Shown here piece after piece: positions 1 to 64,000 of a stretch of 64,000 nt of DNA. The DNA comes from Myxococcus sp. RHSTA-1-4 (GTDB lineage Bacteria > Myxococcota > Myxococcia > Myxococcales > Myxococcaceae), in contig NZ_JAIQDG010000040.1 in the NCBI RefSeq assembly GCF_020037125.1, positions 1-64,000 on the forward strand, written 5' to 3'. The position numbers and the translations under genes were made by a program. Position 1 is the stretch's first letter, and each line of letters begins with the position of its first letter. The notes below the pieces were generated by a model that made no database searches, was not told the DNA's origin, and saw only the letters and a program-made list of their open reading frames with translations.

Positions 1-200
1 TACAGCAACACCGCGCGTTCGCCCGCGGGAGCCAGTTGCTGGAGCGCCGCGCCGATACGCCGGGCACGTGAATACAACTCTCCGCGCGTCAGCGCGGTGC
101 CCTCTCCAGCTCCGTCTTCCAGGAACGTGTAGAGGTGATGCTCGGCACGCGTGAGGCTTCGCTCTTCCAGGAGGTCGATGAGGGTGCGCGGCTGGTGCAT
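1..200 (-). CDS. Adenylating enzyme (fatty-acyl-AMP ligase or NRPS/PKS loading), N-terminus only
   Basis: The gene runs off the left edge; only the first 66 or so residues are visible. It starts at ATG 200-198 (MHQPRTLIDLLEERS). The segment LYTFLEDG, then LTRGELYSRARRIGAALQ, then GERAVLL is the typical opening of the ANL superfamily, closest in feel to fatty-acyl-AMP ligases, which activate a fatty acid as acyl-AMP and pass it to a carrier protein. No catalytic motif is inside the window, so a free-standing ligase cannot be separated from the loading module of a larger NRPS/PKS. It is divergent from a CmlA-like hydroxylase, which supports a secondary-metabolite cluster extending to the left. 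Confidence 0.72.
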   Translation of the reverse strand, partial: MHQPRTLIDLLEERSLTRAEHHLYTFLEDGAGEGTALTRGELYSRARRIGAALQQLAPAGERAVLL

Positions 201-361
201 GGTCGAAGGTGTGGCGGGAGAACTCCGGAACTTCCGTTCCTGCCGGAAGGTCGAAGATACGTCACAACCACGCCTGCCCCGAGCAAGCGGCCGGTCTTCC
301 TTTCCCCCTGCCCGAGAGCGCCCCGGGGGATGTCACACCGGAAGGCAGGCGCTACAGTCCT

Positions 362-395
362 GGAGTTCCGGGGTCTCAGGGGTCCCCGGAACTCC
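362..395. promoter_or_regulatory. Perfect 12-bp inverted repeat in divergent intergenic region
   Basis: GGAGTTCCGGGG at 362-373 is the exact reverse complement of CCCCGGAACTCC at 384-395, with a 10-nt spacer. It ends 27 nt before the hydroxylase start codon. The octamer CCGGAACT recurs at 225-232, near the start of the divergent gene. This could be an operator with half-sites shared by both promoters, or an RNA hairpin in the leader of the hydroxylase transcript. There is no T-run, so it is not a typical terminator. Confidence 0.5.
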
Positions 396-422
396 GAGCC
401 GGAATCACCCGAGGAGCATGGG

Positions 423-2015
423 ATGTCCCAGCAGGACCTGTACCTGAAGCCCAACGTCGTCGCCGAGCCCCTCTACAACCAGTGGTACGCGTGGTGGTTC
501 CTGGCGTCTCCCATGACGGCGCCGCTGTTCGTGGCGAACCTCCATGTGAAGATCATGGAGTCCTTCGTCGCCAACCCGGCCATCCACGTGGCGGCGCTGA
601 AGAGCCCGGCGCTCCGGGGCGGCCCCTACATCAACTACGGCGTGGACCGGCTGGGTGACATCAAGGCGCTGCTGGAGCGCACGCTGAAGGAAGAGGCGCT
701 GTCGCTCCAGTACGCCCAGGCCGTGAAGGAACTGGACGCGCTGCTGGACTCGGCGGAGGGCTTCTCGCTGGAGGAGCTGTACCCCCGGGTCCCCGACCTC
801 CTGCGCGGCTACGTGGAGCTGACGTACGACTTGAAGAACCGGGCCTCGCCGCGCTTCTTCGAGCCGCTGCTCTACCGCAGCCCCTTCCACCGCACGTCCT
901 CACAGAGCCTGTCCCTGCGGCTCATCCACCAGGACGCGCGGCCCTACGTCTTCAGCACCCCGCGGCTGGACACGGCGGACGGCAGCCTCATCGCGAGGGT
1001 GCCCTACCGGACCGGGGCCCTCGACACGCTCTTCTCCATGCGCCGCCGGCCCGGCTCCGCGGAGGCGGTACGCGAGGCGCTGGGAATCGACTCGAAGGAC
1101 CGTGACACCTTCGCCGCCTTCTTCACGGAGCAGCCGCCGCCCCCGGCGCCGCGCTACGACGGAGACGGCGTGCGGGTCCGCTACTTCGGCCACGCCTGCG
1201 TGCTCATCGAGTCGCGCGAGGTGAGCCTCCTCACGGACCCGGTCATCAGCTACGACGTGCCGTCGGACCTGCGGCGCTACACGTACTCGGACCTTCCGGA
1301 GCACATCGACTACGTGCTCATCACCCACGGCCACGCGGACCACCTGATGTTCGAGCCGCTGCTGCAGCTCCGGCACCGCATCGGCACCGTGGTGGTACCG
1401 GCCAGCAGCGGCGGCGGGCTGGCGGACCCGTCGCTCAAGCTGATGCTCCAGCAGCTCGGCTTCACCAACGTGGTGGCCCTCTCGGAGCTGGAGTCGCTGC
1501 CGCTGCCCGGCGGAGAGCTCATCGGCCTGCCCTTCATCGGCGAGCACGGCGACCTCAACATCCAGGCCAAGCTGGCCCACCTCGTCAAGCTGGAGGGACG
1601 GACGCTGCTGATGGCGGCGGACTCCAACGCGCTGGAGCCCCGCCTCTACGAGCATGTCCACCGCGAGGTGGGCGACATCGACATGATGTGGCTGGGCATG
1701 GAGTCCGAGGGCGGCCCGCTGAGCTGGATGTACGGCCCGCTGCTGCCCGCGCCGCTCCAGCGGAAGATGGACCAGTCCCGGCGGCTCAACGGCTCCAACG
1801 CCGCGCGGGCCATCGAAATCGTGCAGAGGCTGAAGCCGAAGCAGGTCCACATCTACGCCATGGGCCGCGAGCCCTGGCTGGGCCACGTCATGGTGATGGG
1901 CTACCACGAGAACTCGCCGCAGCTCGTCGAGTCCCGCAAGCTCATCGCCTGGTGCCGCGAGCACGGCGTCCACGCGGACCTGCCCTACGGACAGGCCGAG
2001 CACGTCCTGCGCTGA
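423..2015 (+). CDS. CmlA-like diiron beta-hydroxylase (metallo-beta-lactamase fold)
   Basis: The protein has 530 residues. It has a ~240-residue N-terminal domain and then a metallo-beta-lactamase fold starting near VRYFGHACVLIES. The metal motif ITHGHADH places ligands at H302, H304, D306 and H307. Further candidate ligands are E374 (IGEHGD), D400 (AADSN) and H476 (KQVHIYAMG). From memory, CmlA of the chloramphenicol pathway is almost the same length, has the same two-domain plan, and has ligands at very similar positions. CmlA enzymes use a diiron centre to beta-hydroxylate amino acids tethered to carrier proteins. The start at 423 (MSQQDLYLKP) follows GGAG; longer in-frame extension reads through the intergenic inverted repeat and is unlikely. 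The divergent adenylating gene fits an NRPS role. The alternative is a plain MBL hydrolase with an unrelated N-terminus. Confidence 0.72.
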   Translation: MSQQDLYLKPNVVAEPLYNQWYAWWFLASPMTAPLFVANLHVKIMESFVANPAIHVAALKSPALRGGPYINYGVDRLGDIKALLERTLKEEALSLQYAQAVKELDALLDSAEGFSLEELYPRVPDLLRGYVELTYDLKNRASPRFFEPLLYRSPFHRTSSQSLSLRLIHQDARPYVFSTPRLDTADGSLIARVPYRTGALDTLFSMRRRPGSAEAVREALGIDSKDRDTFAAFFTEQPPPPAPRYDGDGVRVRYFGHACVLIESREVSLLTDPVISYDVPSDLRRYTYSDLPEHIDYVLITHGHADHLMFEPLLQLRHRIGTVVVPASSGGGLADPSLKLMLQQLGFTNVVALSELESLPLPGGELIGLPFIGEHGDLNIQAKLAHLVKLEGRTLLMAADSNALEPRLYEHVHREVGDIDMMWLGMESEGGPLSWMYGPLLPAPLQRKMDQSRRLNGSNAARAIEIVQRLKPKQVHIYAMGREPWLGHVMVMGYHENSPQLVESRKLIAWCREHGVHADLPYGQAEHVLR

Positions 2016-2031
2016 CCCGGCCACGCCCGCG

Positions 2032-3213
2032 TCAGAACATGTCGCGGATGGACGGCTGCGGCCCCCAGAAGAGGGACACCGCCGCGCGCACCGAGGCGTC
2101 GTCCGCCTCCAGCGCGCCCATGGCCCGCAGCGCCTCCGCGGACAGGAAGCCCGTGTACAGCGAGGACAGGCCGCGCACGTGCATCCGCATCCGCCCTTCC
2201 CCGCCTCGCCGCACGCGCGCCACGCCGTCGGAGACCTCCAGCACGAAGCGCCCCCGATTCTCTGGGAGGAGGTCGTCCTCCACCTCCAGGTGCAGCGCTC
2301 CGGACAGCCCCACCGGCCAGCCGCGTGCCTCCAGCGCCTTCGCCACGTCCAGCACGCGCACCATCCAGTGCATGTCCAGCTTCACCGAATAGGTCTGCTC
2401 GCGCAGCAGCGGGAGCAGCGGGTCGTCCGCCCCGCCGTACCACACCGCCTCCTTGGCCAGGGAGCGGTGGTCGCCCAGGAAGCTCAGGAGCCGCCGCGCC
2501 GCCGCGGGCGTGTTCGCCACCAGGTCGGACGCAATCAACTCCTGATTGAACCCCGTGGTCTGCTTGCGCACGAGGTACACGTAGCCCTCCACGCCGGACG
2601 CGCCCTCCACGAGGTAGCCATGGGCCGCCCCGGCACGAGGGGCGCGCACGCGGGCCCACAGGTAGGGACTCCGCGACAGCCAGCCCTGCCTCCACTGCGC
2701 CATGCGCTGATAGCACGCGGTGATGGCGGCCTCGTCCCGCTCCTCGATGGCACGCAGCGACAGGGTGCGCTCCTGCACGTCAATCGCGGGCACCTGGACG
2801 CGAATCTCATACCGCGCGCCGGAGTGCTCGTAGCCCACGCGCCGGTACAGGGGCTGGGTGGCGGGATAGAGGGTGGACAGCGGCGCGCCGGACTCGCGCG
2901 CCTCACGCAGCAGGCTCTGCATCAGGCGGGTGGCGGTGCCATGTCCCCGGTGCACCGGGGACACGCCCACGCCGCCCACGCCGATGATGGGCACGTCGCG
3001 CCCGCCGTACCACTGGCCCATGGGAATGGAGACGAGCGTGCCCGCGACCCGCCCCCCTTCACGCAGGAGCCGCAGGTTCGCCGCGCCCACCCGCTGCGTC
3101 CAGGCCGCCGCGTCCGCCGGGGCCATGGCGTACGAGTGCATCATGATGTCCGCGGTGGCCGACAGCTCCTGCTCGTCCCGCGGCGGCCCGAAGTCTCCCT
3201 GCTTCGTCTCCAC
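2032..3213 (-). CDS. Eis-type GNAT N-acetyltransferase
   Basis: This is a 393-residue protein. The acetyl-CoA loop is visible as VGGVGVSPVHRGHGTATRLM (about residues 78-97). It is followed by LSTLYPATQPLYRRVGYEHSG, typical of the Eis family, whose members carry a second degenerate GNAT domain and a C-terminal sterol-carrier-like domain; the ~390-residue length agrees. Family members acetylate aminoglycosides or other amines, and the substrate here is not predictable. It converges with the hydroxylase gene, leaving a 16-nt gap. It is probably not part of the biosynthetic operon because it lies on the opposite strand. Confidence 0.8.
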   Translation of the reverse strand: METKQGDFGPPRDEQELSATADIMMHSYAMAPADAAAWTQRVGAANLRLLREGGRVAGTLVSIPMGQWYGGRDVPIIGVGGVGVSPVHRGHGTATRLMQSLLREARESGAPLSTLYPATQPLYRRVGYEHSGARYEIRVQVPAIDVQERTLSLRAIEERDEAAITACYQRMAQWRQGWLSRSPYLWARVRAPRAGAAHGYLVEGASGVEGYVYLVRKQTTGFNQELIASDLVANTPAAARRLLSFLGDHRSLAKEAVWYGGADDPLLPLLREQTYSVKLDMHWMVRVLDVAKALEARGWPVGLSGALHLEVEDDLLPENRGRFVLEVSDGVARVRRGGEGRMRMHVRGLSSLYTGFLSAEALRAMGALEADDASVRAAVSLFWGPQPSIRDMF

Positions 3214-3264
3214 GTGCGCTCCCTCCCGGCTCGCGTTCGTCGCGCGTCCGAAGGCGTAGCACGC

Positions 3265-3717
3265 TCAGGAAGGAAGGGTGAGCCTGTCGAGCAGCAGGCC
3301 GAAGAAGCTGCCTTCACCCCGGAAGGCCCAGCCCAGGTGCGTGCGGCACGCGGCACAGTGCGCCACCTGCCAGCGGAACCCCGGGAACCACGTCTCCTCT
3401 TCGGTGGGCGGGCCGTCCACGGTGCAGCCGTCCGCCTGGGCGAAGCAGCCGAAGTGGTAGACGAAGCCGTACGGATTGGCGCGCGTGTGGGAATGCCGGC
3501 CGTTGACGGCGATGCGGTGGCGCACGCGCGTCACCGGGTGGCCGCAGCGCGAGCAGCACAGCGGCGTCTCCGGCTCGTGCGTCTCCAGGGCCTCGTCGGC
3601 CTGGGCCTCCGGCGTCTGGGGCGCACCGGAGGCCGTCTCCTTGAGCCTGTACCCCACGGCGCCCAGGAGCCCTCCGGCCCCGTGTCCGGCCGCCTGCCTC
3701 TCCATTGCCCCTGCCAT
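3265..3717 (-). CDS. Stand-alone cereblon-like CULT domain protein
   Basis: Start at ATG 3717 (MAGAMERQAAG) is preceded by a good Shine-Dalgarno (CTGAGGG); longer in-frame versions would enter the FHA gene. The 150-residue product contains CCSRCGHPVTR, then WFPGFRW, then CAACRTHLGWAF. The two CxxC pairs match the structural zinc site of the CULT (cereblon thalidomide-binding) fold. W110, W116 and W130 have the +6/+14 spacing of the tri-tryptophan cage of cereblon. Bacterial single-domain cereblons are known; in eukaryotes the fold is the substrate-recognition pocket of a ubiquitin ligase. The cellular ligand in bacteria is unresolved. No signal peptide is evident, so it is probably cytoplasmic. 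It lies 55 nt downstream of the FHA gene and may be cotranscribed. Confidence 0.82.
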   Translation of the reverse strand: MAGAMERQAAGHGAGGLLGAVGYRLKETASGAPQTPEAQADEALETHEPETPLCCSRCGHPVTRVRHRIAVNGRHSHTRANPYGFVYHFGCFAQADGCTVDGPPTEEETWFPGFRWQVAHCAACRTHLGWAFRGEGSFFGLLLDRLTLPS

Positions 3718-3772
3718 ATCCCTCAGGTAGCCCCTGTGCGCGTGGAACGGGAGGCCCCCGTCCACGCACGGC

Positions 3773-4300
3773 TCACAGGGAGATGCGCTGCATCTTCGCG
3801 TAGAAGGACGGCGCGAGCAGGTAGGCGAACGTCGCGTCGCCAAAGCCCAGCAGGTCGCCGTCGCGCACGTGCACCTCGCCGCCGGGCTCCAGCTCCTTCG
3901 CGTTCACGAAGGTGCCGTTGCTCGAGCGCAGGTCCACCAGGGTGCAGCCTACCTCCGGGCCATGCCAGCAGAGCCGCGCGTGGCGCTTGGAGACGGAGGG
4001 CTCGTTGACCACCAGGTCGCAGTCCGGCTGGCGGCCCACGGTGAGCACGTCCTGCCCCTCCACCGGAGGCAGCGTGGCCACGGAGAGCGCGTCGAAGTGC
4101 AGCCAGAGGGCCACCTGCTGCCGCTCCAGGCTGGGAATGTCCCGCGCCATCGTCGTGCGCGCCGCGCCCATCTTCAACGCGAGCTGCGCCATCACCGGGC
4201 TGGGGGGCCTCTGCACCAGCACGAACGGCCCCACCTGCCGGCAGAAGAACGCCTCGGTCAAGCGACGGCTCAGCGCTCGCAGCTCCTGAACGGTCATCAT
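3773..4300 (-). CDS. FHA domain protein
   Basis: This is a 175-residue protein with an N-terminal ~80-residue region of unknown function and a C-terminal forkhead-associated domain. The FHA core is visible as VGRQPDCDLVV, SVSKRHARL and LVDLRSSNGTFVN, with the conserved G-R, S-x-x-H and S-N-G-T residues of a phosphothreonine-binding pocket. It probably docks to a Ser/Thr-kinase target. It lies 39 nt downstream of a broken GspE/PilB fragment and 55 nt upstream of the CULT gene, all on the same strand. Start ATG 4300 (MMTVQEL) follows a GAGGAGG-like stretch. Confidence 0.85.
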   Translation of the reverse strand: MMTVQELRALSRRLTEAFFCRQVGPFVLVQRPPSPVMAQLALKMGAARTTMARDIPSLERQQVALWLHFDALSVATLPPVEGQDVLTVGRQPDCDLVVNEPSVSKRHARLCWHGPEVGCTLVDLRSSNGTFVNAKELEPGGEVHVRDGDLLGFGDATFAYLLAPSFYAKMQRISL

Positions 4301-4339
4301 CGGATGGCCCCCCTCCTCCTCGTTGGAAGCGGCGGCATC

Positions 4340-4630
4340 CTACTCCGCGCCGTCGCGCTCGTCGCGGGCGGCGAGGATGTGGCGGTAGGGCACCACCCGC
4401 ACCAGCTCCGCCAGCGTCGTCGCCCTGGAGGACACCTTGTCCAGGGCGTCCTCCACCAGCGTCCGCAGGCCGCGCTGGCGCGCATGGCGGCGCAGCGTCA
4501 CGGTGGGCTCGCCCCGGGCGATGAGGTCCTGGAGGTCCGGGTCCACCACCAGCAGCTCGAAGATGCCGGAGCGCCCCTTGTAGCCGGTGTGGTGGCACGC
4601 CTCGCAGCCCCGCCCCGCGGGAGGGCTCCA
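4340..4630 (-). pseudogene. C-terminal remnant of a GspE/PilB-type secretion ATPase
   Basis: The reading frame ending at 4340 encodes GCEACHHTGYKGRSGIFELL (about 4618-4559), then LIARGEPTV and TLVEDALDKVSSRATTLAEL. This is the zinc-proximal and C-terminal part of type II secretion / type IV pilus assembly ATPases (consensus C-x-x-C...TGYxGR-x-GIYE...G-x-TT-x-EVLRV). The Walker A/B ATPase core that should precede it is missing. Upstream the frame dissolves into the start region of the divergent 66-aa gene, with no usable start before 4549. A full enzyme is over 500 residues. It reads as a 5'-truncated relic; the right edge given is approximate. Confidence 0.65.
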
Positions 4631-4693
4631 GTGCGAGCCGCCCGCCTGCCTGCCCTGGCTTCCGGCCGCCGCACCACTGCTATCCTCCCCGGC

Positions 4694-4894
4694 ATGAAGC
4701 GCCCTACCGAGCCCGACGCGCCCGCCATGCTGTCGCTGCTCGTCTTCGCCATCGCGGTGCTCCTCTTCGGTTCACCGCTGCGCCGGCTGTGGCTGGCGGA
4801 GGGCGCGCCCGGGTACCTGCCCTTCATCGTCTGGCTGGGCGTCATCGCCCTGGGTGGCTGGGCGGCGCACCGGAGCGGCGGCCATGACGCTTGA
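4694..4894 (+). CDS. Small two-helix membrane protein upstream of transporter-kinase
   Basis: This is a 66-residue protein starting at MKRPTEPDAPAM. It has two hydrophobic stretches (LSLLVFAIAVLLFG and YLPFIVWLGVIALGGWAA). It overlaps the next gene by 11 nt, so the two are translationally coupled. Small membrane proteins precede the CbrA-type transporter-kinases of some proteobacteria, and this one occupies the same place. Its function is unknown; it may help fold or regulate the transporter domain of the kinase. Codon usage matches its neighbours. Confidence 0.75.
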   Translation: MKRPTEPDAPAMLSLLVFAIAVLLFGSPLRRLWLAEGAPGYLPFIVWLGVIALGGWAAHRSGGHDA

Positions 4895-7868
4895 GCTGGG
4901 CTCGCTCGTCGCGGCGTCCGTCGTGTACCTCCTGGTGCTGTTCCTGGTGGCCTACGCGGCCGAGCGCGGCGTCATCCCCTCGCGCATCACCCAGCACCCG
5001 CTGGTGTATTCGCTGGCGCTGGGCGTGTACGCCACGTCCTGGTCCTACTTCGGCAGCGTGGGCTACGCGGCGCGGCACGGCTTCCGCTACCTGGGCATCT
5101 ACCTGGGCGTCACGCTGGCGTGCCTGCTCGTCCCCGTGCTGTGGCGCCCGCTGCTGCGGCTGACGCGCGAGCTGCAGCTCACCTCGCTGGCGGACGTGCT
5201 CGCCTTCCGCTACCCGGGCCAGTCCACCGGCACGGCGGTGACGCTGTTCATGCTGGCCGGCAGCCTGCCCTACCTGGCGCTGCAGGTGCGCGCCGTCGTC
5301 GAGTCCGCGAAGGTGCTCAGCCCCTCCGCCTCGCCCACGCTGGTGGGGCTGGGCTTCTGCGCGGTGCTCACCGGCTTCTCCGTCCTCTTCGGCGCGCGGC
5401 ACCTCACCCCGCGCGAGCGGCACGAGGGGCTGATGCTGGCCATCGCCTTCGAGTCGGCCGTGAAGGTGGTGGCGCTGGTCGCGGTGGGCGTGTGGGCGGT
5501 GTCCTCGGTGTTCGGCGGCGTGGAGGGCCTGCTGGCATGGCTGGAGGCACACCCGGAGGCGGTGGAGGACATGCAAGCGCCCGCGCGCGATGCGTCCTGG
5601 GCGCCGCTGCTGGCGCTGTCGTGCACGGCGGCCTTCCTGACGCCCCGGAGCTACCACGTGGCCTTCACCGAGGCCCCGGAGAAGGACGCGCTGTCCACGG
5701 CCACCTGGGCCTTCCCGCTGGTGCTGCTGGTGATGAACCTCGCGGTGCCGGTGTTGCTGTGGAGCGGCGACGCGGTGGGGCTGCCCTGGCCCGCGGACTT
5801 CCACGTGCTCTCGGTGCCCGCGTCGCGCGGGGCCACGGGGCTGGTGCTGGTGGCCTTCCTGGGTGGCGTGTCCGCGGCGAGCGCCATGGTCATCGTCACC
5901 ACGCTGGCGCTGGCGCCCATGTGCCTCACGCACCTGGTGCTGCCGCTGGGGTTCGCGCGCGGCCGGGCGCACCTGTATGGCTGGTTGCTCTGGGCGCGCC
6001 GGCTGCTCATCGCCGTCATCATCCTGACGGGCTACGGCTTCTACCGGCTGCTGGACACGCGCGGCACGGGGCTGGTGGACCTGGGGCTGGTGTCCTTCGT
6101 CGCGGTGGCGCAGTTCGCTCCGGGCGTGCTGGGGCTGCTCTTCTGGAAGCGCGGCACACGGGCGGGCTTCCTGGCGGGCCTGGGCATGGGCGCCGCGACG
6201 TGGGCGATGACGCTGGTGGTTCCGCTGTGGGCCTCGCCCGGAGTGGTGGTGTGGACGCGCCGCGTGGCGGGCCTGCTGGGCTTCCCTTCGGACGAGCCGT
6301 GGGGCTTCTCCACCTTCACGTCGCTGGCGCTCAACACGCTGGCGTTCGTGGCGGTGTCCCTGGCCACGAGGCAGTCGGCGGCGGAGGCGGAGGCCGCGCG
6401 GGCGTGCACGCGCGAGGCGCCCGCGCTGGCGTCGGGAGGTGTGGAGGCGGGCTCGCCCGAGGAGTTCCGTCAGCGGCTGGCCCCCCTGCTGGGCGAGGAG
6501 GCCGCGGCGGCGGAGGTGGACCGGGCGCTGGCGGCGCTGGGCCTGCCTCCCGACGAGCGCCGGCCCACGGAGCTGCGCCGGCTGCGCGACGGCGTGGAGC
6601 GGAACCTGTCGGGCCTCATCGGCCCGGTGCTGGCGCGGCTGACGGTGGAGGAGGCGTTGCGGCTGGAGCCCGGCTCCCGCACGGCGCTGGCGGAGCAGCT
6701 CCGCTTCGTGGAGGAGCTGCTGCGGGACGCGCGGGGCATGCAGGGCGGGCCGGTGCTCGCGCTGGAAGCGGTGCGGCGCTACCTGCGGCACATCCTTGAG
6801 GACCTGCCGCTGGGCGTGTGCGCGGTGGGCCCGGACGGCGAGGTGGTCATCTGGAACGCGGCGCTGGAGCGGCTGTCGGGCGTGGAGCCGGGCGCGGTGC
6901 GGGGGCACACGCTGGCGGCGCTGCCGGAGCCGTGGGGGCCGCTGCTGTCCGGCTTCGCGGCCGGGGCCGAGGAGGACACCGAGGCGCGTGTCACGGTGGC
7001 TGGCGGGGAGCGCATCCTCCGCATGCACCGCTCGCGGGTGTCGCCGACGGAGGAGGACGGAGGCACGTCCGAGGGCATGGCGCTGCTGGTGGAGGACCTG
7101 ACCGAGCGCAAGGCGGTGGACGCGCGGCTGGCGCACCAGGACCGGCTGGCGTCGCTGGGGCGGGTGGCGGCTGGCGTGGCGCACGAGATTGGCAACCCGC
7201 TGACGGCGATTGCGAGCCTGGCGCAGAACCTCAAGTACGACCTGGACGACGCGGAGGCCGTGCGCGAGCGCGTGGGGCTCATCCTCCAGCAGTGCCGGCG
7301 CATCGACGCGATTGTGCGGGCGCTGGTGGGCTTCAGCCATGCGGGCACGGTGGGCGGAGAAGCGCGCCCCTTCACCCGGGTGGCGGTGGGGCCGCTGCTG
7401 GCGGAGGCGGTGGAGCTCGCGAGGATGGCGCGTGGCGCCCGGAAGGACCGCGGCCTGCGCTTCGAGCACCGCTGCCCGGAGGGCTTGGAGGTCCTGGCGG
7501 ACCCGCAGCGGCTGGAGCAGGTGCTGGTGAATCTCCTGACCAACGCCATCGACGCGTCGCCGGACGGCGGGGTGGTGGAGTTGGAAGCGGAGGCTGGGGA
7601 CGATGGGGTGCACCTGCGCGTGCTGGACCGGGGGCACGGCATCCCCGGCGAGCTGGCACAGCGCGTCTTCGAGCCGTTCTTCACGACGAAGCAGCCTGGC
7701 GAGGGAACGGGGCTGGGGCTGGCGCTGGTGGCGGGCATCGTGCGGGAGCACGGGGGAACGATGCTGGTGGACAACCGGCCGGGGGGAGGGACTAGCGTCA
7801 CGGTGAGCCTTCCGGACTCGCGCGGGGTGGGGCTGAGCGCACGGTCCGGACGGGGGGCACTGGCATGA
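4884..7868 (+). CDS. CbrA-like sensor histidine kinase with sodium/solute symporter domain
   Basis: The protein has 994 residues, starting at ATG 4884 (MTLELGSLVAASVV) after CGGAGCGG. Residues 1 to ~510 form a polytopic SSS (SLC5/PutP) transporter-like domain with about a dozen hydrophobic segments. A ~130-residue cytoplasmic linker follows, then a PAS domain (~640-750). The HisKA domain has phosphorylatable H767 in AHEIGNPLTAI. The HATPase has an N-box (NLLTNAIDAS, ~883) and G boxes (DRGHGIPG, GEGTGLGLALV). CbrA-type kinases couple nutrient uptake to carbon/nitrogen control; the ligand here is unknown. It overlaps the response regulator gene by 4 nt (ATGA). Confidence 0.9.
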   Translation: MTLELGSLVAASVVYLLVLFLVAYAAERGVIPSRITQHPLVYSLALGVYATSWSYFGSVGYAARHGFRYLGIYLGVTLACLLVPVLWRPLLRLTRELQLTSLADVLAFRYPGQSTGTAVTLFMLAGSLPYLALQVRAVVESAKVLSPSASPTLVGLGFCAVLTGFSVLFGARHLTPRERHEGLMLAIAFESAVKVVALVAVGVWAVSSVFGGVEGLLAWLEAHPEAVEDMQAPARDASWAPLLALSCTAAFLTPRSYHVAFTEAPEKDALSTATWAFPLVLLVMNLAVPVLLWSGDAVGLPWPADFHVLSVPASRGATGLVLVAFLGGVSAASAMVIVTTLALAPMCLTHLVLPLGFARGRAHLYGWLLWARRLLIAVIILTGYGFYRLLDTRGTGLVDLGLVSFVAVAQFAPGVLGLLFWKRGTRAGFLAGLGMGAATWAMTLVVPLWASPGVVVWTRRVAGLLGFPSDEPWGFSTFTSLALNTLAFVAVSLATRQSAAEAEAARACTREAPALASGGVEAGSPEEFRQRLAPLLGEEAAAAEVDRALAALGLPPDERRPTELRRLRDGVERNLSGLIGPVLARLTVEEALRLEPGSRTALAEQLRFVEELLRDARGMQGGPVLALEAVRRYLRHILEDLPLGVCAVGPDGEVVIWNAALERLSGVEPGAVRGHTLAALPEPWGPLLSGFAAGAEEDTEARVTVAGGERILRMHRSRVSPTEEDGGTSEGMALLVEDLTERKAVDARLAHQDRLASLGRVAAGVAHEIGNPLTAIASLAQNLKYDLDDAEAVRERVGLILQQCRRIDAIVRALVGFSHAGTVGGEARPFTRVAVGPLLAEAVELARMARGARKDRGLRFEHRCPEGLEVLADPQRLEQVLVNLLTNAIDASPDGGVVELEAEAGDDGVHLRVLDRGHGIPGELAQRVFEPFFTTKQPGEGTGLGLALVAGIVREHGGTMLVDNRPGGGTSVTVSLPDSRGVGLSARSGRGALA

Positions 7869-9244
7869 GTCGCATCCTGGTCATCGAGGACGAACCCATC
7901 ATCCGCACGGAGCTGCGCAGGCTGCTGGTGCGCGCGGGACACGACGTATCCGAGGCGGGCTCGGTGCAGGAGGCGGCGGCGGACTACTCGCTGGACTCGT
8001 TTGATTTGGTGCTGTCGGACCTGCGACTGCCCGGGGCTCCGGGGACGGACGTCATCGCGATGTGCCCGGGGGTGCCGGTGCTCATCATGACGAGCTACGC
8101 CACGGTGAAGTCGGCGGTGGACGCGATGAAGCTGGGGGCGGTGGACTACATCGCGAAGCCGTTCGACCACGACGAACTGCTGATGCAGGTGGAGCGGGTG
8201 CTGCGCGAGGGGAAGCTGACGCGGCAGAACGCGGCGCTGAAGCGCGAGGTGGAGCAGGCACACCCGGTGAGCGGCATGGTGGGGAGCTGCGGGCCGATGC
8301 GCGAGGTCTTCGAACGCGTCCGCAAGGTGGCGCCCTCCCCGGCCACGGTGCTGGTGCTGGGGGAGTCCGGCACGGGCAAGGAATTGGTGGCGCGGGCGAT
8401 TCACGCACAGAGCCCGAGGGCGGACGGGCCGCTGGTGGCGGTGAACTGCGCGGCGATTCCGGAGGGACTGCTGGAGAGCGAGCTGTTCGGCCACGAGAAG
8501 GGCGCCTTCACGGGAGCGCAGGCGGCGCACGCGGGCCTGGTGGAGGCGGCGCACGGCGGGACGCTATTCCTGGATGAGATTGGCGAGCTGCCGGCACCCG
8601 CGCAGGCGCGGCTCTTGAGGATGTTGCAGGACGGCGAGGTGCGGCGCGTCGGTTCGACACGGCCGCGCAAGGTGGACGTGCGCATCGTCGCGGCGACGCA
8701 CCGGGACCTGCCACGGCGGGTGCAGGAGGGAGCGTTCCGGCAGGACCTCTACTTCCGGCTGCGGGTGGTGGAGATAAGACTGCCGCCGTTGCGGGAGCGT
8801 GGAGAGGACCTCCCCGCGCTGGCGAAGCACCTGCTGGACAAGGCGTGCCGGAAGATTGGCCGGGCCTCGGCGTCGTTCTCCAATGACGCGATGATGGCGC
8901 TGACGTCACACCCGTGGCCCGGCAACGTGCGCGAATTGGAGAACGCAATCGAGCGCGCGGTCATCCTGGCGGATGGGCCGGTGGTGACGCCGGACCTGCT
9001 GGCGCTGGAGCTGCCGGAAGGGAATGGCCACGGCGCCGCGGACGCCGAGGCCCGGGACTCCGGGGAGAGCGAAGCCGAGGAGGTCGGTGGCTCGCCGGAC
9101 TCGATGGAGGAGTACTTCCGGCGCTTCGTGCTGGAGCACCAGGAGCACATGGGCGAGACGGAGCTGGCGAAGCGGCTGGGCATCAGCCGCAAGGCCTTGT
9201 GGGAGAAGCGCCAGAAGCTGGGCATTCCCCGCACGCGGGCGTGA
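7865..9244 (+). CDS. NtrC-family sigma54-dependent response regulator (CbrB-like)
   Basis: This is a 459-residue protein. The receiver domain has the acidic pair EDE near the N-terminus and phospho-acceptor D52 (LVLSDLRLPG). The AAA+ domain has Walker A GESGTGKE (~166), the GAFTGA sigma54-contact loop, and the R-finger region. At the C-terminus a Fis-type helix-turn-helix is visible (ETELAKRLGISRKALWEKRQ). It should activate sigma54 promoters when phosphorylated by the adjacent kinase, with which it overlaps by 4 nt. Targets are not identifiable from sequence; the acetate operon 5 kb downstream is a candidate. Confidence 0.93.
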   Translation: MSRILVIEDEPIIRTELRRLLVRAGHDVSEAGSVQEAAADYSLDSFDLVLSDLRLPGAPGTDVIAMCPGVPVLIMTSYATVKSAVDAMKLGAVDYIAKPFDHDELLMQVERVLREGKLTRQNAALKREVEQAHPVSGMVGSCGPMREVFERVRKVAPSPATVLVLGESGTGKELVARAIHAQSPRADGPLVAVNCAAIPEGLLESELFGHEKGAFTGAQAAHAGLVEAAHGGTLFLDEIGELPAPAQARLLRMLQDGEVRRVGSTRPRKVDVRIVAATHRDLPRRVQEGAFRQDLYFRLRVVEIRLPPLRERGEDLPALAKHLLDKACRKIGRASASFSNDAMMALTSHPWPGNVRELENAIERAVILADGPVVTPDLLALELPEGNGHGAADAEARDSGESEAEEVGGSPDSMEEYFRRFVLEHQEHMGETELAKRLGISRKALWEKRQKLGIPRTRA

Positions 9245-9380
9245 GAAAGTGCAGACGTACTTGATGGTGCTCCTACCAGTACGCACTGGACATCACGAAT
9301 AAGATGTACTTGCATTTCAAGAACTTCCATCCATGTAACGCCATGACGGCACGCAGCAAAAGAAGACCACAGCATCGGCG

Positions 9381-11282
9381 GTGTGCACGGAGACAGGAAC
9401 CTCCTACCCGCAATATGGAAGGACCCAGGTATGGTCCCCCACAAAGAACGTTGCTAGCCTCACAACCTCAAACCTCTTCAGCTTGGTGGAACGACTAGTG
9501 GCCACGACCAAGTCAACTCTCCTCAAGACCGATGTAGATGCGGGGCTCATCGACCAGCGAGTCTCTGCGTTCGCCGAACGGCGCAAGGCTGACCTGGTCG
9601 CCCGACTAGGCCACGAGGCATCAGGAGACTCGCATAAGCGAAAGTCTGCAGCATTTGTTGTCCTTTGCGCCCAGTCACTACTTCAACTCGATGAAGACTC
9701 CGCCATCGAAATGCTAACTGACGGCGGGGACGACGGCGGAATCGACGCACTCCACATTGGCGATGTGCAGGACGGAGAGTTTGACGTCACCCTCTTCCAA
9801 GGAAAGTACAGCAAGAGCCTCGACGGAACATCAGGATACCCAGCCAATGCCATTGGCCGGATCATCGAAACCATCCGAGTAATTTTCGATCCCAGAAAGA
9901 AGATCCAGGCTCGCAACACACTCACCGTTGCCCTCACCGAGATTCGTTCACTGATTGTAGACGGGAACTTCCCAAAGGTACACATTGTTCTCTGCAACAA
10001 CGGCGGGCGCTGGGAATCCAATGGAGATGCTCGTATCCGGGAGGCGGCGCTCCCAAATGACCGAGTAGTTTTTACACATTTCAATCACCGCGCACTCGTA
10101 GAACTAATGCGCAGACAGCAACCGGTCGACGCGACGCTTCGCACGGTTGGGAAGTCAATCCTTGAAGAGTTTGACTTTCGGCGAGTCTTTATCGGCCGAG
10201 TCCAGGTGGGAGAAATTGGAAAGCTGTTCGAAACAAATGGCGACAAACTGCTTGAGCGGAACATCAGGCGTTACCTAGGCCTAAAGGACAATCGTGTCAA
10301 CTCAGCAATATACAAGACTCTTGAGGACCCCAAGCAGCGATCGAACTTCTACTTCTTCAACAACGGCATTACCGCCATCTGCACCAAGTTTACACACAAC
10401 GCACTCCAGGGAGGCGACCACACAATTCGCGTCGAAAACCTCCAAATTGTGAACGGAGGACAGACCAGCAAAACAATCCAAAAAAGAATACAAGACGACC
10501 CCACTGGCGACTACCAAGCGAGCTCCGTTCTCCTCAGACTCTATGAACTCGCAAGTCGAGATGACGACCTCGTCAACAACATCACATACGCAACAAACAG
10601 CCAAAACCCTGTCGACCTGACCGACTTGCGCTCTAACGATCCAATTCAAGACCGATTGGCCCTCGGCCTCAAGGAACTGGGGTTCGAGTATAAGCGCAAG
10701 CGTGACGACATAGCGACGGGAGGCGATACCATCACTTCCTCCGTAGCTGCAGAAGCCATCATGGCAGTTTGGCGTCGCAAGCCTAATGCCGCCAAGTTCA
10801 GGCGCAGCAGGCTTTTCGGTGACTTATACCAAGAAATCTTTCGCGAAGACTTGCTTCCCGCACACGTCCTCCTCTCCGTGCTTGTTTTCCGACTCGTTGA
10901 GAACGAACGCAAACGGGGTAGCCTGCAAGCTCGCTTTGTCCCCTATGCATCGCACTTCTTGGCAATGGTGGTCGGAGATGTCCTTCTGCGGAGCAAAGAC
11001 GTAACGAGAGATTCTGTAGACCACGAGAACCTTCCGGCAATCCGTGAGTACTTCGACAAGAACCGACAGAAACTGTACAAGAGTGCTGTTCGCAAGGTCA
11101 CAGCAGCACTGAAAGTACTGGGCGTAACGGAAGAAACGGCGTTGCCCCGAGTCGCTGCGCAGTTCCGCCGTGGTGACCTGCTTGAGCCGCTGGAAAAGGA
11201 ACTAGAGAAACGCGTAGACCGACAACCTCGGACTAGTTCGCGCGCTCGAAAAGCCTCTCGGCCAAGCTCACGGCGGCAATAA
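9381..11282 (+). CDS. AIPR-family phage-defence protein with nuclease-like N-terminus
   Basis: This is a product of about 633 residues. The C-terminal two thirds match the AIPR (abortive infection phage resistance) family: LLERNIRRYLG, NFYFFNNGITAICTKF and LQIVNGGQTSKTI are its hallmark blocks. Near residues 120-143 a D122...Q140-x-K142 pattern (GGIDAL...LFQGKYS) resembles the PD-(D/E)xK core of Mrr-like endonucleases. The gene is markedly richer in A/T-ending codons than its neighbours, so it is probably recently acquired. The start is uncertain: GTG 9381 is the longest, and GTG 9486 or 9498 are possible; none has a clear ribosome site. No partner gene (methylase, antitoxin) is adjacent. Confidence 0.83.
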   Translation: MCTETGTSYPQYGRTQVWSPTKNVASLTTSNLFSLVERLVATTKSTLLKTDVDAGLIDQRVSAFAERRKADLVARLGHEASGDSHKRKSAAFVVLCAQSLLQLDEDSAIEMLTDGGDDGGIDALHIGDVQDGEFDVTLFQGKYSKSLDGTSGYPANAIGRIIETIRVIFDPRKKIQARNTLTVALTEIRSLIVDGNFPKVHIVLCNNGGRWESNGDARIREAALPNDRVVFTHFNHRALVELMRRQQPVDATLRTVGKSILEEFDFRRVFIGRVQVGEIGKLFETNGDKLLERNIRRYLGLKDNRVNSAIYKTLEDPKQRSNFYFFNNGITAICTKFTHNALQGGDHTIRVENLQIVNGGQTSKTIQKRIQDDPTGDYQASSVLLRLYELASRDDDLVNNITYATNSQNPVDLTDLRSNDPIQDRLALGLKELGFEYKRKRDDIATGGDTITSSVAAEAIMAVWRRKPNAAKFRRSRLFGDLYQEIFREDLLPAHVLLSVLVFRLVENERKRGSLQARFVPYASHFLAMVVGDVLLRSKDVTRDSVDHENLPAIREYFDKNRQKLYKSAVRKVTAALKVLGVTEETALPRVAAQFRRGDLLEPLEKELEKRVDRQPRTSSRARKASRPSSRRQ

Positions 11283-11368
11283 TCCCGCCGCATGGCGGCA
11301 CCTTCGCCAGCGAGTTCCTCTCGTTGCTGGTAGCACCTGACGGCATCGATGCCTACGGATGCACATGA
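11270..11368 (+). pseudogene. Possible C-terminal tail of a lost toxin gene
   Basis: In the frame that ends at TGA 11366-11368 there is an open stretch reading ...HGGTFASEFLSLLVAPDG and on to the stop, which overlaps the ATG of the SUFU immunity gene as ATGA. It has no start of its own and runs leftward into the end of the AIPR gene in another frame. Immunity genes of polymorphic toxins usually overlap the stop of their toxin in this way. This may therefore be the stump of the cognate toxin after AIPR insertion or deletion. The evidence is short and weak. Confidence 0.3.
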
Positions 11369-11916
11369 ACATCAGCACGCACCTGGAGAGTATCCTCGGC
11401 TCCATTGAAAGAGGCTGCTCTGCCTCCGGGGCCCCAACGGGGGTGCAGGGCTGCCGATTCCGGGACCAGCCCGACACCTCTGCGACCACCTACGCCACCC
11501 TCGGACTCAGCCATCACGTGCTCCGCTTGAAGGGGGCTAGAGAGGTCAGACAGGAACTCCTCCTTTCCGTTCAAGCGTCACAGGCACGGGATGAACTCGC
11601 GGGCACGCTGTTCGAAGTCGCGACCCGCATGCTCCAGGACCACAGGGCCCTGCTCCGAGGAGAAGTAGTCCACCTCGGCGGCCCCATCCTGCACGGCACC
11701 GAAGCCACCGCTCTCTACGCCTCGAGCCCGGTCCTCTTCCCGGAGAGCCTCGCCACCTTCTCCAGCACCACGCCTCCCACTGTCTTTGTCTGGCTCTTCC
11801 CCGTCCTCCCCAGTGAAGTCCGCTTCATCGTCGCACACGGATGGAGCGCCTTCGAAGGCCTCTTGGAACGGAATGCCCCGGACCTGCTCGATCTGCACCG
11901 CGCACCCATCGTTTGA
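11359..11916 (+). CDS. Suppressor-of-fused (SUFU) domain immunity protein
   Basis: This is a 185-residue soluble protein. The central and C-terminal parts (YATLGLSHHVL, ...LFPESLATF, FVWLFPVLPSEVRFI, HGWSAFEGLLERNAPDLLDL) fit the SUFU family. In bacteria that fold mainly serves as an immunity protein against secreted polymorphic toxins. No intact toxin gene precedes it: the AIPR gene ends 76 nt upstream with only a short possible toxin tail between. Start is ATG 11359 or 11365; the latter overlaps the upstream stop as ATGA. Its stop codon opens the first copy of a ~117-bp direct repeat. Confidence 0.8.
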   Translation: MHMNISTHLESILGSIERGCSASGAPTGVQGCRFRDQPDTSATTYATLGLSHHVLRLKGAREVRQELLLSVQASQARDELAGTLFEVATRMLQDHRALLRGEVVHLGGPILHGTEATALYASSPVLFPESLATFSSTTPPTVFVWLFPVLPSEVRFIVAHGWSAFEGLLERNAPDLLDLHRAPIV

Positions 11917-12030
11917 CGAACTGCGGCAGCCCTCCAAGGCACGCGTATGCTCCGCGCCGTACACGGGTCCGCGACGAAACACCGGTTACGGCGCACTGCT
12001 CGAATCGTTCCGTGGTCACAACTCCATCAC
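11914..12030 (+). repeat. Imperfect direct repeat, copy A (~117 bp)
   Basis: It begins at the TGA stop of the SUFU gene and matches 14371-14490 at roughly 70-75% by eye with one short gap. The best-conserved core is GTTACG...CG-CA-TGC-CGAATCGTT (11985-12009), about 23 of 28 positions. Each copy lies just downstream of an immunity gene and upstream of a gene for a secreted product. This suggests either a shared control region or a recombination seam between toxin/immunity cassettes. Confidence 0.7.
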
Positions 12031-12090
12031 TTCTCTTCAGGCGGAGCATCGTCCATACGAGGGCCATGGCATGAAGCGAGACGTCCATCC

Positions 12091-13662
12091 TTGAGCCTCC
12101 AGGTCTGTGCCCTCCTCGCGCTGGCAGTGGTGCTCAGCGGCTGCGGCACGGGCGGCCCGTTGCCGATAGACGACCCTCTCTCCTGGCATCTCCGCAGGGG
12201 GACGTTGCCCCAGTCCCAGTTCCTCCACCAACGAGCACTGGAGCAACGCACTCAAAGCGGGCTCGGCCCTATCGAGTCATCGCTCGTCGACGTTGACTGG
12301 TTCCAGGGCCTGATGGTGCGCGCTGGCGTCTCCCCCACCCTGCTGCCCGTGGACGGGCGGAAACTGACACCGCCACAAGCAGCAGCGCTGTTGACGCGAC
12401 TGCTGGAAGCTGAGGCCCCCCTGCGCGACTGGGGCCCGCGACGCATGGCGGCCCACCTGCTGGTGGGCGTGGTTCAGGTTGGCAGGCACATATCGCGCGA
12501 AGAACTGCACGTCCGCATGCGGCGATATGCGGGAACGCTCGTCCTTCGGCCTGATGGCTACCTGGTGAGTTCCACCACAGGCGAGGCGCTTCAATACGCG
12601 GGGGAGGTGGAGTTGGTTGACGGCACCCTCCGCGCGGAAGGCTTCGAGGTAGGACCCTTCTACGGCACGCGGGGCGACGCGCACCTGTACCGACTGGAGG
12701 ACGACCTCGGGCACCATCCCGACGCGCGCGTGGCGGGCAGCTACAGGCCGGACACGAACACGGCGGGCCCCGCAGTGGAGGGGATGGGCCGGGCGGTAGA
12801 GGACACCGTGAACGGCGTGGTGACGCTGGTGCTGGAGCCCGAGGAGAGCCTCGCAGGCCTGGCGAAGTTGCCCTCCGCGGTACGAACGCTGATTGAGCAC
12901 AGCCCGGAGTACTGGGAGCGATACCGCGCTCTGCCCCATGGCGAGCAGGTACGGCAGGCCTCCAGACTGCTGAGCAATATCCTGCTGACGTGCGGCACGG
13001 CGGGCGCGGGCAGTGCGCGCATCGCCTCCGCCGGGAGCCGGCTGGGGCAACTCGGTGTGCCCGTGCTCTCCCTCGCAGCCGATGGCACCCTGGCGCTGCG
13101 CGCGGTGGCAGTCCCAGCCGGTCGGCTCGTAACGGTTGCTGGCGAGGGCGCCACTGCCCTTTATGTCCTGCACGCGGCCAGCGCCGGAGCAGGCGGTGGA
13201 GGCAATGGCATCCCCACAAGGTCCTGGCCCCCACCCCAGCGCGGTCCTGGACGGTGGGAGCAGAAGAACGAGGGGATGAAGCCCGCCGCCAGGGAGTACC
13301 AGGCCCAGAACACGGGTGCGCCTGAAGGATGGGTCTACCGTGTACGGACCGGCAGTGGTCCCAGGGACTTCGTGGACTTCGACGGCTTCGATGCGGACAT
13401 CCTCCTGGAGACCAAGGGCCCGAACATCGCGAAGTTCATTGACGACAACCTGGAGCCACTCTCGTTCTTCGAAGGCTTCGACGGCATCCTTTCGCAGGCG
13501 ACAAAGCAGTTCGAAGCTGCCAACGGAGTGCCCCTGCGGTGGGTCGTGGCGGAGAAGAGACTGGCTGACTACCTCCGCAAGCTTTTCGATGCGAACGGCC
13601 TCAGCAGAATCGAGATCGTCCACATTCCAGCGAGATCCTCGAGGAGCGTTCCACATGAATGA
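12091..13662 (+). CDS. SitA-like lipoprotein toxin with C-terminal Tox-REase-5 nuclease domain
   Basis: The N-terminus is a lipoprotein signal (VCALLALAVVLSGC, lipobox LSGC). About 350 residues of a Myxococcus-type lipoprotein carrier region follow, then a glycine-rich hinge, then a ~115-residue toxin domain. The toxin has a restriction-endonuclease-like core, D436...E440-T-K442 (DADILLETKG, numbering from TTG 12091), as in Tox-REase-5. Lipoprotein toxins of this plan (SitA) are passed between myxobacterial cells by outer-membrane exchange and kill siblings lacking the immunity protein. The start is problematic. The only in-frame starts are TTG 12091 and ATG 11947 inside the repeat. ATG 12071 (MKR) would give a proper positively charged signal peptide if one base were added. 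The 3' end overlaps the immunity gene by 8 nt. Confidence 0.8.
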   Translation: MSLQVCALLALAVVLSGCGTGGPLPIDDPLSWHLRRGTLPQSQFLHQRALEQRTQSGLGPIESSLVDVDWFQGLMVRAGVSPTLLPVDGRKLTPPQAAALLTRLLEAEAPLRDWGPRRMAAHLLVGVVQVGRHISREELHVRMRRYAGTLVLRPDGYLVSSTTGEALQYAGEVELVDGTLRAEGFEVGPFYGTRGDAHLYRLEDDLGHHPDARVAGSYRPDTNTAGPAVEGMGRAVEDTVNGVVTLVLEPEESLAGLAKLPSAVRTLIEHSPEYWERYRALPHGEQVRQASRLLSNILLTCGTAGAGSARIASAGSRLGQLGVPVLSLAADGTLALRAVAVPAGRLVTVAGEGATALYVLHAASAGAGGGGNGIPTRSWPPPQRGPGRWEQKNEGMKPAAREYQAQNTGAPEGWVYRVRTGSGPRDFVDFDGFDADILLETKGPNIAKFIDDNLEPLSFFEGFDGILSQATKQFEAANGVPLRWVVAEKRLADYLRKLFDANGLSRIEIVHIPARSSRSVPHE

Positions 13663-14362
13663 AGACTACTACGCAGGTGTGTACTGGCCTGCTCGCAAGG
13701 AGCCAGCCGAGACCTGTGCACAGCGCGTGGAGTCCCTCCTTCAAGGTCTTGGCCCACTGGACCCAACTTGGACGAGTTGGTACGGAACAGGCAGAACCCG
13801 TGAGCAGGCGCTCAAGAAATTGCTTGTTCCTCGCGCATCAACCTTCGTGCAGCTGTTCTCGAACAAGAAGCATCAACTTCTGGGCGGGTTCAGCCTCACG
13901 GCATGGAACGGAGAGCCCCAGGGGAGCACCACCGGGATCATTCTGAAGTGTGGCCTGACCTCCACAAACGTGTGTAATTCGTGCACGCTCAATCCTCCGC
14001 GGCAAGGGCCTGTCGCGCAGCGGCTCATCAATACCGAGGTGATGACCCGGGCTCTTCGCGCCATGGCACTCGCCTGGGAGCCGGAGTGGGGCATCGCGAC
14101 TTCGCACATCCATCGCGCGGAGGTCCTCAAGGCCGCCGAGCCGGGGACCTTCGTGGGCTGGGCCATGTACTTCTCGCGCAGCCGTGGCACGGTGCCGCCC
14201 CTGCCAGCGCCGGTGCGAATCGAACCCGTGGAGGACAAGGGCACGCTCGTCATCCTCACCCCCGAGCGATTCACCGCCACCCATCCCGCGCACGTGGCAC
14301 TCGCCGCATCCATCCAGGAACGGCTCGGTGAAGCCGGACTGCTGAGGCCGCTCGGTGGCTGA
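13655..14362 (+). CDS. Imm52-family immunity protein (SitI-like)
   Basis: This is a 235-residue protein from ATG 13655 (MNEDYYAGVYWPARKEPAET), preceded by GAGGAGCG and overlapping the toxin stop by 8 nt. The opening YYAGVYWPARKE and the later DPTWTSWYGTGRTREQAL pattern match Imm52, the immunity family usually paired with Tox-REase-5. It has no signal peptide, so it should neutralise the nuclease in the cytoplasm. The pair forms a complete toxin/immunity cassette bounded on both sides by the direct repeats. Confidence 0.83.
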   Translation: MNEDYYAGVYWPARKEPAETCAQRVESLLQGLGPLDPTWTSWYGTGRTREQALKKLLVPRASTFVQLFSNKKHQLLGGFSLTAWNGEPQGSTTGIILKCGLTSTNVCNSCTLNPPRQGPVAQRLINTEVMTRALRAMALAWEPEWGIATSHIHRAEVLKAAEPGTFVGWAMYFSRSRGTVPPLPAPVRIEPVEDKGTLVILTPERFTATHPAHVALAASIQERLGEAGLLRPLGG

Positions 14363-14370
14363 AGCGCGCA

Positions 14371-14490
14371 TGACAAGCTGCGTCAGCCCTTGAAGGCACA
14401 CGCCTGTTCTGCGTCATGCAGGGGTCAAAGACACTCCACACGCGTTACGACGCATTGCACGAATCGTTACCAGGGTAACGACACCGTCAC
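14371..14490 (+). repeat. Imperfect direct repeat, copy B (~120 bp)
   Basis: Second copy of the repeat at 11914-12030, starting 8 nt after the Imm52 stop. Shared blocks include TGAC-A-CTGCG-CAGCCCT, AAGGCAC-CG, then GTTACG and CGAATCGTT. It ends about 95 nt before the porin start codon, so it may also form part of the acetate operon promoter region. Confidence 0.7.
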
Positions 14491-14553
14491 CTTCCGTAAC
14501 ACCCTGACGCACCGGGCCAACCCGTAAGGTCCTGAATATCCGGGCAACGTGCG

Positions 14554-14570
14554 TTGGCAGAGGCGTTGCT
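14554..14570 (+). promoter_or_regulatory. Sigma54-like -24/-12 element before porin gene
   Basis: TTGGCAGAGGCGTTGCT matches the sigma54 consensus (TGGCAC-N5-TTGC) with the correct 12-nt GG-to-GC spacing and one mismatch in the -24 box. The predicted transcription start would fall only a few bases before ATG 14584, which would leave an almost leaderless mRNA without a ribosome site. The match could therefore be fortuitous, or the true start codon could differ. Confidence 0.3.
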
Positions 14571-14583
14571 CTGGGACGGGGGC

Positions 14584-15687
14584 ATGCGCCCACTCCCCTT
14601 CCGCCTGCTGTCGCTCCTGGCCGCGCTCGTGGCCCTGCTGCACGCCGGCCCCGCGTCCGCGGGGAAGATAACGCTCGGCGAAGAGGCCTCCCTCAACGTC
14701 AACGTCCTCCTCCAGCCGCAGCTCCAGCTCATCAAGGACGGAGCCCCCACCGGTGACGTGGGCACCGACCTCTTCCTGCGGCGCGTCCGCCTGCTCGTCT
14801 TCGGCAACGTCACCAAGAACCTGTCGTTCTTCATCGAGACGGACCAGCCCAACTACGGCAAGGACGGCAACTTCGACGTCACGCTCTTCATGCAGGACGC
14901 GTTCATCTCCTACATGTTCGCGGAGAAGATCTGGGTGGACGCTGGCCTCCTCATCGCCCCGCTCTCCCGCCACAACCTCCAGGGCGCCGTCGCCCTCAAC
15001 ACGGTGGACTACCACTCCAGCCTCGTCCGCTTCACCCCCGGGGTTGGCAAGGTCTGGCGCGACACGGGCATCCAGCTCCGCGGCTTCGTGGGGAAGCTCG
15101 GCTTCCGCGCCGCCCTCCTCAACGGCGTCGAGGGCGTCCGCAAGCCCGAGGCCACCGTCAACCCGGACGACCGCCCCCGCGGCGTCGCCAACGTCCGCTG
15201 GTACTTCCTCACCCGCGAGGAGGACCTCTTCTTCCAGGGCATCTACTTCGACGACAAGCCGCGCCTCTCCGTGGGCCTCGGCGCCGACTACCAGCCCTCC
15301 GCCGTCGCCACCGCCTCCGGCGTCCACGACTCGCTCGCGCTCTCCTCGGACGTCTTCCTCGACCTGCCCCTCGCCAATGACCAGGCCGTGGTCTTCCAGA
15401 CGACCGTCTTCCACTACCGCGAGGGCATGGACAACGCGCAGAGCGGCACCGGCTTCTTCTCCGAGCTGGGCTACCGCTTCGGCAGGCTCGAGCCCGTCCT
15501 CTCCGGCGAGTACTTCAACTCGCGCGTGGTGAACCAGGACCTGCTCGTCATCCGCCCCGGCTTCAACCTCTGGTTCCAGGCCCACACCTTCAACCTCAAG
15601 ACCGAGGTCGCCATCTCCAAGGTGGGCGACCTCTCCGAGGCCGACACCGGCATCACCGGCACGGCCCAGCTCCAGTTCTTCTACTGA
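14584..15687 (+). CDS. Outer-membrane porin (phosphate-selective porin O/P-like)
   Basis: This is a 367-residue precursor starting at ATG 14584 (MRPLPFRLLSLLAALVALL), with a Sec signal peptide ending at GPASAG. The remainder alternates polar and hydrophobic residues in short beta strands (FLRRVRLLVFGNVTKNLSFF, VDAGLLIAPLSRHNLQG, ...TAQLQFFY) and ends in phenylalanine-tyrosine, typical of beta-barrel insertion signals. The pattern resembles OprP/OprO porins. It lies 29 nt upstream of acetyl-CoA synthetase and heads the acetate operon. It likely admits acetate or other small anions through the outer membrane. Confidence 0.78.
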   Translation: MRPLPFRLLSLLAALVALLHAGPASAGKITLGEEASLNVNVLLQPQLQLIKDGAPTGDVGTDLFLRRVRLLVFGNVTKNLSFFIETDQPNYGKDGNFDVTLFMQDAFISYMFAEKIWVDAGLLIAPLSRHNLQGAVALNTVDYHSSLVRFTPGVGKVWRDTGIQLRGFVGKLGFRAALLNGVEGVRKPEATVNPDDRPRGVANVRWYFLTREEDLFFQGIYFDDKPRLSVGLGADYQPSAVATASGVHDSLALSSDVFLDLPLANDQAVVFQTTVFHYREGMDNAQSGTGFFSELGYRFGRLEPVLSGEYFNSRVVNQDLLVIRPGFNLWFQAHTFNLKTEVAISKVGDLSEADTGITGTAQLQFFY

Positions 15688-15716
15688 CCCCCACTTCACG
15701 CCACGAGGATGACCCC

Positions 15717-17681
15717 ATGACGCAGACGCAGGACACGTTCATCCAGCCGAAGGAGAAGTTCAGCCTCACCTCCCACGTGAAGAACCTGGAGGACTACAAG
15801 CGCCTCTACAAGAAGAGCCTGGAAGAGCCCGAGGCCTTCTGGGGCGAGATGGCCCAGCAGCTCACCTGGTTCCACAAGCCGGACACCATTCTGGACGTGG
15901 ACGCCGACCAGGTGGACTTCTCCTGGTTCGGCGGCGGCAAGCTGAACGTCGCCTTCAACTGCGTGGACCGCCACGCCAAGACGCGCCCCGGCAAGCCCGC
16001 CATCATCTGGGCCAAGAACGAGCCCGGCGAATATGAGGTCATCACCTTCCGCGACCTGCAGCACCACGTGGGCCGCGTGGCCAACGTGCTGAAGGCCCAC
16101 GGCGTGCGCAAGGGTGACCGCGTCTGCATCTACCTGCCCATGGTGCCGGAGCTCGCGTACACCATGCTGGCCTGCGCCCGCATCGGCGCGGTGCACTCGG
16201 TGGTGTTCGCCGGCTTCTCCTCCGAGGCCCTGCGCGAGCGCATCCTCGACTCGGGCGCGAAGGTGCTCGTCACCGCCAACGAGGGCCCGCGCGGCCCGAA
16301 GTTCGTGCCCACCAAGGCCATCGCCGACGAGGCGGTGGAGGGCCTCACCCAGGTGAGCTCCATCCTCGTCGTGCGGCGCACCCCCAAGGAGGTGCCCATG
16401 CGCGAGGACCGCGACTCCTGGCTGGACGTGGAGATGTCCAAGCACCGCGGCACCTGCCCCGCCGAGTGGATGGACGCCGAGGACCCGCTCTTCATCCTCT
16501 ACACCTCCGGCTCCACCGGGAAGCCCAAGGGCGTGCTGCACACCACCGGCGGCTATCTCGTCTATGCCGCCACGACGTTCCGCTACATCTTCGACATCCA
16601 GCCGGACGACGTGCACTTCTGTGCCGCGGACCTGGGCTGGGTGACGGGCCACAGCTACATCCTCTACGGGCCGCTGGCGATGGGCACCACCACCGTCATG
16701 TTCGAGTCCACCCCCACGTACCCGGACGCGGGCCGGCTGTGGCAGGTGGTGGACGACCTCAAGGCCACCATCCTCTACACCGCGCCCACCGCGCTGCGCG
16801 CCCTCATCAAGGAGGGCGACGGCTGGGTGAAGAAGTCCTCGCGCAAGTCGCTGCGCCTGCTCGGCTCCGTGGGAGAGCCCATCAACCCCGAGGTGTGGCG
16901 CTGGTACCACGACGTGCCGGGCGAGGGCCGCTGCCCCGTGGTGGACACGTGGTGGCAGACGGAGACGGGCGGCATCCTGATTGCGCCGCTGCCCGGCGCC
17001 ACCCCGTGCAAGCCCGGCTCGGCCACCCTGCCCTTCTTCGGCGTGGAGCCGGTGCTGGTGGACGACGAGGGCCGCGTCATCGAGGGCAACGGCGTCACCG
17101 GCAACCTGTGCCTGGCGCGCTCGTGGCCCGGGCAGGCACGCACGCTGTACGGCCACCACCAGCGCTTCGTGGAGACGTACTACTCGCGCTTCCCCCGCCT
17201 GTACTTCACCGGCGACGGCTGCCGCCGCGACGAGGACGGCTACTACTGGATTACCGGCCGCGTGGACGACGTGCTCAACGTCTCGGGCCACCGCCTGGGC
17301 ACCGCCGAGGTGGAGAGCGCGCTGGTGGCCCACGAGTCCGTCGCCGAGGCCGCCGTGGTGGGCTTCCCCCATGACCTCAAGGGCACCGGAGTGTGCGCTT
17401 TCGTCACCATGAAGCCGGACTGGCAGGACGCCTCGCCCGAGCAGATGGTGGGCGCGCTCAAGGAGCAGGTGCGCCACGTCATCGGCCCCATCGCCACGCC
17501 GGACCGTGTGGTTCTGGTCAACGGCCTGCCCAAGACGCGCTCCGGGAAGATTCTGCGCCGCATGCTGCGGAAGATTGCCTCGGGTGAGACGGAGAACCTG
17601 GGCGACGCCACCACCCTGGCCGACCCGGCCGTCCTCGATGAGTTGCTCGTCAAGGGCATGCCCACGCAGTCCAAGCGTTGA
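15717..17681 (+). CDS. acs: Acetyl-CoA synthetase
   Basis: This 654-residue enzyme, the usual length, converts acetate, ATP and CoA to acetyl-CoA, AMP and pyrophosphate in the cytoplasm. The AMP-binding motif YTSGSTGKPKGV, the WWQTETGG motif, the adenylation hinge YYWITGRVDDVLNVSGHRLG, and the C-terminal acetylation-site motif PKTRSGKILRR are all present. W in FCAADLGWVTGHSY agrees with the small acetate pocket. It sits in one operon with a porin, a DUF485 protein and the acetate permease. Activity is probably also regulated by lysine acetylation at the SGK site, as known for the family. Confidence 0.96.
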   Translation: MTQTQDTFIQPKEKFSLTSHVKNLEDYKRLYKKSLEEPEAFWGEMAQQLTWFHKPDTILDVDADQVDFSWFGGGKLNVAFNCVDRHAKTRPGKPAIIWAKNEPGEYEVITFRDLQHHVGRVANVLKAHGVRKGDRVCIYLPMVPELAYTMLACARIGAVHSVVFAGFSSEALRERILDSGAKVLVTANEGPRGPKFVPTKAIADEAVEGLTQVSSILVVRRTPKEVPMREDRDSWLDVEMSKHRGTCPAEWMDAEDPLFILYTSGSTGKPKGVLHTTGGYLVYAATTFRYIFDIQPDDVHFCAADLGWVTGHSYILYGPLAMGTTTVMFESTPTYPDAGRLWQVVDDLKATILYTAPTALRALIKEGDGWVKKSSRKSLRLLGSVGEPINPEVWRWYHDVPGEGRCPVVDTWWQTETGGILIAPLPGATPCKPGSATLPFFGVEPVLVDDEGRVIEGNGVTGNLCLARSWPGQARTLYGHHQRFVETYYSRFPRLYFTGDGCRRDEDGYYWITGRVDDVLNVSGHRLGTAEVESALVAHESVAEAAVVGFPHDLKGTGVCAFVTMKPDWQDASPEQMVGALKEQVRHVIGPIATPDRVVLVNGLPKTRSGKILRRMLRKIASGETENLGDATTLADPAVLDELLVKGMPTQSKR

Positions 17682-17695
17682 GAGGAGGAACGACG

Positions 17696-17980
17696 ATGTC
17701 CGCGAATTCCAAGGAGGAGGCGCTGGAAGCACTCGCCGCGTCACGCTGGCGCGTGGCGGCGGTGCTCACGGTGGCCACGCTGGTGGCGTACCTCGGCTTC
17801 ATCCTGCTGGTGGCCTTCAACAAGCCGCTGATGGGGCAGCAAATCACCCCCGGGCTGTCCGTCGGCATCCTGCTGGGCGCGCTCGTCATCCTCACCGCGT
17901 GGGGGCTGACGGGCATCTACATCGTCTGGGCGAACGGGAAGTACGACCGCGCCCTGCACCAACTCCGTGGCGGAAAGTGA
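17696..17980 (+). CDS. DUF485 small membrane protein, acetate permease partner
   Basis: This is a 94-residue protein from ATG 17696, preceded by AGAGGAGG. It has two membrane segments ([20 protein letters not shown] and [20 protein letters not shown]) followed by VWANGKYD, the conserved end of the DUF485 (YjcH-like) family. DUF485 genes lie between acs and actP in many bacteria and probably encode a small accessory of the permease. Spacing is 14 nt to acs and 7 nt to actP. Confidence 0.92.
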
Positions 17981-17987
17981 GGACCGC

Positions 17988-19619
17988 ATGAACCCGACCG
18001 CAGCAGCAGGCACGCAGCTCGGCCAGCCCAACGCCACGGCCATCATCTTCTTCCTCCTCTTCGTTGGCATCACCCTGGCGATTACGTACTGGGCGGCGCG
18101 CAAGACGAAGACGACGTCCGAGTTCTTCGCCGCCGGTGGCGGCGTGAGCGCCATGCAGAACGGCTTCGCGCTGGCCGGCGACTACATGAGCGCGGCGAGC
18201 TTCCTCGGCATCGCGGGCCTGGTGGCCACGTCCGGCTTCGACGGCCTCATCTACTCCGTGGGCTGGCTGGTGGGCTGGCCGGTGGTGACGTTCCTCATCG
18301 CCGAGCCCCTGCGCAACCTGGGCAAGTACACCTTCGCGGACGTGGTGGCCTACCGGCTGAAGCAGACGCCGGTGCGCCTGTCCGCGGCGCTGGGCACCCT
18401 CACCGTGGTGAGCTTCTACCTGATTGCGCAGATGGTGGGCGCCGGCAACCTCATCCACCTGCTCTTCGGCCTGTCCTACGAGATGGCGGTCATCATCGTG
18501 GGCGCGGTGATGATTCTGTACGTGCTCTTCGGCGGGATGATTGCCACCACGTGGGTGCAGATCGTGAAGGCGGTGCTGCTGCTGGCGGGCGCGTCCGCCC
18601 TGGCCGGCGCGGTGCTCTACAAGTTCGGCTTCAACCCGCTCACCCTCTTCAACGAGGCGGCCACGGTGTACGGCCCGGAGACGCTGGCGCCCGGCAAGCT
18701 GGTGAGTAGCCCGCTGGAGGCCATCTCCCTGGGCGTGGCGCTGATGTTCGGCACGGCGGGCCTGCCGCACATCCTGATGCGCTTCTACACGGTGCCGGAC
18801 GCGAAGGCGGCGCGCAGCAGCGTGTTCTACGCCACGGGCCTCATCGGCTACTTCTACCTGGTGACGTTCATCCTCGGCTTCGGCGCGTCGGTGCTGGTGG
18901 GCCGGCAGGCGATTACCGGGGTGGACAAGGGCGGCAACATGGCGGCGCCCATGCTGGCGGAAGTGGTGGGCGGCACGGGCTTTTTGGGCTTCATCTCCGC
19001 GGTGGCCTTCGCCACCATCCTCGCGGTGGTGGCCGGCCTGACGCTGTCCGGCGCGGCGGCGCTGTCCCACGACTTGTGGTCCAGCGTGGTGCGCAAGGGC
19101 AAGGCGCCCGAGCACGAGCAGCTCCAGGTGGCGAGGCTGGCCAGCCTCGTGCTCGGCGTGCTGGCGGTGCTGCTGGGCGTGGCCTTCAAGGGGCAGAACG
19201 TGGCCTTCATGGTGGGCCTGGCCTTCGCCATCGCCGCGAGCGCCAACTTCCCCGCCCTGCTGCTGTCCATGGCCTGGAAGCGCTTCACCACGAATGGCGC
19301 GGTGGCCAGCATGCTGACGGGCGCGGGCAGCGCGGTGGTGCTCATCTTCCTGTCGCCCACGGTGCAGGTGGACCTGCTGAAGAACGCCACGGCGCTCTTC
19401 CCGCTGAAGAACCCGGGCATCATCACCATTCCCCTGGCCTTCGCCGTGGGCGTGCTGGTGTCGCTGATGTTCCCGGAGCAGGAGGCCTCCGACCGCTTCG
19501 CGGAGGTGAAGCACCGGATGCACGTGGGCGCGGCGAAGCCCACGATGCCCGCGCCGGAGGTGCCCGCGTCGACCGCCACGGGCACGCCGCCCGCGGTGCC
19601 CACGCCCGGCCAGGCCTGA
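17988..19619 (+). CDS. actP: Cation/acetate symporter
   Basis: This is a 543-residue SSS-family permease with about 13 hydrophobic segments. Characteristic stretches are [43 protein letters not shown] and [21 protein letters not shown], all typical of ActP. It imports acetate with sodium across the inner membrane and feeds acs. ATG 17988 follows GTGAGGA at good spacing. An in-frame upstream GTG at 17967 would overlap the DUF485 gene and is less likely. The last ~25 residues are a proline/alanine-rich tail not usual in the family. Confidence 0.93.
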
Positions 19620-19661
19620 CACGACTTTGCCCTCCTTCCTCCTCCTCGAAGGGAGGGCAAG

Positions 19662-19707
19662 GGACGGGGCCCGGGCCACCAAGGGGTCCGGGTCCCGTCC
19701 TTACTTT
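19662..19707 (+). terminator. Rho-independent terminator of acetate operon
   Basis: GGACGGGGCCCGG at 19662-19674 pairs with CCGGGTCCCGTCC at 19688-19700 (12 of 13 positions), followed by TTACTTT. It lies 42 nt after the actP stop codon and ahead of the potassium channel gene. Confidence 0.7.
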
Positions 19708-19738
19708 CCAATGGGCCCGGGGCGCCTAGACTGGCGCC

Positions 19739-20566
19739 GTGTCCAGGAAAACCGAGCAGAGCCCGGCGGGCGGCCTCCGCGCCCGGATGCACGAAGTCAT
19801 CTTCGAATCCGACACACCCGCGGGGAAGTCCTTCGACATCGCCCTGCTGTGGGCCATCCTCTTCAGCGTCGCCGCGGTGATGATGGAGAGCGTGGCCGGG
19901 GTGCGCGAGCGGTTCGGCCTCGAGCTGCGCGCCCTGGAGTGGGGCTTCACGGTGCTGTTCACCGTGGAGTACGTGCTACGGCTCATCGCCGTCCGCCGGC
20001 CGCTGGCCTACGCGCTCAGCTTCTTCGGACTGGTGGACCTGCTGGCCATCCTCCCCACCTTCCTGAGCGTGTTCTTCCCCGGGGCCCAGTCCCTGCTGGT
20101 CATCCGGGCGGTGCGGATGCTGCGCGTCTTCCGCGTGCTCAAGCTGGCCCACCTGCTGGGAGAGGCGGAGGTGCTGCTCACCGCGCTGCGCGCCAGCCGG
20201 CCGAAAATCACCGTCTTCCTCGGCGGCGTGCTCAGCGTCGTCGTCGTCATGGGCTCGGTGATGTACCTGGTGGAGGGCGAGAAGCACGGCTTCGACAACA
20301 TCCCCCGGGCCATGTACTGGGCCATCGTCACGATGACGACGGTGGGCTTCGGCGACATCACCCCCAAGACGGTGCTCGGGCAGTTCATCGCCTCCGTGCT
20401 GATGGTGCTGGGCTACGGCGTGCTCGCGGTGCCCACCGGCATCGTCTCCGTGGAGCTGGCCGCCGCCACCCGCCACTCCGTGGACACGCGCGCCTGCCCC
20501 GGCTGCGGCGTCCAGGGCCACGACCTGGACGCACGGTACTGCAAGAACTGCGGCCACTCCCTCTAG
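19739..20566 (+). CDS. Voltage-gated-type potassium channel with C-terminal zinc ribbon
   Basis: This is a 275-residue protein with six membrane segments. S4 carries regularly spaced arginines (VIRAVRMLRVFRVLKLAHLL). The pore filter TMTTVGFGD is intact, so it should conduct potassium across the inner membrane. After S6 there is a short zinc-ribbon (CPGCG...YCKNCG) in place of the usual cytoplasmic regulatory domain; its role is unknown. The start is GTG 19739; no strong ribosome site is seen. The stop TAG lies within a CTAG shared with the convergent sigma factor gene. Confidence 0.88.
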   Translation: MSRKTEQSPAGGLRARMHEVIFESDTPAGKSFDIALLWAILFSVAAVMMESVAGVRERFGLELRALEWGFTVLFTVEYVLRLIAVRRPLAYALSFFGLVDLLAILPTFLSVFFPGAQSLLVIRAVRMLRVFRVLKLAHLLGEAEVLLTALRASRPKITVFLGGVLSVVVVMGSVMYLVEGEKHGFDNIPRAMYWAIVTMTTVGFGDITPKTVLGQFIASVLMVLGYGVLAVPTGIVSVELAAATRHSVDTRACPGCGVQGHDLDARYCKNCGHSL

Positions 20567-21384
20567 GGAGAGGCCCGCGCCGGCCCGGCGCCGTGGAGCG
20601 CCTGCCGCACCGCCGCGCGCACGGGCGCGGGCACCTCGTCCCCCGGAATGCGGCGGCAGAGGGAGACGGTGCGCTTGAGGGAGTCACAGGCCTCGGCGCA
20701 GCGCGGGCAGCGCCCCAGGTGCTCCTCGATGCGGGCACAGGCGGCCTGGTCGATGTCCTGGCCCGCGTACTCGGACAGCTCCTGGGCCAGCTCCGGGCAG
20801 CCATGTCCGCCGGCCGCGGCGTTCTCTCCCATGAGCGTGGCCAGGTGCTCGCGAAGCTGCATCCGCGCGCGGTGCAGCCGGCTCTTGAGCGCCCTCACCT
20901 CGATGCCCACCACCTTCGCGGCCTCCTCGGCGGACAGGCCCTCCACGTCCCGGAGGATGAGCGTCTCGCGGTAGTTCTCGGGCAGCGCGAGGATGGCGGC
21001 CTGGAGCACCTCTCCCATCTGCCGCGCATGGGAGACCTCGTCGGGAGGCTGCCCCTCGGTGGGCACCTCGGACGCGGCGGGTGAGTCGAGCGACAGGTGC
21101 TCCTCGGGCACGCCCGCCCGCCGGCGCCGCGTCCGGAAGCAGTGGCTGCGAGCCACCTGGTAGAGCCAGGTGGACAGCTCCGCGTCTCCACGGAAGGCGT
21201 GCAGGCCCTTGAAGGCGGTCAGCAGCGTCTCCTGGAGCACCTCCTTGGCGTCCTCCTCCGAGCCGCACATGCGCAGGCCGAACCGGTACACCTGGCGCTC
21301 ATGACGGTTGAGCAACTCCTCCAGGGCACCCTCATCGCCCTGTCGTGCCGCCACAATCAGCTCTTCGTCACTTCTCGCCGCCAT
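20563..21384 (-). CDS. ECF sigma factor with fused zinc-finger (anti-sigma-like) domain
   Basis: This is a 273-residue protein. Region 2 is seen as YRFGLRMCGSEEDAKEVLQETLL and TWLYQVARSHCFRTRRRR. Region 4 is ILALPENYRETLILRDVEGLSAEEAAKVVG...LKSRLHRAR. After residue ~190 a zf-HC2 motif follows (H...C-x-x-C: RIEEHLGRCPRCAEACDSL), the module normally found at the N-terminus of anti-sigma factors. The fusion may make activity self-regulated by redox state or zinc. It has no separate anti-sigma gene next to it. It ends on the CTAG tetranucleotide that also carries the stop of the channel gene. Confidence 0.9.
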   Translation of the reverse strand: MAARSDEELIVAARQGDEGALEELLNRHERQVYRFGLRMCGSEEDAKEVLQETLLTAFKGLHAFRGDAELSTWLYQVARSHCFRTRRRRAGVPEEHLSLDSPAASEVPTEGQPPDEVSHARQMGEVLQAAILALPENYRETLILRDVEGLSAEEAAKVVGIEVRALKSRLHRARMQLREHLATLMGENAAAGGHGCPELAQELSEYAGQDIDQAACARIEEHLGRCPRCAEACDSLKRTVSLCRRIPGDEVPAPVRAAVRQALHGAGPARASP

Positions 21385-21786
21385 ACCTGTCCTCCTCGAA
21401 GCCGCCCACCCCGGACCGGCTGACGGGGGAGCAGGCGCCCGGCCCCGCGTCCGCCATGCCGGAGAATGCTCATTCCACCGGCGTGGCGCCCACGGGGCGG
21501 AGAGTCGTTCGATAACGCGTCTTCAACGAATCGCTATCTCATCGGAGACCGCGCCAACCGCAAGGTCCTTCTCCGCGACGGGGCACGAAACGCATCCGCA
21601 GCCAGGGGTGCCCCCCGGCGGAGGCCGGGGCCGGGAGCGCGGCCGCCACCGTGTCCGGGACGACTCCGGCCTCCGACTCCAGGGCAGAGGGTTGACGCGA
21701 AAGCCACGGTAACGTTTTCCACTCACGCGCATTGGAGCGGAGCGGCCCCCGCACGGTATGGCGGTGGGTAGCATGGGGGGAACCGG
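21385..21786. other. 402-nt intergenic region between divergent genes
   Basis: No convincing gene is seen. It must hold the divergent promoters of the ECF sigma factor and the methyltransferase. A perfect 7-bp hairpin (CCCCGGC at 21613-21619, GCCGGGG at 21624-21630) lies in the middle without a T-run. TTGACG at 21692-21697 could be a -35 box for the methyltransferase, but no good -10 follows at 17 nt. The stretch 21700-21735 is less G+C-rich than its surroundings. Confidence 0.4.
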
Positions 21787-23367
21787 ATGCGGCGAGCTGG
21801 CTACAGGCAACGGGGGGTGGACGAGGAGAGGCTCGTCCATCAGTTCCCCGGGCTGGACCGCAAGGCGGTGGGCGCCTTCTTCACCCCCGCGCCGCTGGTG
21901 GAACGCACGCTGGCGCTCGCGCTGGCGCACCTGGGCGAGGGCCCGCTCACCGTGGTGGACCCGGCCTGTGGCGCGGGCGCGTTCCTCACGGCGGCGGCAC
22001 GGCTGCGGCCCGACGCGCGGCTGTGCGGCCTGGAGCTGGACCCGGAGGTGGCGCGCGTCTGCCAGGCCCGGGTGCCCGGCGCGGACGTGCGCGCGGGCGA
22101 TGCACTCCGGGGCGGGCTGGAGCCGCTGCTCGCCGCCACGCCGCCGGAGCACCGGGAGCTGTGGGTGGGCAACCCGCCCTACAACGGTACCTCGCCGGTG
22201 CTGAAGGACGCGGGCGCCTACGCCCGGCTGCGCGCGCTGCTGCCCCTGGCCCTGCCGCCCGGCACCAGCCTGCGCGACGACTTCGCCTTCTTCCTCCTGG
22301 TGGCCGCGCACCGGCTGGTGTCGCGCCCGGGAGTGCTCGCCTTCATCACCCCCGCGACGTTGCTGGACGCCTTCCTCTACGCCCCGCTGCGCCAGTCCCT
22401 GCTGGACACACTGGCCCTGCGGGAGGTGGTGGACCTGGGGCCCGGCGTCTTCCGTGGCACGCAGGTGCGCACCTGCATCACCGTGTGGTCCTCGCTGCCG
22501 GGCGCCCGCGCCGCGCCCCGCTTCGAGCGCCAGGACGGCGGCTGGCGGGACTTCACGCCCGTGGCGCCCGAGTGGCGTCTGGTCCCCACGGCGCCGGAGG
22601 CCGAGGCGCTGGACGCACGCTGGCGCGCGGAAGGTGAGCCGCTCACCACGCTCGTCCCGGTGAGCCTGCCCGGGGTGAAGACGCGCTTCGACGAGCTGCT
22701 GGTGGACGCGGACCCGGAGCGGCTGCTGGCCCGCCTGCGCGCCTTCGCCCTGGCCCGCGAAGAGGCGCTTCCCGACTTCGCCCGGGCGCATGGGCTCCCG
22801 GAGGCACTGCTGCCCAAGCTGCGCGCGCTGAAGGCGGGCCCGCCCCTGGAGGTGGACCCGGGCCACGTGCGTCCCTTCTTCCGCTACGGGGGCGCGCGCC
22901 ACCGGGGCACGGTGCCGCCCGAGGCCCGCGCGTACTGCTACCTGGACCGGCGCCTCATCCCCCGCGGAGACCACCGGCTGCGCGGGCCGTATGACCCGCA
23001 CCTGGGCGCGGTGAAGCTCCTCTTCAACGTGCGCGAGCTGCCCCTGTCGGCGGCGCTGCTGGAGGAGGAGGGCTGCGTCCACGACCACCGGCACGCCCGC
23101 TTCGCGCCGCTGTACGTCCCCCAGCGCCTGCGGGACGAGGGCCTGGTCGTCACCCGCTCCGTGTCGACGCTGGCGGAGCTGGGGCCGCTGGTGCCCAACC
23201 TCTCGCCCCGGGGGCAGGTCTGGGCGGACTCGCTGGGGGGGCCCCTGCCCGCCTTCCGGGCGCTCGTGCGGTTCCTCAACGGGCCCGAGGTCCAGGGCCT
23301 CTGGGCACCGGCCTTCGGTGCTTCACGCGTGGTGCCGGTGCCGCTGGGGAAGCCGGAAGCGAAGTGA
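21787..23367 (+). CDS. N6-adenine DNA methyltransferase, apparently solitary
   Basis: This is a 526-residue protein. Motif X/FxTP is AFFTP (~33-37), SAM motif I is VVDPACGAGAFLTAAARL, and the catalytic motif IV is WVGNPPYNG, together defining a gamma-type N6-adenine methylase. The C-terminal ~280 residues may carry target recognition, as in type IIG enzymes. No PD-(D/E)xK or other endonuclease motif is evident, and no restriction gene lies next to it. It may be an orphan methylase, or an RNA or protein methylase of the same NPPY class. ATG 21787 follows a G-rich ribosome site. Confidence 0.82.
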   Translation: MRRAGYRQRGVDEERLVHQFPGLDRKAVGAFFTPAPLVERTLALALAHLGEGPLTVVDPACGAGAFLTAAARLRPDARLCGLELDPEVARVCQARVPGADVRAGDALRGGLEPLLAATPPEHRELWVGNPPYNGTSPVLKDAGAYARLRALLPLALPPGTSLRDDFAFFLLVAAHRLVSRPGVLAFITPATLLDAFLYAPLRQSLLDTLALREVVDLGPGVFRGTQVRTCITVWSSLPGARAAPRFERQDGGWRDFTPVAPEWRLVPTAPEAEALDARWRAEGEPLTTLVPVSLPGVKTRFDELLVDADPERLLARLRAFALAREEALPDFARAHGLPEALLPKLRALKAGPPLEVDPGHVRPFFRYGGARHRGTVPPEARAYCYLDRRLIPRGDHRLRGPYDPHLGAVKLLFNVRELPLSAALLEEEGCVHDHRHARFAPLYVPQRLRDEGLVVTRSVSTLAELGPLVPNLSPRGQVWADSLGGPLPAFRALVRFLNGPEVQGLWAPAFGASRVVPVPLGKPEAK

Positions 23368-23482
23368 AGGCTCCCAGTGGTTTCGCTCGCCGGCCCGCAC
23401 GGTTTCCAGGGCGCCGGGCGCTCCGGGTGGCTAGTGTCCACCTTCGCTTCGTAGCGACCTACCCAGGAGGAAGGACCCACCC

Positions 23483-24154
23483 ATGAAGATTCACTCCCTG
23501 CTGACCGCCGCCGCTCTCTTCGCCGCCGCTCCCGCGCTGGCCCAGGCCCCGCAGGCCGCGCCCAAGGCCCAGGAGAAGGCCAAGGGAGACAAGGCGCAGG
23601 CCGCGCCCCAGGCCCAGGACAAGGCCAAGGGCGAGAAGGCCCAGGGCCAGGGGGCTCCGGACGCGGGTGCGCCGGCGCAGGCCAAGAAGCCCGCGCCGAA
23701 GAAGGGAGAGACGGCGAAGGCCCTGGTGAAGGACGCCGAGGGCAAGGACGTGGGTGAAATCACGTTCGAGCAGACGGCCCAGGGCGTGCTGGTGAAGGGC
23801 ACCCTGAGCAACCTGCCGCCGGGCCAGCACGCCTTCCACATCCACGAGACGGGCAAGTGCGAGGCCCCGGACTTCAAGACGGCGGGTGGCCACTTCAACC
23901 CGCACAAGAAGGCCCACGGCATCATGTCGCCCAAGGGCAAGCACGCGGGTGACCTGCCCAACCTCTACGTGGGCCAGGACGGCCGCGCGCAATTCGACTT
24001 CTTCGCCCAGAACGGACTCACCCTGAAGTCCATGTTCGACAAGGACGGCTCGGCGGCGATGGTGCACACCAAGGAGGACGACTACTACTCCGACCCGACC
24101 GGTGACGCGGGTGGCCGCATCGCCTGCGGCGTGGTGGAGAAGTCCCAGCAGTAG
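23483..24154 (+). CDS. sodC: Periplasmic Cu/Zn superoxide dismutase
   Basis: This is a 223-residue precursor with Sec signal peptide (MKIHSLLTAAALFAAAPALA). A ~55-residue Ala/Lys/Gln-rich spacer of repeated KAQ/AQD units follows, then the SodC beta-barrel. Copper and zinc ligands are in HAFHIHETGKC, GGHFNP, HGIMSPKGKHAGDLPNL and AAMVHTKEDDY; the disulphide/active-site arginine block is GGRIACGVV. It should convert periplasmic superoxide to peroxide. The spacer is unusual and may be a flexible tether or wall/LPS-binding region. ATG 23483 is preceded by AGGAGGAAGG. Confidence 0.95.
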   Translation: MKIHSLLTAAALFAAAPALAQAPQAAPKAQEKAKGDKAQAAPQAQDKAKGEKAQGQGAPDAGAPAQAKKPAPKKGETAKALVKDAEGKDVGEITFEQTAQGVLVKGTLSNLPPGQHAFHIHETGKCEAPDFKTAGGHFNPHKKAHGIMSPKGKHAGDLPNLYVGQDGRAQFDFFAQNGLTLKSMFDKDGSAAMVHTKEDDYYSDPTGDAGGRIACGVVEKSQQ

Positions 24155-24261
24155 GTAGCCCGCGCGGCGGGTGCCTCTCCCTTCACGGAGAGGCCCCCCG
24201 CGCCTCCAGCGCCAGGGCGGCACTTGCAGGGGACCGCGCGTTGGAGTTGTAACCCGTCCCC

Positions 24262-25143
24262 ATGCGACGACTCCCCGCCCGCTATTTCCCGCTCTACCTC
24301 GCGGCGGCCCTCCTGGCGCTCACCTCCGGCTGCCGCTGCACTCCGGCGGGAGAAGCCGCCAGAGAGGACTACGCCCAGGCGCGCAGCGGCTTCAAGACGA
24401 CGCTGCTCCGGAAGGGGCCCTCTCCACAGGAGGGAGAAGCGGTCGAGGCCCTCCCGGGCGCGACCCGGGTGACCTATCGCTCGGGAGACCTGGACCTCAC
24501 CGCGTTCGTCAGCGAGGTCCCCCAGGATGGGAAGAAGCATCCCGCGGTGCTCTTCCTCCACGGAGGCTTCGCGTTCGGCCAGGAGGACTGGGAGATGTCG
24601 GGCCCCCTTCGCGAGGCGGGCTTCGTGGTGATGACGCCCCTGCTGCGCGGAGAGAACGGACAGCCGGGCACCTTCAGCTTCTTCTATGACGAGGTGGACG
24701 ACGTGCTGGCCGCGGCGGACGCGCTCGCCCGGGTGCCGGGCGTGGACGCCTCCCGCATCTACGTGTCCGGACACAGCGTGGGAGGAACCCTGGCGCTGCT
24801 GGCGGCCCAGTCCTCCCGCGCCTTCAAGGCCGCCACGTCGCTCTCCGGCTCTCCGGACCAGGAGGGCTTCATCGAGGGACGCGAGGACATCGTCCCCTTC
24901 GCCATGGCGGACCCGCGCGAAATCAAGATGCGCTCCCCCGGGGCCTTCGCCAGCAGCTTCAAGTGCCCCACCCGGCTCTTCTTCGGCAGCGAGGAGTCCT
25001 ACTTCGGCGAGAAGTCCCTGAAGACGGCCCTGCACGCGCGGAAGGCCGGACTGGACGTGGATGCCCACTCCATCCCCGGCGACCACTTCAGCTCGGTGCC
25101 GGAGGGCCTCCAGAAGAGCATCGCGTTCTTCCGCGCCAACTGA
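24262..25143 (+). CDS. Lipoprotein alpha/beta hydrolase (dienelactone hydrolase/prolyl-oligopeptidase type)
   Basis: This is a 293-residue protein. The signal peptide ends in the lipobox LTSGC, so it is membrane-anchored outside the cytoplasm. The alpha/beta hydrolase core has an oxyanion region AVLFLHGGFAFG, the nucleophile elbow GHSVGG (catalytic Ser) and a C-terminal histidine in PGDHFSSV; the acid is probably in FFGSEESYF or the loop before it. It may be an esterase or peptidase; the substrate is unknown. It lies 107 nt downstream of sodC and is probably separately expressed. Confidence 0.8.
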   Translation: MRRLPARYFPLYLAAALLALTSGCRCTPAGEAAREDYAQARSGFKTTLLRKGPSPQEGEAVEALPGATRVTYRSGDLDLTAFVSEVPQDGKKHPAVLFLHGGFAFGQEDWEMSGPLREAGFVVMTPLLRGENGQPGTFSFFYDEVDDVLAAADALARVPGVDASRIYVSGHSVGGTLALLAAQSSRAFKAATSLSGSPDQEGFIEGREDIVPFAMADPREIKMRSPGAFASSFKCPTRLFFGSEESYFGEKSLKTALHARKAGLDVDAHSIPGDHFSSVPEGLQKSIAFFRAN

Positions 25144-25256
25144 GGCTCGCTTCGGAGAGCGGCGCGCTCAGGGCACCGGACGCGCCTCCTTCACCGGCGT
25201 GAAGCGCAGGTCCTGGAAGCCGTAGCCGAGGCGGCATGGCGCCGCGTGCCAGCCGC

Positions 25257-27551
25257 TCACACGTAGCCGAAGCGGCGCCGCGCGAACCACTCCGCGCCGA
25301 GCAGCCCGATGAGCGCCACCAGGTAGTACCAGCGGTCCCACAGCGGCTGGTCCTTGGCGCGGCCCACCTCCACCACCGGCGGGTCCAGCAGCGGCACGTC
25401 GGGCAGTCCGTCCTGGGGCAGCCTGTACGCCTTGCCCCCGGTGGCCTTCGCAATCTGCTCCATCAACTCCGGCCGCACCGAGGCGTCCGACAGTTCGGGC
25501 CCCACGGCGCGCACCGCCACCGCGTCCTCGCCCGAGCCCAGGTCCGTCTCGCCCTTCTTCGCCGAGGCCAGCAGCTTGTACGGGCCCGGCTCGGGCGGCG
25601 CGAACTCCAGCCGCACCACGCCGTCCGCCCCCGTGGTGCCCGTCTGCACGGCCACCGGCTTCTGCGCCGTCACGGAGAACAGCTCCACCCGCACCTGCGC
25701 GTCCAGCGCGGGCTGGTAGTCCGCCATCCGCGCCTGCACCACCACGCCCACGGGCCGCCCCGGCTCCACCGACGGCGGGTCCGCCGTCACCTTCAGCGTC
25801 GTCAGGTCCGGGTCCCTCACCAGCCACCGCAGCGCGTTGCCCCAGAAGCGGTCATACGCGCGGCTGGGCGAGCCATCCTTGTGCGCCGCGAAGGCCCAGT
25901 ACCAGGACGCATCCGTGGCCATCACCAGGGAGCGGCCCCGGCCGTAGTCCCACACCGCCACCAGCGGCGCGTTCTTCCCGTTCGCCGTCAGGTGCGGGTG
26001 GTCCATCAGCACCGTGGCCCCGGGGCGCGCCGTCGTGAGGTTGGCGCCGGGAATGGGCGGCAGCTCCGCCCACGCGGCCTCCGTGCTCGCCGCGCCCGTG
26101 CCGATGGACGTCACCGGGTGGCGCAGCCCCTCCGGCGTCAGGCGGGGCGTGAAGAGCTCCGGGTTGGCGGGGCCGGCGGCCGCCACCGGCAGCGCCTCCA
26201 TCAGCGTGGGCATCGTCGCCCGGCCCTCGCCCAGCACGCTGTCGCCGCCAATCATCACGAAGGCGCCGCCGTTGTGGATGTAGCGCTCCAGGTTCCGCTC
26301 GTACTCGGCGATGGACAGCGACGGGTCCGCGTGCCCGAAGTTCTGGAAGATGACGACGTCGAAGGTGTCCAGCTTCGTGTCGAAGATTTCCTCCATGGGG
26401 AACGGGATGAGGGACAGCTCGCGGTCGCTCACCACGCCCGGGTCATCCGACAGCGTGCGGAGGATGTAGAAGGACACCAGGTCCACGTTGGCGTCCTGCT
26501 TCAGCAGGCCGCGCAGGTAGCGCTCGTCCCACGAGGGCCGGCCCACCACCAGCAGCACACGCACGCGGTCCCGAATCACCTTCAGCGTGAAGGAGCGGCT
26601 GTTGTTGTCCGCCACCGCCTCGTCCGGGAAGGTGGGCACCGTCACCGTGTAGACGAAGCGCCCCGTCTGGTCCGGCGTGAAGGTGAAGGCCACCGGCTTC
26701 ACGTCGTCCGACGACTCCAGGCGCACCGTCTTGCTCGCCACCGTCTTGCCTTCCTGGCTGAGCACCACCGGAATCTCGCGCCCGCTGAAGCCGCGGCCGT
26801 GAATCTCCACCTCCACGGTGAGCGAGTTGCGCACGAAGGCGAAGTCGTCCACCTTCAGCCCCTCCACCGCCAAATCTTTCAGCGCCTCCTGCCCCACGGT
26901 GAAGGTGGAGACGGGCACGTTCAGGTCCGCCAGCGCCGCGCGCGCCCGGCCCACCACGCCCGCCTTCAGCTCCGTGTTGTCCGCGCCGTCGCTGAACAGC
27001 AGCACGCCCGACAGCTTGCGCGAGCCCTGCCCCGCGCCCGCCGCCGAGCGCACCGCGGACAGCAAATCCGTGGTGCCCGCGCGCGCCGGCTCCTTCGCCA
27101 GCGACGCGGCCGTCACCGGCGCCAGCTCCGGGTCGAAGCCGTACAGCTCCACCGTGAAGCGGTCCTGCAAGGCCGCCAGCCGCGGCGCGGCCTTCTCCAG
27201 GAAGGAGGCCACCTGCGCGGTGCGCGTGGGGCCCCCGGGCTCCGTGGGGAAGCTCATGGAGGCGGAGCGGTCCACCAGCACCGCCACGCGGTTCTTCATC
27301 CGCGCCACCTGCAGGTGGCGGATGCCGGGCTCCAGCAGGAAGAAGAACGCGGCCACGCCCGCCCCCACCCGCAGGGCCCAGAGGAGGACACGGCGCCCGC
27401 GCGAGGGCTCGCGGCGCACGCCCCAGGCGGCCAGCGCCACCCCCAGCACCAGTCCGAGGGCGAGCAGCACCAGCGCCCACGGAGGCAGCGGGGAGAGGCT
27501 GACGAACTTCCAGGCGTTGAAGGTGGGCGGGTTCATCCAGGCTTTCGGCAT
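25257..27551 (-). CDS. Membrane VWA / glutamine-amidotransferase-like protein
   Basis: This is a 764-residue protein. Two N-terminal helices (WALVLLALGLVLGVALAAWG and VLLWALRVGAGVAAFFFLL) precede a von Willebrand A domain with an intact MIDAS start (VAVLVDRSASMS) and GTTDLLSAV. A middle region follows with a class I amidotransferase-like fold (DVVIFQNFGH, GGAFVMIGGDSV) lacking a catalytic Cys. It ends in a C-terminal beta-rich part and a terminal helix (WYYLVALIGLLGAEWF). Such proteins occur in MoxR-associated envelope clusters. It is cotranscribed with the DUF4159 gene 12 nt upstream. Start ATG 27551 or 27536 (MNPPTFNAWK). Confidence 0.8.
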   Translation of the reverse strand: MPKAWMNPPTFNAWKFVSLSPLPPWALVLLALGLVLGVALAAWGVRREPSRGRRVLLWALRVGAGVAAFFFLLEPGIRHLQVARMKNRVAVLVDRSASMSFPTEPGGPTRTAQVASFLEKAAPRLAALQDRFTVELYGFDPELAPVTAASLAKEPARAGTTDLLSAVRSAAGAGQGSRKLSGVLLFSDGADNTELKAGVVGRARAALADLNVPVSTFTVGQEALKDLAVEGLKVDDFAFVRNSLTVEVEIHGRGFSGREIPVVLSQEGKTVASKTVRLESSDDVKPVAFTFTPDQTGRFVYTVTVPTFPDEAVADNNSRSFTLKVIRDRVRVLLVVGRPSWDERYLRGLLKQDANVDLVSFYILRTLSDDPGVVSDRELSLIPFPMEEIFDTKLDTFDVVIFQNFGHADPSLSIAEYERNLERYIHNGGAFVMIGGDSVLGEGRATMPTLMEALPVAAAGPANPELFTPRLTPEGLRHPVTSIGTGAASTEAAWAELPPIPGANLTTARPGATVLMDHPHLTANGKNAPLVAVWDYGRGRSLVMATDASWYWAFAAHKDGSPSRAYDRFWGNALRWLVRDPDLTTLKVTADPPSVEPGRPVGVVVQARMADYQPALDAQVRVELFSVTAQKPVAVQTGTTGADGVVRLEFAPPEPGPYKLLASAKKGETDLGSGEDAVAVRAVGPELSDASVRPELMEQIAKATGGKAYRLPQDGLPDVPLLDPPVVEVGRAKDQPLWDRWYYLVALIGLLGAEWFARRRFGYV

Positions 27552-27563
27552 CGGGCCGGGGCT

Positions 27564-28322
27564 TCAGCGCCGCTTGTTGAGGATGAGCTGAAGGTGGACG
27601 GCGTCGTCCTTGTAGTCCAGGCAGAGGGCATACATGCAGATGTTGATGCCCAGCCGCACGGCCAGCTCGCGCTGGGGCTCTCCGCCGGGGGACACGTCGA
27701 ACTCGAAGTCGCCGGACTCGCTGCGGCTCCACGCGCCGGCCAAATCGTTCTGCGAGTAGAGCACCGCGGCGCGCTTGCCCAGCATGGCCCCCATCAACTG
27801 GGGCTTGTTGAGCAGCCGCCCCGGCGCCGAGTCCAGCATGAAGAAGGACTTGAACACCACGTGGCTGGAGGGCACCGGCGCCAGCGGGTTCTGCGGCAGC
27901 ACGCGCGCCATCTCCCGGCGGAAGGCGCTGTCGAAGCCGTCCCCGTCGCTGCCGTCGTTGGCGTCCGCCAGCAGGAAGCCGCCGTAGGTGAGGTAGCGGC
28001 GCAGGTTGGCCACCTCCGCCTCGGTGAGCGCGGGGAAGCCGCCCTCGCCGCCGAAGTAGAGGAAGGGGTACTCGAAGAGCTCCGGCGAGCTGAGCGCGAA
28101 GGGGCGCGCGTCCGGCACCACCTCCACGGAGGTGCGGCGCTGCAGCTCCCAGGCGATGCGCCGCAGCCCGGACAGGCGCGAGTCCCAGCGGCCGCCGTGG
28201 CGGGCCACCGCGGGGATGAAGCGGCTCTTCTCGCCAAAGGCGTCCGCCCGCCGGGACAGCAGCGGGACGAGCGCGGCGGAGCCGAGCAGGAGGTTTCGAC
28301 GCGTCAATCGCCGGGCGGACAT
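27564..28322 (-). CDS. DUF4159 protein with Tat signal
   Basis: This is a 252-residue protein. The N-terminus MSARRLTRRNLLLGSAALVP is a twin-arginine signal, so it is exported folded. The body (FPFLYFGGEGGFPALTEAEV-like block, then LTYGGFLLADANDGSDGDGF and a C-terminal NICMYALCLDYKDDAVH) fits DUF4159, an amidotransferase-like fold of unknown function. DUF4159 genes are usually beside VWA-containing membrane proteins and MoxR/DUF58 genes; here only the VWA partner remains adjacent. It is divergent from the 87-aa membrane protein gene. Confidence 0.85.
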   Translation of the reverse strand: MSARRLTRRNLLLGSAALVPLLSRRADAFGEKSRFIPAVARHGGRWDSRLSGLRRIAWELQRRTSVEVVPDARPFALSSPELFEYPFLYFGGEGGFPALTEAEVANLRRYLTYGGFLLADANDGSDGDGFDSAFRREMARVLPQNPLAPVPSSHVVFKSFFMLDSAPGRLLNKPQLMGAMLGKRAAVLYSQNDLAGAWSRSESGDFEFDVSPGGEPQRELAVRLGINICMYALCLDYKDDAVHLQLILNKRR

Positions 28323-28379
28323 GGAGCGTTTCTATATACCGTCGACGGGTGCTCGCATTCCCCGGTATAGAGGGGCCCC

Positions 28380-28643
28380 ATGGCAAAAGGCGGACAGACG
28401 CTCCCGGAACCCGGCTCGGCGGAGGTCCGGGCCGCCTGGGCCCGGAAGGAGGCGGGTGACGTGGCCGGCGCCCGGCGCGACGCCGAGCGCATCCTGGCGG
28501 GCAACCCCTCCCCCGAGGACCGGGCGGAGGCGGAGGAGCTGCTCCGGCGCACCTCCACGCCCCGCGACCTGTACGGCTACGCCCTCCTGGCCGCCGCCGT
28601 CTTCATCGTGCTGCTGATGCTGGCGCTATCCCGGTACGCATAA
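28380..28643 (+). CDS. Small C-terminally anchored membrane protein
   Basis: This is an 87-residue protein from ATG 28380. A charged, alanine-rich helical N-terminus (VRAAWARKEAGDVAGARRDA, reminiscent of one TPR-like helix pair) is followed by one membrane segment (GYALLAAAVFIVLLMLALS) and a three-residue tail. It lies 57 nt from the divergent DUF4159 start and 67 nt before the next membrane protein. I recognise no family. A role in organising envelope complexes is possible but unsupported. Confidence 0.7.
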   Translation: MAKGGQTLPEPGSAEVRAAWARKEAGDVAGARRDAERILAGNPSPEDRAEAEELLRRTSTPRDLYGYALLAAAVFIVLLMLALSRYA

Positions 28644-28710
28644 GCTAGAGAGGTGGTCCGCGCGTCCGTCCCGGCCGCGCACCGCTTCGAAGAAGCAAGG
28701 AGATGGAGCC

Positions 28711-29424
28711 ATGGAAGGCCTCCTCCAGGCCCTCAAGGCGTACCAGACGTTCAACCCCTCCGGCTGGGTGGGCATCTACCGGCTGCTGCCCATGTGGGGC
28801 GGCATCGTCTGCTGCGTCGCCGGGGTGACACTGCTGCTGGTGGGCGGAGGCAGGCTGTTCCGCGTGCTGGCGGGCCCCATCGGCGGCGTGCTGGGCCTGC
28901 TCTGGACGCAGGTCGTCGTCACGAAGCTGGGCCTGCCGGCGGAGATGCTGGGCGGGCGCCTGCCCACCGTCGTCGCGGTGGTGCTGCTCGCCATGGGCTT
29001 CCTCTTCCCGCCGGCCATCACCTTCCTGGGCCTGGGCGTGCCGCTGGGCCTCGTCGCCGGGCAGATCGCCGGGCCCCAGGACTTCCTGCTGGGCTTCGCG
29101 CCGGGCTTCATCATCGGCGGGCTGGTGGGCGCGCTGCTCCACCGTCAGGTCAGCGTGCTGGTCGCCTCGGCGGTGGGCGCGTGGGTGCTGGTCATCGGCG
29201 CGCTCGCGGCGCTGCACCAGTTCGGCGGGCTGGTGGCGGCGGTGGCCGGCCGGCCGTGGGGCGTCATCGTCGCGGCGGGCCTCTTCGCCGTGGCGGGCGC
29301 CGTGTACCAGCTGGCGGTCCGCCCTTCTCCCGAGCAGGCGGACAAGGAGCGCGCCGAGCGCGAGCGGCTGAAGCAACGACAGGCGGAGCAGCGGGCGCTC
29401 GAAAAACGGTGGGGGGTCAAGTAA
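28711..29424 (+). CDS. Polytopic membrane protein (DUF4203/TMEM198-like)
   Basis: This is a 237-residue protein with about six or seven membrane helices, glycine-rich and evenly spaced (IVCCVAGVTLLLVGGGRLF, TVVAVVLLAMGFLFPPAITF, FAPGFIIGGLVGALLH). It ends in a strongly charged cytoplasmic helix (QADKERAERERLKQRQAEQR). The repeated Gly-rich hairpins resemble DUF4203/TMEM198 proteins, whose molecular role in bacteria is unknown. ATG 28711 is preceded by AAGGAGATGGAGCC. It may be cotranscribed with the 87-aa membrane protein upstream. Confidence 0.72.
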   Translation: MEGLLQALKAYQTFNPSGWVGIYRLLPMWGGIVCCVAGVTLLLVGGGRLFRVLAGPIGGVLGLLWTQVVVTKLGLPAEMLGGRLPTVVAVVLLAMGFLFPPAITFLGLGVPLGLVAGQIAGPQDFLLGFAPGFIIGGLVGALLHRQVSVLVASAVGAWVLVIGALAALHQFGGLVAAVAGRPWGVIVAAGLFAVAGAVYQLAVRPSPEQADKERAERERLKQRQAEQRALEKRWGVK

Positions 29425-29515
29425 CGGGCCCTCCCCTCCGGGCCGTGCTTTACGTCCAGCGGCCCGGCGCGTACATTCCGCCGCCTTTCCCCCCGGAATC
29501 CCCCCGTAAGGACTG

Positions 29516-30970
29516 ATGGGCCAGGCCAGGCGCAAGGAGAAGGAAAAGCAACAGGACGTCCCCGCGGCGCCCGCTCCCCAGCAGGAGGCCCCCGCCTCCC
29601 ACGCGTGGGTGAAGCCCGTGGGGTTGTCCCGCAGGGGTTGGGCCGTGCTCGCCGGCCTCATCCTCCTCATGCAGGCGCCCCTCATCCACTACGCCCTCTT
29701 CCGCGGTGAGGCGGACGTGACGGCGGCGTTGCCCTACTCGCAGGACTTCTCGGACCCGGCCGTGGTGGAGCGCGACTTCTTCACCACCGGTGGCTTCTGG
29801 CGCACGGTGCGCGGCGAGCTGCTCGCCCCGGGAGTGAAGAACAACCCCCTCTGGCTGCAGGCTCCCCTGCCGGACGATGTGGCCGTCGAGTTCGACGTGC
29901 GGTCCGAGTTCCCGGAGGGCGACATCCGGGTGGAGATTTTCGGCAACGGCGTGGACCCTTCCTCGGGCTACGTGCTGGTGCAGGGCGGCTGGAACAACTC
30001 CCTGTCCGTCCTCGCCCGCAAGGACATGAACGCGCCCTCGCTGGACGCGCTCAAGCGCCGCGCCGCCCGCGTCGCCGAGTCCGGGGGTGGCCAGGGCGCC
30101 GACCTCGTGAGCAGCGGCGTCTTCAAGGAGGACACCCAGGTGCGCGTGGAGGCCCGGGGTACCCCGGTGCAGGCGGGCCGCACGTACCACTGGCGCATCG
30201 AGCGCCGCGGCTCGCTGCTGCGCTGGTCCGTCGACGGCGAGACGCTGCTGGAGCTGGACGACCCGTTCCCGCTCAAGGGCCCGGGCCATGACCGGCTGGG
30301 GCTGTCCGGCAACGAGTCCCAGATTTTCTACGACAACCTGCGCGTGGACACGCCCGACCGGCTGCCCGCCACCGCGCCCCGGGCCGCCGCGCCCCCGCCG
30401 CCGCCCGGCCCCTACGCGGACGACTTCAACCGCTCCGAGCTGGGCGACGCGTGGAACGTCACCAACCCCTCCGCGGTGAGGCTGGTGGACGGCGCGCTCG
30501 TGGTGGAGCTCGCCCACAACCGCCCCGTGTGGCTGAAGCGGCCCATCCCCACCAACGCCACCATCGAGTTCGACGCCTGGACGGAGAACCCCGAGGGCGA
30601 CATCAAGGTGGAGGCCTGGGGCGACGGCCGTTCCTTCTATGCCGGCGACCTGCGGCTGCAGTACACGGCCAGCGGCTACGTCTTCATCTTCGGCGGCTGG
30701 CGCAACACCCAGTCCGCCATTGCCCGTCAGCACGAGCACACCAACGACCGCGCGGTGCGCGACGGCGCGGCGGTGGTGGCCGGCAAGCGCCACCACATCA
30801 AGATTACCCGCCGCGGAGGCCACCTCGCGTGGGAGCTGGATGGCCAGCCCTTCCTCACCCTCCAGGACCCCGCTCCGCTGGAGGGGCCGCGCAACCAGTA
30901 CTTCGGGTTCTCGGGTTGGAAGACCCGTGTCCACTTCGACAATCTGAAAATCGAGCCGCTCTCCCCCTAG
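29516..30970 (+). CDS. Membrane-anchored protein with two LamG-like beta-sandwich domains
   Basis: This is a 484-residue protein. A basic Lys/Glu-rich cytoplasmic start is followed by one membrane helix (WAVLAGLILLMQAPLIHYAL), then two homologous extracytoplasmic domains of ~200 residues. Matching blocks show the duplication: AVEFDVRSEFPEGDIRVEIF with TIEFDAWTENPEGDIKVEAW, YVLVQGGWNNSLSVLAR with YVFIFGGWRNTQSAIAR, and the ends FYDNLRV and HFDNLKIE. The fold resembles the concanavalin-like (LamG/DUF1080) class that binds sugars. The binding target is unknown. The ketoacyl synthase gene follows after 18 nt, suggesting one transcript. Confidence 0.75.
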   Translation: MGQARRKEKEKQQDVPAAPAPQQEAPASHAWVKPVGLSRRGWAVLAGLILLMQAPLIHYALFRGEADVTAALPYSQDFSDPAVVERDFFTTGGFWRTVRGELLAPGVKNNPLWLQAPLPDDVAVEFDVRSEFPEGDIRVEIFGNGVDPSSGYVLVQGGWNNSLSVLARKDMNAPSLDALKRRAARVAESGGGQGADLVSSGVFKEDTQVRVEARGTPVQAGRTYHWRIERRGSLLRWSVDGETLLELDDPFPLKGPGHDRLGLSGNESQIFYDNLRVDTPDRLPATAPRAAAPPPPPGPYADDFNRSELGDAWNVTNPSAVRLVDGALVVELAHNRPVWLKRPIPTNATIEFDAWTENPEGDIKVEAWGDGRSFYAGDLRLQYTASGYVFIFGGWRNTQSAIARQHEHTNDRAVRDGAAVVAGKRHHIKITRRGGHLAWELDGQPFLTLQDPAPLEGPRNQYFGFSGWKTRVHFDNLKIEPLSP

Positions 30971-30988
30971 CGGCAAGGAAGCCCTCCC

Positions 30989-32557
30989 GTGCGTAGAGTC
31001 GGAATCTTCGGCTGGGGCGTCGTCGCCCCCCGGTCCAGGAACATCGAAGCTTTTGAGAGGAACCTCTCGTCCTCCGAGAGCTGGCTGTCTCCCTTCAACG
31101 GCTTCGGGCCGGACAACTTCCTCGTCGGCATGCCGGAGTTCGACCTGGCGGAGTACAAGCCATGGATTGACGCCCGCTTCCCCGGCAGCCGCTTCTCCCA
31201 GCTCGAGCGGAAGATGGGCCAGCCGACGCAGTTCGCCATCGGCGCCTTCATCCAGTCGCTCTCGCAGAACCCCGGCCTGGAGCAGGAGCTGCAGGCGCTG
31301 GGGCCCCGCGCCCACGTCTATGTGGGCACCGGCCTGGGAGACCTGCCCACCATCCAGGCCATCTCCCTGGACCTGTACCGCGCCCAGCGCCGGTGGGACC
31401 GCTTCTGGGCGGCCCCGGAGCGCAACGCCGTCCTGCGCCAGTGGCTGGAGACGCGCGAGCCGCTGCCCGGCCTGCCGCCGGAGCCCTCCACCGTGGACGA
31501 GGCCACGCGCGACGAGGCCGAGGACGCCTGGTGGCACTACTGGGCCGGCCGCTCCACCGAGCTGCGCGAGTACCTGGCGGAGCTGCGCGAGATTGAAGCC
31601 CTCGGCGTGCCCGACGAGGGCGACGTCGAGTCCGCCAAGCTGGCCGTCATCAAGGAGAAGCGCACCCGCAACGCGCGGCTGCAGAAGAAGTGGAGCTCCC
31701 CGGAGCCGCCCTGGAACTCGGTGTCCTCCAACGTGCTGTGGAACATCCACAACACGCCCGCCTCGCAGATTTCGATGCTGGGGCACATCACCGGCATGAC
31801 GTTCGCCCCGGTGGCCGCGTGCTCCTCCTTCGGCTACGGCCTGAAGCTGGCCATCAACGCCATCCAGCTCGGCCAGGCGAAGGCCGTCGTCATGGGCATG
31901 ACGGACGCGGCACCGAACCCGCTCGTCGTGGGCGGCTTCTACAACGCCCGCGTCATCTCCGCGGACGCCGCCGTCTCCAAGCCCCTCACCGCACTGCGCG
32001 GCACGCACATCGCCGGCGGCTCGGTGGTGTGGGTGCTGGGAGACTTGGAGCACTTCACCGCCAGGGGCTTCAAGCCGCTGGGCATGGAGCCGGTGTCCGT
32101 GGGCGTCACCGCGGACGCGGACCACATCATCACCCCGTCCAAGGAGGGCCCCACGCTGGCCATCCGCGAGGCGCTGGACGCCGCCGGCGCCACCCCGGCG
32201 GACATGGGGAGCTGGGATTTGCACGCCACCGCCACCCCGGGTGACTTCCTGGAGGTGCAGAACCTGCGCGACGTGCTGCCCGAGTCGGTGCTGATTACCG
32301 CGCGCAAGGGCACCTTCGGCCACGGCATGGCGGCGGGCGGCGGCTGGGAGCTGACGGCCCAGTACCTCGGCTACGGCCAGGGCAAGGTGTACCCCACGCC
32401 GCTGAAGCAGGCGGAGCTCAACAAGCAGATTTCCCGCGTCCACGGCCGCTTCGTCTTCGACGAGGCGGTGGCGGCGCCCGCGGGCTGCGCGGGCAAGCTG
32501 TCCATGGGCGTGGGCGGCATCAACGCCTGCGTGATTTCGCGCCCCTGGAAGAAGTAG
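30989..32557 (+). CDS. Divergent beta-ketoacyl synthase-family enzyme
   Basis: This 522-residue protein has a thiolase/KAS fold. The nucleophile is in PVAACSSFGYGL. The first catalytic histidine lies in DLHATATPGDFLE (usual form: HGTGT-x-x-ND). The second is in KGTFGHGMAAGG (usual KxxxGHxxxAAG), and the C-terminus has SMGVGGINACVI, close to the glycine-rich KAS ending. A ~110-residue charged insertion (about 125-235) interrupts the N-terminal half. It probably condenses acyl thioesters, but specificity and partner carrier protein are unknown. The start is GTG 30989 after AAGGAAG. No acyl carrier protein gene is nearby. Confidence 0.82.
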   Translation: MRRVGIFGWGVVAPRSRNIEAFERNLSSSESWLSPFNGFGPDNFLVGMPEFDLAEYKPWIDARFPGSRFSQLERKMGQPTQFAIGAFIQSLSQNPGLEQELQALGPRAHVYVGTGLGDLPTIQAISLDLYRAQRRWDRFWAAPERNAVLRQWLETREPLPGLPPEPSTVDEATRDEAEDAWWHYWAGRSTELREYLAELREIEALGVPDEGDVESAKLAVIKEKRTRNARLQKKWSSPEPPWNSVSSNVLWNIHNTPASQISMLGHITGMTFAPVAACSSFGYGLKLAINAIQLGQAKAVVMGMTDAAPNPLVVGGFYNARVISADAAVSKPLTALRGTHIAGGSVVWVLGDLEHFTARGFKPLGMEPVSVGVTADADHIITPSKEGPTLAIREALDAAGATPADMGSWDLHATATPGDFLEVQNLRDVLPESVLITARKGTFGHGMAAGGGWELTAQYLGYGQGKVYPTPLKQAELNKQISRVHGRFVFDEAVAAPAGCAGKLSMGVGGINACVISRPWKK

Positions 32558-32573
32558 GAGCGCGAGGAGGGCT

Positions 32574-33125
32574 TCAGGGGTGGGCGCTCTTCGCGTCCGC
32601 CTCCAGCCTCGCGGCCGCCTCGGGGTCGATGCGCTGGAGCAGCTCCAGCTCCATCTGCAAGTCCCTGGCGAAGGTCTGCTGCGTGGGCAGCGAGCTGCGG
32701 GCGCCGCCGCCGGAGATGGCCACCGCCCGCTCCGTGCGCGTCCTCACCACGCCGTCCGTGTAGTTGGTGCCAATCTCCTGCGTGGTGCGGTCCAGCCGCT
32801 GCACCCGCAGCACGCAGCCCCCGTCCGCCCGGGAGACGCCCTCCACCAGGAACTTGGAGGAGGTGGTGGGGCCCAGCGTGCCGCCCCCGGACTCACGCCA
32901 CTCCGTCTCCAGCACGTAGCGGCCCGGGTTCTCCCGCCACGAGTAGCCCTTGTCATTCATGACCTCGTGCACGCGCGGCCAGATTTCCGCCAGCGGCTTC
33001 CGGTAGACGTGCTCCGCCGCCTTGTCCCGCATGTAGTTCTTCCGGAGCGAGCCGGAGCAACCGGTGAGCACCATCAACATGGCGATGGCGAGACACACTC
33101 CCGCGAAGCGGGTGATGCGGTACAT
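32574..33125 (-). CDS. Lipoprotein of unknown function
   Basis: This is a 183-residue protein starting at ATG 33125 (MYRITRFAGVCLAIAMLMVL) with lipobox LTGC. The mature part has mixed alpha/beta character (PLAEIWPRVHEVMNDKGYSW, YVLETEWRESGG, CVLRVQRLDRTTQ) and a C-terminal helical region. It resembles the short outer-membrane-targeted lipoproteins with a BamC-like fold, but I cannot assign it. It lies 110 nt downstream of the RpoH-like sigma gene on the same strand and converges with the ketoacyl synthase. Confidence 0.75.
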   Translation of the reverse strand: MYRITRFAGVCLAIAMLMVLTGCSGSLRKNYMRDKAAEHVYRKPLAEIWPRVHEVMNDKGYSWRENPGRYVLETEWRESGGGTLGPTTSSKFLVEGVSRADGGCVLRVQRLDRTTQEIGTNYTDGVVRTRTERAVAISGGGARSSLPTQQTFARDLQMELELLQRIDPEAAARLEADAKSAHP

Positions 33126-33235
33126 GCGAAGGCCCCCTGAAGTCCGAGATGAACGGCGCCGGGCGGCCAGCATACCGCCCCCGCCCGGCGGTGTATCCCG
33201 GGGCTCCCTGGCTGTCCGGCCTAGCTCCGGGGCCG

Positions 33236-34342
33236 TCAGACCTTTGGTGTTGCAACGAGGTCGAAGTCGGGAATCTGCTCGCGCATGAACTCGCGCATCC
33301 GGTTGATGAGGGCGGCCTCAATCTGCCGGGCGCGCTCGCGGCTGACGCCGTACTTGTCGCCGATGTCCTGGAGCGTGAGGGGCTCGTCGGAGACGAGGCG
33401 GTTCTCGAAGATGAAGCGCTCCTTGCCCTCCAGCGTCCGGGCGAACTCGGCCAGCTTCTCGTGGAAGAGGGCCTTGAGCTGCTCGGCGCCGAGCCGCTCG
33501 TCGGCGGGCATGGCGGCGGAGGGCAGGTAGCGGTCGGCGCGCGTCGCGCCCGAGTCCTCGTCCCCGCGCAGCGGCGCGTCGATGGACACCTCGTCGTGCC
33601 CCAGCCGCTGGTCCATCTCCACCACGTCCTGCTCGCTGACGTTGAGCCGCTCCGCCAGGAGCTTGGGGCTGGCCTCGAAGCCCTGGGCGATGAGCTTCTC
33701 CTGCTCCTGGCGCAGCTTGAAGAAGAGCTTCCGCTGGGCCTCGGTGGTCCCCAGCTTCACCATCTTCCAGTTGTCCATGATGTAGCGGAGGATGTAGGCG
33801 CGAATCCACCACGCGGCGTAGCTGCTGAGCTTCACTCCGCGTTCGGGGTCGTACTTCTTCACCGCCTGCATCAGCCCGATGTTGCCCTCCTGGACGAGGT
33901 CCAGGAGGGAGAGCGGGTTGCGGTGGTACTCGTGTGCCAGCTTGACGACCAGGCGCAGGTTGGAGGCCACCAGCCGGTAGGCCGCCCCCACGTCCCCCGT
34001 GTCGCGGTACTTCCGGGCGAGGGCGACCTCCTCCTCCCGCGTCAGCAGGGGGTGGCGCTGCACCTCCGCCATGTAGGCCTGGAGGGGGTCCTTCGTGGCC
34101 AGCCCCGAGTCCGCCACCCGGGCCAGGGCCTGGGTGGGCACGGCGGGGGTGGACAGGTCCACGTCGGACTCCACCTCGGCCAGCTCCGAGGGGTCCGGCT
34201 CCAGGGCGTCCGGGTCGGCCGACGCCCCGGGCCCTTCCGCCTCGGGCTCCACGACCTCCGCCTCGACGACCTCCGCCGTGGCTGGCCGCTTCGCGCGAGG
34301 GCGGGGGGACGCTCCTTTGGTTCTCTTCCTCCCATTCGCCAT
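33236..34342 (-). CDS. RpoH-like alternative sigma factor with long acidic N-terminus
   Basis: This is a 368-residue protein from ATG 34342 (MANGRKRTKGA). After a ~75-residue Pro/Glu-rich extension comes region 1.2 (DPLQAYMAEVQRHPLLTREE). Region 2 follows: NPLSLLDLVQEGNIGLMQAV and SSYAAWWIRAYILRYIMDNW. Then come an RpoH-typical VKLGTTEAQRKLFFKLR and region 4 (LTLQDIGDKYGVSRERARQI). It belongs to the sigma32 group, like the M. xanthus SigB/SigC/SigD/SigE paralogues that act in development and stress; which one it matches is uncertain. It shares a 68-nt divergent promoter region with the helicase gene. Confidence 0.9.
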   Translation of the reverse strand: MANGRKRTKGASPRPRAKRPATAEVVEAEVVEPEAEGPGASADPDALEPDPSELAEVESDVDLSTPAVPTQALARVADSGLATKDPLQAYMAEVQRHPLLTREEEVALARKYRDTGDVGAAYRLVASNLRLVVKLAHEYHRNPLSLLDLVQEGNIGLMQAVKKYDPERGVKLSSYAAWWIRAYILRYIMDNWKMVKLGTTEAQRKLFFKLRQEQEKLIAQGFEASPKLLAERLNVSEQDVVEMDQRLGHDEVSIDAPLRGDEDSGATRADRYLPSAAMPADERLGAEQLKALFHEKLAEFARTLEGKERFIFENRLVSDEPLTLQDIGDKYGVSRERARQIEAALINRMREFMREQIPDFDLVATPKV

Positions 34343-34410
34343 GGGCACTCCATACAGCAAAGTGCTGCGATTGTTGCCAGAGGGTAATGCAGGGGCTATG
34401 CCCATGCTTG

Positions 34411-36837
34411 ATGAGCGACAACCCAGAGACCACGCCGGGCAGTCCGGCGCCTGACGAAGCCCCGATGCGTCCCGCCGAGTACGTCGCGGACATCGGCTTC
34501 GACGACATGAACCTCTCCGAGCCCCTCCGCCTCGCACTGGCGGAGCGCGGTTATACCCACCCCACCCCCGTCCAGGCGCGCGCCTTCCGGCCCGCCATGG
34601 AGGGACGAGACCTCATCGTCCGCAGCAAGACGGGCACCGGCAAGACGGCCGCGTTCGGCCTGCCCCTGCTGGAGAAGATTCCCGCCGACGAGAAGAAGGT
34701 CCGCGCCCTCATCCTCTGCCCCACCCGCGAGCTGGCGCTCCAGGTGGCGGACGAGCTGAAGATGCTCGCCAAGCACAAGGGCGTGAAGGTGGCGGCCATC
34801 TACGGCGGCGCCTCCATGAAGCAGCAGGAGGACGCGCTCGAGGAGGGCACCCCCATCATCGTCGGCACCCCCGGCCGCGTGTTCGACCACATCAACCGCG
34901 GCAACCTGAAGCTGGAGGGGTGTGACCACGCGGTGCTGGACGAAGCGGACGAGATGCTCAACCAGGGCTTCTACGAGGAGGTCACCCGCATCCTCGACCG
35001 CCTCCCGAAGACGCGGCAGGTGCTGCTCTTCAGCGCCACCGTCCCCACCGACATCCAGAACCTCATCGCCCGCTACACGACGAACGCGGAGACGCTGCTG
35101 CTGTCCGGCGACGTCTTCACGGTGGAGCACATCCACCACATCCGCTACGACGTGTCGGACGCCTTCCCCAAGCCGCGCAACCTCATCTACGTGCTGGAGA
35201 AGGAAGAGCCGCAGAACGCCATCATCTTCTGCAACACGCGGGATGACACGGCGCTGGTGACGGCGGTGCTCAACCGCAACGGCTTCGACGCGGAGCTGCT
35301 CAACGGAGACCTGCCGCAGAAGGAGCGCGAGCGGGTGATGGGCAAGGTGAAGCGCGGCGAGGTGGCCTTCATGGTGGCCACGGACATCGCGGCGCGCGGC
35401 ATCGACATCTCCGGCCTGGAGTACGTCATCAACTACTCGCTGCCGGAGGACGCGGCGGTGTACCTGCACCGCGTGGGCCGCACCGGCCGCATCGGCAACA
35501 AGGGCACCGCCATCAACCTCTTCTCCGGCCGCGAGCTGGCCACGTACACCACGCTGGAGAAGAAGTACGGCATCAAGTTCGAGAAGCGCGAGATGCCGGC
35601 GCCCGAGGAGGCGATGCGGCTGTGGACCGAGCGCCACGTGCGCGAAATCCACGAGGCGGCCGGCTCCTCCATCTTCGAGGGCTTCCTGCCCCTGGCCTCG
35701 CAGCTCAAGACGCGCCCGGACGCGGACGACCTCATCGCCTTCCTGCTGAAGTACTTCTTCAGCCACCTGCGCATGGAGAAGGCGGCGGCGGCCGCCGCGG
35801 CCGAGGGGCGCGAGCCCCCGCAGGAGCGCAAGCCGGAGGCCCGCGAGGGCGGGCGCCGGGAGCGCGGCGAGAAGCGCGAGCGCGGCGAGAGGCGGGAGCG
35901 CGAGGAGCGGCGCGAGCGTCCGGCGGCGCGCGCGGAGCGTCCCGAGCGGGCGGAGCACGCGGAGCGCGAGCGGCGCCCCCGGCGCGACGAGCCCCGGCGT
36001 GAGCGCGGCGGCGGCGCGGCGGCGCTGGAGGCCGGCCCTGGCGAGGTGAAGCTGTGGGTCAACCTGGGCACGGCGGACGGCCTGGGCCCGGGCAGCATCG
36101 CCACGGCGCTGGAGGACGCGGGCGCCCCGGTGGGGAAGATGGTGCGCGCGGAGCTGCGCCCCACCTTCGCGTACGTCTTCGTCGCCGAGGACGACGTGGC
36201 GGCCTTCGAGGCGCTCAACGGCAAGCAGCACGGCACCAAGACGCTGCGCGTGGAGCGCAGCAAGCCGCGCACCGAGCGCGAGTCCACGCCCCGCCCGCCC
36301 CCGTCCCCGGACGCGGGCCCCGGCGAGGTGAAGCTGTGGACCAACCTAGGCATGGATGACGGCATGGACGAGGCGAAGCTGCCCGCCGCGCTGGAGGCCC
36401 TGGGCGCTCCGGCCGGCAAGGTGCTTCGCACCGTGCTGCGCCCCACGTACGGCTACGCCTACGTGGCCGAGGCGGACGCGCCCGCGTTCGAGGCCCTCAA
36501 CGGCAAGCAGCACGGCGAGAAGGCGCTGAAGGTGGAGCGCCACCGCCCGCGTGGGGCCCGCGAGGAGCGCCGGCCGCGCGCCGAGGCCCTGCCGGACGTG
36601 CCGGGCCAGACGCGCCTGTGGGTGGGCCTGGGCCGCCAGGACGGGCTCGATGAGGCGGGTGTCACCAGCGCGCTGGAGGCCGCCGGGGCCCCCGCGGGCA
36701 AGGTGCTGCGCATGGACCTGCGCCCCACCTACGCGTACGTCTTCGTCGCCGACGAGGACGTGGCCGGCTTCGAGACCACCCATGGCAAGCCGCACGGCGA
36801 CCGCACGCTGAAGGTGGAGCGGGCGAAGAAGAAGTAG
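34411..36837 (+). CDS. DEAD-box RNA helicase with three C-terminal DbpA-type RNA-binding domains
   Basis: This is an 808-residue protein from ATG 34411 (MSDNPETTPG). Helicase motifs are complete: Q motif (GYTHPTPVQ), Walker A SKTGTGKT, PTRELALQ, VGTPGR, DEAD, SAT, and HRVGRTGRIG. After residue ~470 there is a long Arg/Glu-rich linker (~75 residues). Three copies of a ~75-residue DbpA/CsdA-like RRM module follow, each with GP-GEVKLW or similar, a GAPAGKVLR-like core, and FEALNGKQHG. DbpA-type helicases usually carry one such domain. Likely role: ribosome assembly or mRNA remodelling, possibly in the cold. ATG 34465 is an alternative start. Confidence 0.93.
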   Translation: MSDNPETTPGSPAPDEAPMRPAEYVADIGFDDMNLSEPLRLALAERGYTHPTPVQARAFRPAMEGRDLIVRSKTGTGKTAAFGLPLLEKIPADEKKVRALILCPTRELALQVADELKMLAKHKGVKVAAIYGGASMKQQEDALEEGTPIIVGTPGRVFDHINRGNLKLEGCDHAVLDEADEMLNQGFYEEVTRILDRLPKTRQVLLFSATVPTDIQNLIARYTTNAETLLLSGDVFTVEHIHHIRYDVSDAFPKPRNLIYVLEKEEPQNAIIFCNTRDDTALVTAVLNRNGFDAELLNGDLPQKERERVMGKVKRGEVAFMVATDIAARGIDISGLEYVINYSLPEDAAVYLHRVGRTGRIGNKGTAINLFSGRELATYTTLEKKYGIKFEKREMPAPEEAMRLWTERHVREIHEAAGSSIFEGFLPLASQLKTRPDADDLIAFLLKYFFSHLRMEKAAAAAAAEGREPPQERKPEAREGGRRERGEKRERGERREREERRERPAARAERPERAEHAERERRPRRDEPRRERGGGAAALEAGPGEVKLWVNLGTADGLGPGSIATALEDAGAPVGKMVRAELRPTFAYVFVAEDDVAAFEALNGKQHGTKTLRVERSKPRTERESTPRPPPSPDAGPGEVKLWTNLGMDDGMDEAKLPAALEALGAPAGKVLRTVLRPTYGYAYVAEADAPAFEALNGKQHGEKALKVERHRPRGAREERRPRAEALPDVPGQTRLWVGLGRQDGLDEAGVTSALEAAGAPAGKVLRMDLRPTYAYVFVADEDVAGFETTHGKPHGDRTLKVERAKKK

Positions 36838-36838
36838 C

Positions 36839-36855
36839 CGGGGGCTACTCCCCCG
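36839..36855. terminator. Short GC hairpin between convergent helicase and XRE genes
   Basis: CGGGGG at 36839-36844 pairs with CCCCCG at 36850-36855 around a 5-nt loop, and overlaps the XRE stop codon. There is no T-run, so termination efficiency is doubtful. Confidence 0.35.
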
Positions 36856-37351
36856 CGGTGCCCGCTCCGGCCGCCTTCCTGCGCCGCTCACGATGGTAGT
36901 GGGCGGTGCACAGGCTCCGGGCGAGCACCGGCCGGCCACACCCGGGCTCACCGCAGCGCGCGGGCTCGGGCGTGGACGTCGCAGCCCTCTCCGGAGCCGC
37001 CTCGCTGAACATCACCTCCGCCACCGCCAGCAGCCGGTCCACCTCGGCCCGCGACAGCCGGCGTGCCCGGACGAAGGCCTCCAGCCGGTGCACGCCCGCG
37101 TCCTGCGCGTCGTCCACGCGCAGCAACTCCCACAGCGGGAGCTCCAGCGCGGACGCCACCTGGAGCAGCGTCTCGTAGCTGGGGCTGCGCTCGCCGCGCT
37201 CCAGCAGGGACGCGAAGGAGACGGAGATGCCGCAGCGGGCGGCGAAGTCCTCCTGGGTGAGGCCCCGGCGCTCTCGCAGCGCGCGGATGCGCCGGGCCAG
37301 TCCGTGCAGGTGGCCACTCGCGGGGGAAGCATCTGGAGGGCCGGAAGGCAT
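36845..37351 (-). CDS. XRE-family regulator with C-terminal Cys/His zinc-like motif
   Basis: This is a 168-residue protein from ATG 37351 (MPSGPPDASP), preceded by AGGAAA. The helix-turn-helix spans about 20-75 (IRALRERRGLTQEDFAARCG, FASLLERGERSPSYETLLQV). A helical middle is followed by CGEPGCGRPVLARSLCTAHY and HRERRRK, a C-x4-C-x8-C-x2-H pattern that should bind zinc and is otherwise seen as an add-on in DNA-binding or phage-related proteins. It lies divergently 63 nt from the glutamate dehydrogenase gene and may control it. Confidence 0.85.
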   Translation of the reverse strand: MPSGPPDASPASGHLHGLARRIRALRERRGLTQEDFAARCGISVSFASLLERGERSPSYETLLQVASALELPLWELLRVDDAQDAGVHRLEAFVRARRLSRAEVDRLLAVAEVMFSEAAPERAATSTPEPARCGEPGCGRPVLARSLCTAHYHRERRRKAAGAGTAGE

Positions 37352-37414
37352 TGGCAGTTTCCTATGGTAGCGCACCCCTTCTGTTAAGGTCTCGCGCGAG
37401 GAGCATTCGAAGCC

Positions 37415-38644
37415 ATGAGCGCCGTCGAGGGAACCAACTACTTCTTCCGCAAGGCCGCGCGGATCATGGACGTGGGCACCCCCATCGAGACGCTGCTCGC
37501 CACGCCACTGCGCGAGGTGAAGGTGCAGGTCTCCATCGAGATGGACTCGGGGGAGATTCGCACGTTCCTCGGCTACCGGATTCAGCACGACAACAGCCGC
37601 GGCCCCATGAAGGGCGGCCTGCGCTACCACCCGCTCCTGGACCAGGACGAGTGCTCGTCGCTCGCCTCGCTGATGACGTGGAAGACGGCGGTGGTGAATG
37701 TGCCCTATGGCGGCGCCAAGGGCGGCATCGCCTGCGACCCGTCGCAGCTCAGCCTCAAGGAGCTGGAGCGGCTGACGCGCAAGTACGTGGACCAGGTGCA
37801 GGACGTCATCGGCCCCACGCGGGACATCCCCGCCCCCGACGTCAACACCAACCCGCAGGTGATGGCGTGGATCATGGACCAGTACTCGCGCTACCACGGC
37901 CACTCGCCGGCGGTGGTGACGGGCAAGCCCCTGGAGCTGTACGGCTCCAAGGGCCGCGAGGCCGCCACCGGGCGCGGGCTGCTCTACGTGTGCCGTGAAA
38001 TCCTGAGGGATTTGGGCCTGCCGGTGAAGGGCACGCGCTTCGCGCTGCAGGGCTTTGGCAACGTGGGCAGCCACACCGCGCAGCTGCTCTGGGAGGACGG
38101 CGGCGTGGTGGTGGCGGTGTCGGACGTGCTGGGCGGCGTGCGAAACCCGCAGGGCCTGGACATCCCCTCCCTCTTCGAGCACGTGAAGCGCACCGGCACG
38201 GTGACGGGCTTCACGGGCGGCGCGCCGTGCAGCAACGAGGACGTGCTGGCGGCGGACTGCGAGGTGCTCATCCCCGCGGCGCTGGGCCACGTGCTCACCC
38301 GGGAGAACGCCCACGCGGTGCGCGCGAAGCTCATCATCGAGGGCGCCAACGGCCCCACCCAGCCGGAGGCGGACGAAATCTTCGAGAAGCGCGGCATCTT
38401 CGTGGTGCCGGACGTGCTCGCCAGCGCGGGCGGTGTGACGGTCAGCTACTTCGAGTGGGTGCAGAACCTCCAGCACCTCTCCTGGGAGGAGGAGCGCGTC
38501 AACGCGGAGCTGGAGAAGACGATGAAGGAGGCCTACGAGCGCGTGGCCCAGGTGGCCCGCTCGCGCAAGGTCTCCATGCGGACGGCGGCCTACATCCTCG
38601 CCATCGGCCGGGTGGGCAAGGCCACCGTGCTGCGCGGCATCTGA
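37415..38644 (+). CDS. gdhA: Glutamate dehydrogenase (Glu/Leu/Phe/Val dehydrogenase family)
   Basis: This is a 409-residue enzyme. The catalytic stretch PYGGAKGGIACDP carries the active lysine, upstream KGGLRYHP binds substrate, and TNPQVMAWIMDQYS and the Rossmann motif GFGNVGSHTAQLL are standard. The length matches the NAD(H)-type hexameric class. It interconverts glutamate and 2-oxoglutarate plus ammonia, and is likely catabolic here given prey-derived amino acids. Leucine or phenylalanine dehydrogenase is less likely because the substrate-pocket lysine/serine context is glutamate-like. ATG 37415 follows AGGAGCATTCGAAGCC. Confidence 0.9.
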   Translation: MSAVEGTNYFFRKAARIMDVGTPIETLLATPLREVKVQVSIEMDSGEIRTFLGYRIQHDNSRGPMKGGLRYHPLLDQDECSSLASLMTWKTAVVNVPYGGAKGGIACDPSQLSLKELERLTRKYVDQVQDVIGPTRDIPAPDVNTNPQVMAWIMDQYSRYHGHSPAVVTGKPLELYGSKGREAATGRGLLYVCREILRDLGLPVKGTRFALQGFGNVGSHTAQLLWEDGGVVVAVSDVLGGVRNPQGLDIPSLFEHVKRTGTVTGFTGGAPCSNEDVLAADCEVLIPAALGHVLTRENAHAVRAKLIIEGANGPTQPEADEIFEKRGIFVVPDVLASAGGVTVSYFEWVQNLQHLSWEEERVNAELEKTMKEAYERVAQVARSRKVSMRTAAYILAIGRVGKATVLRGI

Positions 38645-38771
38645 CGCACCCCGCCAGGGGCGCCGGATGTCCTCCGGCCAACGCGGCGCGGCGCGGCGGG
38701 ACAGGCGGAAGGACGTCCGCCCGCCGCGTGTCTCTTCCGCCCGGGGCCCGCATCCGCTACACGCGCCCCAC

Positions 38772-39989
38772 ATGGTCACCCTCCAGGACATCCTCGCCGC
38801 GCGTGAGCGCCTTCGCGAGTCCATCCGTCCCACGCCGTGCCCGCAGTCCGACTACTTCACGGAGAAGACGGAATGCGCGGCGGTGTACTTCAAGATGGAG
38901 AACCTGCAGCGCACCGGCGCCTTCAAGGAGCGCGGGGCGCTCAACAAGCTGCTGACGCTCTCCCCGGACGAGCGGCGCCGGGGCGTCATCGCCGCGTCGG
39001 CCGGCAACCACGCGCAGGGCGTGGCGTACAACGCGCTCCGGCTCGGAATCAAGGCGACCATCGTCATGCCGGAGCGCACGCCGCTCATCAAGGTGTCGCG
39101 CACGCGTGACGAGTACAAGGCGCGCGTGGTGCTCAAGGGCTCCAACTACGACGACGCGTACGCGGAGGCGCTGCGCATCCAGAAGGAGGAGGGACTCGTC
39201 TTCGTCCACCCCTTCAACGACCCGCATGTCATCGCCGGCCAGGGCACCATCGGCCTGGAGTTGCTGGAGCAGTGCCCGGACCTGGAGGTGGTGCTCGTCC
39301 CCATCGGCGGCGGAGGGCTCATCTCCGGCGTCGCCTGCGCGCTGAAGGAGCAGAAGCCGGGCATCCGCGTGGTGGGCGTGCAGACGTCCACCATCGCCAG
39401 CATGAAGGCGTCCCTCGAGGCCGGCCACCTCGTGGACCTCCCGGCCGCGGGCACCACGATTGCGGACGGCATCGCGGTGAAGCGGGTGGGCGAGCTCACC
39501 TTCCCCATGGTGCGCAAGTACGTGGATGACGTGGTGGCGGTGGACGAGGAGGAAATCGCCGCGGCCATCCTCACGCTGCTGGAACAGGAGAAGAGCGTGG
39601 TGGAGGGCGCGGGCGCGGTGGGCCTGGCCGCGCTGCTCAGCGGCGACGTGCCCATGGCGAAGGGCCGCCGCACGGCCATCATCCTCAGCGGCGGCAACAT
39701 CGACATGAACGTCATCAGCCGCATCATCGAGCGCGGCCTCGTGAAGACGGGACGGCTGGTGCAGCTCGAGGTGCGGCTGCCGGACCGGCCCGGCATGCTG
39801 GCGAAGCTCACCACGCAGGTGGCCGACCTGCGCGCCAACGTGGTGGAAATCCATCACGAGCGCGCCTTCTCCAAGGCGGGCCTGGGCGAGGCCATGGTGG
39901 AGGTGACGCTGGAGACCACCGGCCCCGGCCACATCGAGGAGCTGATGCAGGCCCTGCGCGGGCTGGGCTGGCAGGTGGCCCGCAAGTAG
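38772..39989 (+). CDS. ilvA: Threonine ammonia-lyase with ACT domain
   Basis: This is a 405-residue PLP enzyme from ATG 38772 (MVTLQDILAARERL). The PLP lysine is in TGAFKERGALNKLL; the glycine-rich phosphate loop is VPIGGGGLISG. The C-terminal ~75 residues (LVQLEVRLPDRPGMLAKLT) form an ACT regulatory domain. It deaminates threonine to 2-oxobutyrate, feeding isoleucine synthesis or catabolism. The single ACT-like domain is typical of the short (~400-residue) form rather than the ~510-residue E. coli IlvA. It lies 127 nt downstream of the glutamate dehydrogenase gene on the same strand. Confidence 0.94.
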   Translation: MVTLQDILAARERLRESIRPTPCPQSDYFTEKTECAAVYFKMENLQRTGAFKERGALNKLLTLSPDERRRGVIAASAGNHAQGVAYNALRLGIKATIVMPERTPLIKVSRTRDEYKARVVLKGSNYDDAYAEALRIQKEEGLVFVHPFNDPHVIAGQGTIGLELLEQCPDLEVVLVPIGGGGLISGVACALKEQKPGIRVVGVQTSTIASMKASLEAGHLVDLPAAGTTIADGIAVKRVGELTFPMVRKYVDDVVAVDEEEIAAAILTLLEQEKSVVEGAGAVGLAALLSGDVPMAKGRRTAIILSGGNIDMNVISRIIERGLVKTGRLVQLEVRLPDRPGMLAKLTTQVADLRANVVEIHHERAFSKAGLGEAMVEVTLETTGPGHIEELMQALRGLGWQVARK

Positions 39990-40049
39990 TACACGGCGGG
40001 GCCGCGGGGGCCTTGCGCCAGCGCGCGGGGGCTCGGTCATACTGGGGTC

Positions 40050-41444
40050 ATGAGTACCCTCCTGCTCGCCCTGCTCATCGCCGCCGCCCCGCCTCCGTCC
40101 GCACAGAAGGCGAAGGAGCTCGCCGCCCGCCGCGCCTGGGAGGAGCTGTACCTGGCCTTCGCCTCGGGTGACGTGGCGGGCGTACCGGAAGCCCAGCGCC
40201 GCACCATCTCCGGCGCGCTGCTCAAGGGGTGCGAGGCCCTGCTGGAGGAGGACGCGGTGATGGCGTACTCGCTGGGCGAGCGCGCCGTGGTGTTCGACGC
40301 GTCCGCCGGAGCCCTGAAGTGCCTTGCCCGCTCCGCTCGAAAGACGGACCAGCGGGCCGCCGCGGAGACCGCCCTGCGCAAGGGCCTGGAGCGGCACCCG
40401 AAGGACGGCGCCTTCGGGCTGGAGCTGGGCAGGCTGCTGCTGGAGGAGCAGGACGCCGCGGGAGCCCTGGCGGTGTTGGAGAAGGTACCGCCCCGCTCGC
40501 GCGAGGGCGCGGAGGCGAAGCGGCTGATTCAGCAGGCCCGCGCGAAGACGAGCGAGGAGGGCCAGGCGCGCAAGGAGGCCGAGCGCCTGGAGCGGTTGAT
40601 GAACGGCAAGCCCGGCACGGGGCGGCGCCCCTCGGGCACCGCCCTGGAGAACGCACCCGCGGTGGGCAACGGCGGCAAGGGCGACACGCGCGCGGTCAGC
40701 CTCACGTACGAGTCCGGCACGGACCCGCGGGGCATGCGCACGCGCTCCAACGGGCGCTTCGTCATCCGCTACTTCAACAACGAGCGCGACTTCAGCCAAC
40801 GCGCCGAGTACGAGGGCCGCATCGTCTCCGCGCTGGAGGAGGCATATGACTTCACCCGGAGCATGCTGGGCGAGGCCCGCGAGTCGCCGGTGGATGTCAT
40901 CCTGTACACACGGGAAGAGTTCAGCGTCCACTTCGGGGCGCGCCGGGCGCGCGGGGTGGCCGGGCTCTACTCGGACGACGCCATCCGCATCAATGACGCC
41001 GCGGAGCTGACCCAGCAGACCCGGGCCACCCTGGTGCACGAGTACGTGCACGCGGCGCTGGACGACTTCTGCGACAAGGGCGGCCACCTCCTGCCCACCT
41101 GGCTCAATGAGGGGCTGGCCGAGTACGTCGAGTGGCGCTACCTGGGTCGGGAGGAACCGGAGCGGGTCGTCCACAACGCCCTGGTGAGCGCGGCCAAGGC
41201 GAACCGGCTGCCCAAACTGGCGGAGATGGGGGACCAGACCCTCATGTACACCCGGAGCCCGGCCCTCTCGTACGGCACCTCCGGCGTGGCCGTGCGTGAG
41301 CTGGTGCGAAGGGGGGGGACGGGCCGGCTCCTCACCTTCACTCGCGAGCTGTGCCGGGGCAAACCCCTGGAGGAGGGACTGCGGGACCACTACGGGGAAA
41401 CCCTTGCGACGATGGACGAGGAGGTGCGGGCCGCCTTCCAGTAG
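40050..41444 (+). CDS. Secreted TPR/metallopeptidase (peptidase MA-like)
   Basis: This is a 464-residue protein with a short signal peptide (MSTLLLALLIAAAPPPSA). Residues ~20-180 are TPR-like helical repeats (AAETALRKGLERHPKDGAFG). The C-terminal half is a gluzincin domain with zinc motif LVHEYVHAALDDF (HExxH) and the third ligand in LNEGLAEYVEWRY, as in the DUF1570/peptidase MA group. It is probably periplasmic or secreted; the substrate is unknown. It may aid prey-protein digestion, but this is inference. It lies 60 nt after ilvA. Confidence 0.83.
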   Translation: MSTLLLALLIAAAPPPSAQKAKELAARRAWEELYLAFASGDVAGVPEAQRRTISGALLKGCEALLEEDAVMAYSLGERAVVFDASAGALKCLARSARKTDQRAAAETALRKGLERHPKDGAFGLELGRLLLEEQDAAGALAVLEKVPPRSREGAEAKRLIQQARAKTSEEGQARKEAERLERLMNGKPGTGRRPSGTALENAPAVGNGGKGDTRAVSLTYESGTDPRGMRTRSNGRFVIRYFNNERDFSQRAEYEGRIVSALEEAYDFTRSMLGEARESPVDVILYTREEFSVHFGARRARGVAGLYSDDAIRINDAAELTQQTRATLVHEYVHAALDDFCDKGGHLLPTWLNEGLAEYVEWRYLGREEPERVVHNALVSAAKANRLPKLAEMGDQTLMYTRSPALSYGTSGVAVRELVRRGGTGRLLTFTRELCRGKPLEEGLRDHYGETLATMDEEVRAAFQ

Positions 41445-41569
41445 GGGAGGCTGCCAGCCAAGCCCGGTCCATTTGGTTTACCCCTCCCCGGGAGTCCCCT
41501 ACACTCACAGCCCCCTATTTACGCTGCGGCAGGAGTCGGTTTGTACGCTGTCCCGCAGCAAGGTGACGG

Positions 41570-44500
41570 ATGTCGGACACGCGCGCGGCGATGAGAGAAT
41601 TTCGCTTCCTGGACGAGAAGCGGAAGCTGGGAAGCCTGTCTCCCGTGGAGGAGGCTCGCTGGAGCGAGCTGCGCGGGCTCCTGGGCATCCAGGACGCTCC
41701 CGCCGTGCCGGACGCCTCCGCATGGCAGCAACAGGCGGCCCCCCAGGGCTACTACGGCGCCGATGGCCAGTGGTACGCCTACCCCGCCGGCTACGCCCAG
41801 CAGCCCCAGGGCTACTACGGCGCCGATGGCCAGTGGTACGCCTACCCCGCCGACTACGCCCAGCAGCCCCAGGGCTACTACGGCGCCGACGGCCAGTGGT
41901 ACGCCTACCCCGCCCAGCAGGCCTACGCGCAGCAGGGCTATGACCCCAATCAGGCCTACGCGCAGCAGGGCTACGACCCCAATCAGGCCTACGCGCAGCA
42001 GGGCTACGACCCGAACCAGGCCTACGCGCAGCAGGGTTACGACCCGAACCAGGCCTATGCGCAGCCGGGTTACGACCCGAGTCAGGCCTATGCGCAGCCG
42101 GGTTACGACCCGAACCAGGGCTACGCGGCCTGGCCGCAGCAGGGCTACGACCCGAATGCCCAGGGCTATGACCCGAACGCGCAGCAGGGCTATGACCCGA
42201 ATGCGCAGCAGGGTTATGACCCGAATGCGCAGGGCCAGGCCGGTGGCTGGCAGGCGGATCCGAATGCACAGCAGGCCTGGTCCGGCTACGCGCCGCAGGC
42301 CCCTGTCGAGCCCGACAACCTGAGCCTCACCGCGGACGAGATCGACATCCCCGCGCTGAGCGAGCCCGCGCCCTGGATGACCCCTGGCGCCGCCGAGACG
42401 GCTGGCGCTCCCGCCGCCGAGCAGGAGTCGCTGGACGCACAGCAGGAGCCGGGCACCGAGGCCACGTCCACCTCCTCTGAGGACGTGCTCGAGGTGATGG
42501 AGTCGGACGTCGCGGTGGACACCACTCCGGACCCGTCCGCTTCGTTCGCGGACGTCACCGCCGACCTTGGGGAGCAGGGTGCGCAGGCGCCGGAGACCGA
42601 GCCGGGCGCGATGGTCGCGGAGGATGACTTCTCGTCCGTGACGGCCTCTGAGCCCCAGGTCCCGGCCGCCTCCGAGCCCGAGTCCTCGCTGGAGTCTTCA
42701 TTCGCCGACCTGTCGATGGAGGTCGAGTCGGCGCCGGACACTTCCGCCGAGGCGCCCGTTGCCGCGGCGGCGCCGTCCGATGAGGCGGAGTTCGCCTCCG
42801 CCGAGCTGGAGGTCCCCTCCTCCGAGGTCGAGCTGGTCGACGCGACGGCCGAAAGCGAGCCGGTGCTGGCCGAGGAACGCTCGCCCGCGCCCATGGACGA
42901 AGCCTGGGCGTCCGCCCCGCTCGCCGTGGAGCCGATGGAGCCTTCGGAGGCGGAGAGTGCCGACGCGAGTGACATCATCGACGTCGCCGCGCTGACTCCC
43001 GCCGACCCGGCCGCTGAGTCGGACACGCAGCCCTCGGTGCTGGCGCTCGACGCCTCCGACATGCTCGAGGCCGCATCCCCGGACGAGGCGACTCCGTCCG
43101 CGGAGGTCTCGTCCAACGCCTGGGACCTGGGCACTCCTGCCTCCAGCGAATCGGCTGCGACCGAGTCCCAGGGCGATTCGACGGAGTTCTCGCTCGACGC
43201 CTCCGAGGCGCATTCCTTCGAAACGCAGTCCGCCTCGGAGGAGATTGCCCTCGACGCGTCCGACATGAGCGACGCGTCCTCCTTCGAAGCGCAGGCCGGC
43301 TCGGCGGAAATCGCGCTCGAGGCGTCCGACGTGAGCATGGAGCCCGCTGACGACGTCCAGGCGGCCGGCGCGGAGGAGAGCGTTCCCACGTTCGAGCTGA
43401 ACGCGTCCGAAGCGACGGACTTCGCCGCGGCGGAGGCTCCGCTGTCGGCGCAGGGCGAGACTTCCGCGGAGGAGCCGCCGCTCGACGTCATGGACATCGA
43501 GTCGGCCCCGGAGAGCACGGAGCCGCCGACCTTCGACGTGGCCGACCTCGGCTCCGAGATGGAGCCCGAAGCCCCCATGGCGTCCGCCGGGTCTCCGTTC
43601 GAGAACCCGGATGAGACCTCGCTCGAGCTCCGCTCGGTGCAGGTGGGACCGGACCTCCAGGCCGATACCGTCGAGCTCGCCGGGACGCCGGCGCCGGCGT
43701 CCCCCGCGGCCCATGCGTTCGCGGGCACCCCGACCGCGGAGGAGATGTTCGACCTGAGCGGCAATCCCGAGGAGGCCGTGCCGCTCGCCGCCGCGGGAGA
43801 GTTCGTCGATTACGGCCGCTTCGCGAGCCCGGGCGAGCGCGGCATGGCGCTCTCGGGTCAGGAGCCGTCGTCCAGCGCGGGTTGGGGCTCGGAGTCGACC
43901 GACGCCGTGCCGCTCATGAGCGAGGAGCAGGCCGCCAGCGCCGATTGGAGCGCGGAATCGGCCGACGCCGTGCCGCTCGCGAGCAACGCCGAGTTCGCCG
44001 CGGAGATGGGCACGTCCGGTGCTTCGTGGGGTGATGCGTCCACGGAGGCGTCCGGCTCCACCGAGCAGCCCGAGTGGTCCACGCCTGCCGAAGAGGCCCC
44101 CATCGAGCTGCAGCCCGAGTGGGCCTCGGCCTCCGAGCCCTCCGACCTGACCGCGAATGCGGCGGCTCCTTCCGAGACCGCGCCCGCGGCGGCGGAGCTC
44201 GAGGCCGGGTGGGTCACGCCCGGCGAAGAGGTCTCCACGGAAGCACTTGCCACCGAGTGGGCTCCGCCGGCCGGCGAGGCAGCCGCCCCTGGTGCCTTCG
44301 CGGCTGAGTGGGCCGCGTCGGCCGGTGAGGCGGCGGCGACCAGCGCGACTCCTTCCGAGTGGGGGACGGCCGCCGAAGAGGCAGCGGCCGTCGAACTCCA
44401 GGCCGAGTGGGCCACGCCCATCGAAGAGGGCTCTCCCGAGGCCGCACAGGCCGAGTGGGCCGCTCCCACTGGTGAGGCGACTCCTGATGCCGCGCAGCCC

Positions 44501-47143
44501 GAGTGGGCGACGCCCACCGGTGAAGCGGAAACCGCGGCGCAGCCCGAGTGGGCCACGCCTGTCGAGGAGGCCGCACCGGAGGCTGCGCAGGCTGAGTGGG
44601 CCACGCCTGTCGAGGAGGTTGCTCCGGAGGCGGCACAGGCCGAGTGGGCCACGCCTGTCGAGGAGGTTGCTCCGGAGGCGACACAGGCCGAGTGGGCCAC
44701 CCCGGCCGCGCAGGACGCATCCCAGGCTGCCCAGACCGGGTGGACCGCGCCGGTAGAGGCCGCGCCCGAGAGCGTGCCGTCCGAGTGGGCCACCTCGTCC
44801 GCCGAAGAGGCCGCGCCCGTCGAGCTCCAGGCCGAGTGGGCCACGCCCGAGACCGACGCCGCCCAGGCGCCGTGGACGGCAGCTGCCACCGAGGCCGCTC
44901 AGCCGGAGTGGGCCACGCCCGCCGAAGAGGCCGCGCCCGAGGCTGCCCAGGCCGAGTGGTCCGCCACCACCGAGGTCGAGCCCGGGGCTGTCCAGGCCGA
45001 GTGGTCCGCCACCACCGAGGTCGAGCCCGAGGCCACCCAGCCGGAGTGGGCCACGCCCGCCGAAGAGGTCGCGCCCGAGGCTGTCCAGGCTGAGTGGTCC
45101 GCCACCACCGAGGCCGAGCCCGAGGCTGCCCAGGCTGAGTGGTCCACCACCGAAGTCGCTTCCGAGACATCCCAGACCGAGTGGTCCGCCACCGCCGAGG
45201 TTGCTTCCGAGACCGCCCAGGCTGAGTGGTCCACCACCGAAGTCGCTTCTGAGGCTGTCCAGGCCGAGTGGTCCTCCTCCGCCGAGGGAGCTTCCGAGAC
45301 TGCCCAGGCTGAGTGGTCCGCCACCACCGAAGTCTCTTCCGAGACTGCCCAGGCTGAGTGGTCCGCCACCACCGAAGCCGCTTCCGAGACTGCCCAGGCT
45401 GAATGGTCCGCCGATACCGAAGTCGCTTCCGACGCCGTGCAGGCCGAGTGGTCCGCACCCGCGACCGAGGCGCCCGCGGCCGCGCAGCCGGAGTGGACGG
45501 CCGCCGCTGAAATCGAGCCCGAGGCCGTCCAGGCCGAATGGGCGACCTCCGCTGAAGCGTCCGCGGAGGCCACCCAGCCTGAGTGGGCCGCGCCCGCGCA
45601 GACGGACTGGTCCGCCCCCGCCGCTGACTCGGCGCCTGACGCCGCGTGGGGTGCACCCACCGGAGAAATCGCCGCAACGTCCGCGCAGACGGACTGGTCC
45701 GCCCCCACTGCCGAGGCGGCACCCGACGCCGCGTGGGCCGCACCTGCCGCCGAAGCAACTCCCGAGGCCGAGTGGGCCTCGCCCGTAGAGGAGCTCGCTC
45801 CCGACGCCGTGCAGGCCGAGTGGTCCACCATCACGACCGGGGCGCCCGAGGCCACGCAGCCCGAGTGGGCAACGCCCGCGACCGACGCCGCTCCCCAGGC
45901 CGAGTGGACGGGTGCCACCACCGAGGCCCAGCCCGAGTGGGCCTCGCCCGTCGAGGAACTCGCTCCCGACGCCGTCCAGGCGGAGTGGGCCACGCCCACG
46001 GGCGAAGCCGCCGCTCAGCCCGAGTGGTCCTCCACCGCCGCGGCCCAGCCCGGCTCCGACTGGAACACTCCCGCCACGGACACGGCGTCGTCCGCATGGG
46101 CCTCCGTCGAGACGCAGCCCGCGTCCCAGTGGGAGTCCGCTCCGGCCGAAGAGGCCCCCGTCGAGCTCCAGCCCGAGTGGGTGACGCCGGAAGCCGAGGC
46201 CGCTCCCGAGTGGAGCGCGCAGCAGCCCGCCGCCGCCACGCCGGAGTGGAGCGAGGCCCCCGTCGAGGAAGTCTCCCTGGCGGACACGTCCACTCCCGCC
46301 GAGGGCGTCCAGGCCGAGTGGAGCGACACGCCCGTGGACATCGAGCCCATGCTCGAGGCCACGCCCGCGGAGCCGGAGCCTTCGTGGAGCGACACGCCAG
46401 CGCAGGCCACCGCCTCGCGCTTCGCCGCGCCGTCCGAGTCGGTGCCCTGGGAGCAGGAGCCCGAGCCCGAGGCTCCGGCCTGGCGGTCCGGCGGCGACAG
46501 CCCCTTCGGCGCCCAGGGCCACCACCTCTCCGAGCCCGAAGCCGACATCGACGTCAACCTCGACGCCCCGCTGCCCTCCCCCATCGAGGAGGAGGTCGCG
46601 GTGGAGCTCGAGCAGGAGATCGCCGAAATCGAGCTCGAGGAGGAGTCCGTGGAGCCGCCTCCGGCGCCCCGCCCTCCGCCTCCGCCCGCGCCGCAGGCGT
46701 CCAACCGCGTCGCAGCCTCGCGTGAGCCGCTCTTCCCCCAGCCGGCCGTGGCGGACACGGCACCCGTCACATCCTTCGTGGAGGGCGAGCACCGCGTCAT
46801 CATCCACACCGTCGAGGGCCAGGTGAAGCGCGGCACCATCCGCGACGCCGACCTGCTCGACGAGGTCATCTCGCTGGAGCAGCAGAGCGGCTTCGCCCCC
46901 GAGCAGATTCCCGGCAAGCGCGTGAAGGCCATCTTCTTCATGCTCGGCGCCGGCGTGCGTCAGCCGCAGGCGGAGGGCCAGAAGATCCGCGTCACCTTCA
47001 ACGACGGCCGTCAGGTCGCGGGCTTCTCGCGGGACTTCAAGGGCAGCACGCCGGGCTTCTTCGTCATCCCCGCCGACCAGCGCACCAACACCGCCCGCAT
47101 CTTCATCTACCGCTCCAGCGTGCAGGCGGTGGCGGAAGGCTGA
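41570..47143 (+). CDS. Giant low-complexity repeat protein (1,857 aa) with short folded ends
   Basis: Residues 1-45 form a compact charged segment (REFRFLDEKRKLGSLSPVEE). Then come Tyr/Gln/Gly-rich prion-like repeats: three 21-residue units (YYGADGQWYAYPA core), about six 11-residue units (AYAQQGYDPNQ) and shorter GYDPNAQ units, to ~residue 230. The next ~590 residues are Ser/Ala/Glu/Asp-rich and acidic. About fifty 11-16-residue units of QAEWATPVEE type then run from ~820 to ~1610. The C-terminal ~120 residues (from HRVIIHTVEGQVKRG) look like a folded beta-rich domain. There is no signal peptide or membrane segment. Such a polymer could form condensates or act as a cytoplasmic scaffold. I cannot name the family. 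Confidence 0.85.
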   Translation: MSDTRAAMREFRFLDEKRKLGSLSPVEEARWSELRGLLGIQDAPAVPDASAWQQQAAPQGYYGADGQWYAYPAGYAQQPQGYYGADGQWYAYPADYAQQPQGYYGADGQWYAYPAQQAYAQQGYDPNQAYAQQGYDPNQAYAQQGYDPNQAYAQQGYDPNQAYAQPGYDPSQAYAQPGYDPNQGYAAWPQQGYDPNAQGYDPNAQQGYDPNAQQGYDPNAQGQAGGWQADPNAQQAWSGYAPQAPVEPDNLSLTADEIDIPALSEPAPWMTPGAAETAGAPAAEQESLDAQQEPGTEATSTSSEDVLEVMESDVAVDTTPDPSASFADVTADLGEQGAQAPETEPGAMVAEDDFSSVTASEPQVPAASEPESSLESSFADLSMEVESAPDTSAEAPVAAAAPSDEAEFASAELEVPSSEVELVDATAESEPVLAEERSPAPMDEAWASAPLAVEPMEPSEAESADASDIIDVAALTPADPAAESDTQPSVLALDASDMLEAASPDEATPSAEVSSNAWDLGTPASSESAATESQGDSTEFSLDASEAHSFETQSASEEIALDASDMSDASSFEAQAGSAEIALEASDVSMEPADDVQAAGAEESVPTFELNASEATDFAAAEAPLSAQGETSAEEPPLDVMDIESAPESTEPPTFDVADLGSEMEPEAPMASAGSPFENPDETSLELRSVQVGPDLQADTVELAGTPAPASPAAHAFAGTPTAEEMFDLSGNPEEAVPLAAAGEFVDYGRFASPGERGMALSGQEPSSSAGWGSESTDAVPLMSEEQAASADWSAESADAVPLASNAEFAAEMGTSGASWGDASTEASGSTEQPEWSTPAEEAPIELQPEWASASEPSDLTANAAAPSETAPAAAELEAGWVTPGEEVSTEALATEWAPPAGEAAAPGAFAAEWAASAGEAAATSATPSEWGTAAEEAAAVELQAEWATPIEEGSPEAAQAEWAAPTGEATPDAAQPEWATPTGEAETAAQPEWATPVEEAAPEAAQAEWATPVEEVAPEAAQAEWATPVEEVAPEATQAEWATPAAQDASQAAQTGWTAPVEAAPESVPSEWATSSAEEAAPVELQAEWATPETDAAQAPWTAAATEAAQPEWATPAEEAAPEAAQAEWSATTEVEPGAVQAEWSATTEVEPEATQPEWATPAEEVAPEAVQAEWSATTEAEPEAAQAEWSTTEVASETSQTEWSATAEVASETAQAEWSTTEVASEAVQAEWSSSAEGASETAQAEWSATTEVSSETAQAEWSATTEAASETAQAEWSADTEVASDAVQAEWSAPATEAPAAAQPEWTAAAEIEPEAVQAEWATSAEASAEATQPEWAAPAQTDWSAPAADSAPDAAWGAPTGEIAATSAQTDWSAPTAEAAPDAAWAAPAAEATPEAEWASPVEELAPDAVQAEWSTITTGAPEATQPEWATPATDAAPQAEWTGATTEAQPEWASPVEELAPDAVQAEWATPTGEAAAQPEWSSTAAAQPGSDWNTPATDTASSAWASVETQPASQWESAPAEEAPVELQPEWVTPEAEAAPEWSAQQPAAATPEWSEAPVEEVSLADTSTPAEGVQAEWSDTPVDIEPMLEATPAEPEPSWSDTPAQATASRFAAPSESVPWEQEPEPEAPAWRSGGDSPFGAQGHHLSEPEADIDVNLDAPLPSPIEEEVAVELEQEIAEIELEEESVEPPPAPRPPPPPAPQASNRVAASREPLFPQPAVADTAPVTSFVEGEHRVIIHTVEGQVKRGTIRDADLLDEVISLEQQSGFAPEQIPGKRVKAIFFMLGAGVRQPQAEGQKIRVTFNDGRQVAGFSRDFKGSTPGFFVIPADQRTNTARIFIYRSSVQAVAEG
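41740..42240 (+). repeat. In-frame tandem repeats, 63-nt and 33-nt units
   Basis: Three near-identical 63-nt units (41742-41915) encode the GYYGADGQWYAYP block. About six 33-nt units (AYAQQGYDPNQ) run to 42120, then shorter GYDPNAQ units. High nucleotide identity between units suggests recent slippage or unequal exchange, so length may vary between strains. Confidence 0.85.
44040..46330 (+). repeat. About fifty degenerate in-frame repeats with E-W core
   Basis: Units of 33-48 nt encode (A/E)-x-(Q/P)-(A/P)-E-W-(A/S)-(T/A)-(P/T)-x-E-E. Some neighbours are nearly identical, for example around 44580-44700 and 44950-45100, while others have drifted. The invariant tryptophan, spaced every 11-16 residues in an acidic chain, is a sticker-and-spacer arrangement. 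Confidence 0.8.
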
Positions 47144-47192
47144 GGCACAACCCGGGCGGGGGGCGCCCACGTCGCTCCCCCCGCAAGTGAAA

Positions 47193-47224
47193 AAGGGGCC
47201 CCCCACCACCGTGGGAGGCCCCTT
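47193..47224. terminator. Bidirectional terminator between repeat-protein and yceI-like genes
   Basis: AAGGGGCCCCCCAC (47193-47206) pairs with GTGGGAGGCCCCTT (47211-47224) in 13 of 14 positions around a 4-nt loop, with A-rich sequence on the left (GTGAAAAAG) giving a U-run on the minus strand and CCTTCGTCATT on the right. It lies between two convergent stop codons. Confidence 0.8.
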
Positions 47225-47253
47225 CGTCATTCAGCGTCAGCCGTGGCTTCGGA

Positions 47254-47886
47254 CTACTTCTTGTCCGACGCGGTCGCCGGCTTCGCGGCGGGCGCCGGCT
47301 GCTTCTTGGTCAGGGACAGGTCCAGGTTCACGGTGACCTCCTCACCCACCGCCACGCCGCCGGTCTCCAGCGCCGCGTTGTAGGTCAGGCCGAAGTCCTT
47401 GCGGTTCAGCTTGGTGGTCGCCTGCACGCCGCGGCGGATGTTGCCCCAGGGGTCCTTCGACTCCTGGCTCGGGCCCGTCACGTCCAGGACGACGGGCTTG
47501 GTGACGCCGTGCATGGTCAGGTCGCCGGAGACCTTCAGCTTGCCCTCGCCGGCCTGCTCCACCTTCTTCGACTTGAAGGAGATGGTCGGGAACTTGGCCG
47601 TGTCGAAGAAGTCAGGGGCGCGCAGGTGCTCGTCGCGCTTGGTGTTGGCGGTGTTGACGGACGCCGCGTCCAGGGTCGCCTCGACGGTGGACTTGGTGAT
47701 GTCCTTGTCGTCCAGGTTCACCGAGCCGCTCTTCACGTTGAACGAGCCGTTCACGTTCGACACCATCATGTGCCGCACGGTGAAGCCGGCGCTGGAGTGC
47801 GCGGGGTCGATGTCCCACGTCGAGGCAAACGCCAGGGACGGCAGGGCAATCATCAGGGCAACGGCGCTCTTCAGGGACATCTTCAT
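47254..47886 (-). CDS. YceI-family periplasmic lipocalin-like protein
   Basis: This is a 210-residue precursor with signal peptide (MKMSLKSAVALMIALPSLAFA). The mature protein opens with TWDIDPAHSSAGFTVRHMMV, the YceI hallmark, followed by FDTAKFPTISFKSKKVE, GDLTMHGVTKPVVLDV and LNRKDFGLTYN. YceI proteins are lipocalin-like barrels that bind polyisoprenoids in the periplasm and are induced by stress or high pH. The C-terminal ~20 residues are a Lys/Pro/Ala tail. ATG is preceded by GAGGAGAACAG. It is divergent from the XylR-type activator gene. Confidence 0.94.
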   Translation of the reverse strand: MKMSLKSAVALMIALPSLAFASTWDIDPAHSSAGFTVRHMMVSNVNGSFNVKSGSVNLDDKDITKSTVEATLDAASVNTANTKRDEHLRAPDFFDTAKFPTISFKSKKVEQAGEGKLKVSGDLTMHGVTKPVVLDVTGPSQESKDPWGNIRRGVQATTKLNRKDFGLTYNAALETGGVAVGEEVTVNLDLSLTKKQPAPAAKPATASDKK

Positions 47887-48118
47887 GTAGCTGTTCTCCT
47901 CGGGGTGCTGCGTTTCAAGCGCGGCGCGAAGCCGCGCATCGACAGGGTTCCCTGCTCGGAACTTCCGGAGCCGGGTGACGGGACCTTCTACTGCAACCGG
48001 AAGACCAAGGCACGCGACACGCCAACCCCTTGGAATTACTCCATGAGCCTGTCACCGCGTGCGCGGAGCATCTCAGATTGATAGAGAGACACATCACTCT
48101 GGAAGGGAGTCGTACACC

Positions 48119-49756
48119 GTGGCTGCCGGATTCGAACTGGGCTTGAACGAGTTGTTGTCCTTCGAGCCGGGGGGCGGACTCATCCACTTCGCGGGGCAGC
48201 GGGCGCTGCTGATGGACCCGGTGGCGCTGGGGCTGCTGCGCAAGGAGCTCATCGGCCTGCTGGGCATGACGGCGGCCCGCGGCATCTTCACCCGGCTGGG
48301 CTACGCACATGGCTGGAGGACGGCGGAGGCCCTGAAGACGGCGGTGCCCTGGCCGGAAGAGTCGATGTGGAGGCGGGCGGGCGGGCGCCTGCACATGCTG
48401 CAGGGGCAGGTCCGGGTGGAGCGCGTGGAGCGCCGGCCGGACGAGGGCCCGGAGCCCTTCGCCGAGGCGCAGTGGCGCGACTCCTATGAGGCCGAGCAGC
48501 ACCTGCTGCACCTGGGCCAGGCGGACCAGCCGGTGTGCTGGAGCCTCACCGGCTTCGCGTCCGGCTACATGAGCTACGTCAACGGCAAGCCCATCTACGG
48601 CACGGAGCTGCGCTGCGTGGGCAAGGGCGACGCGGCGTGCCTCTTCGTCGGCCGGCCCGCCGAGGAGTGGAGCACCGAGTGCACCGAGGTGCTGCGCTTC
48701 TATGAAACGCAGTGCATGGAGGGCGTGCTGGCGCAGGTGACGGACGCACTGAGGCAGGCCGAGCGCAAGCTGCGCGCGAAGCGGCAGTCCCTCGCACGGG
48801 CGGGCGTGACGGAGGACCCGGCGGGCATGGTGGCGCGCTCGGAGGCCATGCAGCGCGTCCTCAACCTGGCGCGCCGCGCGGCCAAGGTGGACTCCACGGT
48901 GCTCGTCACCGGCGAGAGCGGCGTGGGCAAGGAGCGCGTCGCGCGCCTCATCCACGACGAGTCCGGCCGCGCGCACAAGGCCTTCGTCGCCGTCAACTGC
49001 GCCGCCGTCACGGAGAGCCTGCTGGAGAGCGAGCTGTTCGGCCACGCGCGCGGCGCCTTCACCGGCGCCACCCATGACAGGGCGGGCCTCTTCGAGGCGG
49101 CCCACGGCGGCACCCTCTTCCTGGACGAGGTGGGCGAGGTGCCCGCGTCCATGCAGGCCAAGCTGCTGCGCGTGCTCCAGGAGCGCGAGGTGCGGCGCGT
49201 GGGCGAGAACACCAGCCGCAAGGTGGACGTGCGCCTGGTGGCCGCCACCAACCGGGACCTCGCGGAGGAGGTGCGCCTGGGCCGCTTCCGCCAGGACCTC
49301 TACTACCGCCTGCGCGTCATCGAGCTGAAGATTCCGCCGCTGCGCGAGCGGCGCGAGGACGTCCTCCCCCTGGCGCGGCTGCTACTGGCCGAGGCCTCCG
49401 AGCGGCTGGGCCGCAAGGTGGCGGCCCTGGCCCCCGAGGCGGCCGACCAGCTCCTGCGCTACGGCTGGCCCGGCAACGTGCGCGAGCTGGGCAACGCGGT
49501 GGAGCGCGCGGTGGCCCTGTGCGAGGGCCAGCGCGTGGAGCGGGAGGATTTGCCCGAGGAGGTCCGCGCCGCGCCGCCCAGCCTCGTCCCCACCGGCAAC
49601 CCGCGCCGGCTGGAGGACATGGAGAAGGAGTACATCCTCGCGGTGCTGGCGCAGAATGGCGGCAACCGCGCGCGCACCGCCGAACAGCTCGACATCGGCG
49701 TGGCCACGCTCTACCGCAAGCTCAAGCAGTACGGACACCCCGAGGCGGCCCACTGA
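48119..49756 (+). CDS. XylR/DmpR-type sigma54 activator with V4R sensor domain
   Basis: This is a 545-residue protein; GTG 48119 is the likely start because the homology begins at AAGFELGLNELLSF. The N-terminal ~210 residues match XylR_N plus V4R (GRLHMLQGQVRVERVE, SYVNGKPIYGTELRCVGKGD with C-x-x-x-G...C), the ligand-binding unit of phenol/toluene regulators. The AAA+ domain has GESGVGKE and GAFTGA, and the C-terminal Fis HTH is NRARTAEQLDIGVATLYRKL. It senses a small molecule rather than a phosphoryl group. The ligand and target operon are unknown; divergent yceI or nearby genes are candidates. Confidence 0.9.
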   Translation: MAAGFELGLNELLSFEPGGGLIHFAGQRALLMDPVALGLLRKELIGLLGMTAARGIFTRLGYAHGWRTAEALKTAVPWPEESMWRRAGGRLHMLQGQVRVERVERRPDEGPEPFAEAQWRDSYEAEQHLLHLGQADQPVCWSLTGFASGYMSYVNGKPIYGTELRCVGKGDAACLFVGRPAEEWSTECTEVLRFYETQCMEGVLAQVTDALRQAERKLRAKRQSLARAGVTEDPAGMVARSEAMQRVLNLARRAAKVDSTVLVTGESGVGKERVARLIHDESGRAHKAFVAVNCAAVTESLLESELFGHARGAFTGATHDRAGLFEAAHGGTLFLDEVGEVPASMQAKLLRVLQEREVRRVGENTSRKVDVRLVAATNRDLAEEVRLGRFRQDLYYRLRVIELKIPPLRERREDVLPLARLLLAEASERLGRKVAALAPEAADQLLRYGWPGNVRELGNAVERAVALCEGQRVEREDLPEEVRAAPPSLVPTGNPRRLEDMEKEYILAVLAQNGGNRARTAEQLDIGVATLYRKLKQYGHPEAAH

Positions 49757-49792
49757 GGCCGCCCTCCAGGGACGGAACTCCGAGGCCCGGGG

Positions 49793-50524
49793 TCAGTTCA
49801 GGTACTGGTCCCGGTCCGGACGGTTCGGGTTCTTCGGCACCACGCGCAGGTGCTTGGAACGGTCCTTGAGCTGGCGCTGCAGGCGCCAGTGCTGGAAGTG
49901 CAGCATCAGCCGGCGCGGGCTGACACCCCGCACGTAGGCGAACACCATGCCCAGCGCGAGCAGGTCCGGCACCTGCGTCTGCCAGCCGGCGGTGACGGCC
50001 GACAGCACGACGAAGCCCGCGCCGATGCCGGCCAGCGCGTTGCCGGACAGGGGGATGCCCCAGAAGTTCGTCTCACCGCGCCCGATGCTCAGGCCGTACG
50101 CCACCCACAGCACCGTCGTCATCACGTTGCCGCCGGTGTACGCCTGCGTCGTCGCCCCGGGCACCACCATGGCCAGCAGCGCCGTCACGACGCCCGCCAG
50201 CGCGGTGATGCCCAACCCCACCAGCAGCAGGCGCTTGCCGCCCCAGATGGACTCCAGGTAGCCACCAATCGACCAGATGATGATGGCGCCGAAGATGATG
50301 CCGAGGGGGCTCGCCTCGATGAAGGCATAGGTCAGCGGCTGCCAGAGCAGCAGCCGGCGGAGGACGACGTCCGGCAGCAGCAGCAGCAGCCCGCCCTGCC
50401 CTCCCTTGGTGAGGTGGAACAGCACGGAGCCAGCCACCAGCGCGACCGCCAGCTTGGACGCCATCGTCTCCAGGCCGGGCAGTCCACCACCACCCCTGCC
50501 GCCGAAGCTGCGCATCGGTCGCAT
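49793..50524 (-). CDS. Rhomboid-like membrane protein lacking catalytic serine
   Basis: This is a 243-residue protein with about six helices. WQPLTYAFIEASPLGIIFGA corresponds to the rhomboid L1/TM2 region. The position expected to carry the GxSG serine reads TGGNV, and no membrane histidine is evident, so it should be proteolytically inactive, like derlin or TMEM115-type relatives. The C-terminal ~50 residues are basic and cytoplasmic (RLMLHFQHWRLQRQLKDRSK). It may handle membrane-protein clients, but this is inference. It is convergent with the XylR-type activator gene. Confidence 0.7.
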   Translation of the reverse strand: MRPMRSFGGRGGGGLPGLETMASKLAVALVAGSVLFHLTKGGQGGLLLLLPDVVLRRLLLWQPLTYAFIEASPLGIIFGAIIIWSIGGYLESIWGGKRLLLVGLGITALAGVVTALLAMVVPGATTQAYTGGNVMTTVLWVAYGLSIGRGETNFWGIPLSGNALAGIGAGFVVLSAVTAGWQTQVPDLLALGMVFAYVRGVSPRRLMLHFQHWRLQRQLKDRSKHLRVVPKNPNRPDRDQYLN

Positions 50525-50670
50525 TCAGTACTCCTCCCACTCACCGCTCAAGGGACGCCCAAAGGTGGTGGAACCCCCGCCGCTTCGCAACCCCAAACGA
50601 CAAGGGCGCCCATCCCCGTCACCAGGGAGAGCGCCCTCGAATGCCGGCTCTTCCGCCCTCGCGCGGCCGC

Positions 50671-50868
50671 TCAGGACTTCGCGCGGTAGAAGAGCGTGAT
50701 GGTCAGACAGTGGAACTCCTTGTCGGAGGACTGCGTCACCACCCTGTCCACCACTTCGACGTTGGGGTTCTCCTTGAGCCACTTGGTGATGTTCTCACCC
50801 ATGTTCTCGCGGTCACGCGCCAGAGTCGTGGAGAACACCTTGACTCCCGTGAAGCTGATAACGCCCAT
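50671..50868 (-). CDS. Small conserved-looking hypothetical protein (65 aa)
   Basis: This is a 65-residue protein from ATG 50868, preceded by GAGGGTCGGA. The sequence MGVISFTGVKVFSTTLARDR continues into an amphipathic helix and two strands (VEVVDRVVTQSSDKEFHCLTITLFYR), consistent with a small alpha/beta fold. Codon usage and the good ribosome site support a real gene. No family is recognised. It is monocistronic between the rhomboid-like gene and the thiolase region. Confidence 0.72.
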   Translation of the reverse strand: MGVISFTGVKVFSTTLARDRENMGENITKWLKENPNVEVVDRVVTQSSDKEFHCLTITLFYRAKS

Positions 50869-51082
50869 TCCGACCCTCGTCTAAACCAGAGATTCTGGAC
50901 GTTTACCCCGAGACGATTCCGCCATCAAGAAACGGGGCCGACATTCCAGTCCTGGCGGACCCGGCTCCTCGGGGGGCCGGCGGTTCTCCGTCGAACAGAA
51001 GGCCCGGGCCGCCCCACCTTCCAGGGCGGCCAGGGCGCGGTCGCAGCCCCGCACCGGGTGCACGGGGCACGGGCCGTCTACT
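50869..51082. other. Intergenic with hairpin
   Basis: 214 nt without a convincing gene. A strong hairpin (GCCCCGCACC to GGTGCACGGGGC, about 51048-51071, one bulge) lies just downstream of the minus-strand 82-aa gene and could stop its transcript, although no T-run follows. Confidence 0.3.
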
Positions 51083-51331
51083 TCACCTCGCGCCCGCGGC
51101 CTTGCGGGACAGACACGCGACCTCGTCCTTGCAGGCGGGACCGATGCCCTCGGGGTGGGCGGTGAGCGGCGTCTTGTCACTCTCTTCCACGCCACACACC
51201 ACGCACTTGCGCTTGCGGTTGCGGCGCTCGGCGCGGCGCTGCTCGGCGATGGCCTTGGCCCGCTCACGGGCCGTCTTCGCGTCCACCTCGTTGCTCATCT
51301 CGCGTCCCGGTTGGAAGTCCTGTGCCGTCAT
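51083..51331 (-). CDS. Small Cys-rich protein coupled to thiolase gene
   Basis: This is an 82-residue protein from ATG 51331, whose A is shared with the thiolase TGA stop (TGATG); ATG 51298 is the alternative. A basic helix (TARERAKAIAEQRRAERRNR) precedes CVVCGVEESDKTPLTAHPEG and IGPACKDEVACL, four cysteines that could hold a zinc ion. Function is unknown. Coupled translation suggests a link with the thiolase, though simple operon fusion is possible. Confidence 0.7.
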   Translation of the reverse strand: MTAQDFQPGREMSNEVDAKTARERAKAIAEQRRAERRNRKRKCVVCGVEESDKTPLTAHPEGIGPACKDEVACLSRKAAGAR

Positions 51332-52527
51332 CAGAGCGCCTCGACCAGCACCGCGATGCCCTGGCCGCCGCCGATGCAGGCGGACCCGATACCATAGCGG
51401 CCACCACGACGCTTCAGCTCGTACACCAGCGTGGTGGTGATGCGAGCCCCGGACGCGCCCAGCGGATGGCCCACGGCAATCGCGCCGCCGTTGACGTTGG
51501 TCCTGTCCCGGGGAAGGCCCAGCTCCTTCTCCACCGCGAGGTACTGCGGCGCGAAGGCCTCGTTGACCTCGAAGAGGTCCACGTCGGACAGCTGGCACTG
51601 CGCGCGCTCCAGCAGCTGGCGGATGGCCGGCGCCGGGCCAATGCCCATGATGCGCGGGTCACACCCGGAGATGCCCCAGTTGACCAGCCGGGCGATGGGC
51701 TTCAGGCCGTGCTTCTCCACGAACCCGCGCGTGGCCATCACCATGGAGCCCGCGCCGTCGCAGATGCCGCTGGCCGCGCCCGCGTGCACCACGCCGTCCT
51801 TCTTGAAGACCTTGGGCAGCTTGCGCAGCCCCTCCACCGTGGTCTCCGGACGGTTGTGCTCGTCGCGGGAGACGACGGTGTCACCCTTCCTGCCCTTGAT
51901 GGTGACGGGGGCAATCTCGTCGTTGAAGCGGCCCGCCTCCTGCGCGGCGGCGAAGCGCTTCTGGGTGAGGACGGCGTACTCGTCCACCTGGTCCTGCGTG
52001 AGCGAGTAGTCCACCGCGAGCTGCTCGGCGGTGAGGGCCATGGCCTGGCCGGTGTAGCTGTCGGTGAGGGCCGTCCAGAGCATGTCCTCCAGGTTCCCCT
52101 TGCCCAGCGGCAGGCCCCAGCGGGCGCCGCGGATGACGTGGGGCGCCTGGCTCATGGACTCCGTGCCGCCGGCCAGCACGCAGCTCGCCTGCTCGGTGAG
52201 CATCATCTCGGCCGCGGTGACGAACGCCTGGAAGCCGGAGCCACACAGCCGGTTGACGCCCAGGGCGGGCACCGGCACGGGCACGCCGGTGCGCAGGCCC
52301 ACGTGGCGCGGCAGGTAGATGGCGTCCGCGCTGGTCTGCACCACGTTGCCGTACACGATGTGCTGGACATCCTCGGGCGACACCTTCGCCTGGGCGAGGG
52401 CGGCCTTCGCCGACTCCACGGCGAGGTCGGTGGCGCTGAGCTCCTTCAGGCTGCCCCCGTAGGTACCGAACGGGGTGCGCTTGCCGGAAAGGAAGTAGAT
52501 CTCCTCGTTCTTGGACACGCTCTTCAT
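51331..52527 (-). CDS. Acetyl-CoA C-acetyltransferase (thiolase)
   Basis: This 398-residue enzyme has the nucleophile Cys in GVNRLCGSGFQAF, GGTESMSQAPH, the NGGAIAVGHPLGASGARI histidine block, and a C-terminal CIGGGQGIAVLVEAL with the second catalytic Cys. It condenses two acetyl-CoA to acetoacetyl-CoA or cleaves it; candidate pathways are mevalonate, ketone or branched-chain degradation. No hydroxyacyl dehydrogenase or PHB synthase lies nearby to decide. It shares a translational junction with the 82-aa Cys-rich gene. Confidence 0.93.
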   Translation of the reverse strand: MKSVSKNEEIYFLSGKRTPFGTYGGSLKELSATDLAVESAKAALAQAKVSPEDVQHIVYGNVVQTSADAIYLPRHVGLRTGVPVPVPALGVNRLCGSGFQAFVTAAEMMLTEQASCVLAGGTESMSQAPHVIRGARWGLPLGKGNLEDMLWTALTDSYTGQAMALTAEQLAVDYSLTQDQVDEYAVLTQKRFAAAQEAGRFNDEIAPVTIKGRKGDTVVSRDEHNRPETTVEGLRKLPKVFKKDGVVHAGAASGICDGAGSMVMATRGFVEKHGLKPIARLVNWGISGCDPRIMGIGPAPAIRQLLERAQCQLSDVDLFEVNEAFAPQYLAVEKELGLPRDRTNVNGGAIAVGHPLGASGARITTTLVYELKRRGGRYGIGSACIGGGQGIAVLVEAL

Positions 52528-52602
52528 GGTGGTCGTCTACCTACTCTCAACAGACGCGCGGTGCACGCACGCCGTGACGTGATGACGTGTGGGTCTGAGT
52601 CG

Positions 52603-53250
52603 TCAGGGCAGCCGCCGGCCCAGGAAGGCGCTGGCGACGATGGCAAGCGCCATGACGGTCAACAACAACCCCTGCAGGTTCTGTCGCCGAATCTCCTTGC
52701 GTCCGAGCCCCTGGTACCAGGAACGCCCGGCCTCCACGCGGCCTTCCCACGTGAAATCGCCCGTGGGGGTGAAGCCCTCCAGGCGCCGGAGGTGGGCACG
52801 CAGCAGCCGCTCCGGGGAAGCGTCTTCCAGTGAACCGGAACGGTAGACGCCGGGAAGCTCGATGGCGGGGCGGCGGTAGCCGGCGGTGATGACGAAGCCC
52901 CGGGGCGCCACCGGGGTGAGGAGGTAGAGCCGGGGGGAGCCGTCCTGCCCCAGATGGAGCGTGGCGAACACGCGCTCCCCCGGGTGGGCCCAGTCATAGG
53001 AGCGGGTGGCGCGCTGGAGGCGGGGCTTCTCCTCGTGGCTGCCGAGCGCCACGAAGCCGAGCGCCTGGAGCTGGGCGGCCAGCGGGCCAAGCTCCAGCGG
53101 AAGGTCCATCTGGTCCGAGGGGGCCTCGGGCTCCACGCGGACGCTGCCGGGGAAGAGGAAGAGGATGGCGCGCCAGAGGTTGAGGCTCAGCAGCACCACG
53201 GCGAGCACGAGGCCGGCGACGGCGATGCCCAGTTCGACGAGGAGATTCAT
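52603..53250 (-). CDS. Two-helix membrane protein of unknown function
   Basis: This is a 215-residue protein from ATG 53250 (MNLLVELGIAVAGLVLAVVL). One membrane helix at each end (also LLLTVMALAIVASAFLG) encloses a ~150-residue soluble domain with mixed strands (ATLHLGQDGSPRLYLLTPVA). The middle would lie in the periplasm or cytoplasm depending on topology. No family is recognised. It lies between the thiolase and the giant kinase gene on the same strand, 59 nt from the latter. Confidence 0.72.
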   Translation of the reverse strand: MNLLVELGIAVAGLVLAVVLLSLNLWRAILFLFPGSVRVEPEAPSDQMDLPLELGPLAAQLQALGFVALGSHEEKPRLQRATRSYDWAHPGERVFATLHLGQDGSPRLYLLTPVAPRGFVITAGYRRPAIELPGVYRSGSLEDASPERLLRAHLRRLEGFTPTGDFTWEGRVEAGRSWYQGLGRKEIRRQNLQGLLLTVMALAIVASAFLGRRLP

Positions 53251-53309
53251 GCGGGGAGCCCCTCGAAGAGGGTCATCCGGGCACCCTAGCGGAAAGCGGG
53301 TCCGCGCGC

Positions 53310-56300
53310 TCACGCGCTCCGCAGGACCCCCACGCGCCGCTGGAGGGCGGTTCGCACGGAGGTGGCCAGCGACAGGAGGCCGGTGGCGCGTGCCTCGGTG
53401 AAGAGGGCCTCCGCCGTCGTCAACTCCGCCACCGACTCGCCCAGGGGCTCGCGCTCCGCGAGCGCCAGGTGCACCAGCCCCATCTGCAAGGTGTTGCCCG
53501 TCAGCTCCGCCAGCGCCAGCGCGCGCCGCAGGTGCATGGTGCCCTCTTCTCCGGGCAACAGCGCCGCCATGGCCCGGCGGGCGAGGATTTCATCCCACGG
53601 GTTGGCCAGCATCGGGTCCGTCGCCCGTGCGAGCGCCGCCTCCGCCGCGTCACCCGCCGACAGCATGTTCCCCTGCTCGCGCTCGAACCGCGACTCGTAG
53701 ACGCGCAGCAGCGTCTCCATGCGCAGCCCCCCCTCGCGGGCCGCGGCCAGGGCCCTCGGCAGCGACTGGCGCGCCGCCGCCGCGTCCTCGAAGAGCACGT
53801 CGCGGCACGCCTGGTACACCAGCAGGTGGCTCTGCAGCCACCGGTCTCCCGGCAGCACCCGCGCCAGCGCCTCCGCGCGGGCCACCACCGCGGCCACGTG
53901 CTCGTGCTCGCCGCGCTCCAGGTAGTAGGGCGGAGTGAAGATGGCCAGGTTGCGCTCCATCAGCCGGGGGCTGCCCAGCCGCCGCACCAGGTCCGTCTTC
54001 TCCGTGAACGCCGGCACGAAGGCCGAGCCATCGCCCGTGAAGGCCGCGCGCGTCACCACCGAGAACAGGTGGAAGGCGCGCACGTCCGAGAACCCGTGCG
54101 CCTCCGCCGCCGCGTACCCGTCGCGCGTGGCCTGCGCGTCCAGCGGCTCGCCCCGCAGCGCCAGGGTCATGTTCATCATGTAGCCGCCCATGCCCAGCGC
54201 CCAGGCCAGGCGACGGGGCAGCCGCCCCAGGGCCTCGCGCATCCCGCGCAGGCGCGCGAGCTGCTCGAACTGCGTCTCCAGCACGCCCGCGAAGCGGCCC
54301 GTATACGCGCAGACCATCGCCGGAGACAGCAGCGTCGCGGCCCGGTACGGCGACACCTCCGGCTGCTCGGTCCGCACGCGCTCCACCAGCGCCGCCAGGT
54401 CCTCCGTGCGCCCGAGGATGGCCAGCGCCATGCCCTGGAGGATTCGCAGCTCCGCCTGCTTCCAGAACACGTCCGCTTCGGACGCGTACGCATCCGCCTC
54501 GCGCTCGCGGAACAGCTCCCGCAGCCGCGCGGGACGCTCGGCCTCGGGTGCCGAGCACGCCGCCTCCAGCTCCGCCAGCGCCTGCCGCTGCCCCGCCACC
54601 AGGTCCACCCCGGCCGCCCAGTGCGCGAAGAGCTTCTCCGCGAAGGCCAGCGAGGTGGGCGGGTCGCTCGAGTAGCCCACCTCCACGATGGTCACCCAGA
54701 TGCGCAAGAGCAGCCTGTCTCGTCCCGGGAAGTCCGGCGCGGCCTCCAGCAGCGCCGCCGCCTCCTTCAAGAGGAGCGTGGCCTCCAGCAGCGCCTGGGC
54801 TTCAATCGCCGCCCGCCCCGCGTCCAGCAGCGGGCCGATGGCCAGCTCCGGCTCCGACGAGCGCAGGTAGTGCCAGCCCACCGTGCGCGACAGGTCCGGC
54901 CGCTGCGAGTGCAGCGTCTGCAGCGCCAGCGCCACCCGCCCGTGCGCCACCCGCCGCTCGGGCTCCGGCGTGCTGTCGTAGACGGCCTGGTGCACGGTGT
55001 CGTGCGTGAAGACGTAGCGCCCCTCGGCCTCCTGGAGGAACTGCCGCTCGACGATGCCGTCGAGCACCGCGAACAGCTCCACCTCGGGCAGGTCCGCCAG
55101 CGCGCGCACCAGGGGCAATTCCAGGCTGCGCCCCGCGGGCGCCAGCCGCCGCAGCAGCGCCACCTGCTCCGGAGGCGCCGTGGCCAGGCGCGCCAGCACC
55201 GCGTCCTCGATGCTTGCGGGCAGGGGCCGCGTGTCCAGCCCCTCCGCCGCGCTCCACCGGCCGCCCACGCGCGTGAGCGCGTTCTCCTCCACCAGCGCGC
55301 GCAGGCACTCGGTGGCGAAGAAGGCGTTGCCCCCCGTGGTGGCGTGCAGCCGCGTCACGAAACCCTCGGGAACCGCCAGCCCCGGCAGCGCCAGCTCCAC
55401 CAGCGTGCGCACGTGTTCGACCGTCAGCGGCTCCAGGTCCATGCGCGTGGTGAGCTTCTCGTCCACCGTCTGGAAGGCGAGGCTCAGCCGGCTCAGCTCG
55501 CCGGAGCGGAACGTGCCCACCACCATGCCGCGCGTGCCGTGCAGCGTGCGGATGAGCACGTTGAGCACCTCCAGCGTGGCGCTGTCCGCCCACTGGAGGT
55601 CCTCGAAGCACAGCACCAGCGTCATCTGGCGCCCCAGCGCCTGCACCCACTCCGCCAGCGCGCCGAAGAAGGCCAGCTTCTCCTCGCCCACCGTCTGGGG
55701 AGGCACCGCGCCCGCCTCCGCCCCCAGCCCCGGCAGCAGCCGCCCCAGCTTCGGAGACAGCCGCTGCATCATCTCCACCGGCGTGTGCGGGATGAGGCAG
55801 CGCAGCGCCTGCGTAATCGGCGTCAGGGGGGCCTGTCCCTCGGCCCGGCACTGCCCGCGCCCGAAGGGCACCTCCGCCAGCTTCGCCTGCAGCTCGAACT
55901 CCTGGAGCAGCCGCGTCTTGCCCACGCCCGCCGGAGCGCCGATGAGCATCGCCCGGGACTGGGCCCAGTCCGCCTCGGCCAGCCCGTTCATCAGCGCTTC
56001 CAGCTCCGTGGAGCGCCCCACCACCTCCGGCACGTGCAGGTAGCTGGCGCGCGCCGACAGCGTCTCCTCGGGCAGCGGCTCGCCGCTGGCGTGGCACAGC
56101 GCCTCCAGCAGCTCGCCCGCGTCCTGGAAACGCTCGCGAGGGTCCTTGGCCAGCAGCAGGAGAATCAGCTCCTCGAGCTGCGGCTCCACGGGGCAAATCG
56201 TCGAGGGCCGTGGCGGCGGGCGCGTCAGATGGTCCGCCAGCAGGGCCGCCGGCGTGTTGCGCTTGAAGGGCAGCCGGCCGGTGACGAGGTAGTAGGCCAT

Positions 56301-57017
56301 CACCCCCAGCGAGTACAGGTCCGCGCGCCCGTCGATGCTGGCGCCGCGCTGCCACTCCGGAGCGAGGTACTCCAGCGTGCCCTTGAGCCGGCCGGGGCTG
56401 GGCGTGCCGAGCTGGTGCATCACCCCGAAGTCCATCAGCTTCACCGCGCCGGAGCGGGTGATGCGCACGTTGCTGGCCTTGATGTCGCAGTGGACGTACA
56501 GCCGCGAGTGCAGGAAGGCCAGCACCTGCGCCATCTGGATGAGCACCCGGTACAACGTGCGCGTGTCCAGCGGCTTCTCACGCGCCAGCGTGCTCAGGTC
56601 CGTCCCGTCCACCACCTCCATGGTGATGAAGCGGTTGCCGGCCTCCGTCATGCCCCAGTCGAACACCTTCAGCGTGCCGGGGTGCTGCAGCTTCTTCATC
56701 GCGAAGAACTCGTGCCGGAACATCAGCACCAGCTCCTCCGTCTTCGCCGCCGTCAGCCCCGCGGGGACCTGCATCTCCTTCAGCGCCACCCGCCGGTGCT
56801 CGTGCAGGTCCGACGCCAGCCAGATGCGGCCCATGCCGCCCTCACCCAGCAGCCCCTCCACCTGGTAGCGCCCCGTCACCACCATGCCCGGCTCCAGCGA
56901 GCGGCGCTCTCCGGCGCGAGCCCCCGGTAGGGTGATGGGCGTGCGGATGCGGTCCCCCCACGAGCTTGGAGGACGGCTGCGCTCGTCCAGGACGGTTGTC
57001 TTCTCCTCGTCGCTCAC
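53310..57017 (-). CDS. Ser/Thr protein kinase fused to AAA ATPase and TPR module (non-RD kinase)
   Basis: This is a 1,235-residue protein. The kinase domain (~48-310) has GEGGMGRIW, the VALKEMQ lysine, DFG and APE. Its catalytic loop reads VHCDIKASN (H176-C177-D178), so the usual arginine before the catalytic Asp is cysteine. After ~330 comes a predictor-type AAA ATPase (VVGRSTELEALMNGL, Walker A GAPAGVGKTRLL, Walker B LVLCFEDLQWADS), then ~600 residues of TPR-like helices. The plan resembles PknK-type kinases, which act in signalling networks regulating transcription, but there is no HTH. It is cytoplasmic; the ligand and substrates are unknown. Confidence 0.92.
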   Translation of the reverse strand: MSDEEKTTVLDERSRPPSSWGDRIRTPITLPGARAGERRSLEPGMVVTGRYQVEGLLGEGGMGRIWLASDLHEHRRVALKEMQVPAGLTAAKTEELVLMFRHEFFAMKKLQHPGTLKVFDWGMTEAGNRFITMEVVDGTDLSTLAREKPLDTRTLYRVLIQMAQVLAFLHSRLYVHCDIKASNVRITRSGAVKLMDFGVMHQLGTPSPGRLKGTLEYLAPEWQRGASIDGRADLYSLGVMAYYLVTGRLPFKRNTPAALLADHLTRPPPRPSTICPVEPQLEELILLLLAKDPRERFQDAGELLEALCHASGEPLPEETLSARASYLHVPEVVGRSTELEALMNGLAEADWAQSRAMLIGAPAGVGKTRLLQEFELQAKLAEVPFGRGQCRAEGQAPLTPITQALRCLIPHTPVEMMQRLSPKLGRLLPGLGAEAGAVPPQTVGEEKLAFFGALAEWVQALGRQMTLVLCFEDLQWADSATLEVLNVLIRTLHGTRGMVVGTFRSGELSRLSLAFQTVDEKLTTRMDLEPLTVEHVRTLVELALPGLAVPEGFVTRLHATTGGNAFFATECLRALVEENALTRVGGRWSAAEGLDTRPLPASIEDAVLARLATAPPEQVALLRRLAPAGRSLELPLVRALADLPEVELFAVLDGIVERQFLQEAEGRYVFTHDTVHQAVYDSTPEPERRVAHGRVALALQTLHSQRPDLSRTVGWHYLRSSEPELAIGPLLDAGRAAIEAQALLEATLLLKEAAALLEAAPDFPGRDRLLLRIWVTIVEVGYSSDPPTSLAFAEKLFAHWAAGVDLVAGQRQALAELEAACSAPEAERPARLRELFREREADAYASEADVFWKQAELRILQGMALAILGRTEDLAALVERVRTEQPEVSPYRAATLLSPAMVCAYTGRFAGVLETQFEQLARLRGMREALGRLPRRLAWALGMGGYMMNMTLALRGEPLDAQATRDGYAAAEAHGFSDVRAFHLFSVVTRAAFTGDGSAFVPAFTEKTDLVRRLGSPRLMERNLAIFTPPYYLERGEHEHVAAVVARAEALARVLPGDRWLQSHLLVYQACRDVLFEDAAAARQSLPRALAAAREGGLRMETLLRVYESRFEREQGNMLSAGDAAEAALARATDPMLANPWDEILARRAMAALLPGEEGTMHLRRALALAELTGNTLQMGLVHLALAEREPLGESVAELTTAEALFTEARATGLLSLATSVRTALQRRVGVLRSA

Positions 57018-57181
57018 AGGGATGGTAGGGGGCTCTGAGGGTCAGCGAAATCCAGAGGTCGATGGAATATCACGTTTCCACGGTACGGGCACGTTCGAAG
57101 GTACCCATGCGGGTAACAGTGGACCTGAGTCAGGGCCGTCACGGCGAGCGTCGGCCAGAGCGAGCCCCGGCTGTGTGGCTG

Positions 57182-57212
57182 CCCGGCGGCCCTGCCTGAG
57201 GGGCCCGCCGGG
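57182..57212. other. Hairpin in the region upstream of the serine protease gene
   Basis: CCCGGCGG (57182-57189) pairs with CCGCCGGG (57205-57212), and inside it CCCT pairs with AGGG across a 5-nt loop. It lies in the 261-nt region between the divergent kinase and protease genes and may be part of the protease mRNA leader. No T-run. Confidence 0.35.
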
Positions 57213-57278
57213 TGGGTGCACATCCTTCCTCGCGAGGACGCCGGCCAGGGGGCCACGTCCAGGCGCGGGAGGTGGACG

Positions 57279-57941
57279 ATGCGCGGGGGCTCGAGGAAGT
57301 GGCTGGCGTGCGCGGGAGCGCTGGGCATGGCGGTGCTGGCGGCCTGTCAGGGCTCGGAGGAGGGGCCTCCCGGCGTGGAGGACGTGGCCGCCGCCACGGT
57401 GACGCTGGAGCCCGGCCACTGTGCCGGGGTGGTGGTGGAAGACGGCAGGCACGCCCTCACGGCGGCCCACTGCGTCCAGCCCGACGACACCCGGGTGGAC
57501 ATGTCCTTCCTGGACGGCCGGCGGCTGGGTGGCACCTACATCCACGTGGACCGGGGCCGCGACGTGGCCGTCATCCGGCTGGACGCCCGAGCGCAAGTGC
57601 GGCCGCTGAAGGTCTCGGAAGGGCTGCCCACTCCCGGTGAGGCGCTCGTGTTCGCCGGCCGGAACGACCGCCCGGGCGAGCCGCAGGAGGCCCTGCTGGA
57701 GCGGCTGGGCCGGTGCCCGTCGCTGCCGGGCGTACCGGCCGCCCTCTTCACCACGATGCGAGGCCGTCCGGGCGACTCCGGTGCGCCGCTGGTGGATTCG
57801 AGCATGCGGGTGGTGGGCCTGGTGCACGGCGGCGCGGCCTGCCGCATCGCCACACCCACTGCCGGACTGGGAGCCCTGGTGGGAGACCTGGCGAGGGGCG
57901 GCGCGACGCTGGCGAGCCAGGTCCCTCCCCGGGCGCGCTAG
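57279..57941 (+). CDS. Lipoprotein trypsin-like serine protease
   Basis: This is a 220-residue precursor from ATG 57279 (MRGGSRKWLACAGALGMAVL), lipobox LAAC, preceded by GGGAGGTGG. The S1 catalytic triad is visible: His in LTAAHC, Asp in RGRDVAVIRL, Ser in RGRPGDSGAPLV. The mature enzyme is short (~195 residues), about the minimal chymotrypsin fold. It is probably anchored to the inner or outer membrane. Substrates are unknown. Divergent from the kinase gene. Confidence 0.88.
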   Translation: MRGGSRKWLACAGALGMAVLAACQGSEEGPPGVEDVAAATVTLEPGHCAGVVVEDGRHALTAAHCVQPDDTRVDMSFLDGRRLGGTYIHVDRGRDVAVIRLDARAQVRPLKVSEGLPTPGEALVFAGRNDRPGEPQEALLERLGRCPSLPGVPAALFTTMRGRPGDSGAPLVDSSMRVVGLVHGGAACRIATPTAGLGALVGDLARGGATLASQVPPRAR

Positions 57942-58041
57942 CCCTCCATGGAGGTCCCCCCGCCGGGCGTCGGTTGCCCGGTGCGCCGCCGCTTCCGAAC
58001 TTGAGTCGGGCAGGCGAGGTACGCACGGAGGCGACACCACC

Positions 58042-58311
58042 ATGGCGGGCAACACCAGGAACTTCCAGCCGCGCAACCGGGGGCAGGTGGAGGATGCCCA
58101 GGACCGCGGCGCGGCCGAGACGGCCCGGCGGCTGGCGAAGGAGCGCGACGTCAACCCCGGCCCCACCGACGACACCGCCTGGGAGGCGCGGGTGGAGCGC
58201 GGCGAGGAGTGGACCACGGAGCAGGTCCCCGAGCGCGAGGCCCGCGGCGACGAGGAGCCGAACTCCGAGGTGTCCCGCCGGGGACTTGTGAATCCCCCAC
58301 CCGAGGAGTAG
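58042..58311 (+). CDS. Small hydrophilic, probably disordered protein
   Basis: This is an 89-residue protein from ATG 58042 (MAGNTRNFQPRNRGQVEDAQ), preceded by CGGAGGCGAC. It is very rich in Arg, Glu, Asp and Pro, with no hydrophobic core, ending in GLVNPPPEE. It looks like an intrinsically disordered, stress- or desiccation-type small protein, but no family is recognised. Position between a protease and a response regulator on the same strand gives no clear functional hint. Confidence 0.65.
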   Translation: MAGNTRNFQPRNRGQVEDAQDRGAAETARRLAKERDVNPGPTDDTAWEARVERGEEWTTEQVPEREARGDEEPNSEVSRRGLVNPPPEE

Positions 58312-58491
58312 GGCCGTTCACGGGCCATCCCCGGGGCCGGAAACAAGCCCGAGGGGCCTGCCTGCCTCGACCAGGGGTGATGCGGACCCCTTGCCGCGCG
58401 TGCGCGGGGCGGTGATGCTGGGGGCTCAACACAACGTGGAGGGAGCACCGGACCAAGCCGGAGGCCTCCCGACCCAGGGAGTCGGTGTGCC

Positions 58492-58893
58492 GTGAAGCCG
58501 AAGGTTCTCATCGTCGAGAACTCCTGGACCATGCGCGAGACGCTGCGCCTGCTGCTGTCCGGCGAGTTCGACTGCACCACGGCAGCCGACGGCGAGTCCG
58601 GCCTGAAGCAGGCCCTGGCCCAGCCGCCCGACGTGCTCCTGTCCGACGTGAACATGGACGGCATGGACGGGTACGAGCTGTGCCGCCGCTTCCGCGCCGA
58701 GCCCTCGCTGAAACACATCCCCGTCGCCTTCGTCAGCGGCTACGCGCCCCGCGAGGGCGTCACCCCGGACGAGGGGCAGCCGGACGCGTACCTCGTCAAG
58801 CCGGTGAAGCCGCCCGTGCTCATCGCGGAGCTGCACAAGCTGCTGCGGCGCGACGGCGAGGGCCCCACCGCCCACGCCATCGGCAAGGCCTGA
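58492..58893 (+). CDS. Single-domain response regulator
   Basis: This is a 133-residue protein starting at GTG 58492. It is a lone receiver: acidic patch replaced by VENS after the first strand (KPKVLIVENSWTMRETLRLL), phospho-acceptor Asp in LLSDVNMDGMDGYEL, conserved Ser in FVSGYAP, and Lys in LVKPVKPP. It has no output domain, so it probably relays phosphate or signals by protein contact (CheY/DivK type). Only one acidic residue precedes Asn where two are usual, which could alter magnesium binding. No kinase is adjacent. Confidence 0.88.
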   Translation: MKPKVLIVENSWTMRETLRLLLSGEFDCTTAADGESGLKQALAQPPDVLLSDVNMDGMDGYELCRRFRAEPSLKHIPVAFVSGYAPREGVTPDEGQPDAYLVKPVKPPVLIAELHKLLRRDGEGPTAHAIGKA

Positions 58894-58909
58894 GACACGC
58901 GGCGGGCGC

Positions 58910-59254
58910 TCAGCTCCCCCGGTAGGTGGAATACCCGAAGGGGCTCAGCAGCAGCGGGACGTGGTAGTGCTCGTCCGGCGCCGCCAGCTCGAACACCACC
59001 GTCACGGACGGGTAGAAGCCCTTCACGCCGAGCGCCCGGAAGTACGCCCCCGTATCGAAGGCCATCCGGTAGACGCCCGGCTCCACGCGGGAGCCCGCGG
59101 GCAGGAAGTCGCGCACGCGCCCGTCGTCGTTGGTGATGCCGCGCGCCAGCTCCTTCCAGGCCCCGTCGTGAGCCTGGACCTCCAGGGTGATGGGGACTCC
59201 GGCGGCCGGGCGGCCCCGGTGGGTGTCGAGGACGTGGGTGGACAGGGTGCTCAT
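58910..59254 (-). CDS. uraH: 5-hydroxyisourate hydrolase (transthyretin-like)
   Basis: This is a 114-residue protein from ATG 59254 (MSTLSTHVLDTHRGRPAAGV), whose opening and C-terminal YRGS tetrapeptide are the signature of the family. HVLDTHRG histidine, the Arg in VRDF, and YHVPLLLSPFGYSTYRGS complete the active site. It hydrolyses 5-hydroxyisourate to OHCU in urate degradation. The start overlaps the uraD stop by 4 nt (ATGA). Last gene of the purine operon. Confidence 0.96.
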   Translation of the reverse strand: MSTLSTHVLDTHRGRPAAGVPITLEVQAHDGAWKELARGITNDDGRVRDFLPAGSRVEPGVYRMAFDTGAYFRALGVKGFYPSVTVVFELAAPDEHYHVPLLLSPFGYSTYRGS

Positions 59255-59760
59255 GGCGCCAGCAGCTTCTCCAGTCGGATGCGGGTGATTTTCGCCTGCT
59301 CCCCGGCGGCGATGCGCAGCTCCTCGTCGAGCGGATTGTCCAGCCGGGCGCGCAAGAGCCCCAGCATCTCCGCCGCGCTCTTCCCCGTGGCGCACACGAG
59401 GAAGATGAAGCCGAACCGCCGCTCGTACTCGGCGTTGCCGTCGGCCAGCCCTTGCAGCACGGCCTCGTCCGCGCCCACCACCCCACCCTGCTCCTGCGAG
59501 GACCAGGTGGCGGTGGAGGCGAACTTCGCCCGGAGCTGCGACACGTCGCCGATGCGGGGGTGGTGCTTGAAGGCCTCGTGCCAGTCCTCCGGGCCCGTCT
59601 GCTCCCAGAGCCACGCGGCCTCGGAGAACAGGTGCTCCGCGTCGCGGAAGGGCCGCGCGCGGACCATGCCGTCCGCCCAGCGCGAGGAGCCGCAGCAGCG
59701 CAGCAGCTCCGCGCGGGCGTCCGCGGACAACATCCTGTTGAGCCGTTCCAGCCCGCTCAT
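59251..59760 (-). CDS. uraD: OHCU decarboxylase
   Basis: This is a 169-residue protein. Family landmarks are WADGMVRARPF, the catalytic HHPRIGD (histidine) and WSSQEQGGV, and GFIFLVCATGKSAAEML. It decarboxylates OHCU to (S)-allantoin, following uraH. ATGA overlaps couple it to both neighbours (alc upstream, uraH downstream), so the three are translated together. The length is normal. Confidence 0.95.
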   Translation of the reverse strand: MSGLERLNRMLSADARAELLRCCGSSRWADGMVRARPFRDAEHLFSEAAWLWEQTGPEDWHEAFKHHPRIGDVSQLRAKFASTATWSSQEQGGVVGADEAVLQGLADGNAEYERRFGFIFLVCATGKSAAEMLGLLRARLDNPLDEELRIAAGEQAKITRIRLEKLLAP

Positions 59761-60779
59761 GCCGGCCGCCCGTGGACCCGCAGCCGGCTGACGCCGCCGT
59801 CGGGGTAGATGCGCAGGCGCACGTGGGTGAAGGGCCCCTGGGCGCGCAGCTCGGACTCGTAGAAGTGCCGGTGGTCCGCCTGCAGCTTCGTGCGCGGCAG
59901 CAGCTCCGTCCACGTGATGTCGTGCGCGTTGGCGAAGTCCACCACCGGCTCGCGCAGGTAGCAGCCCTCGATGGAGGCCGACTCGGGGAAGTTGCCCTTG
60001 TAGTGCGCGGTGTCCACCTCCACCTTCTGCACGGTGCCCGGCACGGCGAGCTTCACCACAATCCAGTCGAAGCCCGGCAGCACGCGCTTGCGCCGCGTCT
60101 CCCAGCCCTCGCCCATGTTGGCGGCGCGGCCCGGGAGGATGAGGTTGTCCTTGGGGCCGAAGAAGGCGTCGTTGCACGCCACCACCGTGCCGCCATTCTC
60201 CGCCGCCGCCAGGTCCACCGTCCCGCCCGCGCGCGTGAGGCGCTCGAAGTCCGGCCGCACCTCGCCGTGCACGCGGAAGCGCGCCACGCCGCCGTCCGGG
60301 TAGATGTTGAGGCGCAGGTGCGTCCAGCGCTGCTCGCTGGCGATGGGGAAGAGGTTGCGCGAGCCGCCCTGCAGCCGGAGCTGCGGGAGGATGCGTGTCC
60401 ACTTCGCGTCCACCAGCGACTCGGGCGAGGGCGAGCCCTCCACCTCCAGCGCGTCCACCGAGGCGTACTCGGGGAAGTTGCCGAGGAAGTGGTTGGTGTC
60501 GATGTCCACGCCGCGCACCACGCCCGGCAGGCCGAGCTGGAGGATGCACCAGTCATGGCCCGGCACACGCTTGCGGCGCGACTCCCAGCCGTCCATCCAC
60601 TTGCCCTGCTCGGTGTACTTGCCGGGGATGAAGACGCCCCGGCCGGGCTTCAGGAGGTTCTCCTTGGCCGCGAAGAACTCGTCGCTGGCCAGCAGGGCGC
60701 GGCCACCCACGTTCTCCGCCACGAGGTCGATGAGCTCCGTGAATCCTACGCGCAGCTTTCCCTCTTCGGGTGCATGCAT
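59757..60779 (-). CDS. alc: Allantoicase
   Basis: This is a 340-residue enzyme built from two homologous beta-sandwich (jelly-roll) domains: GKWMDGWESRRKRVPGHDWC with MGEGWETRRKRVLPGFDWIV, and GVDIDTNHFLGNFPEYASVD with KVEVDTAHYKGNFPESASIE. It hydrolyses allantoate to ureidoglycolate and urea. It lies 25 nt downstream of allB and overlaps uraD by 4 nt. Ureidoglycolate lyase and urease are not in the window, so the fate of the products is not visible. Confidence 0.96.
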   Translation of the reverse strand: MHAPEEGKLRVGFTELIDLVAENVGGRALLASDEFFAAKENLLKPGRGVFIPGKYTEQGKWMDGWESRRKRVPGHDWCILQLGLPGVVRGVDIDTNHFLGNFPEYASVDALEVEGSPSPESLVDAKWTRILPQLRLQGGSRNLFPIASEQRWTHLRLNIYPDGGVARFRVHGEVRPDFERLTRAGGTVDLAAAENGGTVVACNDAFFGPKDNLILPGRAANMGEGWETRRKRVLPGFDWIVVKLAVPGTVQKVEVDTAHYKGNFPESASIEGCYLREPVVDFANAHDITWTELLPRTKLQADHRHFYESELRAQGPFTHVRLRIYPDGGVSRLRVHGRPA

Positions 60780-60804
60780 GGTGTGTGTTCTCTCTCCAGG
60801 TGCT

Positions 60805-62175
60805 TCAGGCAGCGACGCGCGCCGCGACGGGGCGGCGCACCCATCTTCCCACCGGGCGCGGCAACGGCTGGCCGCGCTCGTAGACCTTCGCCCCGCGCAG
60901 GAACGTCATCTCCACCACGCCCGTGAGCGTGCGGCCCGCGTAGGGTGTAATCGGATGGCGGTGGAGCAGGCGAGTGGGCTCCACGGTGAAGGACGCCTCG
61001 GGGTCGAAGACCACCAGGTCCGCGTCCGCGCCGGGAGACAGCGTGCCCTTCACGCCATACAAGCCCACCAGCCGCGCCGGGGCCTCGCACATCCAGCGGA
61101 CGAGCGACTCCAGGCCGTGTCCGCGCCGGCGCGCCTCCGTCCACACCGCCGGCAGGCTGAGCTGCAGGGACGCAATGCCGCCCCACGCAGCGCCGAAGTC
61201 CCCGCGGTCCAGGTGCTTCAGGGCCGGCGTACAGGGCGAGTGGTCCGACACCACCAATTCGATGTCCCCCTGCGCCAGCCCGGCCCACAGCCGCTCGCGG
61301 TTCTCCGCCTCGCGGATGGGCGGCGCGCACTTGAAGTGGGTGGCGCCGTCCTCAATCTCCTCCGCCGTGAAGGAGAGGTAGTGCGGGCACGTCTCCACGG
61401 ACACGGGCAGGCCCTCGCGGCGGGCCTCGCGCAGCACGGGCAGCGCGTCCGCCGAGGACAGGTGGACGATGTGCACCCGGCAGCGGTGCTCGCGCGCCAG
61501 CTCCACCATCATCCGGATGGCGTCGTCCTCCCAGCGCTTCGGCCGGGACTCCAGGTAGCCCCGGTACGTGCGCGGATTGGTGCCCGCGCCGCCCTCCACC
61601 GGGGACTCCAGCTCCGCGTGGACGATGAGCGGCACGCCCCGCCGCGCCAGAATCGGCATGGCCACGTCGAGCACCGCGCGGTCCGCGGGTGGAAACTCGT
61701 CCACGCCGGACGGACACAGGAAGCACTTGAAGCCGGCGATGCCCGCGTCGATGAGCCGCTCCAGCTCGTCCGCGTTGCCGGGAATGACGCCGCCCCAGAA
61801 GGCATGGTCCACGTGGCAGCGGCTCCAGGCCGTGCGGGCCTTGAGGAGGAGCGCGTCCAGCGTGGTGGTGGGCGGCAGCGAGTTGAGCGGCATGTCCACC
61901 ACCGTGGTGATGCCGCCGGCCGCCGCCGCGCGCGTGGCCGTCTCGAAGCCCTCCCACTCGGTGCGGCCGGGCTCGTTGATGTGGGCGTGGCTGTCCACCA
62001 CGCCGGGCATCACCACCCGGTCGCCCACGTCCGTCACCGGCAGGCCGGCGGGAATGTCCGAGGGAGCCACCACCGCGGCCACCCGGCCCTCCCGCACCAC
62101 CACCGCCGCCTCGCGAAGGCCCTCCGGCGCGAGGACGCGCCGGCTCTTCAGCACGAAGTCCTCACCACTGCTCAT
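60805..62175 (-). CDS. allB: Allantoinase
   Basis: This is a 456-residue cyclic amidohydrolase. Metal ligands appear in GVVDSHAHINEPGRTEWEGF (HxH) and the carboxylated-lysine region GIAGFKCFLCPSG; further histidines are in VHAELESP, VHIVHLSSADAL, and the Asp in VVSDHSPC. The pattern is that of dinuclear allantoinases rather than dihydropyrimidinases. It hydrolyses allantoin to allantoate. It overlaps the flavoprotein gene upstream by 4 nt and so belongs to the same operon. Confidence 0.95.
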   Translation of the reverse strand: MSSGEDFVLKSRRVLAPEGLREAAVVVREGRVAAVVAPSDIPAGLPVTDVGDRVVMPGVVDSHAHINEPGRTEWEGFETATRAAAAGGITTVVDMPLNSLPPTTTLDALLLKARTAWSRCHVDHAFWGGVIPGNADELERLIDAGIAGFKCFLCPSGVDEFPPADRAVLDVAMPILARRGVPLIVHAELESPVEGGAGTNPRTYRGYLESRPKRWEDDAIRMMVELAREHRCRVHIVHLSSADALPVLREARREGLPVSVETCPHYLSFTAEEIEDGATHFKCAPPIREAENRERLWAGLAQGDIELVVSDHSPCTPALKHLDRGDFGAAWGGIASLQLSLPAVWTEARRRGHGLESLVRWMCEAPARLVGLYGVKGTLSPGADADLVVFDPEASFTVEPTRLLHRHPITPYAGRTLTGVVEMTFLRGAKVYERGQPLPRPVGRWVRRPVAARVAA

Positions 62176-63617
62176 GGCTCGAATTCCTTCTCGTCGTAGC
62201 GTTCCAGGGACTCGAAGAACGCGTCCCGGTCATCCAGGAAGAGCTGCCGCGTCACTCCGCCCACCAGCCGGGGCAGGCCGTACTTCATCCCGGAGATGCT
62301 GGCTCCGCCGAAGCCCAGCGACAGCAGGCAGCCGAAGGTGAAGTTGAAGATGGACGACAGGTACGGCGCGCGGCCCGGGTGCTTCTCCTGCAGCTCGAAG
62401 TGGGCGCCCAGGTATGGGTGGCGCGAGAGGTCCGCGTGCTCCTGGCCCTGGGGCGGCGTGAAGCGGTCCTTCCACAGCGCGATGTCCTCGTACAGGCGCG
62501 CCAGCTCCGGGCGCAGGGACAAATCCGTCACCGTGCCGCTGCCGACGATGAGCTTGTCGAAGGTGAACTGGCCATGCGGCGTGGTGACGCGGGCCTTGCC
62601 GCCCACCTCCTCCGCGGCCAGCCACGGGCTCTCGCCATGCAGGTGGAACTGGGGGAAGGCCTTGGCGCGGCGGTACGTGTCCGCGGGCGGGAGCTGCCCC
62701 ATCTCGATGATGCGGTGGATGAAGCGCCACTTGTCCGCGTCCGGCAGGTCCGCGTGGTGCTTGAGGAAGCCCACGAACTCCGCCCAGCGGTACGGGTTGA
62801 CGGTGGGCAGCGTCTTGCGCCGGTAGAAGAGGCGCACCTCGGAAGCGCCGTGCTCCAGCGCCACGGACGCGTTGTCGAAGGCGGAGGCGCCCGCGCCCAG
62901 CACGCCCACGCTCCGGCCCCGCAGCGCCTCGAAGTCGATGTCGTCGCGCGTGTGGGCGTACAGCTCGCGCGGCAGGTCCGCCACCACGGACGGCACCTCC
63001 CAGCGGCCCGAGCCGTCGATGCCGGTGGCCAGCACCACCTTGCGCGCGTACAGCACCCCGGCATCCCCGTCACGGGTGTGGTGGAAGGGGGCGATGAAGC
63101 ACTCCTCCTCCGGGCTCCACGTCAGCGCGCCCACGCGGGTGCGGCAGCGCACGGGGATGTCCAGCGTGCGGCGGTACCAGTTGATGTAGTCCGCCCACAT
63201 CTCCTTGGGGATGAGTCCCACGGAATCCCAGGAGCCCTCGCCGTGCTGGGCCTCGTACCAGGACTGGAAGCAGAGGTTGGGGAGGTTGAGGTCCGGACCG
63301 GTGAGATGCTTGGGCGTGCGCAGCGTGTGCATGCGCGCGAACGTCTTCCAGGGCCCGGCGAGGTCCGGCTCGCTGTCGTCCACCACGAGCAGGTTGGTGA
63401 CGCGCTCGCGCATCAGCCCGAAGGCGGCGGTGAGCCCGCTCTGTCCGCCACCGATGATGAGCACGTCCAGCACGGGCTGGCCGGCCCGCGTGCAGCGCGG
63501 CAGCACCCAGGGGCGCTTGGGGTATTCCAGCCGCTCGAGGTCCCTTCGAATCACATCCTCCAACGCGGAGAGACCGGGGGAAGACGGCGCTTCGGGACTC
63601 CGGGGGAGGACGCGCAT
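62172..63617 (-). CDS. hpyO: FAD/NAD(P)-dependent monooxygenase, candidate urate hydroxylase (HpyO-type)
   Basis: This is a ~481-residue flavoprotein. The FAD Rossmann motif is LIIGGGQSGLTAAFGLM (about 55-70) and the second dinucleotide motif is VGVLGAGASAFDNASVAL. ATGIDGSGRWEVP is typical of class B-like monooxygenases. It is the first gene of an otherwise complete urate operon that lacks uricase (PuuD or UOX) and the HpxO-type enzyme. A known non-homologous flavin urate hydroxylase (HpyO, Xanthomonas) has this type of fold. Assignment rests on operon logic and fold, so it is probable rather than proven. Start ATG 63617 or 63647; ribosome sites are weak. Confidence 0.72.
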   Translation of the reverse strand: MRVLPRSPEAPSSPGLSALEDVIRRDLERLEYPKRPWVLPRCTRAGQPVLDVLIIGGGQSGLTAAFGLMRERVTNLLVVDDSEPDLAGPWKTFARMHTLRTPKHLTGPDLNLPNLCFQSWYEAQHGEGSWDSVGLIPKEMWADYINWYRRTLDIPVRCRTRVGALTWSPEEECFIAPFHHTRDGDAGVLYARKVVLATGIDGSGRWEVPSVVADLPRELYAHTRDDIDFEALRGRSVGVLGAGASAFDNASVALEHGASEVRLFYRRKTLPTVNPYRWAEFVGFLKHHADLPDADKWRFIHRIIEMGQLPPADTYRRAKAFPQFHLHGESPWLAAEEVGGKARVTTPHGQFTFDKLIVGSGTVTDLSLRPELARLYEDIALWKDRFTPPQGQEHADLSRHPYLGAHFELQEKHPGRAPYLSSIFNFTFGCLLSLGFGGASISGMKYGLPRLVGGVTRQLFLDDRDAFFESLERYDEKEFEP

Positions 63618-63797
63618 GGCCCACATCGTAGCCGCGCACCGAGTCATCGGGTCAATGTCACCCGGACGACAGGGAAGTCCCGGGAAATCAAAGGGTTCAC
63701 TGGTGGGACAGTCCTCGCTTCCCGGCTGCCGAGACCGGGCCGGTTGGTTATGCTCCGCCGCCCTTCGTTTCCGCCCTCAACCCCGAGGTCATTCCGC

Positions 63798-64000
63798 GTG
63801 ATCAACGCCATTACCCGCGTCCCGGCTCCGAAGAACGAGCCCGTCCTCTCCTACGCGCCCAGCACGCCCGAGCGCCGTGAGCTGCAGGCCACGCTCAAGC
63901 GCATGAGCGGCGAGCAGATCGAGATTCCCGTCCTCATCGGCGGCAAGCACGTGCGTACCGGCAAGACGGACACCGTGCGCATGCCGCACAAGCACTCGCA
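63798..64000 (+). CDS. pruA: 1-pyrroline-5-carboxylate dehydrogenase, N-terminus only
   Basis: The gene starts at GTG 63798 and runs off the right edge; about 67 residues are seen. ITRVPAPKNEPVLSYAPSTP, then ERRELQATLKRM, then IPVLIGGKHVRTGKT and MPHKHS match the start of P5C dehydrogenases (Group 1), which oxidise glutamate semialdehyde to glutamate in proline breakdown. The catalytic Cys/Glu lie beyond the window. It is divergent from the urate operon. Confidence 0.85.
   Translation, partial: MINAITRVPAPKNEPVLSYAPSTPERRELQATLKRMSGEQIEIPVLIGGKHVRTGKTDTVRMPHKHS

Follow-up and report, generated by a model that had tools for sequence, protein, structure and literature searches.

A DUF6982 Protein of Most Sampled Myxobacteria That Looks Like a Docking or Condensing Scaffold, with a Regular Array of Conserved Tryptophans in Several Lineages

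The protein encoded at positions 41570–47143 (forward strand) of the window analyzed here (a stretch of 64,000 nucleotides from Myxococcus sp. RHSTA-1-4, whose genome comprises 11.24 Mb in 134 contigs) looks like a docking or condensing scaffold, hitherto unstudied, that occurs in most of the sampled myxobacteria. Our best reading, to which we give about an even chance, is a cytoplasmic multivalent scaffold that combines folded ends, an acidic chain studded with tryptophan (Trp) stickers, and short docking motifs (table 1).

Gene Structure and Terminal Modules

The initial annotation of this DNA had proposed a 1,857-residue protein, and the gene is real: the frame is open over 1,857 codons without an internal stop, and an AAGGTGA sequence that ends 3 nt upstream of the ATG (6 nt for its AAGG part) is a plausible ribosome-binding site. 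DUF6982 is the sole Pfam domain at E up to 1. No hydrophobic export or transmembrane segment was found anywhere in the protein (the top 19-residue Kyte–Doolittle mean is 0.61), in keeping with the absence of an export signal that had been claimed, and the protein probably resides in the cytoplasm.

Table 1. Features of the Gene and Its Product, with Positions in the Window.
Feature	Position	Strand	Basis
Whole ORF: hairpin, aromatic repeats, acidic Trp-studded IDR, DUF6982	41570..47143	+	ORF, Pfam, orthologs, synteny
N-terminal helical hairpin (predicted), residues 1–42, helices 2–20 and 25–38	41570..41695	+	AF2, alignment
Three 21-residue aromatic units (PQGYYGADGQWYAYP...), predicted beta-hairpins	41741..41914	+	TRF, AF2
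Tyr/Gln-rich QGYDPN repeat array, prion-like composition	41918..42232	+	TRF, composition
Acidic, probably disordered Trp-poor segment, residues 251–760	42320..43849	+	Composition
Short conserved motif, copy 1, ...AVPLAAAGEFV...	43766..43813	+	Motif patterns, family model
Trp-sticker array, first to last Trp, residues 772–1638, 57 Trp	43883..46483	+	Spacing, conservation tests
Short conserved motif, copy 2, ...AVPLASNAEFA...	43958..44005	+	Motif patterns, family model
DUF6982 (PF22478), two putative tandem homologous barrels, Sm-like (label reasoned from the model)	46787..47131	+	Pfam, AF2, structure comparison, hhalign

The folded C-terminal domain that had been predicted is confirmed by a match to DUF6982, which Pfam describes as a domain of unknown function (residues 1740–1854, profile positions 2–130 of 134, E 1.8e-27, 96.5 bits against a cut-off of 24.5), and by an AF2 model of ten strands that is all beta bar short turns (pLDDT 92–98 in 10-residue blocks). 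The two halves of the domain align with one another in hhalign (E 3.6e-6 in local and 4.4e-5 in global mode), so that the domain is an internal duplication, predicted as two homologous barrels. By sequence, the domain has no relative of solved structure at E up to 10. The structure search that the initial annotation had recommended brought out a Hfq/Sm-like first barrel, but at low scores throughout: most of the 50 VIA rows for the first half are Hfq or Lsm (Z 4.3–5.1; 3hfo_A at Z 5.1 with an rmsd of 2.0 over 59 residues), the top row being YaeO (Z 5.9), and several Lsm/Sm/Hfq chains reach Foldseek probabilities of 0.98–1.00, but Foldseek's lowest E is 0.036, to an Spt5 KOW pair, and no VIA Z value reaches 8, which places them where commonplace arrangements also score. 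"Sm-like" is hence used here as a reasoned label for the modeled fold that falls short of proof. We considered and set aside PilZ-type binding of c-di-GMP by DUF6982 itself, since the protein is not matched by the PilZ profile of Pfam at E up to 1; PilZ is also absent from the 50 VIA rows listed, which does not imply its exclusion.

At the other end, residues 1–40 are predicted as a two-helix hairpin (pLDDT 91–97 in a model of residues 1–250) with a mean column identity of 68% among 20 aligned sequences. Foldseek returned no significant relative of this model (best E 1.2), and the nearest short hairpin, YnzC (3bhp), is non-significant at E 2.5–3.1. Within the host genome, the N-terminal module has two weak matches, one to the N-terminal end of a PilZ protein at E 0.012 and one spanning 18 positions at E 0.054, with 150 of 467 candidates scored.

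The Tyr/Gln/Gly-rich tandem units of the N-terminal region, which had been described as prion-like, are likewise borne out: residues 46–250 contain 21.5% Gln, 15.6% Tyr, 12.2% Gly, and 5.4% Asn, and TRF finds a 63-bp repeat in the aromatic units (2.8 copies, 98% match) and, in the Tyr/Gln-rich QGYDPN array, a 33-bp repeat (6.4 copies, 93% match) and a 24-bp repeat (4.2 copies). The three 21-residue aromatic units span residues ~58–115, and AF2 predicts with moderate confidence that these GYYGADGQWYAYP units form small beta-hairpins (strand pairs 60–62/68–70, 81–83/89–91, and 102–104/110–112). The unit, written as [YW]x(1-4)DGxWY, is present in 41 of the 61 family loci, five of which (L062, L064, L122, L123, and L124) have a single copy. 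Its aromatic repeats recall the OCRE domain of RBM5; one ortholog (L191, family f6) matches OCRE at 18.4 bits (E 0.0022), below the cut-off of 24.7, and OCRE fails to match residues 1–250 of the protein studied here even with E allowed up to 10. Since OCRE binds the poly-Pro tails of Sm proteins (PMC5127646), we considered a coupling in which the aromatic units bind the poly-Pro tract that precedes DUF6982; PPP is present in 33/41 orthologs with the units and in 16/20 without them, and the idea was dropped for want of co-variation.

An Acidic Chain with Regularly Spaced Tryptophans

The long acidic chain that had been noted between the two ends holds up. Residues 251–1730, some 1,480 in all, contain 241 Glu and 72 Asp, 9 Arg and no Lys, together with 60 Trp and a single Tyr, giving a net charge of approximately −0.2 per residue; between residues 251 and 1735 the charge stays within −0.18 to −0.22 per residue and Pro makes up 9.6–20.0%, and the segment of residues 251–760 (−0.22 per residue) has just three Trp. 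The chain is probably disordered, to judge by its composition and by low pLDDT in the modeled residues 1–250 and 1560–1857. Docking of the Trp motifs on the protein's own DUF6982 was considered and rejected, as the chain part of the 298-residue model (residues 1560–1857) has low pLDDT and no secondary structure; this is weak evidence, since such a model could show intramolecular contacts only.

"About fifty regularly spaced Glu-Trp" stickers, as the array had been described, is right as to regularity and slightly high as to number. Of 68 Trp in the whole protein, 41 follow Glu and 4 follow Asp. The 52 Trp of residues 880–1640 have a mean gap of 14.8 residues with a standard deviation of 2.7, whereas random placement gives a mean standard deviation of 13.5 and a lowest value of 8.9 (10,000 draws), a null that ignores tandem duplication. 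The description of the underlying DNA repeats as near-identical does not suit the Trp array, where TRF matches are just 72–79%. A search of the host genome with the array gave three matches, all inside this same ORF (150 of 739 candidates scored).

Selection on the Tryptophans

Tandem duplication alone could yield such spacing, and we therefore applied three further tests of selection. Of three contexts defined without reference to Trp, the first, Q[AP]E-x within residues 841–1640, has Trp at position x in 32/32 cases, the second has it in 23/23, and the third, a looser pattern, in 20/21. Among 17 close ortholog pairs, which share members and are hence non-independent, Trp is kept at 754/756 aligned chain sites (identity scoring), as against 3678/4483 (82%) for Ala, 1287/1713 (75%) for Ser, and 1078/1543 (70%) for Thr; Phe is kept at 183/191, Gln at 94%, and Glu at 92%. 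Trp is generally conserved in most proteins. Counted over the alignments of these pairs, TGG codons in frame are retained at 755/757 sites and out-of-frame TGG triplets at 363/467 and 34/71, although the out-of-frame triplets include degenerate third positions, so that part of this contrast is ordinary protein-level constraint. Identity at the three codon positions of the chain (0.893/0.937/0.786) indicates purifying selection on the chain itself.

Taken at the sequence level, these results indicate that the chain Trp, including the regularly spaced stickers of the initial annotation, are under strong selection, and on the TGG contrast, within the limits just given, we reject neutral slippage as the origin of the pattern. 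What the array presents, regular and conserved aromatic stickers in predicted disordered sequence, is one of the marks of sticker-and-spacer phase-separating proteins.

Distribution and Variation of the Family

DUF6982 is present in 155 of 195 sampled Myxococcota genomes, once in the host and in a single copy in 150 of the 155 (G062, G157, G165, G166, and G167 have two or three); it occurs in 128 of the 149 genomes of at least 90% completeness and at most 5% contamination, and in none of 14 control genomes. A protein search with the C-terminal region gave a match in 54/61 genomes of a set of relatives, host included. In the fetched stretches around 60 ortholog loci, a rhomboid-like gene lies downstream in 53, on the opposite strand in 52, which indicates that these are mostly vertical orthologs. 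The gene family is thus mostly single-copy and syntenic. By eye, the order of a helical-looking N-terminus, a low-complexity chain, and DUF6982 recurs in other Myxococcota families, and most orthologs, rich in Trp or not, have a chain at least hundreds of residues long. In our protein the IDR is long and Trp-studded; elsewhere the domain stands nearly alone in frames of 145–146 codons (L176 and L177) or follows an FHA domain (L173). The adjacent TPR/peptidase-MA gene (40050–41444) was rejected as a partner, its N-terminus being signal-peptide-like by eye (the product is probably exported) and its adjacency and homologs being patchy outside the near families.

We scanned 60 loci for regular runs, defined as at least seven Trp with gaps of at most 22 residues. 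The start-and-completeness rule was passed by 48 of the 61 family loci and failed by L063, L066, L067, L069, L070, L072–L074, L078, and L125–L128; of these, L067, L125, L126, and L127 were trimmed to the start by hand, L074 was excluded (chain <100 residues), and the others were taken as open frames. Draft contigs of related species (e.g., L133, L144, L145, and L150) start within a few hundred bases of DUF6982, as expected if the repeats break assemblies.

Regular runs were found in 44 of the 60 loci, namely 23 from the same genus (including the present ORF), 14 from other genera of its family, and 7 from three other families; the 16 loci without one include some that are incomplete. Among the latter, L068 has a single chain Trp, L125 has two Trp and 40 irregularly placed Phe (P = 0.30), and the 14 chain Trp of L128, set in an SWDAP unit, form no qualifying run under the 22-residue limit. 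The P values of the scan come from a null unconditioned on that limit, and 14 loci were redone with a truncated null. The repeat unit differs between lineages: EWATP/EWSATTE-like in the same genus and its near relatives; AWDPNAQPYDPN in the f5 loci L067 and L126 from ~5-Mb genomes (gaps of 15, one of 16); and WDPN in the f5 loci L066 and L070 (mean gap 12.8–12.9). The array also occurs where the flanks of the Trp have little in common, as in the f7 locus L078 (ADPWSASP/SDEWQEIK-type contexts, flank identity 0.22, mean gap 14.2, P = 0.0017 with the truncated null) and in L114 of the same family as the host (flank identity 0.17, P = 0.0002 with the truncated null), and against the truncated null the Trp are weakly regular in L077 (P = 0.054) and L117 (P = 0.027). 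Different repeat units, and stretches with little repetition, thus carry Trp at a similar spacing of ~12–16.

Chain length and repeat number drift between close species while the ends stay identical or nearly so: L050 and L053 have N- and C-terminal modules that are 100% identical and 212 gapped residues; L050 and L051, again with both modules 100% identical, have 110; and L111 and L112 (N module 100%, C module 98%) have 301. The array is missing from part of the family, and its core function therefore cannot depend on it; at its core the family is a pair of ends joined by an acidic chain, on which the Trp array forms a strong elaboration limited to certain clades.

A Short Motif in the Chain and a Candidate Match in an MshEN Protein

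The chain aligns poorly apart from one VPLAS-x-ADF[LIV]-like motif, which stands out. The pattern [MVLIF][PEQ]L[AST][ASTG]x[AGSWV][DE][FL][LIVA] occurs in 31 of 61 loci, twice in the ORF studied here, a count that misses variants such as VPLAAANEFL in M. xanthus-like loci; VPLTSASDYL and PMELSDSAADFLEM are found in further loci. Two similar patterns occur 0.00–0.03 times per shuffled chain, and by the patterns used the motif is absent from the f5, f7, and f8 loci. Stronger evidence that the motifs matter is that 24 of the 25 loci from this genus, our own included, retain two copies of [MVLIF][PEQ]LA[ST]x[AW][DE]F[LIV].

A search of the host genome with a motif model built from the DUF6982-protein family only, in which the ORF's own two copies are present by construction, gave one other ORF, G000:C57, with a first site at E 0.0143–0.0165 and a second at E 1.48–2.47 (150 of 169–180 candidates scored); four partial matches elsewhere (E 0.37–0.66) rank between these two sites. 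A model that includes both proteins, where C57 scores high by construction, yields four strong sites, the next match having E 0.9 (139 of 139 candidates). The product of G000:C57 has 1,656 residues, which include an MshEN domain (PF05157, E 7.5e-15) and a long Pro-rich low-complexity chain. MshEN domains are described as a known class of c-di-GMP receptor (PMC5013675), and a link to c-di-GMP through this protein may be regarded as a lead.

Discussion

In the multivalent scaffold that we favor, the folded ends (the helical hairpin and the double Sm-like DUF6982) would anchor or oligomerize the protein, and the charge would keep the long acidic chain expanded. Dozens of evenly spaced Trp stickers would make many weak contacts with one or more partner proteins, perhaps also mutually; these contacts would gather clients, and a condensate or large assembly would probably be formed or joined. 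The two LAS-x-ADF motifs would dock a second, specific partner that the large MshEN protein would also bind. We infer oligomerization through the ends and client binding by the Trp array, and regard condensation as plausible.

The initial annotation had seen in this protein a cytoplasmic scaffold or condensate of classic design for phase separation. The scaffold-like part of that proposal fares well, given the folded ends, the selected Trp, and the absence of a visible export signal. A plain homotypic separator, however, is opposed by a charge of −0.2 per residue with no Lys and nine Arg in the chain; negative charge that is nearly uncompensated would keep the chains apart, which argues against simple homotypic coacervation. 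The prion-like part, for its share, is just ~200 residues long, and beta-hairpins are predicted for some of it.

A Trp array that docks specific clients would fit almost as well as a phase-separating one. Here each Trp motif would be a specific, low-affinity ligand of one folded partner, tens of copies of which would decorate the protein without condensation, in the manner of EPYC1 or CsoS2, with motif number setting the stoichiometry. The near-absolute retention of Trp and the high conservation of Gln and Glu would follow naturally, as would a high negative charge that keeps the chain open, and in some lineages the units closely resemble one another (flank identity 0.45 in L057, 0.72 in L067); the flanks nevertheless vary between lineages (EWATP, AWDPN, and ADPWS) and are nearly random in L077 (0.14) and L114, which suits generic stickers better. 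We treat a docking string that does not condense as a serious but clearly lesser possibility.

Two further readings are unlikely. On the model of the LSm-domain proteins of P-bodies, the Sm-like barrels might attach to RNA, or to a complex that binds RNA, with the IDR organizing an RNA-linked granule. The resemblance of the first barrel to Hfq/Lsm and the presence of a DbpA-type DEAD-box helicase gene, fifth upstream of the ORF, speak for such a granule; the structural scores are low, however, SH3-like barrels are often binders of protein and not of RNA, an acidic chain should repel RNA, and nothing in the stretches fetched around the distant loci L063–L078 matches the helicase. Equally improbable is an entropic spacer or brush, in which the chain just sets the distance between the ends and the repeats are by-products of slippage: drift in length and repeat number, and a long chain in most orthologs regardless of Trp content, would be expected of it, but the retention of in-frame over out-of-frame TGG and the purifying selection on the chain would not. 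A self-templating prion or amyloid driven by the Tyr/Gln-rich N-terminus has its composition in its favor and is very improbable, as the prion-like region makes up ~200 of the 1,857 residues, the units best conserved within it are predicted to form beta-hairpins, and five loci carry a single unit.

Returning to the multivalent scaffold, its general kind is already known. The Rubisco scaffolds EPYC1 and CsoS2 are long disordered chains with short motifs repeated at regular spacing and a known client, and our protein resembles them in this layout of chain and motifs. PopZ, the polar condensate scaffold of Caulobacter, is not known to have a Trp array; its way of working is broadly similar. Both proteins tie an acidic, Pro-containing, expanded IDR to an associating domain, the expansion and the associating domain being putative in our case, but the C-terminal oligomerization domain of PopZ is helical whereas DUF6982 is all beta in the model, and the protein is not a PopZ member. 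The acidic Pro-rich IDR of PopZ (−0.28 charge per residue) is reported to balance its oligomerizing domain, a repulsive IDR tuning a condensate that another domain makes (PMC9512792). PomY, a condensate-forming IDR protein from the cytoplasm of myxobacteria, is built with coiled-coil and HEAT parts and has a pI of 9.3, and its coiled coil is described as required and sufficient for condensates in vitro (PMC10307791), which shows that in myxobacteria a part other than the IDR can drive a condensate; it and the DUF6982 protein are both myxobacterial IDR proteins, with no common domain seen.

Literature searches outside subscription papers found no paper with the word DUF6982; those on PF22478 or Trp stickers gave nothing relevant among the matches listed, and those on Myxococcus condensates and on prion-like, disordered, Trp, or acidic-repeat proteins gave nothing on the DUF6982 protein among the matches listed. 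What looks new is the protein itself, together with its family and the conserved spacing metric of the Trp. A bolder proposal, which we hold to be rather doubtful as a whole, is an undescribed core membraneless assembly of myxobacteria in which the number of Trp stickers drifts while their identity and ~15-residue spacing are selected and rebuilt on unrelated units in separate lineages, and in which the LAS-x-ADF motif, in common with the giant MshEN protein, would bring the scaffold together with a c-di-GMP-type sensor on one partner.

If the scaffold reading is right, the family would offer a phylum-wide natural experiment on proteins built of stickers and spacers: lineages with chains too diverged to align could still be set side by side for their spacing and sticker type, and the group includes a genetically tractable species, Myxococcus xanthus. 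DUF6982, a domain kept by most of the sampled Myxococcota, would also gain a testable role and a fold.

Sequence elements shared, or possibly shared, with other proteins

The LAS-x-ADF-type motif of the 1,857-residue window protein also occurs twice within the long, low-complexity Pro-rich chain of an MshEN-domain protein encoded elsewhere in the same genome, and 24 of 25 same-genus loci carry it in two copies. A class II ribonucleotide reductase gene adjoins the MshEN-domain protein gene. The N-terminal helical hairpin of the window protein resembles a helical-looking N-terminal segment of a PilZ-domain protein (E 0.012), and is perhaps a small module common to both.

Features discussed in the text
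Feature	Location	Strand	Length
MshEN-domain protein	L202:2795-7765 (G000:C57)		1,656 aa
PilZ-domain protein	L130:1480-2376 (G000:C41)		
TPR + peptidase-MA-like protein gene, upstream of the 41570-47143 gene	window 40050-41444	+	
Open frame antisense to the 41570-47143 gene	window 42698-47230	-	1,510 aa
Family f6 ortholog with sub-threshold OCRE match	L191:7697-8494		

Gene neighborhood and DUF6982 architectures

The long antisense frame is most likely a by-product of the repeats and high GC, because the ortholog and domain evidence lies on the plus strand. Synteny of the upstream TPR/peptidase-MA-like gene is held in near families; the start of its product is signal-peptide-like.

In other families of the phylum, DUF6982 occurs in a nearly stand-alone frame of ~145 codons or after FHA (L176, L177, L173, L178), the FHA domain being identified by Pfam in L173 and by eye in L178. 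One genome encodes a second DUF6982 protein (L189, G157:C321), whose long N-terminal part, coiled-coil-like by eye, replaces the Pro/Ala-rich chain. In the f6 ortholog, a sub-threshold OCRE match (E 0.0022) lies ahead of DUF6982; eukaryotic OCRE is described as reading the tails of Sm proteins (PMC5127646), to which this OCRE-type match would be a curious parallel.
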